Shown here: positions 1-49,071 of the stretch, piece by piece
Layout: each line of letters opens with the position of its first letter
How positions within the stretch are numbered: position 1 is the first letter of the stretch
DNA from: Alphaproteobacteria bacterium
Lineage (GTDB): Bacteria > Pseudomonadota > Alphaproteobacteria > GCA-2731375
Direction of reading: 5' to 3'
DNA length: 49,071 bases
NCBI GenBank assembly: GCA_029936195.1
Contig: JAPYUH010000007.1
Span: 1-49,071, forward strand
Position numbers and translations under genes: made by a program
Notes under the pieces: model-generated
Seen by the model: the letters and a program-made list of their open reading frames with translations, nothing else
Told to the model about the DNA's origin: nothing
Database searches by the model: none

Positions 1-307
1 AGACGCCACAGCCCGCATAATGGTGATCCATCACCCGTTGGCCGATCCTGGCCTGAACCTCCGTGACGCCGGGGCCCACGGCGGCAACAATGCCGCAAGG
101 CTCATGCCCCGCGATGACCGGGCTGCCATCGCCGCCCAAACCCAGCGAGCCGGTACCGCCGCCGGACCGCGCCCGGTAGAATTTCAAATCACTGCCGCAC
201 ATGCCCGAGGCTTTGATTTCCAGCACCACTTCGCCAGGGCCAGGCGTCGGATCCTCGAAATTCTGAAACTCCAGTTTTCTGTCGCCCAAAAACACCACGC
301 CTTGCAT
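1..307 (-). CDS. Zinc-dependent alcohol dehydrogenase / medium-chain dehydrogenase, N-terminal part, cut by window start
   Basis: Reverse-strand translation from ATG at 307: MQGVVFLGDRKLEFQNFEDPTPGPGEVVLEIKASGMCGSDLKFYRA...VIAGHEPCGIVAAVGPGV...GQRVMDHHYAGCG; the MDR motifs CGSD and GHE are present. Confidence 0.85.
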   Translation of the reverse strand, partial: MQGVVFLGDRKLEFQNFEDPTPGPGEVVLEIKASGMCGSDLKFYRARSGGGTGSLGLGGDGSPVIAGHEPCGIVAAVGPGVTEVQARIGQRVMDHHYAGCGV

Positions 308-423
308 GAGACTTATTCCTTTGACCATGAACCAATTGCCGCAAGGCTAGAATCATATTGAGCCCCGGGCAAGCACGGCCTACCCTGGCAAAAATGGCGG
401 CGAAACAGGGTCAGCAGCAGCAT

Positions 424-1971
424 ATGTTTGATTACATTATCGTCGGCGGCGGTTCCGCCGGGGCGACGTTGGCAGCACGGTTGAGTGAAGACGCCGGGAC
501 CCGGGTCCTATTGTTGGAGGCGGGCCGTGATTTTCGCAGTGCCGAGACACCGGAGCATATTCAGGTTCCCAATCCCCTGCGCACCATCGAGGATGACGAT
601 TATCGCTGGCCCAACCTCATGGCCCGGCGCACCTCCGCCCAGGAACCGCGTATCTTGTGGCGCGGCCGGGCCGTTGGCGGCAGCTCGACAATTAACGGCC
701 AGATCGCCATTCGGCCCATGCCGGACGATTTCCGGCGCTGGGTGGATTGCGGCTGCACCGGCTGGGGCTGGGACGACGTGCTGCCGTATTTTTGCAAGCT
801 GGAAGACGACGTGGATTTCGGCGACGCGCCGTACCATGGACAAGGCGGCCCCATCCCTGTTTACCGCGCACCAATTGAGGTTTGGGGTCATGTGGACCGT
901 GGCTTGCAGGAAGCCGGCCTGGCGCTCGGCCATGACTGGTGTGGGGATCACAACGCCCCCGTGGGCAGGGGCGTTTCTCCCTACGCCATCAATAGCCGCG
1001 ACAACCGGCGGGTTTCCACCAACGACGGCTATCTGGAACCGGCGCGGGGCCGCGCTAACCTGACGATTATCGGCGATGCCCTGGTGGAGAGCCTGACCTT
1101 CGAGGGCAACCGCAACAGGGCCACCGGCGTCAGCGTCCGCATCAACGGCGCGCCGCAGCTATTCCGCGCCGAGCGGGAGACCATATTGGCGGCGGGCGCC
1201 ATTCACAGCCCCGCCATCCTACAACGCTCCGGCATCGGCCCCGGCGACTTGCTGCGGGGTCTGGGCATTCCCATCCTGGCCGACCGGCCCGTGGGGCGGC
1301 ATTTGCTGGATCACCCGGCGGTGGCGATCATTCTAAATCTGAAAGCGTCGGCCCAGGCCACCACATTGACCCACCGTCACACCAATTGCTGTCTTCGCTA
1401 TGGCTCCGGCCTGGCGGGGGGCAGCGCCAACGACATGATCATGATCGCCGGCAATCTGCGGGGCCCCGACAAAGGCGGTTATAGCCTGGGTCGGATCGCC
1501 GTGTCGGTGTTTGACAGCTATAGCGAAGGCGAAGTGGCTATCACCAGCGACAAAGCCGATATCGATCCAATGGTGGAGGAACGCATGTTGACGGATGCCC
1601 GGGATTTCGACCGCCTGCGCGACGGCGTCGCCCGCCTGGTGGATGTGGCCCGGCAGCCCGCCCTGGCGGACATGACCGACAATATCACCTACGGCTACGG
1701 CGGCCCTTCCATCCATGCACCGCTTTCGGCGGCGGAACTGGATGCCTGGATCATGGCCGAATGCGCCGATGCCCAGCACGCCATCGGCACCTGCCGCATG
1801 GGCCCGATCGATGATCCGCGCAGCGTCGTGGATACCGACTGCCGGGTCATCGGCGCCCAGGACCTGCGCGTCATCGATGCCTCCATCATGCCCGCCAACG
1901 TCCGGGCCAACACCCACCTGACCACGGTTATGATCGCGGAATTGATGGCGGATCGTCTTCGATCCAGCTGA
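424..1971 (+). CDS. GMC family oxidoreductase (choline dehydrogenase-like)
   Basis: N-terminal FAD motif DYIIVGGGSAGATLAARLSED; GRAVGGSSTINGQIAIRP; C-terminal DLRVIDASIMPANVRANTHLTTVMIAE. Start chosen at ATG 424 inside ORF 358-1971. Confidence 0.93.
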   Translation: MFDYIIVGGGSAGATLAARLSEDAGTRVLLLEAGRDFRSAETPEHIQVPNPLRTIEDDDYRWPNLMARRTSAQEPRILWRGRAVGGSSTINGQIAIRPMPDDFRRWVDCGCTGWGWDDVLPYFCKLEDDVDFGDAPYHGQGGPIPVYRAPIEVWGHVDRGLQEAGLALGHDWCGDHNAPVGRGVSPYAINSRDNRRVSTNDGYLEPARGRANLTIIGDALVESLTFEGNRNRATGVSVRINGAPQLFRAERETILAAGAIHSPAILQRSGIGPGDLLRGLGIPILADRPVGRHLLDHPAVAIILNLKASAQATTLTHRHTNCCLRYGSGLAGGSANDMIMIAGNLRGPDKGGYSLGRIAVSVFDSYSEGEVAITSDKADIDPMVEERMLTDARDFDRLRDGVARLVDVARQPALADMTDNITYGYGGPSIHAPLSAAELDAWIMAECADAQHAIGTCRMGPIDDPRSVVDTDCRVIGAQDLRVIDASIMPANVRANTHLTTVMIAELMADRLRSS

Positions 1972-2008
1972 TCCTAGATTTCAATCCATTCAATCGACAA
2001 ATTGGTTT

Positions 2009-2155
2009 TCACGATTGTCTTTGACGCTCTTCTTCGGCGGCTTTTAGGACGATTGCATGAACCTCTTGATCAAATGTCCGACCATTGATTTTCGCCCTCC
2101 GCTCGATGGATTCAATGACAAAATCGGGCACGTCAGGAACAACGATGTCTATCAT
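2009..2155 (-). CDS. Small ribbon-helix-helix (FitA/Arc-like) antitoxin-type protein, 48 aa
   Basis: Translated by hand on the minus strand: MIDIVVPDVPDFVIESIERRAKINGRTFDQEVHAIVLKAAEEERQRQS*; purine-rich AAAAGGTTGGAAAC directly upstream of ATG; RHH-like pattern (I-V-P ... RRAKINGRTFDQEVHAIV). Confidence 0.6.
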   Translation of the reverse strand: MIDIVVPDVPDFVIESIERRAKINGRTFDQEVHAIVLKAAEEERQRQS

Positions 2156-2204
2156 GTTTCCAACCTTTTCTTGGAAATCGCGTCAGGTCCATCAAAATCA
2201 AATC

Positions 2205-3455
2205 TTACCTATTCTTGCCCAGAAACCCGAACAGGTGCCCGGCGATCTTGCGGATTTGGATTTCTTCCGCCCCTTCGGTGATGCGGTAGCGGCGGTGATG
2301 GCGGTAGATATGCTCGAACGGCTGGTTGCGGGTGTAGCCCTCGCCGCCGAAGACCTGCATGGCTCTATCGGAGGCCTCCCAGACCAGACGGTTGGCGCGG
2401 TAGTTGGCCATGGAAACCTGCTCGGTCACCGCCATGTGGTTGTGCTGGTCAAGATTCCAGGCGGTTTTATGAACCAGATTGCGGACCATTTCGGCTTCGG
2501 TATGAAGTTCGGTTAGGGGGAACTGGATGGCCTGGTTGGTGGCCAGCGGCTTGCCCCAGGTGGTGCGCTGTTTGGCGTAGTTGACCGCCTCGTCGATGCA
2601 GAATTGCGCCGCGCCGACGGAGGATGCAGCCTGGCGGATACGGTTTTCATGCAGAAACGTCTGCGCCACGATCAGGCCGTCGCCTTCATCGCCCAGATAG
2701 CTCTCGTCGCTGACCGGCATGCGCACGTCCTTGACGGACACAATGCCGTGGTCCGTGGGCATGTTGAAGGTCCAGTCCATTTTCTCCACTTTGAAGCCCG
2801 GTGCCGTGACGGGCACCAAAAAGGCGGTGATGCCCATGCCCTCGCCCGGCTTGCCGGAAGTACGGGCGAAGACCAGATCATGGGTTGCCTCGTGAATACC
2901 TGAATTGAACCGTTTGTTGCCGTTGATAACCCATTCGTCGCCCTGGCGGACGGCGGAAGTTTCCATATAAGTGGCGTCCGAGCCATGTTTCAGCTCCGTC
3001 AGGCCGAAGCCGACGCGGCGGCCGCCGGTAATCAGGGCGGGCAGAAACTCTTCCTTCTGGGCATCGGTGCCGAATTTCCACATCATGTGAACCAGGGGGA
3101 AATTGCCGACGATGGAAGATTCGTTTTGCAAATCGTTGTGCAGCCCCAGGCCCTTGTGCGCCAGATGTTCCCGGATCATGGCCATGGCCAGGTTGGAGCC
3201 TTCCTGGCCCCCGATCTCCCTGGGCAGGGCAAAGCGCAGATGGCCGGCGGCATCGGCACGGTCCTTCATCTCCCTCAACAGCGCTTCCCATTCCTTGGTG
3301 GGCTTGCCGTCGTTGTCCCAATCCGTCCGCTCATTCTCGCGGCGGTAATCGAAGAATTTGATATTTTCGTTCTCAAGCGGCTTGATCTCCCGCTCGATAA
3401 ACGCGTCAAGTTCCGCAATCTTGTCCTGAATGTCCTGGGGAATATTGAAATCCAT
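2205..3455 (-). CDS. Acyl-CoA dehydrogenase
   Basis: Full-length ORF; GFGLTELKHGSDATYMETSAV, QTFLHENRIRQAASSVGAAQFCIDEAVNYAKQRTTWGKPL, QVFGGEGYTRNQPFEHIYRHHRRYRITEGAEEIQ. Confidence 0.93.
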   Translation of the reverse strand: MDFNIPQDIQDKIAELDAFIEREIKPLENENIKFFDYRRENERTDWDNDGKPTKEWEALLREMKDRADAAGHLRFALPREIGGQEGSNLAMAMIREHLAHKGLGLHNDLQNESSIVGNFPLVHMMWKFGTDAQKEEFLPALITGGRRVGFGLTELKHGSDATYMETSAVRQGDEWVINGNKRFNSGIHEATHDLVFARTSGKPGEGMGITAFLVPVTAPGFKVEKMDWTFNMPTDHGIVSVKDVRMPVSDESYLGDEGDGLIVAQTFLHENRIRQAASSVGAAQFCIDEAVNYAKQRTTWGKPLATNQAIQFPLTELHTEAEMVRNLVHKTAWNLDQHNHMAVTEQVSMANYRANRLVWEASDRAMQVFGGEGYTRNQPFEHIYRHHRRYRITEGAEEIQIRKIAGHLFGFLGKNR

Positions 3456-3458
3456 TAC

Positions 3459-3944
3459 TTACGCCTTTTCTTCGATACATTGTTGCAGCAGATCAAGCGC
3501 CGCCTTGGTGAAGCGCCACATATTCGCCTCCCGGTCATCGTCCGCCGTTTCCAAGGTGATGACCTTCTCAACCGAGCCGCTGACCGCCAAACAGGTGTGG
3601 CCGGCCGCGTCGCCATAGCGGTTTCCCGTGGGGCCCGAGGCGCCGGTCTCGGCCAGGCCCCACGTGGTTCCCATTTTTTCCCGGATCGTGCGCGCGCAAA
3701 GCGTCGCATACGGCTCGGATGATGACCGCAGGCCCTTCATGGCCTCGGTCGGCACGCCCAGTATGCGCTCCCTGGCGTCGTAAGTATAAATCACGCCACC
3801 GCCCATAAAATACTTCGACGCACCGGAAATGCTCAACAGATTGGCTGATATCAGCCCGCCGGCGGATGATTCCGAGACCGCGACGGTTTCGCCGCGCTGT
3901 TTCAAAATTGCGCCCACTTCAGCCGCCATGTCCAGTTTGCTCAT
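3459..3944 (-). CDS. CinA C-terminal family protein (nicotinamide-nucleotide amidase-like)
   Basis: MSKLDMAAEVGAILKQRGETVAVSESSAGGLISANLLSISGASKYFMGGGVIYT...AETGASGPTGNRYGDAAGHTCLAVSG, typical CinA-C motifs. Confidence 0.85.
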   Translation of the reverse strand: MSKLDMAAEVGAILKQRGETVAVSESSAGGLISANLLSISGASKYFMGGGVIYTYDARERILGVPTEAMKGLRSSSEPYATLCARTIREKMGTTWGLAETGASGPTGNRYGDAAGHTCLAVSGSVEKVITLETADDDREANMWRFTKAALDLLQQCIEEKA

Positions 3945-4008
3945 GATGTCTCCTCTGTGAATTAACGTCCCAATTTTTACCCTATTGTGGCCGCAAAGTG
4001 CCGCTGGC

Positions 4009-5201
4009 TCAATACAGGAACATCGGTTTGTCCAGTGCATAGCGGACACTGGGACGGTAATTGGCGGCGTCGTACAGCTCACTCACATCGACCCTTTTCT
4101 CGCCTTGGACGCAGGTGTCGGCGGGAACGATCGTGTAATTGCCGTTCCGCAAGGCCATCATGACGCCGGATTTGCCATCTTCCAGTTGCTGCATGGCCAG
4201 ATTGGCGAAATTGGTCGCCACCATGCGGTCGAGAGAATCCGGCGGGCCGGCGCGCATCATGTATGCCAGGCTCTGGTTGATCGTGGCGACACCGGTTTTC
4301 CGGCTCAGAATATCGCCCATATACTGGCCGATCCCGCCCAGTTTGCGATGGCCATAGGCATCCGCCTCCCCGCCCTCGAAAATTTCGCCGCCTTCAATGG
4401 TGCAGCCTTCCGACAGCACAACGACCGCATAGTGGCTGGGATTACGGTTCCGGTCCGCCATGATAAGATCGCCGAGGCGATACATGTCCACCGGCACTTC
4501 GGAAATTAAGGTGCGGTCGGCATCCGCCAAATAGCCGCTGATCAGGGCGGTCTGGCCGCTATTGCGGCCAAACAATTCGATGACGGCAATGCATTCATGG
4601 CTGCCCGTGGGGGTCCGCAGGGCGGTGATAGCATCGACGCTCCGGGTAATCGCCGTGGAAAAGCCGATGCAGTAATCCGTGCCGAAGACATCATTGTCCA
4701 TGGTCTTGGGAATGGACACGACCCGCAAACCCTGTTCATGCAAATGGGCGGCATAGGACAAGGTGTCATCGGCGCCGATGGCGATCAGGGCATCGATACC
4801 CAAGGTTGCCACCACGGCCATGACATGGGGCGTGCAATCGAACAGATCGCCATTCGCGGCATCGGTTTTCAGGGCGTTTTTCGATCCCACCAGAAAATCC
4901 GGCAGATCATCCGCGTTGACCTTGCCCGGATGGGTACGCGAGGTGTGCAGAAAGGTCCCCCCGTACGGTCAATGGTGCGGACGATGTCCGGTGACAGAGG
5001 TTGCAGCCAACGGTCCTGGGGGCGGTCATCATCGGGATTGTAGTGCAACGGGCCGCCCCAACCACGGCGGAAGCCAAGCACCTCCCAACCGATTTCCGAT
5101 GCCCGCATGACCACCGCCTTGATGCAGGAATTCAACCCCGGCACATCGCCGCCGCCCGTGAGAATAGCCAATCGCACGGAACTTCTCCCTTCAATGTTCA
5201 T
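4009..5201 (-). CDS. 6-phosphofructokinase, probably PPi-dependent type; reading frame broken by an apparent 1-nt deletion in a C6 run at 4957-4962
   Basis: N-terminal half in ORF 4869-5216 ([21 protein letters not shown]), C-terminal half in ORF 4009-4890 (GADDTL...[20 protein letters not shown]). Adding one G restores [34 protein letters not shown]. Confidence 0.85.
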
Positions 5202-5266
5202 TTGGGTTCGCCACATAAAGGGGTTATGAAGGATATGTGAAACTTTTTTGGCGAAAGGCCAGCACC

Positions 5267-6223
5267 ATGAATGCGGTTTTGAGATCGGACATTGACGTAA
5301 AAGTGACGGAAGTCGGCCTGCGTGACGGCATTCAGGGGATCGACCAATTCTTTCCCACGGATAAAAAGAAGGCCTGGATTGCAGCGGAAGCCGCCGCCGG
5401 CGTTCCCGAGATCGAAGTCTGCTCTTTCGTGCCGCCCAGCGTCTCGGGCCAGTTCGTTGATTGCGAAGAGGTCATTGCCGATGCCCTGACCCACGACGGC
5501 CTGTCCGTCTCGGCCCTGGTGCCCAACCTGCGCGGGGCGGAACGGGGCTTTCCCACGGGTGTGCACAAACTAAGTTTCGTGCTGTCCATATCCGAGAGTC
5601 ATAATCAGGCCAATGTGCGGTGCAGCCGGGAGGATTCTCTCGAACGCCTCCGGCAGATTTCCGAATTGCGGGATTCAACACCGGAAAACAAAAAAGTCAC
5701 CCTCGCCGTGGGCCTGGCGACAGCCCTGGGCTGCACCATCGAGGGTAATGTGGACCCTGGTGAAGTCGTCCGGATCGCCGAAAAGGCTCTGGAATACGGT
5801 GCCGACGAACTTTCCGTCTCCGATACCGTCGGTTATGCCAATCCAACGCAAGTCCGCGATACCTACCGCCTGTTGCGACGCCATCTGGGTGATGAAGTTA
5901 TATTGTGCGCCCATTTCCATGACACCCGCGGCCTGGGCCTGGCCAACGTCCATGCCGCCCTGGATGAAGGCGTGCGCCGCTTCGATGCCTCCCTGGCGGG
6001 TCTGGGCGGTTGCCCGTTCGCGCCGGGCGCCTCGGGCAACATTGTCATGGACGACCTGGTTTTCATGTTGGAGGCCATGGGACTAAAAACCGGTGTCGAT
6101 CTGGATGCCCTGGTGGCGGTCCGCGAGATCGTCGCCGCCGGCTTGCCCAATGAACCTCTATTGGGCGCCATCGCCAAGGCGGGCGTGCCAAAAGGGTTTT
6201 TGACGGCGGGCGTCGCCGCCTAG
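5267..6223 (+). CDS. Hydroxymethylglutaryl-CoA lyase
   Basis: [90 protein letters not shown]. Confidence 0.93.
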
Positions 6224-6233
6224 ATACGAGCTC

Positions 6234-6413
6234 TCAGGCGAAAATATCCAGCAGGCGTTCATGCAGATGTTTTTCCGCGCCCAGCACGGCAGCGTTGGCC
6301 TTGAAGGAATGTTCCGACAGCTTTGACGCCTTTAACGCCACGATATCTCCAGCCTCGACGGGACCTTCATCAACAAATTCCTGGCAGGGCGATGCTAAGA
6401 AAATATCTATTTT
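6234..6413 (-). pseudogene. Truncated C-terminal gene remnant, possibly flagellar basal-body rod C-terminal-like
   Basis: Minus-strand reading: ...CQEFVDEGPVEAGDIVALKASKLSEHSFKANAAVLGAEKHLHERLLDIFA*; no start codon, upstream in-frame TAA, and composition drops to AT-rich sequence above about 6396. Confidence 0.4.
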
Positions 6414-6700
6414 TTACCATAATATCTGCCCCATACTGGGACAAGACCGTGACGGATTTTGGATCAAACTGCCGATAATTCATACACTTACAAGAAAAAT
6501 GTTAAGCTATTTTTACCGTATCTTTTTCAGCTAAGTTAATAATTCCCGAATATTGTCAACATATTAGCGCTGTTCTGACATTTTTTCGCCGCAACTTGGC
6601 CACAAAATTGCAAGAGTATTTGTAGCTCGAATTCGGTGCCGGTTAAAAAAAACCGCGGCCGCAATCTCGCCGTCATGCTGCAAGTAGAGGGAATATAGAT

Positions 6701-7408
6701 ATGGGTTATCGGATAACACGTCGTCTGGTCTGTCTTGGCTTGGGATTTTTCATGTCCGCCGCAGCCGCCGTCGCCATGCCCGCGCAGGCCAGCGAATCCG
6801 ATCCACGGAATTTTCTCACGGCCCTGGTCCGGGAAGCCACCACTCTATTGAGCGACGATGGTTTGGACCGTACGGAGCGGGCAGCGGCTTTTCGCAACCT
6901 GTTGCGGCGCGGTTTTGATGTTGCCGCCGTCAGCCGCTTTGTCCTGGGCCGCTATTGGCGCCGGGCCTCCGGCCCCGAACGGGCCGAATTTACCCAATTG
7001 TTCGAAGATTATATCGTCGCCATTTACGGCCGGCGCCTGGGCGGCAATCTCGACAACGCCTTGAAAATCACCGACCACCGTCCCGACGGCCCCAAGGGCG
7101 CCATTGTGCACAGCGAATTCGGCCCCAACAATGTCGGCAGCAACGTCAGCAACAATGGCGTCAAGAACGGCATAATCATTAAGCTGGAATGGCGCCTAAG
7201 GCGCCGGGCGGAGGGCTGGCGCGTGGTCGACATCATGGTCGAAGGTGTCTCCATGGCGCTCGCGCAGCGCTCCGAATTCGCCACCGTGATCCGCGGCACC
7301 GGCGGGAAGGTCGCCGGATTGCTGGAAAAATTGAGCAAAAAACCCCAGATGTTGGCGCTCAACGACCGGAACAGCAAGCCGACGAAAACCAAAATCAGCA
7401 CCCAATGA
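6701..7408 (+). CDS. MlaC/Ttg2D-family ABC transporter substrate-binding protein
   Basis: Signal peptide followed by FRNLLRRGFDVAAVSRFVLGRYWRRASGPERAEFTQLFEDYIVAIYGRRL and WRVVDIMVEGVSMALAQRSEFATVI. Confidence 0.9.
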   Translation: MGYRITRRLVCLGLGFFMSAAAAVAMPAQASESDPRNFLTALVREATTLLSDDGLDRTERAAAFRNLLRRGFDVAAVSRFVLGRYWRRASGPERAEFTQLFEDYIVAIYGRRLGGNLDNALKITDHRPDGPKGAIVHSEFGPNNVGSNVSNNGVKNGIIIKLEWRLRRRAEGWRVVDIMVEGVSMALAQRSEFATVIRGTGGKVAGLLEKLSKKPQMLALNDRNSKPTKTKISTQ

Positions 7409-7411
7409 GGG

Positions 7412-9433
7412 TCAATCCCCCTCCGCCACGAACATCACCAACTCGGCGCCTTCCGCCACCTGTTCACCTGCGCCAAAGGGTATGGTGGCAATCACCGCGT
7501 CGCGGGGGGCGGTGATGGTGTGTTCCATTTTCATGGCTTCCAGTGTCAATAACGCGTCGCCCTTTTTGACCGTCGCGCCCGCCTCGACCTGAACCTGTAC
7601 GATCTTGCCCGGTAGGGGGGCGATGACCTTGCCGCCGGCTTCTATGTCCACGTCGCGCAGGGCCATGCGGTCCACCCGCTCAATACGATAAGCGCGGCCG
7701 CCGCTCAGGATGGTTACTTTGTCGCCGTCGTGAACCACCGCCGCGCTGACCCGCAAGCCGTCCAGGTCAGCCCATAGGGTGCCACCGTCGTCGATTTCGC
7801 CGTTGGCCGGCATTTCACCGCCGGGAAGGTCCAATAAAAATCCTCCCGATCCGGGATAGTGTACCTTCACGACGATCTCGGCCTCGTCGCCGCCCACAAA
7901 ACACAATTCGTCATGGCCCCGGTCGTTCAGGCGCCAGCCGTCAACCTTGCCCCAAGGGGAATGGGGGTCGGCTGGTGCTGTATTGCCCTGACGGGCCAAC
8001 AACAGGTCCAGGCAGGCCAGGGCCAGGGCCAGGTCGGGGATTGGGCCCGGCGGGGGGACCAGGTCATCGCGATACTTGTCGATGAAGCCGGTTTCCAGAT
8101 CACCATCGGCAAAGGCGGGGTGGGCGGCCACGGCGGCCAGGAAATTGACGTTGGTGATTACGCCGGCAATCTCGTAACGCTCCAGCGCATCCACCAGGCG
8201 GCGCAGGGCCGAGGGTCGGTCACGATCCCAGACGATCAGCTTGGCGATCATGGGATCGTAGAACATGGAGACCTCGTCACCCTCGCGCACGCCGGTATCG
8301 ACCCGGACATGGGGGCCCTCGGCGGGCGAGCGCAGACGGTGCAGGGTGCCGGTGGCGGGCAGGAATTTCTTTTGCGGGTTTTCCGAATAGATCCGCGCCT
8401 CCACCGCATGGCCGTTGATGGTCAATTCGTCCTGGCTCAGAGGCAGCGGCTCACCGGCCGCCACGCGCAATTGCCATTCAACTAGGTCCTGGCCGGTGAT
8501 CATCTCGGTCACCGGATGCTCCACCTGCAGGCGTGTGTTCATCTCCATGAAATAGAAGGCGTCCTCGGACAAACCATTGTTCGAATCCGCGCTCACATCG
8601 GCGATGAATTCAACCGTGCCCGCGCCCACATAACCAATGGCCTTGGCCGCGGCCACCGCCGCATCACCCATGGCGCGGCGCATCGAGGCACTCATGCCCG
8701 GCGCGGGGGCCTCCTCCAAAACCTTTTGATGGCGCCGCTGGACGGAGCAGTCCCGTTCGAACAGGTGCACAACCTCTCCCTGCTGGTCGGCGAAGACCTG
8801 GATTTCGATATGGCGGGGGCGTTCGAGGTATTTTTCCACCAACACCTTGTCATCGCCGAAGGACGACAGCCCTTCCCGCCGCGCGCCCTTCAGGGCGGCG
8901 GCAAATTTGCCCGCCTCGTTGACCTGACGCATGCCCTTGCCGCCGCCGCCCATCACCGCCTTGATCAACACCGGGTAGCCGATATCGTCCGCCGCCCTGG
9001 TCAGGACCGCATCGTCCTGATCGTCGCCGTGATAGCCGGGAACAACCGGCACCTGGGCCGCCACCATCAGGGCCTTGGCCGCCGCCTTTTCTCCCATGGC
9101 GCGGATGGCGGACGCGGGCGGGCCTATAAAGACGATGCCCGCCGCGGCGCAGGCCTCGGCAAAGGCGGCATTCTCCGAGAGGAAGCCATAGCCGGGATGA
9201 ATGGCCTCCGCCCTGGTGCGCTTGGCGGCTTCGATGATCCGGTCCATCAGCAGATAACTTTCCTGCACCGGGGGCGGGCCGATCAGGACCGCTTCATCGG
9301 CCATGGCCACATGCATGGCGTTGGCATCGGCCTCGGAATAGACGGCAACGGTGGCGGCACCTAGGCGGTGCGCGGTGCGCATGACCCGGCAGGCGATTTC
9401 GCCCCGGTTGGCAATCAGTATTTTACGAAACAT
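7412..9433 (-). CDS. Biotin-containing acyl-CoA carboxylase alpha subunit (methylcrotonyl-CoA carboxylase alpha)
   Basis: MFRKILIANRGEIACRVMRTAHRLG; biotin carboxylase motifs (GGGGKGMRQV, MEMNTRLQVEHPVTEMITG); C-terminal biotinyl motif LEAMKMEHTI. Confidence 0.93.
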   Translation of the reverse strand: MFRKILIANRGEIACRVMRTAHRLGAATVAVYSEADANAMHVAMADEAVLIGPPPVQESYLLMDRIIEAAKRTRAEAIHPGYGFLSENAAFAEACAAAGIVFIGPPASAIRAMGEKAAAKALMVAAQVPVVPGYHGDDQDDAVLTRAADDIGYPVLIKAVMGGGGKGMRQVNEAGKFAAALKGARREGLSSFGDDKVLVEKYLERPRHIEIQVFADQQGEVVHLFERDCSVQRRHQKVLEEAPAPGMSASMRRAMGDAAVAAAKAIGYVGAGTVEFIADVSADSNNGLSEDAFYFMEMNTRLQVEHPVTEMITGQDLVEWQLRVAAGEPLPLSQDELTINGHAVEARIYSENPQKKFLPATGTLHRLRSPAEGPHVRVDTGVREGDEVSMFYDPMIAKLIVWDRDRPSALRRLVDALERYEIAGVITNVNFLAAVAAHPAFADGDLETGFIDKYRDDLVPPPGPIPDLALALACLDLLLARQGNTAPADPHSPWGKVDGWRLNDRGHDELCFVGGDEAEIVVKVHYPGSGGFLLDLPGGEMPANGEIDDGGTLWADLDGLRVSAAVVHDGDKVTILSGGRAYRIERVDRMALRDVDIEAGGKVIAPLPGKIVQVQVEAGATVKKGDALLTLEAMKMEHTITAPRDAVIATIPFGAGEQVAEGAELVMFVAEGD

Positions 9434-9442
9434 CTAAGCCCC

Positions 9443-11050
9443 CTACATCCGGAAGACGCCGAAATTGGTCGGCTCCACGGGTGCGTTCAGAGTTGCGGAC
9501 AGGGCCAGGCCCAAAACGTTGCGGGTCTCCGCCGGGTCGATCAAGCCATCATCCCAGCCCCGTGCCGTGGCAAAATAGGGCGAGCTCTGTTCGGTAAATT
9601 GATCGATGATCGGCTGCTTGAACTCCGCCTCCGCCGCCTCCGACCATTCCTCTCCCTGCCGCTCCAGCCCGGCGCGCTTCACCGTGGCCAGAACGCCCGC
9701 CGCCTGGTCCGGGCCCATCAGGGCCAGGGAGGCCGAGGGCCACATCCACAGAAAGCGCGGGCTGTAGGCCCGGCCGCACATACCGTAATTGCCGGCGCCG
9801 TAGGAGCCGCCAATGACCACGGTAAACTTCGGCACCTTGGTGGTCGAGACCGCCGTCACAAGCTTGGCGCCATCCTTGGCGATGCCGCCCGCCTCGTACT
9901 TCTGGCCCACCATGAAGCCGGAGATGTTTTGCAAAAACACCAAGGGAATATTGCGCTGGCTGCACAATTCGATGAAATGGGTGCCTTTCAGCGCCGATTC
10001 CGAAAACAGAATGCCGTTGTTGGCGACAATGCCCACGGGATAGCCCCAGATATGGGCGAAGCCACAAACCAGCGTGCCGCCATACAGCTTTTTGAACTCG
10101 TCAAATTCGCTGCCGTCCACCATGCGGGCAATGACTTCGTGGACGTCATAGGGTTGCCGCACATCTTGGGGCAGAACGCCGTATAACTCGGCCGGGTCAT
10201 AGGCGGGCGGGCGTGGGGTTTGGATATCCCAGGTGCAATGTTTGACCCGGTTCAGGTTGGACACGATCTGCCGGGCAATGGCCAGGGCGTGGCGGTCATC
10301 CATGGCATAGTGGTCCGTGACGCCCGAGGTGCGTGAATGCAGATCCGCCCCGCCCAGATCCTCGGCGGAGACTTCCTCCCCCGTCGCCGCCTTGACCAGG
10401 GGCGGGCCGCCCAGGAAGATCGTGCCCTGCCCGCGCACGATGATGCTTTCATCCGACATGGCGGGGACATAGGCGCCGCCCGCGGTGCACGACCCCATGA
10501 CCACGGCGATTTGCGGAATGCCCTTGGCCGACATATTGGCCTGATTGTAGAAAATCCGTCCAAAATGATCCCGGTCGGGAAAAACATCCGGCCATTCGGG
10601 CAGATTGGCGCCGCCCGAATCCACCAGATAGATGCAGGGCAGATGGTTCTGCTCGGCCACTTCCTGGGCCCGGACGTGTTTCTTGACAGTCATGGGATAG
10701 TAGGTCCCGCCCTTGACCGTGGCGTCATTGGCGATGATCAGACACTCCCGGCCCGAAACCCGGCCAATGCCGGTGATCACCCCGGCGGAGGGAATATCTT
10801 CGTCATACAGCTCCCAGGCGGCCAGCTGCTGCAATTCCAGAAACGGCGCGCCGGGATCCAGCAAGGAACGGATGCGCTCCCGGGGCAGCAATTTGCCCCG
10901 GTCTATGTGGCGCTGGCGCGAACGTTCGCCGCCGCCCTGTTTGACATGAGAGACAGCGGCGCGCAGGGCCGTCAGCTTTTCTTCCATGTGGGCCGCGTTG
11001 GCCTGAAATTCCGGGGATCGGGTTTGGATCTTGGAGGTGATCATCGTCAT
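9443..11050 (-). CDS. Acyl-CoA carboxylase carboxyltransferase (methylcrotonyl-CoA carboxylase beta)
   Basis: [88 protein letters not shown]; 9 bp upstream of the alpha subunit gene. Confidence 0.93.
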
Positions 11051-11090
11051 ATTCGGGGGACCTCAACTGCATTACCGCCAGCAACATAAT

Positions 11091-11804
11091 TCATCCATCG
11101 ACCATTCGCCAGACACTGGCGTTGCGTAAATCGCTATCTTCCAGGGCGGTGGTCGTCGGCACCGCGTATGTCGTCAGTTTCTCCAAACCCGCGCGCGGCA
11201 GATAGGTTCGCTGGGGATCGCCAATGAGGATTTCCCCGCCCCGGCGGTGCAATCCCCGCAGCCATGCCTCGAGATGTTCGGCCAAGGGCTGTTCGAAAAA
11301 CAAATCGCCCACCATGACCACATCCCAATTACCCGTTTGGCCAATCAGATCATCCGATGTTACCGACAGCCCGACGCCGTTCAACGCCGCATTCATCTCC
11401 GTCGCGGCAATAGCGAACGGGTCCGTGTCGGCGGCCACCACCTCCGCCCCGGCCATGGCGGCGGCAATCGCCTCCAGCCCGCTGCCCGCCCCCATATCGA
11501 GAAGCTTGCGCCCCGCCACGGTCGAGGGATGATCAAGTATATATCGGGCCAGGGCCTGCCCGCCGGCCCAGGCAAAGGCCCAAAAAGGCAAGGGCACGCC
11601 GGCGGCTTCCCGCTGTTCGTCGTTCATCCGCCAAATCGCCATGTTTTCGGAGGCCAGACGCAGGCGGATTTCGGGCACCAACTTGGTGCTTTGAATTTCC
11701 GTGTTGGCGGCGATAAATGCCGCCCGGTCATTGTTCTCGCTAGCATCTTTCACGACAGTATTGTTCACGCCGGCAGTGTTCACGCCAGCGCCGGGGCGAT
11801 GCAT
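11091..11804 (-). CDS. Class I SAM methyltransferase of the ETF-beta lysine methyltransferase (METTL20/ETFBKMT) type
   Basis: PLPFWAFAWAGGQALARYILDHPSTVAGRKLLDMGAGSGLEAIAAAMAGAEVVAADTDPFAIAATEMNAALNG ... VVMVGDLFFEQPLAEHLEAWL ... ILIGDPQR. Confidence 0.82.
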   Translation of the reverse strand: MHRPGAGVNTAGVNNTVVKDASENNDRAAFIAANTEIQSTKLVPEIRLRLASENMAIWRMNDEQREAAGVPLPFWAFAWAGGQALARYILDHPSTVAGRKLLDMGAGSGLEAIAAAMAGAEVVAADTDPFAIAATEMNAALNGVGLSVTSDDLIGQTGNWDVVMVGDLFFEQPLAEHLEAWLRGLHRRGGEILIGDPQRTYLPRAGLEKLTTYAVPTTTALEDSDLRNASVWRMVDG

Positions 11805-13141
11805 CCCTCCACCGCCGATCCGATTTGCAACAACCGCTGGTCCGCCATGGCTTCACCCATCAGCATGAAACCAACCGGCGCTTGCCCCGGATCATGGCAG
11901 GGCACGGTCAATGAGCAGCGGTCCAAGAAGTTCGAAAGAATGGTATTGCGCAGATACTGGCGGTTCCGGTCGGCCCAAACCTCGGCATCCGCCACCTCGT
12001 CGATGGGGCAGGCCACAATGGGGGTGGTGGGCATGATGACCGCATCGAAGGGGGCGGAGCGTTGCTGGGCCGTGGCGATCATCTCGGCCCGGATATCGAT
12101 CAAGTCGAGATACTCCGCCGCCGTCCAGGTTTGCCCCAAACGAATGCGCGCGGCGACGTTCTGGTCGAACTGATTGCCCGCCTTGTCCAATATCTCTCGA
12201 TGCAGGGCATAGGCCTCGGCCGTGGAAAACCCGCCGATACGGTTGATCACAGGGATGCGGGCCAGTTCGGGGAAATCAATATGACTGATCTGGACGCCCG
12301 CCGCCGACAGCTTGCCAAGGGATCTCTCAAAACCGGCGGCAACAGCCTTATCGAGATCGTCAAGCACCAGGTGCTTGGGCACCGCAAAGCGCAAGCCTTG
12401 CAAGCTTATCGGGGATAATTTACCTGGGATCTCGCCGGCGAAAATGGCATCGACCAGGGCACAGCATTGAATGGTGGGCGCCAGGGGGCCGACCGAATCC
12501 AGGGTTCGTGAGAGGGGAAAGATGCCCGCCGTGGGCACCCGGCGCGCCGTGGGCTTGAAACCGGCCATGCCGCACAGGGCGGCGGGAATTCGGACTGAGC
12601 CGGCGGTATCCGTACCCAGTGCGGCCGCCGCCATGCCGTCGCTGACCGATACCGCGCCGCCGGAGGTGGAGCCGCCGGGCACCCTGCCGCCAATCTCGTT
12701 ATTGTCTCTATCCCAGGGATTTTTCGGCGTGCCGTGATGGTCATTGGTGCCAAGGCCACCCATGGCGAATTCCACCATATTGGTGCGGCCCATGATAATC
12801 GCCCCGGCGGCCCGCAGACGCGCCACGACGGGTGCGTCTTGAATAGCCGGCGCCGCATCCCGGCGCACGATGGAACCGGCATGGGTGACCTCTCCCGCCA
12901 CATCGCACAGATCCTTGATGGAAACCGGAATGCCGGCCAGGGGGGACGGCACGACACCGTTGGCCCGCGCCGCGTCCGACGCCCTGGCGCTATCCAAGGC
13001 CGCTTCATGATAGACCTTGAAGAAAGCTCTCGCCCCCTCCCCCGCCGGGTCATCGATGCAGGCCAAGGCCGCCTCGGTCAATGCCAGACTGGTGGTCCGC
13101 GCGGAGGCCAGGTCGGCCGCCAATACCGCCAAAGGTTTCAT
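11780..13141 (-). CDS. Amidase signature family protein
   Basis: IPVSIKDLCDVAGEVTHAGS, GGRVPGGSTSGGAVSVSDGMAAAALGTDTAGSVRIPAALCGMAGFKPT, i.e. the Ser-cisSer-Lys amidase signature. Confidence 0.93.
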   Translation of the reverse strand: MKPLAVLAADLASARTTSLALTEAALACIDDPAGEGARAFFKVYHEAALDSARASDAARANGVVPSPLAGIPVSIKDLCDVAGEVTHAGSIVRRDAAPAIQDAPVVARLRAAGAIIMGRTNMVEFAMGGLGTNDHHGTPKNPWDRDNNEIGGRVPGGSTSGGAVSVSDGMAAAALGTDTAGSVRIPAALCGMAGFKPTARRVPTAGIFPLSRTLDSVGPLAPTIQCCALVDAIFAGEIPGKLSPISLQGLRFAVPKHLVLDDLDKAVAAGFERSLGKLSAAGVQISHIDFPELARIPVINRIGGFSTAEAYALHREILDKAGNQFDQNVAARIRLGQTWTAAEYLDLIDIRAEMIATAQQRSAPFDAVIMPTTPIVACPIDEVADAEVWADRNRQYLRNTILSNFLDRCSLTVPCHDPGQAPVGFMLMGEAMADQRLLQIGSAVEGCIAPALA

Positions 13142-13152
13142 GTTCCCCTCCC

Positions 13153-14358
13153 TCAGATGGCGCCGCTATCGCGGAGGCCGGAAATTTCCTCCGGCGCATA
13201 GCCCAGGGCGCCGAGAATTTCATCCGTATGCTCGCCCAATTCCGGCGTCGCCATGCGGATCGCCGACGGTGTCCGGCTCAAATCCACCGCCTGACCAATC
13301 ACCCGTTGTGGTCCCAGCACGGCGTTTTCCACCCCCTGGGCAATGCCCAGGTGCTGGACCTGGGGATCGGCAAAAACCTGATCAATGGTGTAGATGGGGC
13401 CGCTGGGCACGCCGGCTTCGTTCAGGATGGCAACCCATTCGTCGCTGGATTTAGTAACCGTGACCGCCTCAATCCGGGCATTGATCACATCGCGATTGTC
13501 GGAACGGGCCTGAGGAGTGGCAAAACGGGGATCGGTGCCCAACGCCGGGTCTCCCAACACCGCAACCAACCGGGCATATATGGCCGCGCCCGAGGCGGCG
13601 ATGTTGATATGCCCATCGGAGGTCTTGAAAACCCCGGTGGGGATCGAGGTGGGGTGATTGTTGCCGGCCTGTTGCGGCACGTCCTCGGCCAGCAGCCAGC
13701 GTGCGGCCTGAAAATCCAGCATGGCGATCTGGGCCTGCAGCAAGGAAGATTGCACCCATTGGCCCTGGCCCGAGACCTCCCGCTCCAGCAAGGCGATCAG
13801 GATGCCCTGAGCGCAGAAAATGCCCGCCGTCAGATCGGCAACGGGTATGCCCACCCGCATGGGCCCTTCCCCCGGCACGCCGGTGATGGACATCAGGCCG
13901 CCCATGCCCTGGGCAATCTGATCGAAACCGGGCCGGCCCACGTAGGGGCCGTCCTGGCCAAAACCCGAGATGGAGGCATAGACCAGGCCGGGGTTGATTT
14001 CTTTAAGGCTGTCGTAATCGATGCCCAGGCGGTGTTTTACGTCGGGGCGGTAGTTCTCCACCACCACATCGATTTCCGCCACCAGCCGGCGGAACACCGC
14101 CATGCCGTCCGCCGATTTCAAATTCAGGGTCATGCCCCGCTTGTTGCGGTGAATATTCTGGAAATCCGGGCCATGGCGGGGGCCGCCCATGCCTTCGCCT
14201 TCGTCGGGTTTTGGCGGTGCTTCCAACTTGATCACATCGGCGCCCCAATCGGCCAATTGCCGCACGGCCGTGGGCCCGGCCCGCACCCGGGTCAGATCCA
14301 ACACCCGAAAGCGCGACAGGGGCCCATTGGCGGTCAACTCGGTCATGTACTTTTCCAT
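13153..14358 (-). CDS. CaiB/BaiF CoA-transferase family protein
   Basis: RVLDLTRVRAGPTAVRQLADWGADVIKLEAP; VVVENYRPDVKHRLGIDYDSLKEINPGLVYASISGFGQDGPY; C-terminal LGEHTDEILGALGYAPEEI. Confidence 0.93.
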   Translation of the reverse strand: MEKYMTELTANGPLSRFRVLDLTRVRAGPTAVRQLADWGADVIKLEAPPKPDEGEGMGGPRHGPDFQNIHRNKRGMTLNLKSADGMAVFRRLVAEIDVVVENYRPDVKHRLGIDYDSLKEINPGLVYASISGFGQDGPYVGRPGFDQIAQGMGGLMSITGVPGEGPMRVGIPVADLTAGIFCAQGILIALLEREVSGQGQWVQSSLLQAQIAMLDFQAARWLLAEDVPQQAGNNHPTSIPTGVFKTSDGHINIAASGAAIYARLVAVLGDPALGTDPRFATPQARSDNRDVINARIEAVTVTKSSDEWVAILNEAGVPSGPIYTIDQVFADPQVQHLGIAQGVENAVLGPQRVIGQAVDLSRTPSAIRMATPELGEHTDEILGALGYAPEEISGLRDSGAI

Positions 14359-14405
14359 TCAATACGAAGTATTTCAGATTTACGACACTAAGCTATGATG
14401 GCGCC

Positions 14406-15359
14406 GTGCAAGAACAAAAAAAGACCCATATCGGTATTCTGTTGCTGCTGGCTTCCATCGGCTTCATCACCGTCATCGACACCGGCGCCAAGTATATGAC
14501 CACCGACCTGCCGGCGTTGCAGCTGGTGTGGGGATATTTCTTCGGCATCTTTGCCTCCCTGTGCCTGCTGGCCCTGGGCAAACTGGCTCTAGGCAGATTG
14601 GCTCTAGGCAGTGGCCGGCGCCTCTGCCGCCAGTTGTCGACACGGCGGCCGCTGTTGCACCTGGGCCGGGTGGGTTTGCTGGTAGCCTCCATCTCGCTGT
14701 TATTTCTGGCGCTGACCCATATGTCCCTGGCGGATGCCACGGCCATCAGCTTCACCTCGCCCCTGTTCATCACCTTGCTGGCAATCCCCATTCTCGGCGA
14801 AAAGGTCGGCAAGGCCCGCTGGCTGGCGGTGCTAGGTGGATTGTGCGGCGTCCTGGTGGTGGTACGCCCGGGCAGCGGACTGGCCAGTTGGGTCTCCTTG
14901 TTACCGCTGTTGGGCGCGGTGGCCTTCGCCGCCTTCCAGATCGTCACGCGGCTGCTGGCAAGGACCGAGACGACCTATGCCACTCTGTTCTACACTGGCC
15001 TGTTCGGCCTGATCTGGAGCAGCCTGGCATTACCCTTTGTCTGGGTCACGCCCCAGCCGTGGCACTGGCTGGCCTTCCTGGTACAAGGCGCCTTGGGCGT
15101 CGGCGCTCATTTGTGCCTGATCAAGGCCTTTAAACTGGCGGAAGCCTCCCTGTTGGCGCCATTCAATTATTCCAAGATTATCTGGGCCGCGGCGGCGGGG
15201 TATCTGGTGTTTGGCAATATCCCCACGCTCAATACCCTGGCCGGCGCCGCCATCATTGCGCTGGCCGGCCTGTTCGTCATGCTGCACGAGAGGCGCAGCG
15301 GTCCCGCGCCTACCAAACCGCGCCACCACCCCAGGAATGGGACGGGGTCTTTGTCATGA
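14406..15359 (+). CDS. EamA/DMT-family transporter
   Basis: Ten-TM hydrophobic pattern with two EamA-like halves (LTHMSLADATAISFTSPLFITLLAIPILGEKVG; EASLLAPFNYSKIIWAAAAGYLVFGNIP). Confidence 0.9.
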   Translation: MQEQKKTHIGILLLLASIGFITVIDTGAKYMTTDLPALQLVWGYFFGIFASLCLLALGKLALGRLALGSGRRLCRQLSTRRPLLHLGRVGLLVASISLLFLALTHMSLADATAISFTSPLFITLLAIPILGEKVGKARWLAVLGGLCGVLVVVRPGSGLASWVSLLPLLGAVAFAAFQIVTRLLARTETTYATLFYTGLFGLIWSSLALPFVWVTPQPWHWLAFLVQGALGVGAHLCLIKAFKLAEASLLAPFNYSKIIWAAAAGYLVFGNIPTLNTLAGAAIIALAGLFVMLHERRSGPAPTKPRHHPRNGTGSLS

Positions 15360-15423
15360 GTGGAAAATAATGTCAGCCTGCGCTGATAGATGCCCATAAG
15401 GGTCGTTCAAAAAGGAGTGTCCC

Positions 15424-16281
15424 ATGCCCGCCCATGCCGCCGCCGCCGGTTCGGAACTGGACGTTAACAATGTCGCCATGACGGCGCGCAAGGCCCTGGC
15501 CTATGCGGCCGGGATCATGGATTCCTCAACCCGCGTATTCGACGATGACCGGCCGGGCGGTATCTTCGCGCCGCCCCAGTTCTGCGTCTCCCTGGAATGG
15601 CCCATCGTCAACGGCAAGTTGTCCCGCGACGTGGTCGGAATGACGGACATGGAAAAACTGCGGAATGTCCATGCTAGCCAAGATTCAATTTTCCATTGCC
15701 CCATCCGCCCCGGCATGAACCTGACCACCACGGGTACAATCGCCGCCATCCGCCGCACCCGCGCCGGCGCCTTGACGCTGACCAAGCTGACCACCCTGGA
15801 CGCCGACAGCGGCGAAGCGGTGGTGACGTCATGGTCCAGCGGTATCGCGCGCAATGTCGAGGTGGTGGGCGAGGATGTGAGCCTGGAAAGGCCACCCGCG
15901 TTGCCGGAGGCGATGGGCGAGGCCGGTGAGATGGTGGAGATCTTCGTGCCCCGGGAAATGCCCCACACCTATACGGAATGCGCCGACATCTGGAACCCCA
16001 TCCATACCGAACGGGAGGTCGCCATCGCGTCCGGATTGCCGGACATCATCCTGCATGGCACCGCCACCTGGGCCCTGGCCGGGCGGGAAGTGATCCGCGC
16101 CTGTTGCGGCGGCGATCCGGCAGGTTTGAAACGGCTGTACGGCCGCTTCACGGCCATGGTCATACCGGGCACCTCAATTCGGGTCGAGTTACAGCAACCG
16201 CGCGACAATGTGGTGGGCTTCACGGTTTACAATGGTCAGGGCCAGGCCGTGGTTTCAAACGGCATTGCACTGGTGGCCTAA
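15424..16281 (+). CDS. MaoC-like double-hotdog dehydratase/hydratase
   Basis: DIWNPIHTEREVAIASGLPDIILHGTATWALAGREVI ... VIPGTSIRVELQQP matches MaoC hot-dog motif spacing. Confidence 0.7.
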   Translation: MPAHAAAAGSELDVNNVAMTARKALAYAAGIMDSSTRVFDDDRPGGIFAPPQFCVSLEWPIVNGKLSRDVVGMTDMEKLRNVHASQDSIFHCPIRPGMNLTTTGTIAAIRRTRAGALTLTKLTTLDADSGEAVVTSWSSGIARNVEVVGEDVSLERPPALPEAMGEAGEMVEIFVPREMPHTYTECADIWNPIHTEREVAIASGLPDIILHGTATWALAGREVIRACCGGDPAGLKRLYGRFTAMVIPGTSIRVELQQPRDNVVGFTVYNGQGQAVVSNGIALVA

Positions 16282-16321
16282 TGCCTTCTAAAATTAATTG
16301 AAATCACCTAGCCGCCACTGA

Positions 16322-17221
16322 TCAATTGTTCCAACCCGGTTTGTCGCCCGGTCCCGCCTGGCCGGTACCGCGCACCGGGGTCAGGGGCAGGGCGAAGCCT
16401 TGATTGAAAGCGGCGCGGGCGATGACCACGAATTTCAACTGCCAGCCGCCGGCGATCGCCGTTAATCCCGCCAAAACCGCCAGCCAGGGGCCGAAGTCGC
16501 CCGTGAACAGGCTCAAGACGACCAAGACAGTCGGCACAATGTGGCCTCCGATATTGATCAAGGGCGTTGCCTCGTGCAAAACCGCCAAGGCCTTGTTGGG
16601 CGCGCCGGTCTGGGTCAGATCGGCCAAATACTTACGCCAGGCCAGCCAGCGGCCCAGCAGCAAAACCACCAATAAAACCTGCATCCAGGCGGGACCGCCG
16701 CCGAAGAATGCGGCGCTGATCAGAAGGAAACCGGCGCCCTCCGCCAATCCGGTCACGATGATGACAGGCATCAGGCTGGGATGGCGCCAGGCCGGAATAC
16801 CCTTGGAGGCGTGCAGAATACGAGCCTGACAAAACAAATAGATGGCGGCCAACACCGCCGCCGCCCAAATCGCGCCCATGGCCAGGGTCGGCATGGCCAA
16901 AAACGGACCGGCGGCAACCACGGCCAGCAGTGTGACCGGCAACAGCAGGGCGGAGACGAACGCCTCGCGGGTCATCCAACTGGTCTGGGGATGAAAGAAC
17001 ACATGCAAGGCGCGCCAGGGGCGGCCGATTTCCAGCCAGACGCAGAACAATCCAATACCCACCAGCACCGCGCCAATCAGACCCATGGGCCAATAGACCG
17101 TGCCCTGGATGCTGGCCAGGGCGGCCAGGATGGCCAGGCCGGTACCGCTGCCCCCGCCGATGAAATTGCCCGCCGCCCGCCAATCCCAATTGGTTTGGAG
17201 CCAAGGCTCGTTTCGGCTCAT
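16322..17221 (-). CDS. DmsC/NrfD-type membrane anchor subunit
   Basis: Multi-TM protein encoded directly downstream of the FeS subunit: TGLAILAALASIQGTVYWPMGLIGAVLVGIGLFCVWLEIGRPWRALHVFFHPQTSWMTREAF. Confidence 0.82.
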   Translation of the reverse strand: MSRNEPWLQTNWDWRAAGNFIGGGSGTGLAILAALASIQGTVYWPMGLIGAVLVGIGLFCVWLEIGRPWRALHVFFHPQTSWMTREAFVSALLLPVTLLAVVAAGPFLAMPTLAMGAIWAAAVLAAIYLFCQARILHASKGIPAWRHPSLMPVIIVTGLAEGAGFLLISAAFFGGGPAWMQVLLVVLLLGRWLAWRKYLADLTQTGAPNKALAVLHEATPLINIGGHIVPTVLVVLSLFTGDFGPWLAVLAGLTAIAGGWQLKFVVIARAAFNQGFALPLTPVRGTGQAGPGDKPGWNN

Positions 17222-17231
17222 GATTTGCGGC

Positions 17232-17882
17232 TCATTCGTTTTTGTCCCAGATGTAATAGAAGCCAGGGTCGGTGCCCAATTCTTCGTGCATGCGGAAGGT
17301 CTGGTTCTCGGCCAACAATTTGTTCACGTTGCTGTCCGGGTCATCCTTGTCGCCGAAATGCAGGGCATCGGCGATGCAGGAATTGACGCAGGCGGGCGTT
17401 ACCTCCGGGTCAACACCGGGGGTCTGTCCGGTTTCCGCGGCGTGATCAATGCGGTCCTGGCAGAAATTGCATTTCATGGCCACGGACATGCGCCCCTCGT
17501 CAAAGCGTTGTTCCTCGTTGGCCATGGCCTGTTTGTCATAGGCCAGGTCCCGCTTGTGCACGATATGGCGGGCCTGATAAGGGCAGGCCACGGCGCAGTA
17601 GCCGCAGCCGATGCACAAATCGTAGTCGATGGAGACAATGCCGTCGGGCCTGATCTTGGTTGCCGTGGAGGGGCAGACGCTTTCGCAGGGCGGATCGGCG
17701 CAATGCATGCAGCCCACGGGCACGAAGGTGCGCTGGACCTGGGGATAGGTCCCCGTCTCCATATCCAGCACCTGGCGCCATTGCACACCGGGGGGCGTGG
17801 CGTTGGCATGTTTGCAGGCCGCAGCGCAGGTCTGGCAGCCGACACAGCGGCGCAGATCGGCCACCATTACATAACGGGTCAT
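17232..17882 (-). CDS. 4Fe-4S ferredoxin-type electron transfer subunit (DmsB/PsrB-like)
   Basis: Multiple CxxCxxxC motifs: CVGCQTCAAACKHAN, CMHCADPPCESVCP, CIGCGYCAVACPYQ, CNFCQDR. Confidence 0.92.
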   Translation of the reverse strand: MTRYVMVADLRRCVGCQTCAAACKHANATPPGVQWRQVLDMETGTYPQVQRTFVPVGCMHCADPPCESVCPSTATKIRPDGIVSIDYDLCIGCGYCAVACPYQARHIVHKRDLAYDKQAMANEEQRFDEGRMSVAMKCNFCQDRIDHAAETGQTPGVDPEVTPACVNSCIADALHFGDKDDPDSNVNKLLAENQTFRMHEELGTDPGFYYIWDKNE

Positions 17883-20599
17883 GCCTTGCCCTCCAATTTG
17901 ATGACCGCGACACGGACGATATCCGCCGATGAGCCGGTGCTGTCCGTCAACTCCAGGGACATGGGCACCACTGTATTCATGGAAGGGGCGGGATTATCCT
18001 TGGAATATGGCGTCACCCAATGGTCGAACTGACCCTGGATCAAAATGGTGTCGGGGCGGATACCCTGTTTTAACGCCACCCGGCCCTTGGTGCTGCGCAG
18101 GGTCGATTTGATCTCCACCAGATCGCCGTCCTCGATGCCCATTTCGCGGGCCTTGCCGGTGTTCATCACCATGGCCCGGTGGCCATGCATATTCCTGGCC
18201 ACCTCGTCAATCATCTGGATGGAGCTGTTGGAGCCCCAGGCCAGCTGCATGCTGCGCGAGGTCAACAGCCAGAATTGGTATTCCTCCAAGCTGCCACCGG
18301 AATTCACCGTTGCCTGTTCCCAAATACCGGGAATATCCTTCCAGGGGGGCAGGGCTTCGTATTCCTCCAACTGCTTGTTCCACCAATCGATGCCCTTTTC
18401 GTGCAGACGGTTGCCAAGCTGTTTGCCGACGCGGAGCAACTGTTCCTGATAAGGCATCTCGAAGCGCAGGTTCTGTTTCAGCATTTCGGGGAACAGATAC
18501 CAGATCAGCCGCGAGATCGGCCGGGTGCGCATGCCGTGCTCCTTGTACCATTCCAGACCATCGGTTTCCTTGCCGTCGGTCAGCTCGGCCGAGGCCGCCT
18601 TGCACATGGCATCCCAGATATCCTCCGCCTCGTGGGTCTGTTCCGTATCCAGGCTGAAGTCGTAATTTTCGCCATACAGCCGCACGCCGCCGGCGCCGCG
18701 ATTGATGGCGTTGTTGTATTTATCCAAAACCCCGGCGCGCTTGGCGATTTCCGTGGCGATGTCGGTGAAATCCCTGGTCTCGCCCAGGGGTTTGATGGCC
18801 GGTTGGCGAAGAGCCACCCCTTCATGATCCCAGTAACTTTCCGAAAATTTGGTGCCGCCGACGCGGATCAGCTGGGTGCTTTCGAAATCCGTGCATTCGG
18901 GCAGCAGCACGTCGGCCATATGGTTGGTCTCGTCGCGAATGTAGGCAAACGAAACCACAAAGGGAAAATCAGCGATCCGCTCGGTCACGGACTTGGTATC
19001 CCAAAACGATATGGCGGGATTGGTGCGGTAGACGAACCACAAATCGGGGGTTGGCACCTTGCCCCAGTTTTCCGGGCTTTCCTTGGTCCACATCCAGGCC
19101 AGATGGGTGGGGCCCAGGGCCTGGCTCCACGGCGAGTTCGCCGAGAGGGGCACCAGGGTATCATGGGCGTTGCGGGCGGTTGGCTTCTCGCGCCAGTTTT
19201 CCTTGTCCGTGGGGTTCATGGGGAATTTCATGAAGCCGTCGGGTCCCGGCGCGACGCTGGCCTGGCGGGTGGTGGCGGGCCGGTTCAGGCGCACCGTGGT
19301 GCCCAGGGTACCGCCGGGCACTTCCAGGGCGCCGACCAGGCAGGCCAGCAGGGTCCGGCCCCAGCAGCATTCATATCCGCCCCAGCCGTTGTTGACGGTC
19401 TTGCCCAGAATGACCGCGACGGGACGCAGGGGCAGTTCCATGCCGTCGACTACCGTGGTGGCGCCGATCTGGGCATGGGTGACGAATTCATCGGCGATGC
19501 GGCGGATGCAGCCGTCGGGCACTTGGCAGATTTCCTCGGCCCATTCCGGCGTATATTGTTTCATCTGCTTGACCAGATGATCAAATGCGGTCTGAACCTG
19601 AATGTCCTCGTGCCGCCATTCGTCGTCGTCCGCGCCGACCTCGATGCCGGACACGGTGAAGCTGCCCTCCAGCGCCGGCACGATATCGGGAGTGTCGAAG
19701 GGCACTGCCTCGCCACGTTTGGTATCCCACAACAACGGTTTCTGCGTGACCTCATCGCGCAGGAAATAGCCGTTCGGCGCCACCAAATAGGGTGACCCGG
19801 TATGATCCCGCAAAAACTGAATATCAAGGCGCTCCCGCGCCATCTCGTGCAGCATGACGTGCATCAGGCCATACATGAAGGCCGGGTCGGTCTTGGGACG
19901 GATCGGTATCCATTCCGCCGAACAGGCCGCCGTGACGGACATATGCGGCTCGATCTGCACCCGCTTGGCGCCCCGCGCGCGCGCGTCCGCATGGCGGGAA
20001 ACGCCCATGACGCCGTGGGAGGCTTCCGGATTACCGCCGAATGACAGAATGTAGTTCGACGTGGGGGTATCGGCGGCCACGGTGAAACCGCGATGCCACA
20101 ACTCCCCATATAGATGTTCGGAATGGGTGCATTTCACCCCCTGGCCGGAGCCATAGGAGAAATCCACCGCGCCCCAGGCCGACAAAAACGCCGGGAACGT
20201 CCCCATGTAGTAGGTTGGCGTGCCGCCGCCGCCGAACGAGGCCGCGACGCGGGCATAGCCGTGTTCATCGCGCAGACCCCTGGCCTTGATCTCGTTTAAT
20301 TTATCAGCCACCAGGTCCAACGCCTCGTCCCAGGAAATGGGCACGAAACCGGGGTCTTCGTCCCGGCCCTTCTTGGGGTTTGTACGCTTCATGGGTGTCA
20401 GCAGGCGGTTGGGATTGTATGTCTTTTGCACCAGGCCATAGGCCTTGACGCAGGCCCGCCCGGCGCCGGGGTGGATATCCTTCAGGGCGAAATTCGGTTC
20501 CACCTCCGTTGCCACGCCGTCCTCGACCTTGACGGTCAGAAAGTCCGGGCCGGCGACGCATTGATAACAATATTGCGCGAATTTCTTTGATGTTCCCAT
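17879..20599 (-). CDS. Molybdopterin-dependent oxidoreductase catalytic subunit (DMSO reductase superfamily)
   Basis: MGTSKKFAQYCYQCVAGPDFL...GRACVKAYGLVQKTYNPNRLLTPMKRTNPKKGRDEDPGFVPISWDEALDLVADKL; C-terminal MoCo-binding AREMGIEDGDLVEIKSTLRSTKGRVALKQGIRPDTILI. Stop overlaps the FeS subunit start (ATGA). Confidence 0.92.
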   Translation of the reverse strand: MGTSKKFAQYCYQCVAGPDFLTVKVEDGVATEVEPNFALKDIHPGAGRACVKAYGLVQKTYNPNRLLTPMKRTNPKKGRDEDPGFVPISWDEALDLVADKLNEIKARGLRDEHGYARVAASFGGGGTPTYYMGTFPAFLSAWGAVDFSYGSGQGVKCTHSEHLYGELWHRGFTVAADTPTSNYILSFGGNPEASHGVMGVSRHADARARGAKRVQIEPHMSVTAACSAEWIPIRPKTDPAFMYGLMHVMLHEMARERLDIQFLRDHTGSPYLVAPNGYFLRDEVTQKPLLWDTKRGEAVPFDTPDIVPALEGSFTVSGIEVGADDDEWRHEDIQVQTAFDHLVKQMKQYTPEWAEEICQVPDGCIRRIADEFVTHAQIGATTVVDGMELPLRPVAVILGKTVNNGWGGYECCWGRTLLACLVGALEVPGGTLGTTVRLNRPATTRQASVAPGPDGFMKFPMNPTDKENWREKPTARNAHDTLVPLSANSPWSQALGPTHLAWMWTKESPENWGKVPTPDLWFVYRTNPAISFWDTKSVTERIADFPFVVSFAYIRDETNHMADVLLPECTDFESTQLIRVGGTKFSESYWDHEGVALRQPAIKPLGETRDFTDIATEIAKRAGVLDKYNNAINRGAGGVRLYGENYDFSLDTEQTHEAEDIWDAMCKAASAELTDGKETDGLEWYKEHGMRTRPISRLIWYLFPEMLKQNLRFEMPYQEQLLRVGKQLGNRLHEKGIDWWNKQLEEYEALPPWKDIPGIWEQATVNSGGSLEEYQFWLLTSRSMQLAWGSNSSIQMIDEVARNMHGHRAMVMNTGKAREMGIEDGDLVEIKSTLRSTKGRVALKQGIRPDTILIQGQFDHWVTPYSKDNPAPSMNTVVPMSLELTDSTGSSADIVRVAVIKLEGKA

Positions 20600-20621
20600 G
20601 ATTTTTACCCTCAATGCCGAA

Positions 20622-21035
20622 CTATGGCAGAACTGCCTCGCCCTCGATCTCAACCATGGCGTTGGGGTCGAGCAGACGGCTGACCTCCACCAAGGTCATG
20701 GCCGGAAAATGCCGGCCCAAATGTTCGCCCCAGGCCGCCCCCACCGCCGCACCGGAGGCGTTGAAGGCGTCAATATCCGTGACGAAAGCGCGTAACATGA
20801 CGATAAGTTCGGGCTCTCCGCCGGCGGCGCGCAATATCGTCACCAAGTTCCCCATGGCCCGCTCCCACTGCACGCCGAAGTCCGCCGTAGCCTCGACGGG
20901 CACGCCACCCCGCTCTCCGCCGATCTGGCCGGCGATCCGCAGGACCCGGCTGCCGTTGGCAACAACACCCCAGGAAAATCCACGGGCCCGGTCCCAGCCT
21001 TCCGGCAATATCGCCGTGTAATCGATCGCGCTCAT
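20622..21035 (-). CDS. RidA/YjgF/YER057c family protein
   Basis: FSWGVVANGSRVLRIAGQIGGE...FGVQWERAMGNLVTILRAAGGEPELIVMLRAFVTDIDAF...GRHFPAMTLVEVSRLLDPNAMVEIEGEAVLP. Confidence 0.88.
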   Translation of the reverse strand: MSAIDYTAILPEGWDRARGFSWGVVANGSRVLRIAGQIGGERGGVPVEATADFGVQWERAMGNLVTILRAAGGEPELIVMLRAFVTDIDAFNASGAAVGAAWGEHLGRHFPAMTLVEVSRLLDPNAMVEIEGEAVLP

Positions 21036-21116
21036 GGTGCTGCCTCCGCCTTTAAAAATACCGCCTCGAAATACCGCCCCAAAATAACCCAATGGCGCCC
21101 CCCTTCACCAGCCCTT

Positions 21117-21824
21117 ATGCTGCGATACCTTCCGCCTGCCGCAAATTGGTATGAAAAGCCTTGTCACAAAAATCCCCCCCCCGCCTTTAACACCACGCCC
21201 ACGGTGCTGATCCTGATTGCCGTCAACGTGGGTATCCATCTGGTACGCCTGGTCCTGCCCGGCAGTTGGGAGGAATATATTGGCATCCTTGGCGCCTTTT
21301 CGCCGCCCTATTTCCTGTCGATCATCATGGGAGAGGGCAGTTTGCTGGGTTTCATCCTGCTGTTCTCGCCCATCAGTTACGGCTTTTTGCACGGCGATTT
21401 ATTACATTTGGTCATCAACATGGCGTTCCTGCTGGCCTTTGGCACGGCGATTGAGCGGCGCTTGGGACGGGTCCGGTTTCTTGGCCTCTATTTTATCTGC
21501 ATGTTGGCCGGTGCCGGCGCCAGCCTGGGATTGTTCTTCATCACCCTGGAACAGACGTTCATGGTTGGCGCCTCCGGCGCCATATCCGGGCTGTTCGGCG
21601 CCGTTTTGCGCATGACCATGGCCCGGGCCTACGTGGCCATCGCGGTCTTTGTCGGGCTCAATGCGATCATCGGCTACACCGGCCTGCCCAGCATGGGCGA
21701 AGTGCGCGCCATCGCCTGGGAGGCGCACATTGGCGGCCTGCTGGCGGGTTTTCTTCTCATGCCCCTGTTTGATCGCAAGGGTTGGCAACGAACATCCGGT
21801 AATAGATTTGGGGGGCCATCATGA
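21117..21824 (+). CDS. Rhomboid family intramembrane serine protease
   Basis: PISYGFLHGDLLHLVINMAFLLAFGTAIERRLG; GASGAISGLFGAVLRM (Ser in GxSG); AWEAHIGGLLAGFLLMPLF (His). Confidence 0.88.
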   Translation: MLRYLPPAANWYEKPCHKNPPPAFNTTPTVLILIAVNVGIHLVRLVLPGSWEEYIGILGAFSPPYFLSIIMGEGSLLGFILLFSPISYGFLHGDLLHLVINMAFLLAFGTAIERRLGRVRFLGLYFICMLAGAGASLGLFFITLEQTFMVGASGAISGLFGAVLRMTMARAYVAIAVFVGLNAIIGYTGLPSMGEVRAIAWEAHIGGLLAGFLLMPLFDRKGWQRTSGNRFGGPS

Positions 21825-22906
21825 AGATCACCGCACTGCGCACCGTACAGGTGGAGCTGCCGTTGGAAACGCCGATCCGCACCTCCATCCATTATGTTGA
21901 ATCCATCGGCTGCGTGCTGCTCTCCATGGAAACCGATGAAGTTCTGATAGGCGAGGGACTGGTCTGGTCCCTGGGCACCCGCCGCCTGGATACCTTGGAA
22001 GCCATGATCCAGAGCCTGGCGGTGAAAGTGGTTGGCCGCGATCCCCATGAACATGCCGGCCTGTGGGCCGAGATGTGGGGCGATGTAAACTTCTTTGGCG
22101 CCAAGGGCATTACCCTGTTCGCCATCGGCGCCATCGACATGGCCTTGTGGGACTTGGTGGGCAAGGCGCACGGCCTGTCCGTCTGCCGCCTGTTGGGGCA
22201 AAGCCGGGACCGGGTGCGGGCCTATCATTCGGGCGGCTTGTGGGTCTCCATGTCCATCGACGAATTGCAGGTCCAGGCCAGGGACTTTTTGGGCCAGGGC
22301 TACCGCGCCCTGAAAATGCGCCTGGGCAAGCCATCCGTGGCGGAGGATATCGAACGGGTTGCCGCCGTGCGCGAGGCTATCGGACCGGATATCGACCTGA
22401 TGGCGGATGCCAACCAGGGCTTCACCGTCAACCACGCCATCCGCATGGGCCGGGCCCTGGAGCCCTACAACCTGGTTTGGTTCGAGGAACCGGTGCGAGC
22501 GCACGATCTGGCCGGGTCGGCCAGGGTGGCGGCCGAGATCGACACGCCGATTGCCAGCGGCGAGACGGAGTACGCCCGCTATGGCTTCCGCGACATGCTG
22601 GAGCGGGGTTCGGCGGATGTGCTGATGCCGGATCTGGAACGGGTCGGCGGCATCACCGAATTCGTCAAGGTGGCCCATATGGCGGAGGCCTTCGACATCC
22701 CTGTCTCGCCGCATGTCTATACCGAACAATGCCTCCAGCTTTGCGGCGCCCTGCACAATATCAACTACAGTGAATTCATGCCCTGGTTCGCGCCGCTGTA
22801 TAACGAAAGCACCGACCTAGTAGACGGCGATCTGTTGATCCCCGACCGCCCCGGCCTGGGCTTCACTTTCAACCCCGAAGCCGTCGCGCGCATGCGGCTG
22901 GAATGA
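21821..22906 (+). CDS. Mandelate racemase/muconate lactonizing enzyme family (enolase superfamily) protein 1
   Basis: DMALWDLVGKAHGLSVCRLLG; LMADANQGFTVNHAIRMGRALEPYNLVWFEEPV; TPIASGETEYARYGFRDML; PVSPHVYTEQCLQLCGAL. Confidence 0.92.
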   Translation: MKITALRTVQVELPLETPIRTSIHYVESIGCVLLSMETDEVLIGEGLVWSLGTRRLDTLEAMIQSLAVKVVGRDPHEHAGLWAEMWGDVNFFGAKGITLFAIGAIDMALWDLVGKAHGLSVCRLLGQSRDRVRAYHSGGLWVSMSIDELQVQARDFLGQGYRALKMRLGKPSVAEDIERVAAVREAIGPDIDLMADANQGFTVNHAIRMGRALEPYNLVWFEEPVRAHDLAGSARVAAEIDTPIASGETEYARYGFRDMLERGSADVLMPDLERVGGITEFVKVAHMAEAFDIPVSPHVYTEQCLQLCGALHNINYSEFMPWFAPLYNESTDLVDGDLLIPDRPGLGFTFNPEAVARMRLE

Positions 22907-22917
22907 TGGAGACAGAC

Positions 22918-24021
22918 ATGAAAATCGCCGAGATCGATACCCATCTGGTGAAGCTGCCCTACACCACGGGCGGCACGGGCAATATCGGCCGCATGGATTG
23001 GACCACCCTGGACTATGTCCTGATCCGGATCGAGACCGAGGGCGGTTTGGTCGGCTGGGGCGATGCCTTTGCCTATGGCGGCGCGGCGCTGTCGGTGAAG
23101 GCGGCGGTGGATCACATGCTGGCGCCGAAGCTGATCGGCCAGGATGCTTCGGCAATAGGGCAATTGTCCTATATGCTGCAACAGGGCCATCATCTGCTGG
23201 GCCGTTACGGCATTACCATGTTCGCCATTTCCGGCATCGATATCGCCCTGTGGGACCTGGCCGGCAAGGCGGCGGGCGTGCCCGTCTCCACCCTGTTGGG
23301 CGGGGCGCGGCGCGGCGAGATCCCCGCCTATGCCTCGCTGTTCAATTACAGCGATCCCGATGACGTAGCCGAACATTGCGCCCGCGCCCTGGGCGAAGGC
23401 TTTGGCTCCATCAAGCTGCATGAAACCGGCGAGGCCCAGGTCCGCGCCGCCCGCATGGCCATGGGCGACGGCGTGCCCCTGATGGTGGACACCAACTGCC
23501 CCTGGACCCCCTGGCAGGCCCGCGAGGCGGCCTTGTCGTTCAAGCAATATGATCTGCACTGGCTGGAAGAGCCGATTTTCCCGCCCGAGGATTTCGAAAG
23601 CCTGAACCGCCTCGCCATCGAGGTCGACATCCCGCTAGCAGCCGGTGAAAACGCCTGCACGGCGTTTGAGTTCCAGCAGATGATGAATGCCGACGCGGTC
23701 ACCTACTACCAGCCCAGCGTCACCAAGGTGGGCGGCATCACCGAATTCAACAAGATCATCGCCATGGCGCAGCTTCAGGGCGCCACGGTCATGCCCCACG
23801 CCCCCTATTTCGGCCCCGGCCTTTTGGCGACACTTCATATCCTCGCCACCATGCCCGACGAATGCCTGGCCGAAACCTTCTACTACAAAACCCTGGAAGC
23901 CAGCCTGTACGGCGACGCCATCGTCGCCAAAAACGGCAACATCGCGGTTCCAACCGGCTCCGGATTGGGCCTGGACCCCGACCCGGATGTCATCAAGGAT
24001 TATGGCGACAAGGACGCCTGA
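22918..24021 (+). CDS. Mandelate racemase/muconate lactonizing enzyme family (enolase superfamily) protein 2
   Basis: DIALWDLAGKAAGVPVSTLLGGARRGEIPAY; LMVDTNCPW; LHWLEEPIFPPEDFESLNRLAIEVDIPLAAGENACTAFEFQQM. Confidence 0.92.
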   Translation: MKIAEIDTHLVKLPYTTGGTGNIGRMDWTTLDYVLIRIETEGGLVGWGDAFAYGGAALSVKAAVDHMLAPKLIGQDASAIGQLSYMLQQGHHLLGRYGITMFAISGIDIALWDLAGKAAGVPVSTLLGGARRGEIPAYASLFNYSDPDDVAEHCARALGEGFGSIKLHETGEAQVRAARMAMGDGVPLMVDTNCPWTPWQAREAALSFKQYDLHWLEEPIFPPEDFESLNRLAIEVDIPLAAGENACTAFEFQQMMNADAVTYYQPSVTKVGGITEFNKIIAMAQLQGATVMPHAPYFGPGLLATLHILATMPDECLAETFYYKTLEASLYGDAIVAKNGNIAVPTGSGLGLDPDPDVIKDYGDKDA

Positions 24022-24069
24022 CCGCTGCATTCCAAACAGGAACAAGCGGCGGAAGAGGCACAAGAATAG

Positions 24070-24129
24070 CGGGGACGTAACTACTTTTCGCCCGCCTTAA
24101 GCGGTGCGAAAGAGCGGATTAGGTCCCCG
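24070..24129. repeat. Imperfect 60-bp hairpin (CGGGGAC...GTCCCCG with nested CTTTTCGC/GCGAAAGAG) just downstream of the MR/MLE gene
   Basis: Nested complementarity: CGGGGAC[GTAACTA]CTTTTCGC...CCGC-CTTAA-GCGG...GCGAAAGAG[CGGATTA]GGTCCCCG; could be a terminator or REP-like element. Confidence 0.5.
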
Positions 24130-24171
24130 ATTTTCATTCTCTCTGAATGATTTTAAAATATTTTTTACAAT

Positions 24172-24201
24172 GTAAACAATGGTTTACACATCATTGTTTA
24201 C
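24172..24201. repeat. Inverted repeat GTAAACAATG(10)CATTGTTTAC with an additional inner GTTTAC
   Basis: Perfect 10-bp arms at 24172-24181 and 24192-24201, seen directly. Confidence 0.7.
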
Positions 24202-24518
24202 TTCCAAAACACTTCTAACTATTTTTTGCCTCTGCAGGTATGGGGGGGTATTAGGTATCTCAGTTGATACAAAAGTTCAAAAATCAAAACTTATCCTAAA
24301 GAATGATGCCACCTAACCATGCAGGTACTCAGTAGGTATTAGGCAAGGTATAGGGAAGGTATTGATGACAGTTCTAAGTGAGGAACTGTGGTTAAGGTCG
24401 TCACCTGAGTGAATCACAGGTATTTCAAGATGTGGGTTGCTGCCGCACAGGAGCATGAGGCAATGGAATGGATCAGGAGTGGATGGGTGTATGTTAATGG
24501 GATATGCTTGGTGTCCTG

Positions 24519-24536
24519 ATATTCTTATAAGAATAT
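24519..24536. promoter_or_regulatory. Perfect 18-bp palindrome ATATTCTTATAAGAATAT, candidate operator
   Basis: Self-complementary over 18 bp; ends 7 bp before the ATG (24544) of the small ORF that precedes the cyclase gene. Confidence 0.5.
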
Positions 24537-24543
24537 TTTGATC

Positions 24544-24723
24544 ATGACATCCACCCAAGATGACAAATTGAGTTTTCTCCTACCTGATCAGGAAGGAGAT
24601 GCAAAGAAATCAGAAAAATTAAGTTTTACCAATTTTGTAGAGCATTTTGACGATCACCTTAAAACGGTGCAGTCCTATCACAAAAGAAAGCAAACTAATG
24701 AAGGATATAAGGAAACACACTGA
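24544..24723 (+). CDS. Hypothetical small protein (59 aa) translationally coupled to the cyclase gene
   Basis: MTSTQDDKLSFLLPDQEGDAKKSEKLSFTNFVEHFDDHLKTVQSYHKRKQTNEGYKETH; its TGA overlaps the next ATG (TGATG). Confidence 0.5.
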   Translation: MTSTQDDKLSFLLPDQEGDAKKSEKLSFTNFVEHFDDHLKTVQSYHKRKQTNEGYKETH

Positions 24724-26537
24724 TGAGTAACATTAATCGAAAACTCGTCACAATTTTGGCAACGGACTGCGTGTCTTTTAGTAGACATATGGTAGAAAAT
24801 GAAGTTGGCACGCTGTCGGCATTGAAGAGCTGTAGAGAGATTATTGACATGATCCTCGATGACCATGGCGGACGAATCTTTCACACTGCCGGAGACTCGG
24901 TCATTGCGGAATTTTCAAGTCCCGTGGAATGTGTTACGGCCGCAATTAAATTCCAAGAAGCGATCTCTGCTCGTAATACGAAATTAGATACAAAACTCAA
25001 ACTCGATTGGCGAGTTGGTATCCATGTTGATGACGTAATTATAGAGGGCGACAACGTATACGGAACGGGCGTGAACATTGCCGCTCGCTTAGAAAGTGAA
25101 GCCGAACCTGGCCAAATTTTGATTTCTAGAGTAGTTCAAGAACAAGTAAGCACGCGCATTGAATCCATCGTGCATGCAGCGGGAACAAGAGTGCTCAAAA
25201 ATATTTCTGAAGAATTTCCTGTCTTCGCTATCGGCGGCGAATTTTCAACTGTTGTTGGAGCTGGACGCCCAGTTAGTGGGAATACCGCCCATCTGCCGAA
25301 ATCTGAATCAAAAACCCCATCAAAGCTAACGCGCGAGCATACAACTAAACCAAAACTAGCAATCATGAGGTTCCATAACCAAAACCCAAACGAGGACAGC
25401 ACCTTTTTAGTTGACGGCATGTTTGAAGATATCATCACCGAATTCTCAATGATCAAAGACATTGCTGTGGTCTCCCGACAGTCGGCTGTCAATGCGCAGG
25501 AAAATGGCCAGAGTTCTACGAGTTTTGTTCATGAGTATGGCGTCGATTTTTTGGTCTCGGGAAACGTTCGTGCGGCCGGACAACGAATAAGAATTAGTGT
25601 AGAGCTTACGGATACAGACACTGGCAATGTGCTCTGGAATAAAAAATTTGACCGCACTCTAGAGGATATTTTCGACGTTCAAGATGAAATGGTTAGCATC
25701 ATTTCAAAGTCGATTCTTGGAGAGATAGAGCTTACGAGTCTATCTAGAGCAAAGAGAAAACCAACAGAAAATATGAGTTCTTATGAGTTGTTACTGCGGG
25801 GAAAAGAGTTGCATCACCGGATGTCGGCAGAGGCTAGTGCTGAAGCACTAACACTGTTTGACGACGCCATCGCGGCCGATCCGGACAATGGGCAGGCTTA
25901 TGCTTGGAAAGCGTGCACCTTGGGGCAAAGGTTGAACAGAGGTTACGCTACGGAGAGCTTTGATCAACTATATCCCACCTTTCAAGAGGCGCTGGATCGT
26001 GCGTTGGCTCTCAATGCGAACGACTTTGAATGTCATCGGTTGTTGAGTGCCGTCAACGTGATGCTTGAAAATTTTGAGCTTGCTATCCAACACGGACGCC
26101 GTGCCTACGAAATCGTTCCCAACGACCCGCGAGTGTTGTCAGGTTATGCTGAAGCATTACTCAAAGCTGGCCAATACGAACTAGGGTCAGAATTGATGTT
26201 AAAGGCGCTCGAATTAGAGCCTGTCCCCCAGGGACAAATGAGTGCGGACAAACGACTTGGTGACGCCATATTTGGCTACTTCTTAAACGAAAATTACGAG
26301 CAATGTATCGAGTTGTTCCCAAAAATAGAGATACCTGAATTTAGAGTTTGGCTTCTTATTGTGATCGCGTCTGAACAACTATCACTGCAATTCAACGAGA
26401 GCCAATGGTTCCAACTTGGTTTAAAACGCCATAAAAACCTTGACTTCAAAGCCGAGGTGAAAAGGTTTCAACTCAAGGATCAATTATTAGTCGAACAACT
26501 GACGCAACATGCGGAACGCTTACTTTTGGTGCAATGA
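24723..26537 (+). CDS. Class III nucleotide cyclase domain + TolB-like domain + TPR region
   Basis: VTILATDCVSFSRHM...GGRIFHTAGDSVIAEF...WRVGIHVDDVIIEGDNVYGTGVNIAARLESEAEPGQILIS; KPKLAIMRFHNQNPNEDSTFLVDGMFEDIITEFSMIKDIAVVSRQSA; C-terminal TPR-like repeats. Confidence 0.88.
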   Translation: MSNINRKLVTILATDCVSFSRHMVENEVGTLSALKSCREIIDMILDDHGGRIFHTAGDSVIAEFSSPVECVTAAIKFQEAISARNTKLDTKLKLDWRVGIHVDDVIIEGDNVYGTGVNIAARLESEAEPGQILISRVVQEQVSTRIESIVHAAGTRVLKNISEEFPVFAIGGEFSTVVGAGRPVSGNTAHLPKSESKTPSKLTREHTTKPKLAIMRFHNQNPNEDSTFLVDGMFEDIITEFSMIKDIAVVSRQSAVNAQENGQSSTSFVHEYGVDFLVSGNVRAAGQRIRISVELTDTDTGNVLWNKKFDRTLEDIFDVQDEMVSIISKSILGEIELTSLSRAKRKPTENMSSYELLLRGKELHHRMSAEASAEALTLFDDAIAADPDNGQAYAWKACTLGQRLNRGYATESFDQLYPTFQEALDRALALNANDFECHRLLSAVNVMLENFELAIQHGRRAYEIVPNDPRVLSGYAEALLKAGQYELGSELMLKALELEPVPQGQMSADKRLGDAIFGYFLNENYEQCIELFPKIEIPEFRVWLLIVIASEQLSLQFNESQWFQLGLKRHKNLDFKAEVKRFQLKDQLLVEQLTQHAERLLLVQ

Positions 26538-26798
26538 TGCTTTTCCGGTAAAAAACAAACTGCTTTGGGGAGTTGACTATCCTGATGTTTATGAAATAAC
26601 TCTGGCAGAGTGTAAAGAAAAGTTAAAGGTGTTTGACGGAGACATAGGAATGTTCCTGCAAGGAGTTCTTAAATTCAAGGATACTCTTGAAGAATAGGGA
26701 TGGGAACAGGTTGGTTGGAGAGTGGGATTTGCCCACGGAGAGGTGACGGTGGAGAAGGTTTCAGAACAAGCTGCCGATGACTGATAGGTAGGTTCGTA

Positions 26799-26999
26799 AT
26801 GGCATTACTTGATGAAGAGGTAGTTGAATATTGGTTAAACAATAAAGGCTTCTTTTGTATGCGGGGGGTGAAGACGGGATTAGGAGAAATTGACTTCTTA
26901 GCTATACGCCCCAACGACAATCGTCCCGGTGCTGGCGCAGCCGTTGGATGCTGGCGCCCAGGGAGGTTGGTTGAGGTTCGGAACCAAGGCCGTCAATGA
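26799..26999 (+). pseudogene. N-terminal fragment of a PD-(D/E)XK-like nuclease-type protein, apparently truncated near 26910
   Basis: MALLDEEVVEYWLNNKGFFCMRGVKTGLGEIDFLAIRP then unrelated low-quality sequence; an AGGTAGG-like RBS precedes it. Confidence 0.4.
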
Positions 27000-27106
27000 T
27001 GCCAGTCACAAGACGAGAGGCGCTAACGCCTCTGTTTCTTGCGTGATTTTTCAAGTCCGCCACATGGGACGGGTCGATGTTTAAAGTAAGGGGCAAATTC
27101 CGACTG
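26902..27106 (-). CDS. Small ribbon-helix-helix-like DNA-binding protein, possibly truncated
   Basis: Minus-strand reading LPLTLNIDPSHVADLKNHARNRGVSASRLVTGIIDGLGSEPQPTSLGASIQRLRQHRDDCRWGV*; non-ATG (TTG) start assumed; preceded by a consensus promoter and repeated TACGTA sites. Confidence 0.4.
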
Positions 27107-27118
27107 GCTTGCCTAACT

Positions 27119-27164
27119 ATACGTATATTACGTAACAATATAAATCTTACGTATAAACTGTCAA
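27119..27164 (-). promoter_or_regulatory. Sigma70-type promoter (TTGACA-16-TATATT) overlapped by three TACGTA palindromic sites
   Basis: -35 TTGACA = complement of 27159-27164; -10 TATATT = complement of 27137-27142; sites ATACGTAT (27119-27126), TTACGTAA (27128-27135), TTACGTAT (27147-27154). Confidence 0.6.
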
Positions 27165-27213
27165 TTTCGCAATTTTGCTATCGAGAGACACTCAGCCCGC
27201 CATCAATTGACTG

Positions 27214-28419
27214 CTAAACCACGCCCCCATCTCGAAAGCCGGCGATCTCCGCCGCCGAATAGCCCAGCTCGCCCAAGACCTCGTCTGTGTGCTGGCCAAG
27301 GTCGGGGGCCGAGTGGCGGACAGCGGGGCCGTCTTGGTTGGCTATGTAGGCGGCGGCGATCAGTTTCTGGCTGCCGCCCAGGCTGGGCGGGCCGTCGACG
27401 TCGACAAATATATCCCGGTGCGCCATCTGCTCGTCGGCGACCACGTCGGCATAGCGGTTGATCTTGGCCACGGGCACCTTGGCGGCCTGCAATTTTTTGA
27501 CCCAATTGACGGCACTGTCCATGGTCAGGGCCGCCGCGATGACGCCGCGCAGATAGTCGCTATGTTCGATCAAGCCGTCTCGGTCGCCATAGCGGGGGTC
27601 GCCCACCAATTCGCCGTGGCCGATGGTTTCGAACAAAGCTTCGATCTGGGATTGCTGTACGGCGGCCGTTTGTAGATGGCCGTCCGTGGTGGCAAAGACA
27701 CCGACGGAAGGGATCGCGACGATGGGTTCGTTGCCGGTCAGCTCCGCCTCTTCCCCCTCCACCGTGTGGCTGACCACGCGGGAGGCTTGCAAGGTCAGGG
27801 CACTATCCAGCATGGCCACGTCCAGGCGCTGGCCCTCGCCCGTTTCCTTGCGCCGGTACAGGGCGCCGGATATGGCCAGGGCGGCCGTCAGCCCGGTAGA
27901 CATATCGACCGGGAAAAAGGCCGCCCGCGTGGGCCCGGTCTCGGGATGGCCGTTGACGTTCATCATGCCCGAGGCTGCCTGAATGGCGCCATCATAGGCC
28001 GGCACGCCGGCCTTGGGGCCCGTTTGCCCGTAGCCGGAGATGGAGCAATAAATGATATCCGGCCGAACGGCCTTCGCGAAGTCATAGCCAAAGCCAAGGC
28101 GATCCATCTGCCCGGACTTGAAGTTTTCCATCACCACATCACTGCCCCTGATCAGGCGGGTGATGATGTCCTTGGCCTGCGCCGACTTCAGATTAAGAGT
28201 GATGCCGCGCTTGTTGACGTTGCACATCAGGTAACTGGGGGACAGGCCCATGGACCGCATCTCGTCACTGCAAATCAGGGTGCGCAATTGATCGCCGACG
28301 CCGGGCTGTTCCACCTTGATGACTTCCGCCCCCAACAGGGACAATTGCTGGGCTGCGAACGGCCCAGCCAGGACCTGGGTGAAATCAAGAATCCGGATGT
28401 TCGAGAACGCCTGGGTCAT
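27214..28419 (-). CDS. CaiB/BaiF CoA-transferase family protein
   Basis: IRILDFTQVLAGPFAAQQLSLLGAEVIKVEQPGVGDQLR; SDVVMENFKSGQMDRLGFGYDFAKAVRPDIIYCSISGYGQTGPKAGVPAYDGAIQAASGMM. Confidence 0.94.
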   Translation of the reverse strand: MTQAFSNIRILDFTQVLAGPFAAQQLSLLGAEVIKVEQPGVGDQLRTLICSDEMRSMGLSPSYLMCNVNKRGITLNLKSAQAKDIITRLIRGSDVVMENFKSGQMDRLGFGYDFAKAVRPDIIYCSISGYGQTGPKAGVPAYDGAIQAASGMMNVNGHPETGPTRAAFFPVDMSTGLTAALAISGALYRRKETGEGQRLDVAMLDSALTLQASRVVSHTVEGEEAELTGNEPIVAIPSVGVFATTDGHLQTAAVQQSQIEALFETIGHGELVGDPRYGDRDGLIEHSDYLRGVIAAALTMDSAVNWVKKLQAAKVPVAKINRYADVVADEQMAHRDIFVDVDGPPSLGGSQKLIAAAYIANQDGPAVRHSAPDLGQHTDEVLGELGYSAAEIAGFRDGGVV

Positions 28420-28461
28420 GGGGAATTCAAACCTTTACAAAAAATCAAAATTGGGCTCCGC

Positions 28462-30084
28462 CTAGCGGTTGCGCTCGCTCATGATCATGGCGGAACATTT
28501 TTCGCCGACCATGATGGAGGGTGCATTGGTGTTACCCGACGTGATCACCGGCATGATGGAGGCATCGGCGATACGCAGGCCCGACAGGCCCCGAACCCGC
28601 AGACGGTCGTCGACCACCGCCATGTCATCAGTGCCCATTTTGCAGGTGCCGACGGGGTGATAAATGGTCGAGGCGTGGTTGCGGATGTGTTCAACAATCT
28701 CGTCATCATCTTGCGCCGCCGCGCCGGGGCCGTGTTCACCTTCCAGCCAGTCCGCGAACGGAGCCGTATGGATGATCTTGCGCAGGATCTTGTAGCCATG
28801 CAGCATGCCCTGGACGTCATCGTCATGGTCCAGGTAGTTGGGCTGGATCGCCAGCCGCGTAGCGCCGCCCCCTCCGCCATTATCACGAACCAATCGCACA
28901 TCGCCTCGGCTTTTCGGGCGCGTATAGCAGATTGAAGCCGTGCCGCCCGGAAAGGGATGGAAGACAAATCCGCCCTGGGCGGAGTAATCGAAACTGAAGG
29001 GGCGGTAGTTGATCTGTATATCGGGCCGGTCGCCGCTTTCGCGGGAATCCAAGAAGCCGCAAATCTCGGTACTGGTCAGCCCAAAAGCGCCCTTGCGGGT
29101 CAGACCATAGCGGATCAATTCCAGACCCATGCGCGGCTTGTTGCACAACATCTGGTTCAGGGTGGGATGTTCCAGATTCAAACGGGGCTGCAGATGGATG
29201 AACAGATGGTCGTGCAGATTTTTGCCCACGCCCGGCAAATGATGCGTCGGTTCGATGTCCACGTCTTTGAGTTCGGCGCTGTCGCCAATGCCAGACTGCA
29301 ACAGCACCTGGGGGGAGCCGACCGCACTGGCCGAGAGAATGATTTCGCGGCCCGCCTGGACCGTCACGATCGCGCCGGCCGAATCCACATATTCGACGCC
29401 GCTGGCCCGCGTGCCATCAAGGACGATGCGGCTGACATTGGCCCCGGTGCGCACAGTGAGATTGGCGCGCCGCTTAGCATCCTTCAGGTAACCGGCGGCG
29501 GACGAATTGCGCCGGCCCTTGCGGATCGTGCCCTGCACCGTCGAGATGCCGAACTGGTCCCCGGTGTTCAGATCGGGGATGCGGGGAATTCCCGCCGCCA
29601 CCGCCGCGTCAAGAAATTTGGCGGATGACGCATTGCTCAACTCCGTGTTGGTCACGGCGATGGGCCCGCCCACTCCGTGGGCCTCGTTGCCGCCATGGGC
29701 ATGATCTTCCATGGCGATAAAATGGGGCAGCACATCATCCCAGCCCCAGCCGTCGTTGCCGCCATCGCGCCAATCGTCATAGTCCCGGGCCTGGCCGCGG
29801 ATATACAGCATGCCATTGATCGACGACGAGCCGCCCAGCACCTTGCCGGAGGGGAAAAAGATCGAACGGCCGTTGAGCCCCGGCACGGGTTCGGATTTTC
29901 GCAGCCACGTGGTCTTGGGGTTGGTCAGCAGATGAGGAAACAGCACCGGAATATGGATGAATGGATGGCGATCCTTGCCACCCGCTTCCAGCAGGCAGAC
30001 CGTGGTTTTTCCATCTTCCGACAGCCGCCCCGCCACCGCCGCGCCGCCCGAACCCGAACCGATCACGATGTAGTCGTATTGCAT
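28462..30084 (-). CDS. GMC family oxidoreductase (choline dehydrogenase-like)
   Basis: MQYDYIVIGSGSGGAAVAGRLSEDGKTTVCLLEAGG; GGSSSINGMLYIRGQARDYDDW; IYHPVGTCKMGTDDMAVVDDRLRVRGLSGLRIADASIMPVITSGNTNAPSIMVGEK. Confidence 0.94.
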   Translation of the reverse strand: MQYDYIVIGSGSGGAAVAGRLSEDGKTTVCLLEAGGKDRHPFIHIPVLFPHLLTNPKTTWLRKSEPVPGLNGRSIFFPSGKVLGGSSSINGMLYIRGQARDYDDWRDGGNDGWGWDDVLPHFIAMEDHAHGGNEAHGVGGPIAVTNTELSNASSAKFLDAAVAAGIPRIPDLNTGDQFGISTVQGTIRKGRRNSSAAGYLKDAKRRANLTVRTGANVSRIVLDGTRASGVEYVDSAGAIVTVQAGREIILSASAVGSPQVLLQSGIGDSAELKDVDIEPTHHLPGVGKNLHDHLFIHLQPRLNLEHPTLNQMLCNKPRMGLELIRYGLTRKGAFGLTSTEICGFLDSRESGDRPDIQINYRPFSFDYSAQGGFVFHPFPGGTASICYTRPKSRGDVRLVRDNGGGGGATRLAIQPNYLDHDDDVQGMLHGYKILRKIIHTAPFADWLEGEHGPGAAAQDDDEIVEHIRNHASTIYHPVGTCKMGTDDMAVVDDRLRVRGLSGLRIADASIMPVITSGNTNAPSIMVGEKCSAMIMSERNR

Positions 30085-30094
30085 TTCCAATCCC

Positions 30095-30715
30095 TCAACG
30101 CCGCGCGAGGGCAAGGCCAATGCCCGTACCGATCAATAATCCACCGGTAATCCGGCCGCGGATATTGGCCCGCCGGGCGCCTGCCAAGGGACCGCGCAAT
30201 CGGCCAGCCAACAGGGCATAGCCGCTATCAAATGCTGCGGCGATGACCACGAAGGTGATGCTCATCAACACCAATTGTGGTGCCAGGGGCACCGCCGTGT
30301 CGATGAATTGCGGGAAAAATGCGGCATAGAACAGGATGGTCTTGGGGTTGGTGATGGCGACCACGATACCTTGCCAGAACACCGCCCGTTTGGCGCGCGG
30401 CGCGCCGGCCGCCGCCGCATCAAGATTGGCGCCGCCGGAACGCCATTCCCGGATGCCCAGCCAGATCAAATAACCCGCGCCCAGCCAGCGGATGACGTCA
30501 AACAGCTCCGCCAGCAAGACGAATGCGGTTGAGAGGCCCAGGGCGCCGGCCGCCACCAGCAGGGCATTGCCGATGGAGGAACCGGCCACGGTGGCCAGGC
30601 CGGTCGCCGTGCCGTGACGCAGGGATTGCGCAATCACCAGTGTAACGATGGGGCCCGGCATCAGGATCAGGACCGCCGTGGCCAGACAGAAGGCCAGATA
30701 AAGTTCGATGTTCAT
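30095..30715 (-). CDS. LysE/RhtB family amino-acid exporter
   Basis: MNIELYLAFCLATAVLILMPGPIVTLVIAQSLRHGTATGLATVAGSSIGNALLVAAGALGL; WQGIVVAITNPKTILFYAAFFPQFID. Confidence 0.9.
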   Translation of the reverse strand: MNIELYLAFCLATAVLILMPGPIVTLVIAQSLRHGTATGLATVAGSSIGNALLVAAGALGLSTAFVLLAELFDVIRWLGAGYLIWLGIREWRSGGANLDAAAAGAPRAKRAVFWQGIVVAITNPKTILFYAAFFPQFIDTAVPLAPQLVLMSITFVVIAAAFDSGYALLAGRLRGPLAGARRANIRGRITGGLLIGTGIGLALARR

Positions 30716-30817
30716 GACACAACTAAGCCCCAATACCGACCCCCGCGCAACAGCCTTGGCAGGTTCTACAAAATTCGGGCAAGATAGCGCCAACAAAAAT
30801 CAGGGAGTTGGCGAGAG

Positions 30818-32449
30818 ATGACAGTTAATACATCCCAGTGGTCGTTGGTGGGCCTGGTGCGGCGGCAGGCCGCCGCGTTGGGCGAAAAGGAATATATGTC
30901 GTTCGAACACGGCACTTCCCTGACTTATGGCTCCCTGGACAGGGACAGCGATGATGTGGCCCGCAAGTTGGCCGCCCTGGGCGTGGGCCCCGGCGACCGG
31001 GTCATGGTAATGCTGAAGAACCGCATCGAATTCATACTGGCCATGATGGGCATCATGAAGATGGGGGCGCTGTTCGTGCCCATAAATACCGAACTGAAGG
31101 GCGCCTTCCTGCAGCACCAGATGCGCAATGCGGAACCACGGGCGATTTTTCTGGACTATGACCTGCGCGATGCTTTCGATGTAGTTACGGGCGGCAGTGA
31201 CGAACTGACGGCAACGATTTATGTGGCCGGTGACGTGCCCGGCGACAGGCCGGCGGTTCTGGCCGGTGCACCGGCCTTGACGTTTGCAGCCTTCATGGCG
31301 GGGGACAGCGCCGGTGATGAAGTTTTGGTGGATGCCCAGCCCCATGATATCGCCTGCATCATGTACACGTCGGGCACCACGGGACCGTCCAAGGGCGTTT
31401 TGATGCCGCACGCCCATTGCTATCAATTCGGCAAGGGCATCGTGGATAATACGAATATGACGGCGGAGGACCGGCAATATATCTGCATGCCCCTGTTCCA
31501 TGCCATGGGTCTGCTGATGCAGGCCATCTCCACCCTGATTACCGGCAGTCAGGCTTACTGCATCGAACGGTTCTCGCCCAACACCTGGCTGGATGACGTG
31601 CGCGGCTATGGCGCCACGGTGACCAATGCCCTGGGCGTGATACCGGAGTTCATTTTTCGCACGCCGGAAACGGAACACGATCTGGACAACAAATTGCGCA
31701 AGGTTCTGGCCGTGCCGCTGGCGGCGGAATGGGGCGAGGGCATGGAAAAACGCTTCGGCTTCAAGTTCGTCCAGGGCTACGGCATGACCGAGATCAATCT
31801 GCCCTGCTACACCCAGGATGACGACCCCCTTGTGCCCGGCATCGCGGGCCATGTGCTTGACGATATGTTCGAACTGCGCGTGGTCGATGCGGCGACGGAC
31901 GCGGAAATGCCCCAGGGCGAGATCGGCGAGATCGTGGTCCGCCCGAAAATTCCGTTCGTCTTCAATCAAGGCTATTTCCGCATGCCGGAGAAAACCGTCG
32001 AGGCGTGGCGCAATTTGTGGTTCCACACCTCCGATGCGGGCTATTTCGACGAACAGGGGCGGCTCTATTACGCCGACCGGATCAAGGACCGCATCCGCCG
32101 CCGGGGCGAAAACATCTCCAGCTTTGAAATCGAACAGGTCATCAACGATTATCCGGAAGTGGTTGAAAGCGCGGTGGTCGGCATCCGGGTCGAGGGCGCG
32201 GGCGGCGAGGACGAGGTTAAGGCCTACATCGTCACCGACGGCGGCGGGGACATCGACAACATCGCCCTGCTGGATTATTGCGCCGAGAACATCCCCCGCT
32301 TTGCCGTACCCCGCTATATCGAGGCAGTGGAAGCGGTGGCCAAGACCGCGACGGGCAAAATTCAGAAGGAACCCCTGCGCCAGGCCGGCGTCACCAATCG
32401 CACCTGGGACCGGGAATCCGTCGGCTACAAGATCGCGCGCCGTGTATAG
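30818..32449 (+). CDS. AMP-dependent acyl-CoA synthetase/ligase
   Basis: CIMYTSGTTGPSKGVLMPHAH; FVQGYGMTEINLPCYT; RLYYADRIKDRIRRRGENISSFEIEQVINDYPEVVESAVVGI; TATGKIQKEPLR. Confidence 0.94.
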   Translation: MTVNTSQWSLVGLVRRQAAALGEKEYMSFEHGTSLTYGSLDRDSDDVARKLAALGVGPGDRVMVMLKNRIEFILAMMGIMKMGALFVPINTELKGAFLQHQMRNAEPRAIFLDYDLRDAFDVVTGGSDELTATIYVAGDVPGDRPAVLAGAPALTFAAFMAGDSAGDEVLVDAQPHDIACIMYTSGTTGPSKGVLMPHAHCYQFGKGIVDNTNMTAEDRQYICMPLFHAMGLLMQAISTLITGSQAYCIERFSPNTWLDDVRGYGATVTNALGVIPEFIFRTPETEHDLDNKLRKVLAVPLAAEWGEGMEKRFGFKFVQGYGMTEINLPCYTQDDDPLVPGIAGHVLDDMFELRVVDAATDAEMPQGEIGEIVVRPKIPFVFNQGYFRMPEKTVEAWRNLWFHTSDAGYFDEQGRLYYADRIKDRIRRRGENISSFEIEQVINDYPEVVESAVVGIRVEGAGGEDEVKAYIVTDGGGDIDNIALLDYCAENIPRFAVPRYIEAVEAVAKTATGKIQKEPLRQAGVTNRTWDRESVGYKIARRV

Positions 32450-32597
32450 GCGGGTTTAGGTCGAAACCCGGCCTACCTTCATTTACAAGCTCCGGAGCCT
32501 GCCGCCCTGGATTGCCGGTTCGAGCCTGGCAATGAAAATGCTCTGCCGTCATACCCTTGCGTGACGCGGGCATCCTGGGCCACGAGGTAGTCCGGCA

Positions 32598-33454
32598 ATG
32601 ACGATCCTCGGTTTCGCCCTGGTCCTGACCGCCGCGTTCTGCCACGCCACGTGGAACTATTTCGTCAAGCGCATCAATGGCGGGCCAGAACTGGTCTGGC
32701 TGTTCTCCTCTGTTGCCATGATCATCTACCTGCCGGTCGCGGTCTATATCTGGATCATTGAGCAACCGATATTTGGGATCTGGGAGCTGGCCTTCATTGC
32801 GGGCAGCGCCGTGCGGCATCTTGGCTATTTCCTGTTGCTGCAGGCCGGCTACCGCAAGGGCGATCTGTCCCTGGTCTATCCAACCGCCCGGGCCACGGGG
32901 CCATTCCTCTCGACAGCATTTGCCGTGGTCGTTCTGGGCGAAAGCATGTCGTTACAACTTGGTCTCGAAGCCATGGCGATTATCATCGGCGTGGTTTGCT
33001 TGACGGGCGGCTTCAAGGGCGGTGGCCGGAACGCGGCACATCGGTTTTGTTCGGTTTCGGCGCCGGGCTTTTGATCGGCGGCTACACGATCTGGGACGCC
33101 TATGCGGCATCGATATTGCTGGTGCCGCCCTTGCTACTGGATTACGTCTCCTCCATCCGACGTTCGGTGCTGTTGGCACCCATCGCCCTGAAACGCATGG
33201 ACCTGGTAAAGGCCCATTGGCGCAACCACCGTACCCGCGTCGTCATCATCGCCATCCTTAACCCCCTGGCCTATATCCTGGTGCTCCATGCCCTGACCTT
33301 CACGCCCGTGGTCTATGTCGCCCCAACACGGGAGGTATCGGTGCTGCTGACCGTGTTAATGGGCAGCATGTTGCTGGGCGAGGGCGCGTTGAAGCGCCGC
33401 CTAGCCTGGGCCGTCGTTATCCTGTGCGGTGTCGCGATGTTGGCGACGGCCTAG
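32598..33454 (+). CDS. EamA/DMT-family transporter, frameshifted near 33020-33050
   Basis: ORF 32598-33074 (LTAAFCHATWNYFVKRINGG...GVVCLTGGFKGGG) continues in another frame, ORF 32996-33454 (FGFGAGLLIGGYTIWDAYA...YVAPTREVSVLLTVLMGSMLLGEG). Confidence 0.82.
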
Positions 33455-33458
33455 TTGT

Positions 33459-35153
33459 CTATTTGCTGCGCAGCACCTTGCCGTTCAGTCCGCCGGCATG
33501 TTCGCCGTCCCGCATGAACAATTCGCCGTTGACGAACATATGGCTGTAGCCTTCGGACTTCTGGATATAACGCCCGGCGCCGGCGGGAAAGTCGTGCACG
33601 TATTCCGGGCCCCATAGTTTCAAACCATCAAAATCGACCACGTTGATATCGGCGAAGGCCCCCGGCGCGAGGACACCGCGCCCTTTCATATCGTACAACG
33701 CGGCCGGCTCCCCGGTCAGCTTGTGGATGGCGTTGGCCAAACTGAACCGGCCCCGTTCCTTGACCCAGTAGGTCAGGAAGTAGGTGGGCAGGCTGGCATC
33801 CATGATCTGGCCGCAATGGGCGCCTGAATCGCCCAGCCCCAGAACCACGTTGGGATCGTGCAGCATCTTCTCCACCGCCGACATGTCGGGATTGAGGAAG
33901 GGGAAATTGAACAGGGCAAGACCGTTGTCGGCGATGGATAGTTCGATGAAGGCCTCCGCCGGGCTCATGTTCAGCTTGGCGGCTTGTGCGGTCAGGCTTT
34001 GGCTCGGGTCCAGGTCATAGCGCGGCGCCGAATGGGACATCAGGTACAGATCGCTGAAATCCATGGGCGGCGGGTCCGACAGCGCCTGTTCCACCATGGA
34101 GGCGCGGTATTCGCTGTTGCGCAGATTCGCCAGCTTTTCATCCAGGCTCAGGCCGCGCAAGGCGCGCCAGGACGGCGCCCGGTCGAAGGGCGTGCGGTTC
34201 TGAAAACCGAACAGAACGCCGATACCCCGGGTGGTGGACTGGGGGTTGATGTTGGCGCCGGCCTTGTTGCTTTCGGCCACCTTGTCCAGGGTCCAGCTAT
34301 AGGCCTCGGGCATTTGCCGGTTCTGCGCCAGGCCAAAGGTGATCGGGCGGCCCGTATCGCGGCAGATATCGGTCATCCAGCCGATCTCGCTCTCGATTAA
34401 TTGCCGGATGATCTCTTCATCCGGAGAATTAATGGCGGTGGCGGCTTCCACCACGCCGGCACGATGCTTGCCCAGCGCGGCACAGATGCCCTTCAATTCC
34501 TGGGGCGTGGCATGGGTGCCGGGTACATTTTCGCCGTCAGGGGTAAAATGCAGGGGCGTGCGCGAGGTGGAAAAGCCCAAGGCGCCTCCCGCCATGGCCT
34601 CGTCCACCGCATCGTGCATGGCCTCGATCTGCTCCACGCTGGCGGGCGTGTTTTCCAAGGCCTCCTCGCCCATGGCGAACAGACGCACGGCGCAATGGCC
34701 GACCAGGCCGCCCACGTTGATACCCTTGGGCAGTTTGTCCAGGGCGCCAAGATATTCGCCATAGCTCTCCCAGTCCCACTTCATGCCGCTGTTGATGCTT
34801 TTGGCGGGCACGTCCTCGACCGATTCCATCAGCCGGGTCAAATATTCCCGGTCCTCCTTTTTGCACGGCGCGAAAGTGACGCCGCAATTGCCCATGACGG
34901 CCGAGGTCACCCCATGCCAGCACGAGGACGAGGCGATGGGATCCCAAGTGATCTGAGCATCAAGATGGGTATGAATATCGACAAACCCAGGCGTGACGAT
35001 ATGGCCGTCGGCATCAACTTCCTGCTTGGCCCTGCCCTCAACCTCGCCGACGGCGACAATCCGCTCGCCCTCGATGGCCACGTCGCCGCGATAGCCTTCC
35101 GTGCCGGTGCCGTCAATGATCGTGCCGTTTTTGATGATCAGGTCGTATGCCAT
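33459..35153 (-). CDS. N-acyl-D-amino-acid deacylase-like amidohydrolase
   Basis: MAYDLIIKNGTIIDGTGTEGYRGDVAIEGERIVAVG; GFVDIHTHLDAQITWDP; GNCGVTFAPC; C-terminal LGDSGAHCGQIMDASLPTYFLTYW and KGRGVLAPGAFADINVVD. Confidence 0.92.
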   Translation of the reverse strand: MAYDLIIKNGTIIDGTGTEGYRGDVAIEGERIVAVGEVEGRAKQEVDADGHIVTPGFVDIHTHLDAQITWDPIASSSCWHGVTSAVMGNCGVTFAPCKKEDREYLTRLMESVEDVPAKSINSGMKWDWESYGEYLGALDKLPKGINVGGLVGHCAVRLFAMGEEALENTPASVEQIEAMHDAVDEAMAGGALGFSTSRTPLHFTPDGENVPGTHATPQELKGICAALGKHRAGVVEAATAINSPDEEIIRQLIESEIGWMTDICRDTGRPITFGLAQNRQMPEAYSWTLDKVAESNKAGANINPQSTTRGIGVLFGFQNRTPFDRAPSWRALRGLSLDEKLANLRNSEYRASMVEQALSDPPPMDFSDLYLMSHSAPRYDLDPSQSLTAQAAKLNMSPAEAFIELSIADNGLALFNFPFLNPDMSAVEKMLHDPNVVLGLGDSGAHCGQIMDASLPTYFLTYWVKERGRFSLANAIHKLTGEPAALYDMKGRGVLAPGAFADINVVDFDGLKLWGPEYVHDFPAGAGRYIQKSEGYSHMFVNGELFMRDGEHAGGLNGKVLRSK

Positions 35154-35275
35154 GTCCGTCTCCGCCGTTTCTTGTCGCGTTGGTTGCCGTTTCCTCAGCT
35201 TTAATGATCGCCCGGCAATCGGCGAATTGCCAGAGAATTCTGTTTTCCTAAGAGCCACGCAGCCCATATACTATT

Positions 35276-35815
35276 ATGACAAATCAAGACGAAACCACAC
35301 GGGCGATGATCACGAACTGGTATTCAAACAATATCGATCCGAACTTTCTCTCCCGGCGGCTCCGGATTGCCTACACCATGTGGCTATGGGAGACGGTCAA
35401 TTGCGAAGACCAACCGCCAAGCCTGGATCCGCTCAAGGCCTGCCGTCTGTTCAGCGACATTGAACCGTTCATGGCCGTTGCCGAAGGCCCCACGGGCAAT
35501 GAATTTAGCACCTTCACTTATGCCTACGTGGGCGCCGGAGTCGAAGAAGTCTATGGCCAAAAGCTCTATGCCCAGCCCATGAACACTATCTTGACGGTTG
35601 CGGGCCGCGCGTTGGCCGAGGAATCCTATGCCGCGCTTCGCAAGGGACGCCGCCCCGTACTCTTTGGCATCAGCGGCTCGCCAGTCCTGAGCACGGAGAT
35701 TGAGGTCATCGTGATGCCCTTGCGTCACCTCAAGGACAATATGGAGCTGGCCGCCCTGGTCTACCAGTACGATGACCAAAAGTGCGACGACACCAAGCAG
35801 GTTGAACCGGCCTAA
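35276..35815 (+). CDS. Conserved hypothetical protein, possible PAS-fold sensor-like domain
   Basis: Intact ORF with ATG, 179 aa; FSTFTYAYVGAGVEEVYGQKLYAQPMNTIL...VMPLRHLKDNMELAALVYQYD resembles a PAS-type core; assignment tentative. Confidence 0.6.
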   Translation: MTNQDETTRAMITNWYSNNIDPNFLSRRLRIAYTMWLWETVNCEDQPPSLDPLKACRLFSDIEPFMAVAEGPTGNEFSTFTYAYVGAGVEEVYGQKLYAQPMNTILTVAGRALAEESYAALRKGRRPVLFGISGSPVLSTEIEVIVMPLRHLKDNMELAALVYQYDDQKCDDTKQVEPA

Positions 35816-35838
35816 CTACCAATACAAGTTTACAGACA

Positions 35839-36603
35839 CTAATTTACCGTCACGGCGTCGCCCAGGGTTTGGCCAATCTCGCCATTGATGACCAGATCCG
35901 CATGGCTGTCCAGATCGGTCGGTTCACGGTTCAGGATCACCATGCCCGAGCCGTTCTGTTTCGCCATGACGGGAAAACCCGCCGCCGGGTAAACCACCAG
36001 GGACGAGCCGATGGCGATAAACAGATCACAAGCCAGGGTTTCCCGCTGCGCCAGGGCCATCTTGTCTTCCGGCATGGCCTGACCGAAAGATATGGTCGCG
36101 GTCTTCATGAATTCGCTGCCACAAGCGCTGCAAATCGGCATGGTCTCGTCCGCTACAAAGGCCGCCTTGATGGGCTCCAACTCATGGCGTTGGCCGCAGC
36201 CCAGGCATTTGGCATAGGTGGCGTTGCCATGCAACTCGATCACCTGGCCGTCGGGCACGCCGGAGGCCTGGTGCAGGCCGTCCACATTCTGGGTAATGAC
36301 GGCGGAGACCTTGCCCACCTCCACCAGGCGGGCGACGGCGCGGTGGCCGCGATTGGGTTCAGCGGTGTTCATGGTGTGGTCCATGGCGAATTTCCGCCGC
36401 CAGGATTCACGGCGCATCTCGGCCGAGGCCATGAAATCGCTGAAATCGATTGGTTTGTATTTTGTCCACAGGCCGCCGGGGCTGCGAAAATCCGGAATCC
36501 CGGATTCCGTCGAGATGCCGGCGCCGGTGAATATCACCACGCATTCCGCACCCTCAATTAAATCATGCAACCGCTTGACGTCATCCTGATTGGCAAATTC
36601 CAT
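35839..36603 (-). CDS. NAD-dependent protein deacylase (sirtuin)
   Basis: VVIFTGAGISTESGIPDFRSPGGLW; ITQNVDGLHQASG; CLGCGQ...CSACGSEFMKTATISFGQAMP; IGSSLVVYPAAGFP. Confidence 0.93.
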   Translation of the reverse strand: MEFANQDDVKRLHDLIEGAECVVIFTGAGISTESGIPDFRSPGGLWTKYKPIDFSDFMASAEMRRESWRRKFAMDHTMNTAEPNRGHRAVARLVEVGKVSAVITQNVDGLHQASGVPDGQVIELHGNATYAKCLGCGQRHELEPIKAAFVADETMPICSACGSEFMKTATISFGQAMPEDKMALAQRETLACDLFIAIGSSLVVYPAAGFPVMAKQNGSGMVILNREPTDLDSHADLVINGEIGQTLGDAVTVN

Positions 36604-36625
36604 GCGATCGTTCCCATACCATGCC

Positions 36626-36643
36626 GATTATGGCAGCATAATC
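36626..36643. promoter_or_regulatory. Inverted repeat GATTATG-GCAG-CATAATC upstream of the sirtuin gene, candidate operator
   Basis: Perfect 7-bp arms 23 bp upstream of the minus-strand start at 36603. Confidence 0.35.
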
Positions 36644-36721
36644 ACCTTCCCTTGCGCTCACTGGCAAGAGGAACCTATGTAAAACACCAATTAGAAATTA
36701 GGATCCGCAGAGCAAGAGCTG

Positions 36722-36922
36722 GCAAAGAAATGGCCGTGTCGTTGCCGACACGACCATTTCTGTTGTTGAGGGCAGCGGATGGGGGCCGCAGCCCTCGGCG
36801 CGAGCAGGGGAATGCCGCGCCAGGGGACTGTATATTGGCCGTCCAATAGGACGCGCCAACTGCCGCCCATGTCGCCTCGCAAACAAGGTTGAACCAAGTA
36901 ACAAGGCGCATATCAGCGACAT
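36722..36922 (-). ncRNA. Candidate structured small RNA (about 200 nt), family not recognised
   Basis: Minus-strand promoter TTGCAG-17-TATATT at 36929-36957; tandem stems at 36833-36848, 36797-36821, 36768-36796; terminal stem 36726-36761 pairs fully only on the minus strand (G-U plus GCAA loop) and is followed by ATTTCTTTG. Confidence 0.5.
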
Positions 36923-36928
36923 CCGCGC

Positions 36929-36957
36929 AATATATAACCCGTCACCAAAAACTGCAA
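36929..36957 (-). promoter_or_regulatory. Sigma70-like promoter for the candidate RNA
   Basis: -35 TTGCAG (complement of 36952-36957), 17-bp spacer, -10 TATATT (complement of 36929-36934). Confidence 0.5.
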
Positions 36958-37023
36958 AGCGCTAATTTCACATTTCGTTAAGATATCGAAGGGTAAGCTT
37001 AAGGGTGTGAAAATCATATTCAA

Positions 37024-38223
37024 TTGTTGATTCCCTGCCGAAGAATCGGCGCCCAATACAAGAATGTAATCAATATGAGGGGCATGCTCGCTAAAGCCAT
37101 TCATCCACCCGTCAGGGATTCCGAAGTGCGGGAGCTGTTCAAACTCGCTCAAGAGAAATCAAAGGAAGGCCGGGAACCGCTGTACAAAGCGATTGGTGAT
37201 CTTTTTGAACGCCGGGCCGACGAGCTGCAGACCGTCGAGCGGGCGATGATGATCGAGATTCTAGAGCGCTTGAGCCTCGATGTTGAAATGTCGATCCGCT
37301 CGGGTCTCGCCAACCGGTTGAACGAAAACGGCGATGCGCCGTACGATTTGATCCACATGCTGGCCAATGACGAAGTTCAGGTGGCCTATAAAATTCTTGC
37401 ATCCAGCCCCATTCTGCACGACAGCGACCTGATCGAAGTGGTGCGCCACCGCACCATGCAGCATCAGTTGGCGGTCGCCATCCGCAAGGACGTCAGCGAA
37501 GAAGTTTTCGCCGCCCTGGTCGAGGCGGGAACGGAAGATGTCATCGTCACATTGTTGTATAACCAGGACGCCGGCATTTCGGCCGATGTGCTGGACCATC
37601 TGGCAGAGGAATCCAAACGCGTCGACAGCTATCAAAAACCACTCGTGCGCCGGCCCGATCTTCCCACGGAATTGGCGGAGCGGATGTACTACTGGGTCTC
37701 CGCCGCGGTGCGCAATTATATCGTCAATAACTTTGATATCGACATCGATGACCTGGACGATCAGATGTCGGCCACCATTTCGGATGTGCTGGAAACCAAA
37801 AAGAGCGACGACGATAGTGGCATCGCGGCCGAAGGCCTGGTGGACCGTCTGTTTGACGGCGGCGGACTGTCGGCGGATTTCGCCCTGAAATCGCTGCATC
37901 AGGGCCAGGTGTCCATATTCGAGTTCTCCTTCGCCAAGATGGTTGGGATCAGACCCGTCCTGGCCCGGCGCATCGTCTATGAACCGGGTGGCGAGGCCCT
38001 GGGCATTGCCTGCCGAGCCATCGGCCTGGAACGCACGGTGTATTTGCAGATCTATCAATTAACCCGCAAGGCGCGCAGCAGCGAAAACCGCCTGGGCAAG
38101 GATGAAGTGGTACGGCTGACCAAGTTTTATGAATCAATCACCCGCGAAGCCGCCTTCCTGGTGCTGCGCAAATGGCAGCGCGACAAACGCTATTTGGATG
38201 CCGACCGCGCCTTGAAAAAATAA
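37024..38223 (+). CDS. DUF2336 domain-containing protein
   Basis: Full ORF; likely ATG at 37075. Repeat-like helices and typical DUF2336 sequence (MIEILERLSLDVEMSIRSGLANRLNE..., VVRHRTMQHQLAVAIRKDVSEEVFAALVEAG). Confidence 0.85.
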   Translation: MLIPCRRIGAQYKNVINMRGMLAKAIHPPVRDSEVRELFKLAQEKSKEGREPLYKAIGDLFERRADELQTVERAMMIEILERLSLDVEMSIRSGLANRLNENGDAPYDLIHMLANDEVQVAYKILASSPILHDSDLIEVVRHRTMQHQLAVAIRKDVSEEVFAALVEAGTEDVIVTLLYNQDAGISADVLDHLAEESKRVDSYQKPLVRRPDLPTELAERMYYWVSAAVRNYIVNNFDIDIDDLDDQMSATISDVLETKKSDDDSGIAAEGLVDRLFDGGGLSADFALKSLHQGQVSIFEFSFAKMVGIRPVLARRIVYEPGGEALGIACRAIGLERTVYLQIYQLTRKARSSENRLGKDEVVRLTKFYESITREAAFLVLRKWQRDKRYLDADRALKK

Positions 38224-38338
38224 TTGCGAATGTGCCAATTACCAGCGGCAAAATAGCGCTGCCCTTTTTCCTCGCGACATTGCATAATCACCCCTATATC
38301 CATGTCACATTACGGATGTATTGGAGGCGAAGCCGCGC

Positions 38339-39364
38339 ATGATTGATCATCTGATTGATCCCTCAACTGAACAGCTGATTGACCCGTTTGGACGTACTGT
38401 TGACTATTTGCGGGTCTCGGTCACGGACCGCTGCGATTTCCGCTGCGCCTATTGCATGTCCGAGGATATGTCCTTCCTGCCCAAGTCCGAAGTGTTGAGC
38501 CTGGAGGAATTGGAACGCCTGTGCCGTACCTTCATCGATCTTGGCGTCCGCAAGTTGCGCATCACGGGCGGCGAACCCCTGGTGCGGCGCAATGTGTTGT
38601 GGCTGTTCCAGCAACTGGGCCGGCACCTGGACACGGGCGCCTTGGACGAGTTGACCTTGACCACCAATGGTTCTCAATTATCGCGCCATGCGGCCGATCT
38701 TTATGCGGCTGGGGTGCGGCGGATCAATGTGTCCTTGGATACCTTGAACCCAGACAAATTCCTGGCCATTACCCGCTGGGGCAAATTCGACCGGGTGATG
38801 GCGGGCATTGAGGCCGCTCAACAGGCCGGACTGGCGGTCAAGATCAATGCCGTGGCGCTGAAGAACTTCAACGAGGACGAGTTGGACGGAATGCTCGCCT
38901 GGTGCGGCGAACGTGGCCTGGACATCACCTTGATCGAGGCCATGCCCATGGGCGACGTTGGCCAGAACAGGGCCGATCAACATCTGTCGCTGGCGGAAGT
39001 ACGGACCATCCTGGAACGAAACTGGACTTTGCGGGACAACGATTACCAGACCGGTGGGCCGGCCCGCTATGTCACCGTGGCCGAAACGGGGCGAAGGCTG
39101 GGCTTTATCACGCCGTTGAGCCACAATTTTTGCGAGGCCTGCAACCGTGTCCGCCTGACCTGCACGGGCACCTTGTTCATGTGCCTGGGCCAGGACGATG
39201 CCGCCGACCTGCGCGCGCCGCTGCGGGCATCGGCGGATGACGAGGTTTTGCGCAAAGCCATTCACGAGGCTATCGCGCGCAAGCCCAAGGGCCATGATTT
39301 TATCATCGACCGTGACCGCACGAACCCCGCCGTGGCCCGACATATGAGCGTCACCGGCGGCTGA
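38339..39364 (+). CDS. moaA: GTP 3',8-cyclase MoaA (molybdenum cofactor biosynthesis)
   Basis: Radical [47 protein letters not shown]-terminal cluster [22 protein letters not shown]. Confidence 0.95.
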
Positions 39365-39369
39365 TCGAT

Positions 39370-40673
39370 TTGACGCAATGGATCGTCAGATTTCTAGTAT
39401 TGCTGTTTAGCGGCCTTCTAGCCGGGCCCGCCCATACAGCGGAAAAATACAGCGCACCCCGCCGGGCGGTTCATTTGAGTGTACCTTACCTGGATCAGGC
39501 CGTCTCGCCGGCGGCGGCGGTTATCCGTGCCGTGCGAAAGTATGAGCCCCGCATGGTCCGCGAAGATTTTGGCCAGGCCGTGGCCCGCTATCAACGGGCC
39601 GCCGACCAGGGCTTCATCATGGCGCACTACAATCTAGCCCGCGCTTACGCGGATGGCCGGGGCGTCGACCGTGATTTCAGCCGCGCCTTGATCAGTTTCC
39701 GCGTTGCCGCCCACCTAGGCAACGTACCGGCAATTTTTCGCCTGGCCGAGTTTTACCTGGCCGGCCTGGGCATGCCCAAGAATCGTGTGGAAGCGCAAGC
39801 CTACTACTACGTCGCCGCCAGCCTGCAAAATGAGGCGGCGGTCCGGGCCCAAGGCCTATTGGCGCCACACCTCAATAATGACCAAATGCAACAAGTCGAA
39901 AACGGGCCCGCGAGATACGTGACAAAATCCCCCGCATCGACCTGATCCTGCAACGGGGCCAGGAGCGCGAGCTGCTGACGGCGGCGGCGGCGGGAAATCT
40001 GCTGCGGGTCGAAGCGTTGTTGAAGGGCGGCGTTGATGCCAACGCCATCAATGCCCAGGGCCGAACCTCCATCATCACGGCGGCCTGGCGCGGCCATATC
40101 CGTATCGTCCGCACCCTGCTGAATGCCGGTGTGGAAATCGATGCCACCGACAACGAGGGCCGGACCGCCCTGTGCTGGGCCGCCATCAATGGCGATCCCG
40201 ACATCGTCGATCTGCTGCTGGATGAAGTGGCCCTAATCGACGTTCGCGACAACAAGGGGCTGACCCCTTTGATGCGGGCGGCCTGGAATGGCCATGAAGA
40301 TATTGTCGAGGCATTGTTGGAGAGTGGCGCGGATAAACATGCGGCCGATGATCGCGGCGTCACCGCGATGCAACGAGCAGAGGCGGTGAACGAACGGGGC
40401 ATTGTCCATTTGTTGCTCCAGGACCTCGCGCGAGGCGCGCGGGAAACCCCGGTACCGCCGGCTGATGGTGGCCACAATATTGGTGCCCAGGCCTCGTTGG
40501 ACCAACGGCCCGGCGGAGCCGCACCAGGGAATGCTGACAGCACATCCGCGGCCGGGACGTCCAGCCTCGTGGCGCAACTGATAACCATTCTAACCCAGGG
40601 CTGGCTGATAATCCTGGTGGTCATTGCGATCGGGGCATTGTTGCTGTTCCTAGGATTTCGCAGGCGGTCTTAG
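39370..40673 (+). CDS. Sel1-repeat plus ankyrin-repeat protein with C-terminal TM segment; frameshifted at 39899-39902
   Basis: ORF 39370-39945 has Sel1 repeats (YQRAADQGFIMAHYNLARAYADGRGVDRDFSRALISFRVAA); ORF 40017-40673 has ankyrins. Adding one A to the AAAA run gives QMQQVEKRAREIRDKIPRIDLILQRGQERELLTAAAAGNLLRVEALLKGGVDAN. Confidence 0.8.
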
Positions 40674-41152
40674 CGCAGATCAACACGGTGCGCATAATTC
40701 CGCCCATCGCTGATGGTAATCCGCGCAAAGCCAAGCATTCTGGCAAGATCAAAAAATGTGAACAAATCTTCCACCGCCAGATTGCGGAACAGGACGGGGG
40801 TACGGGCTTCCACCGTCAATTGCGCCAACACTCCGCGGGCCCGCAACAGGGTCGCGAAACTATGCTGATCCAGCCCGACGATGATCATTTTTTCCGCATC
40901 ATCGCCCTTGGCGAACATGGCGTATCGGGGCGGAAAGCCGCGACCGTGTTGCCCGTTGGTCTGGGCCACGATGTAACCGATACGCACTTCGCGGCTGGCA
41001 TTTTCCATGATGGGGGAGCGGGCGCGAAAGGTCTCCTCGCTGGTGATGGGCGGATAATATTAACCTGCATGACGGTCGGCGGACCGCGCGGCGTTCGGCG
41101 GCGCCAAGACAATCACAATGGGCAAAAATAACCATAAAATGCGGCTCGGCAT
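40670..41152 (-). pseudogene. Predicted secreted protein interrupted by an in-frame TAA at codon 31
   Basis: Minus strand: MPSRILWLFLPIVIVLAPPNAARSADRHAG*YYPPITSEETFRARSPIMENASREVRIGYIVAQTNGQHGRGFPPRYAMFAKGDDAEKMIIVGLDQHSF...; both parts are in the same frame. Confidence 0.5.
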
Positions 41153-41219
41153 AATTTCTTCCCCTAGGAATTGTGGTTATCTGTCATTATGTGATCTCGA
41201 TTGCGATTTGGCCAACTAA

Positions 41220-41487
41220 TACCAAGTGACGGTGATAAAGACCCATATAGATGCTTTACGAAAGCTTTCGGGTTGGAGCGCGTTGCGCCGCAGTATTTTG
41301 GGGTGCTGGTACCACAAACGGCGCGGGACGCCTCCGAAAGCCTTCGTAAAGCGTCGAATTCGGTCGTTTCAGAGACCCCTCGGCGGCGTCGTGAAAGTTT
41401 GACGGTAGCAGTACCGCCGGCACATCCACTCCTACCCGAGGGGTCTCTGAAACGATCTATATGAGTCTTTATCACCGTCACTTGGTA
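41220..41487. mobile_element. Candidate MITE-like non-autonomous element, 268 bp, with TIRs and two internal hairpins
   Basis: TIRs 41220-41252 / 41455-41487 (32/33 complementary); hairpin arms 41253-41271 / 41334-41352 (18/19) and 41364-41383 / 41436-41455 (20/20); flanking TAA at 41217-41219 and 41488-41490. Confidence 0.75.
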
Positions 41488-41542
41488 TAAGTCTGATTGC
41501 AACGGCGCGGCGACAAAAACACGATGGGTGGATTACGGGCGG

Positions 41543-42310
41543 ATGGCTGGCAAAAAGGTAACCTTCATGGCGAGCGAGACGCCGCAGGCCGCGGCCGCAT
41601 TGGTGCAACTGCGAGACCGCTACGATGATGTCGGCCCGGAGGCGGCGGACATCATTGTCGTCCTGGGTGGCGATGGATATATGTTGAGCGTGCTGCATGA
41701 TACCCGGCATCTTTCCCTGCCCATCTACGGCATGAACCAGGGCACAGTCGGCTTCCTGATGAACGATTTTTCATCCGCTGATTTGCAAGCCCGGCTTGCC
41801 GCCGCCGAACTGGCGGTGCTCCGCCCCCTGGCGATGGTCGCGCGGGATGCCAGCGGTAAACTGCACGAGGCCATGGCCATCAACGAGGTCTCGGTCTTTC
41901 GCGAAACCCGCCAAGCGGCCAAGATCCGGATTTCCATCGACGGCAATGTGCGTCTTGAAGAACTGGTATGCGACGGCGTGCTGGTCGCCACGCCCGCCGG
42001 CAGTACCGCCTACAATCTCTCCGCTCATGGCTCCATCATTCCCCTGGATGCCGAGATCCTGGCCCTGACGCCGATTTCCGCCTTTCGCCCCCGGCGCTGG
42101 CGCGGCGCGCTGCTGCCGGGCACCGCACGGGTCCGCTTCGATATTCTGGAGCCCGACAAGCGCCCGGTTTCCGTGGTCGCCGACAACCGGGAATTCCGCT
42201 CCGTGGTCGAGATTGAAGTGGTCGAGGACCATGCCGACGAACTGCATTTATTGTTTGATCCGGAACATAATTTGGAAGAACGCATTTTGAACGAACAGTT
42301 TATTCCATGA
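41543..42310 (+). CDS. nadK: NAD kinase
   Basis: [62 protein letters not shown]; start position uncertain (GTG 41528 or ATG 41543). Confidence 0.93.
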
Positions 42311-43812
42311 CACGACAGTTGAAGAACCGCATGGCGGTGGGCGGTATTGTCCATGAAACCGTCAGTTTCCTCCCCGAGGCAACCACCTTGGCGGATTTTG
42401 AACGGCGCGCCGTGCGGGGTGACGAAATTGCCGAGACCTTCGCTGGTTCCAACACGGTTTTTGGCGGTTTCCTTGATGTATGTCAGCAAAACGGCGTGGC
42501 CGTGGAGGGGTTGATCTGCGCCGAGTGCGCGCCGTCCGGCCCGGTTTCGAAAGAGGCAATACAAGCCTTGGCCGACGAATTGGTCTCGCGCGCTACTTTG
42601 TGGCGGGACGAGACGGACGGTTTGTTGTTGCATTTGCACGGTGCCATGGTGGCCAAGGGTGACCTGGACCCCGAACACACCATCCTGGTCCGCCTGCGCA
42701 AGGCCTTGGGCAAAGATTATCCCATTGCCCTGGCCATGGATCTGCATGGCAACGTCGGGGCGGAAAAAGCGGCCCTGGCCGATATCGTCTGCGGCTTTCG
42801 CCACAGCCCTCATACGGACATGGCCGAAACCGGGGAACGGGCCGCCCGCCTGCTGCTGGGAAAATTGGCCGGCGATATCACGCCGGTCGCGGCCATGGCC
42901 CGGCCGGGCCTGGTACTGCCGTCGATCTTTACCGCCACGGAAATCTCGCCCTTGCGCGAGATCATGACCGACGTGCGCGCCGCGACCGCCGAACCGGGCA
43001 TTCTGGACGTCACCCTGTTCACCGGGTTCGCTTACGCGGATGTGCCGGAGATCGGTGCCACGGTTCTGGCTACCGCCGATGGCGACGAGGCCCTGGCCAT
43101 ACGCACCGCCGAACGCCTCAGCGCCCGTCTGGTGGAAGCACGGGAGGCGCTGTATGGCGCGGCGCCCATATATGACCCCATGGCGGCGCTGGAAAAAACC
43201 GCGCAATTGCTGGCACGCGGCAGCCGGCCCGTGGTGCTGTTGGAGCATGCGGACCGGGGCAACGATTCCACCCATTTGCTGCACGCCATGCTGGCCAATG
43301 ATGTGGGCCGGACCGCCGTACCCTACCTGCATGACCCGATCGCGGCCAAGGCCGCGGCCTCGGCCGGGCTTGGCGCGCAATTGATGACCACGGTGGGCGG
43401 CAAATCGTCGGAAATGGCCGGCGCGCCGGTATTATTTTCGGGTTTCGTCACATATACCGGTCACCTGCGATATCGCATCACCGGGCCGGTCCGCACGGGA
43501 GAGGAACTGGATCTAGGCTTGAGCGCCGTAATCGACAACGGCCGTATTGCCGTGATCGTCACAACGCACAGCGTTACGGCACTGGATACCGATCCCTTTA
43601 CCCAATGCGGCCTGGATTTCGAAGAGTTTGATATTATCGCGCTGCGTTCCAAGACCCATTTCAGGGCCGCCTACGAACCCATTGCCGGCGAAATCCTTAT
43701 TGTCGACACACCTGATTGGGGGCCCGCCGATCTGCTTGACCTGCCCTATCGTAATGTACCGCCGGGCATCTATCCCATAACGATCGATGACGGCACGGAT
43801 GTAGGGGTCTAA
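42307..43812 (+). CDS. M81 family metallopeptidase (MlrC/microcystinase C-like)
   Basis: [82 protein letters not shown]; start overlaps nadK stop (ATGA). Confidence 0.9.
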
Positions 43813-43816
43813 GGCC

Positions 43817-45046
43817 ATGGAAACCTGGCGCAATATCACCGAACAGCGGCCGACATTTGTCAGCCATTTGGAATGCGGCCTGAGCGGCGAACGGGTGCCG
43901 GCCGATCAACTGCATGGACTGTCATCCGTGGGCCGGCCATTTCTGGTGCGTTATGACCTCGACGGCCTCGGCAAGGCGCTGGATAAGGAAACCCTCGCGG
44001 CCCGGCCCCCTGATATGTGGCGCTACCGTGAATTCCTGCCCGTGCGCCGCAACGAAAATATTCTCAGCCAGGGCGAATGCATGACGCCCATCATGCCAGC
44101 GCCGGGGGTGGATGGCGATCTGTGGATCAAGGATGAAGGCCGCCTACCAACCGGTTCCTTCAAGTCGCGGGGCCTGTGCCTGGCCGTGTCCATGGCCAAG
44201 GAACTGGGTATCAAACGCATGGCCATGCCCACCAACGGCAACGCCGGCGCGGCCATGGCCGCCTATTGCCGCCTGGCCGGGATCGAGGCCTTTGTCTTTT
44301 GCCCCGACGACACGCCGGAAACCAATGTTCGGGAAATCGCCTTGCAGGGCGCCAAGGTTTATTGCGTCAACGGGCTGATCAATGACTGCGGCAAGATTGT
44401 CGGCGAGGGCAAGGAGGCCATGGGCTGGTTCGACCTTTCGACCTTGAAAGAGCCCTATCGGATTGAGGGTAAGAAGACCATGGGTCTTGAGTTGGCCGAA
44501 CAATGTGGTTGGCGGCTGCCCGATGCGATTTTTTATCCCACGGGGGGCGGCACCGGACTGATCGGCATGTGGAAAGCCTTTGATGAGTTGGAGGCCATTG
44601 GCTGGATCGGGCCGGAACGGCCAAGGATGATCGCCGTCCAGGCCACCGGTTGCGCCCCCATCGTCAAGGCGTTCGAGGATGGTGTCGAACATGCCGATCT
44701 ATGGCCCGACGCACACACCGAGGCCGCCGGTATCCGGGTGCCCGTCGCCGTGGGCGATTTTTTGATTTTGCGCGCCGTGCGCCAATCGGACGGTTTCGCC
44801 ATCGCCGTGGACGACGAAACAATATTTCGGGCCAGGGACGACATGGCCCAAAATGGCGGGCTGTTGTTGTGTCCCGAAGGGGCCGCAACCTATGCCGCCT
44901 GGCGCGCGGCGGTGGCCGATGGCCGGATCGACAAAAGGGACCGGTGCGTCCTGTTCAATTGCGCCACCGGTTTGAAATACCCCATGCCAGAGGCCGGCAT
45001 CCCCCTCGACCGCCACCAACCCATCGACTATGGAGCCATGGCATGA
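43817..45046 (+). CDS. Threonine synthase-like PLP-dependent enzyme
   Basis: CGLSGERVPADQLHGLSSVGRPFLVRYD; LWIKDEGRLPTGSFKSRGLCLAVSMAKELGIKRMAMPTNGNAGAAMAAYCRLAGIEAFVFCPDDTP; FYPTGGGTGLIGMWKAFDEL. Confidence 0.9.
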   Translation: METWRNITEQRPTFVSHLECGLSGERVPADQLHGLSSVGRPFLVRYDLDGLGKALDKETLAARPPDMWRYREFLPVRRNENILSQGECMTPIMPAPGVDGDLWIKDEGRLPTGSFKSRGLCLAVSMAKELGIKRMAMPTNGNAGAAMAAYCRLAGIEAFVFCPDDTPETNVREIALQGAKVYCVNGLINDCGKIVGEGKEAMGWFDLSTLKEPYRIEGKKTMGLELAEQCGWRLPDAIFYPTGGGTGLIGMWKAFDELEAIGWIGPERPRMIAVQATGCAPIVKAFEDGVEHADLWPDAHTEAAGIRVPVAVGDFLILRAVRQSDGFAIAVDDETIFRARDDMAQNGGLLLCPEGAATYAAWRAAVADGRIDKRDRCVLFNCATGLKYPMPEAGIPLDRHQPIDYGAMA

Positions 45047-46005
45047 GCGGCACGGACGGCACGGACGATCCCACCCTGGAACTGTTGCCCATCGATATTT
45101 CGGCCTATCGCAACGGCAACACCGGTATCGACTATGTACACAGCTTTAACAGCGGCCAGCCGGGGCCGAATGTCCTGATCAATGCCCTGACCCATGGCAA
45201 CGAAGTTTGTGGCGCTCATGCCCTCGGCGTGCTGTTCGAAGATGATATCCGGCCCACCCGCGGCAGCCTGACCCTGAGTTTTGCCAACGTGGATGCCTAT
45301 CATTCCTTCGATACGGATAACCCCACCGCATCCCGCTTCGTGGACGAAGATTTCAACCGTCTGTGGTCGGACGAAATATTGGATGGCCCGCGGCAATCGT
45401 CCGAGCTGACCCGGGCCCGGGAGATCCGGGGCGTGGTGGCGGCGGCCGATTATCTGCTGGATCTGCATTCCATGCAGCTGCCCTGCCCGGCCCTGATGCT
45501 GGCCGGCACCGCGCCCAAGGGCCGTCGCCTGGCGCTCGCCATGGGAGTACCCGAACATGTGGTGACCGATCCCGGCCACGCCGCCGGCCCCCGCATGCGG
45601 GATTACGGCCCCTTTGCCGAGGCCGAACCGGCACAAACGGCTTTGTTGATCGAATGCGGCCAGCATTGGGCCGATAGTTCCCGGCGGGTGGCCATCCAGG
45701 CGGTATTTCATTACCTCGACGCTCTGGGCATTATTGACGGCGCCGACGCATCGCCCTACCTGGTGCCCACCCCCCCCGAACAGCGTCTGATCGAAGTTGT
45801 CGGCCCCATTACCATCCAGACCGACGCCTTCAGTTTCGCCCAATCCTACACCGGCCTGGAAGTGATCCCAAAGGCCGGCACATTGATCGGCCACGACGGC
45901 CCGCAACCCATCGTCACCCCCCATGACGATTGCATCCTGGTCATGCCCACCCATAAGCCCCGCAAGGGCCAAACAGCGGTACGCTTGGGGCGGTTTGTTG
46001 ATTAG
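45043..46005 (+). CDS. Succinylglutamate desuccinylase/aspartoacylase family protein
   Basis: PNVLINALTHGNEVCGAHALGVL; DEDFNRLWSDEI; ADYLLDLHSMQLPCPALMLAG; LIECGQHW; ATG overlaps the preceding TGA. Confidence 0.88.
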   Translation: MSGTDGTDDPTLELLPIDISAYRNGNTGIDYVHSFNSGQPGPNVLINALTHGNEVCGAHALGVLFEDDIRPTRGSLTLSFANVDAYHSFDTDNPTASRFVDEDFNRLWSDEILDGPRQSSELTRAREIRGVVAAADYLLDLHSMQLPCPALMLAGTAPKGRRLALAMGVPEHVVTDPGHAAGPRMRDYGPFAEAEPAQTALLIECGQHWADSSRRVAIQAVFHYLDALGIIDGADASPYLVPTPPEQRLIEVVGPITIQTDAFSFAQSYTGLEVIPKAGTLIGHDGPQPIVTPHDDCILVMPTHKPRKGQTAVRLGRFVD

Positions 46006-46011
46006 CACGCA

Positions 46012-47058
46012 ATGAGATTATTTTTCCGGTTGGTATTCTCAATCCTGTTGGGTGCGGTCGGCGGCGCGGTATTCTACTATTTTGACATGCCCCTGGCCTG
46101 GATGCTGGGGGCCATGACCATCACCACCATCGCCGCCCTGGCCGGCGCGCCGGTGACCCTGCACATGCCCCTGCGCCTGTCCATGACGGCCGTGTTGGGA
46201 ACTTTGCTGGGCAGTGCCTTCACGCCGCAGATCCTGCAGCAACTGCAGAATTGGAGCGCGGGCGCCCTGACCATCGCCATATTCGTCACGGCGATGACCG
46301 GATTATCGGTCTTCTTCCTTCGCCGCATCGGCGGCATGGACCGGGCCACGGCCTTTTTCTCCGGCACCCCGGGCGGCCTGGGCGAAATGACCCTGGTCGG
46401 CGAACTGCATGGCGGCGACCCGCGCACCATCGCCCTGGTGCATGCCATTAGGATATTTGTCGTGGTTTTTCTGCTGCCGTTGTTCCTGGCCGGCATGGCG
46501 GATCTGGATATTCCCAACACGGCCCGGGTGCTGGCCGGACGCCCGGCGGCGGAGGGGAGCGAGCTGGCCATTTTAGCGGCCTGCGCCGTGATCGGCTATA
46601 TACTGGGCCAGAAACTGCCCCTGCCGGGCAGCCAGGTTTTCATTCCCATGATGGTCTCCGCAGCCGCCTATCTGGCCGGCCTGGTCGAGGGCCGGCCGCC
46701 GGCGGAACTGATCTTCGTGGCGCAGGTCATCATCGGCTCGGCCATCGGGGCAAGGTTCGTGGGCCTGGACCTGCGCGCCACGGCCAAGCCCATCGTCCTG
46801 GGTGTCATATCGGCCCTGGGCATGCTGGCCCTGGCGGCCGCCTTCGCCTATGTGGTCGCGCCCCTGCTGGGTCTGCCCATGTATGCCCTCTTGCTGGCGC
46901 TTTCGCCGGGTGGTTTGGCGGAAATGAGCCTGATTGCCCTGGCCCTGGACGTGGACACCGCCTTTGTCGCCACCATGCATTTGGTGCGGATCATGCTGAT
47001 CGTTACCCTGGCGCCGATATTTTTCCGTGCCATGGATTGGAAAACCGCCAAAAACTAG
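46012..47058 (+). CDS. AbrB family (ammonia monooxygenase-like) integral membrane protein
   Basis: Two similar TM halves: PLAWMLGAMTITTIAALAG...FFSGTPGGLGEMTLVGELHGGDPRTIALVHAIRI and LALSPGGLAEMSLIALALDVDTAFVATMHLVRIMLIV. Confidence 0.88.
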   Translation: MRLFFRLVFSILLGAVGGAVFYYFDMPLAWMLGAMTITTIAALAGAPVTLHMPLRLSMTAVLGTLLGSAFTPQILQQLQNWSAGALTIAIFVTAMTGLSVFFLRRIGGMDRATAFFSGTPGGLGEMTLVGELHGGDPRTIALVHAIRIFVVVFLLPLFLAGMADLDIPNTARVLAGRPAAEGSELAILAACAVIGYILGQKLPLPGSQVFIPMMVSAAAYLAGLVEGRPPAELIFVAQVIIGSAIGARFVGLDLRATAKPIVLGVISALGMLALAAAFAYVVAPLLGLPMYALLLALSPGGLAEMSLIALALDVDTAFVATMHLVRIMLIVTLAPIFFRAMDWKTAKN

Positions 47059-47061
47059 ATG

Positions 47062-47075
47062 ATGCCTTAAGGCAT
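47062..47075. repeat. Perfect 14-bp palindrome ATGCCTTAAGGCAT followed by TGTTT; possible weak terminator
   Basis: Self-complementary, 4 bp after the AbrB-family stop codon. Confidence 0.4.
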
Positions 47076-47130
47076 TGTTTACTTCGGAGGCTCAATATGT
47101 CGTCGGGCACCACTTTGTTCGGTATGCAGA

Positions 47131-48201
47131 ATGATTACGCAGGAAATTCAACTCACCCTGGCGCGGCACAGCCGTTGGCTGAAAGACCGGCCCGGCGGAG
47201 CGCGGGCCGATTTTTCGTTGCAGGAATTGGAAGGCATTGATTTCGGCGGCGCCGATTTGACGGACGCTAATCTGTTCGGCGCCGATCTGCGCGACGGCAC
47301 ACTGATGACGGCGGCCGCCGAAGACGGCACCAAGGTCGTCAACGCCGAAAGCAGCAACCTGGGGATGGAGCGGGGCTCCCTCAAGGGCGCCAACCTGTCC
47401 GGTGCCCGGCTAGCCAGTTCCGTGCTGGCGCAAACGGACCTATCCGGCGCCATCCTGACCAATGCGGTATTGACTGATGCCGATCTGAGCGGCGCCATGC
47501 TGGACGGCGCCAATCTGGGCTCCGCCAAGTTGACCGGCATCAAGGTCAAGGACACCAACATGCGCGGCGTGAAGCTGTCCAACACGTCCATGGAGGGCGT
47601 TGATTTATCCGGCGCGGACCTGACCGGGGCCGAAATTGTGATCTCCGTCGATAGTCTGCCCGATGATCTGCGCGATACCATCCGAAACCACGAAAAGTGG
47701 ATGGCCTCGTTCGGGGCCAAGGGCAAACGCGCGGTGCTGGACGGCGCGGAACTGGACAATGTGGATTTCTCCGGCATCAATTTGTCCGGTGCGTCAATGA
47801 AGGACGCCGCCCTGACCGGCGCGCGGTTCATGGGCTCGTCCCTCAACATGGCTGATTTGTCCGGCGCCAATATTTACAAAGGCAAGCTGGACAAGGCCGA
47901 AATGAACGGCATCAATCTATCGGGTGCCGACCTGACCGAAGCCAGCCTGACCGAGGCCGATATATCCGCCGCCGATATCAAGGACCGCGAGGGCAATTCC
48001 ACCGGCCGCTCCTGGCCGGCCAACTTATCGGAGGCCAATTTGAGCCGCTGTAATCTGACCGCCGCCATCCTGCGCGGCGCCATCCTGTCCAACAGCAATT
48101 TCAATGGCGCAAATCTGCGCGGCGCGGATTTGTCCAATGCCTCCATTGACGGGGCCCGCTTGCAAGGTGCCATAATCACCGAAGCTAAACTGCCGAACTA
48201 A
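47131..48201 (+). CDS. Pentapeptide repeat-containing protein
   Basis: Long series of A(D/N)LSGA-type pentapeptides: DFGGADLTDANLFGADLRDG...ANLSGARLASSVLAQTDLSGAILTNAVLTDADLSGAMLDGANLG... Confidence 0.93.
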   Translation: MITQEIQLTLARHSRWLKDRPGGARADFSLQELEGIDFGGADLTDANLFGADLRDGTLMTAAAEDGTKVVNAESSNLGMERGSLKGANLSGARLASSVLAQTDLSGAILTNAVLTDADLSGAMLDGANLGSAKLTGIKVKDTNMRGVKLSNTSMEGVDLSGADLTGAEIVISVDSLPDDLRDTIRNHEKWMASFGAKGKRAVLDGAELDNVDFSGINLSGASMKDAALTGARFMGSSLNMADLSGANIYKGKLDKAEMNGINLSGADLTEASLTEADISAADIKDREGNSTGRSWPANLSEANLSRCNLTAAILRGAILSNSNFNGANLRGADLSNASIDGARLQGAIITEAKLPN

Positions 48202-48250
48202 AGGCCGCCTCCACCGGCTTGCACGTTGGCTGACAGTGGCGAGTGACACC

Positions 48251-49071
48251 GTGACCCATCGTGATTTAGATGCCGTACAGTGGCAAACGGCATGGTTTAC
48301 CCAGCGCCGCGCCTTGGAAACATCACGGCGCAAAGTTTCGCCGGACGGCCCGGTCGGGCATCGGTGGTGGCGTGGGCTGGAGCTGTTATTTTCACTGTTT
48401 GAACGTTTGCTGCGTCTTTCAGGCCTATACAACCGTGGCCGGGCCAACGCCCTGGACATCACCGTCAAACCGCTGACCCTGACCTTGCCCTCGCTGCCAA
48501 ATGCCTTTGACGGCTACCGCATCCTCCAGATCAGTGACCCGCATTTGGATCTGCTGCCGGAATTAGCCGACCGCATTGTCCCCTTGGTCCGCGCGGCCTC
48601 TTCCGACCTATTGCTGCTGACCGGCGATTACCGTGATCGCCATCAAGACCCGCCGGAAGCCGGGTTGGCGCTTTTGGCCCCCATATTGGCGGCGGCCGAG
48701 GCACCGGACGGACGCTATGCCCTGCTTGGCAACCATGATCCGGCGGCGGCCGTGCCGATCCTGGAAGGGCTGGGGCTGACCGTGCTGTTGAACCAGACAG
48801 TCAGCCTGCAACGGGATGGGGCAACAATATATCTGACAGGGCTGGACGATGTTCATTCCTTCTATACCCAGGCAGCTCGTGACGCTCTGCTGGAACCGCG
48901 CGCGGGCTGCCGCATTACCGCCGTGCATTTGGCGGAAATCGCCGATATCGCCGCCGAGGCGGGGTTCGAGCTGTATTTGTGCGTCCATACCCATGGCGGA
49001 CAAATATGCCTGCCCGGCGGCCGCCCCGTTATGAGCCATCTGCGCCGCTGCCGCGCATATGCCCGTGGACC
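48251..49071 (+). CDS. Metallophosphoesterase, 3' end cut by window
   Basis: Open frame to window end from GTG 48251: GYRILQISDPHLDLLPELADRIV...LLLLTGDYRDRHQDP...GRYALLGNHDPAAAV...LYLCVHTHGGQICLPGGRP, i.e. the calcineurin-like motifs. Confidence 0.88.
   Translation, partial: MTHRDLDAVQWQTAWFTQRRALETSRRKVSPDGPVGHRWWRGLELLFSLFERLLRLSGLYNRGRANALDITVKPLTLTLPSLPNAFDGYRILQISDPHLDLLPELADRIVPLVRAASSDLLLLTGDYRDRHQDPPEAGLALLAPILAAAEAPDGRYALLGNHDPAAAVPILEGLGLTVLLNQTVSLQRDGATIYLTGLDDVHSFYTQAARDALLEPRAGCRITAVHLAEIADIAAEAGFELYLCVHTHGGQICLPGGRPVMSHLRRCRAYARG

Follow-up and report, generated by a model that had tools for sequence, protein, structure and literature searches.

A putative MITE-like element upstream of nadK with a conserved two-hairpin core and exchangeable ends in Alphaproteobacteria

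Upstream of the NAD kinase gene nadK, in the 49,071-nucleotide stretch of alphaproteobacterial DNA that was analysed here (the window), lies a 268-bp element that, taking all the evidence together, we read with good confidence as a MITE-like, non-autonomous DNA transposon that carries a conserved folding core and borrows the transposases of insertion sequences (IS). What is new about the element is this core, a pair of hairpins that is conserved under exchangeable ends. The element family is found in scattered lineages of the Alphaproteobacteria, and neither Rfam nor the open-access literature that we searched holds a description of it.

The whole element, TACC...GGTA, occupies positions 41220-41487 on the + strand; its copies share these ends and measure 250-280 bp. 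Its terminal inverted repeats (left, 41220-41251, + strand; right, 41456-41487, - strand) pair with each other and covary within copies. They enclose hairpin 1 (41252-41353, + strand), a short and mostly self-complementary linker (41354-41363, unstranded) and hairpin 2 (41364-41455, - strand), which is a homologue of hairpin 1 on the opposite strand. Hairpin 1 consists of a 20-bp outer stem (41252-41271 with 41334-41353) and inner helices, and the 20-bp outer stem of hairpin 2 (41364-41383 with 41436-41455) is perfect. The first-pass annotation had described inverted-repeat ends, two internal stems and a three-way junction, and all three are borne out: the ends are complementary at 32 of 33 positions, counted from the A at 41219, the outer stems pair at 18 of 20 positions in hairpin 1 (with one T-G and one A-C) and at 20 of 20 in hairpin 2, and the shape of the folded strand is a three-stem junction, or a four-way one if the linker pairs. 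The RNA folding that the same annotation had proposed as a check was run; as a single strand the element folds with z = -13.8 as RNA and z = -15.7 as DNA, and 0 of 200 shuffles folded equally well. Its statement that no transposase is encoded also holds, the only ORFs crossing the 268 bp being 87-112 aa long, and indels between copies break any reading frame common to them. An Rfam search with the element returned no family above threshold.

The TAA triplets on either side of the element (41217-41219 and 41488-41490, neither assigned to a strand) had been taken by the first-pass annotation for a 3-bp target duplication, and the other copies agree. Among 74 non-redundant end pairs, which span 46-380 bp, the commonest size being 263, the flanks have the form TNA and the left N equals the right N in 56 of the 74 elements, where 26 would be expected from the margins; the targets resemble C-TNA-G. 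Since TAA is a true 3-bp TNA duplication, the 268 bp from TACC to GGTA make up the element itself. About 20 BLAST matches to it are present in its own genome, a figure that takes in full copies and fragments and is not a full-length copy count, many of the matches being fragmentary or situated at the end of a contig. All 10 congeners have matches, as do 13 of 41 genomes altogether; beyond the genus they extend to a second genus of the family (G011) and, as weak matches, to another family (G021). The empty site is seen next to nadK (41546-42310, + strand; Pfam PF01513/PF20143), a neighbour outside the element that provides the host side of the comparison. An orthologue of nadK is present in 11 of 11 genomes of the genus, and the element is absent upstream of it in 10 of 10 congeners; eight of these align collinearly across the insertion point with a single triplet where the element sits, and L254 and L257 have a gap there. 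Because no element lies upstream of nadK in the ten congeners, the insertion is private to the source lineage, as sampled. The copies, the duplication and the empty site together mean that the element was mobile in the past, and we hold it highly likely that it is mobile and moved by a DDE-type mechanism. The BLASTn comparison suggested by the first-pass annotation thus returned the multiple copies, variable flanks and empty sites of the non-autonomous mobile element that it had proposed, and not the single conserved copy that it had named as counter-evidence.

Several observations concern the copies and their surroundings. Contigs C337 and C341 of G000, C44, C58 and C80 of G009, and others start or end inside a copy, so that the repeats seem to break assemblies and the numbers of copies counted are minimum values. 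In most congeners a promoter-like TATATAGT, or a similar motif, lies just past the insertion point on its downstream side; the flank in the window (41491-41545) is without a corresponding stretch, and L249 and L250 are also without the motif. Related forms include elements with a single hairpin, about 158-162 bp long, and hairpins made of the ends alone, 33-59 bp long; several of these have matching TNA flanks. In many other subfamilies the architecture is the same and the arms differ in sequence. Larger elements (L082; L087, 4109-4488; L156, 7048-7373) contain nested GC-rich hairpins such as GGGGGCGCCCCCCG...CGGGGGGACACCCCC, which are perhaps other palindromes inserted into them. Chimeric forms exist too: at L171 (643-701), L173 (328-487) and L044 (552-709) one arm or half-hairpin is joined to a different partner, and these elements look as if made by template switching. 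Viral contigs searched with the end pattern gave no exact match, and plasmids searched with five of the elements gave no match.

The element would be moved in trans by the DDE transposase of an insertion sequence whose ends match its own, and for TACCA ends the mover may be of the IS5 or IS1182 kind. The first-pass annotation had called for a search for an autonomous element with the same terminal repeats, and none came to light for the TACCA subfamily: the examined loci hold no such partner of 450-6000 bp, loci with PF13340 and PF01609 genes have other ends or none that we recognised, and end spacing in six further genomes yielded no TACCA-ended autonomous element. One candidate partner, a 2.1-kb end pair at L120, turned out to be a pair of distinct small elements. 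At least 110 DDE_Tnp_1 matches occur in G012, most of them to a pair of nearly identical transposases whose open frames are 381 and 467 aa long.

Around the same hairpin core, the ends differ from one lineage to another. They read ATACCA in the genus of the source genome and in G208, G317 and G279; TAGTGTGGTG in G118 and G346; the 16-bp TAGGAGCCTGTCTGAG in G286 and G135 and, with one mismatch, in G197 and G362; TAGGGTCC and AGAGCATGATG in G306; TAGCACCC/TAGTACCC/AAGTACCC in G015; GGAACGTGCC, again in G286; and GGTGCCAAGG in G312. The complete insertion sequence at L232 (1440 bp, genome G014) has TAGGAGCCTGTCTGAG ends, one exact and the other with one mismatch, and its 434-aa transposase reaches 383 bits with the NCBIfam IS1182 model (cutoff 270); the hairpin core is known from genomes other than G014, for example G135 and G286. 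In G135, which has the core, several contigs start with the same IS-like end, with no whole IS copy seen, and the frame leaving this end, as read by eye, starts MSKTFRPWDVDQ, like the start MPKKFRAWQVDQ of the G014 transposase; a protein search of the examined loci did not recover this IS1182-like frame. For the sister subfamily with TAGGAGCCTGTCTGAG ends, an IS1182-family transposase would be the mover. The occurrence of the same hairpin core with different IS-like ends suggests that the folded core serves some purpose in its own right. At L334 (G317:C5:28509-28972) lies a 464-bp element whose 25-bp ATACCA ends are perfect.

The two halves of the element are homologous hairpins that face each other in inverted orientation. 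Read on the + strand and the - strand respectively, hairpins 1 and 2 can be aligned as a single family of 68 sequences (two hairpins per copy from 34 of 35 copies, L007 being left out), with a common architecture of outer stem, GTAGGA, inner helix, apical stem and GACGCC; at one inner pair, 49 of the 68 pooled hairpins have G-U or U-G. A covariance model of the hairpin family gives hairpin 1 of the window 65.5 bits on the + strand and 29.2 on the -, and hairpin 2 the reverse, with 92.3 bits on the - strand and 35.4 on the +. At E <= 1e-4 the model finds matches in 28 of 385 sampled alphaproteobacterial genomes, and in 3 of 398 genomes of a phylum-wide sample, one of them marginal and any of which may belong to the Alphaproteobacteria. 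Of the 98 matches in 48 loci, most form pairs, a + match followed by a - match at a distance of about 10 nt. The GTAG next to the inner helix is kept in most copies of the genus, and NTAGG is found in its place in other lineages.

The first-pass annotation had spoken of a structured repeat, and on this point the case is stronger than it claimed, the sequence changing from copy to copy while the structure stays conserved. In an alignment of 35 full-length copies, 97.4% of cells are paired over 65 pairs drawn from the terminal stem and from hairpin 1 with its inner helices, cells with two-sided changes number 269 against 83 +/- 10 in shuffles, and the signal is lost when the partner is slid by 1-3 columns. 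On a tree built from the loop sequence, same-branch double changes at 73 pairs, taken from the terminal stem and the two outer stems, amount to 112 where 7.5 +/- 2.5 are expected, the maximum in 500 tree-based nulls being 17. Stem changes occur on both sides together, and the inner and apical motifs are conserved.

This covariation, taken alone, could be explained by copying between the arms: long inverted repeats would fold back during replication, template switching would copy one arm onto the other, and the structure would be an unselected by-product. The spectrum of two-sided changes fits such a process. Transitions and transversions stand at 70:72 among them, like 41:45 in the loops, one-sided changes being 72:28, and among close pairs only, the two-sided changes (42:34) likewise resemble those at unpaired sites (56:39). 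Two-sided changes with no excess of transitions are a prediction of arm-to-arm copying and not of wobble-pair compensation, and wobble-mediated compensation, for which the transition bias served as a test, was not favoured by it. The chimeric and half-deleted elements at L171, L173 and L044 are also of the kind that template switching would make. In the outer stems of the genus copies, G-T and A-C on the + strand are nearly equal (54:40), as for DNA. Nevertheless, two features are left unexplained by copying, namely the conservation of the inner and apical motifs across lineages and a mirrored, strand-specific wobble asymmetry in the inner helices. We regard arm-to-arm copying as both a rival and a possible contributor to the covariation of the stems, and as the whole explanation we consider it plausible but on balance rather unlikely.

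The asymmetry is seen when wobble pairs of the inner helices are counted on the + strand: G-T to A-C is 80:1 in hairpin 1 and 5:38 in hairpin 2, the latter count being only partly blind, as one A-C column had been noticed beforehand. Both halves therefore tolerate G-T when read inward from the nearer end. In 77 hairpins of other lineages, none of them used in model building, the inner helix has 68 G-T to 5 A-C, under a model-based alignment that itself favours G-U. The mirrored asymmetry implies a single-stranded folded form, and we think it probable that the fold of the core as a single strand is under selection, RNA and single-stranded DNA being left undivided here. Selection would then act on the folded strand, in either form, as read inward from either end of the core. 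One possibility is that the core tames insertion by providing an RNA structure that is symmetric, and hence the same in both orientations of the inserted element. Alternatively, it may help mobilisation from exposed single strands. Rolling-hairpin replication was considered, and we found nothing pointing to it. More tentatively, the core may be a folding module that spreads across the class, persisting while the terminal repeats and hence the transposase are exchanged, and acting, as single-stranded RNA or DNA, alike in either orientation.

We consider it improbable that a RAYT-type Y1 transposase instead mobilises the core in the form of single-stranded DNA. The inverted hairpin doublet, the GTAG beside the inner helix in the genus and the compensatory changes are all as in REPINs (PMC3116915), and Y1 transposase genes are present in 13 of 15 genomes of the family. 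However, the TNA duplication and the conserved terminal repeats are not REPIN features, GTAG gives way to NTAGG class-wide, and neither the element nor its ends were present at the ten RAYT loci examined. The presence of RAYT does not track the element, which occurs in G003 and G006 with no RAYT detected, and G012-G014 have RAYT but no ends of this element's type; a link to RAYT is disfavoured. The RAYT-type genes at L243 and L247 have another inverted repeat on their flanks, one that contains GTGACGTAAT or TACGTC. It is most improbable that the element is a resident, non-mobile structured RNA or cis-regulator of nadK, for although the fold is strong and lies 58 bp upstream of the likely nadK start codon, ten congeners are without it and many copies sit beside other genes. 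The first-pass annotation had suggested a structured repeat with a regulatory role upstream of nadK; the structured repeat stands, and the role as a conserved regulator of nadK does not, being refuted by the absence of the insertion from the ten congeners. The orientation of neighbouring genes, from rough gene calls, also follows no clear rule (19 divergent, 18 convergent and 30 co-directional).

The usual view of bacterial MITEs is that they are decayed insertion sequences with an unimportant interior. The MITE-like element described here resembles them in being short and gene-free, in its terminal inverted repeats, target duplication and many copies, and in having, for one sister subfamily, a partner IS with the same ends. 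It differs in that a two-hairpin core is kept under unrelated ends and in that the stems throughout the element covary within copies. With the interior conserved and the ends variable, these elements would parasitise several transposase families while carrying a folding core under selection. Their many copies are also natural replicates with which structural selection could be told from arm-to-arm copying, an old question about palindromic repeats. Among insertion sequences, the IS1182-family IS at L232 shares its 16-bp TAGGAGCCTGTCTGAG ends with core elements of G286, G135 and their relatives, but it is 1440 bp long and bears a gene, and the present element ends in TACCA, not TAGGAG. The IS1031 group of the IS5 family duplicates TNA, as does our element (56 of 74). 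Folding is conserved in the bcr1-type repeats. Like our element, these are short mobile repeats, but they belong to other bacteria, the Bacillus cereus group, have another target, a TTTAT motif (PMC6542083), and are not known to have a two-hairpin core with exchangeable ends. Compared with REPIN/RAYT systems, the element differs in its length of about 260 bp, its terminal repeats and its 3-bp duplication, and no RAYT link was seen. REPINs are nonetheless its closest analogue: they consist of two homologous hairpins that face each other, show compensatory changes and are predicted to fold as single-stranded DNA or in mRNA (PMC3116915), and the element too is an inverted hairpin doublet with compensatory changes and a predicted single-strand fold.
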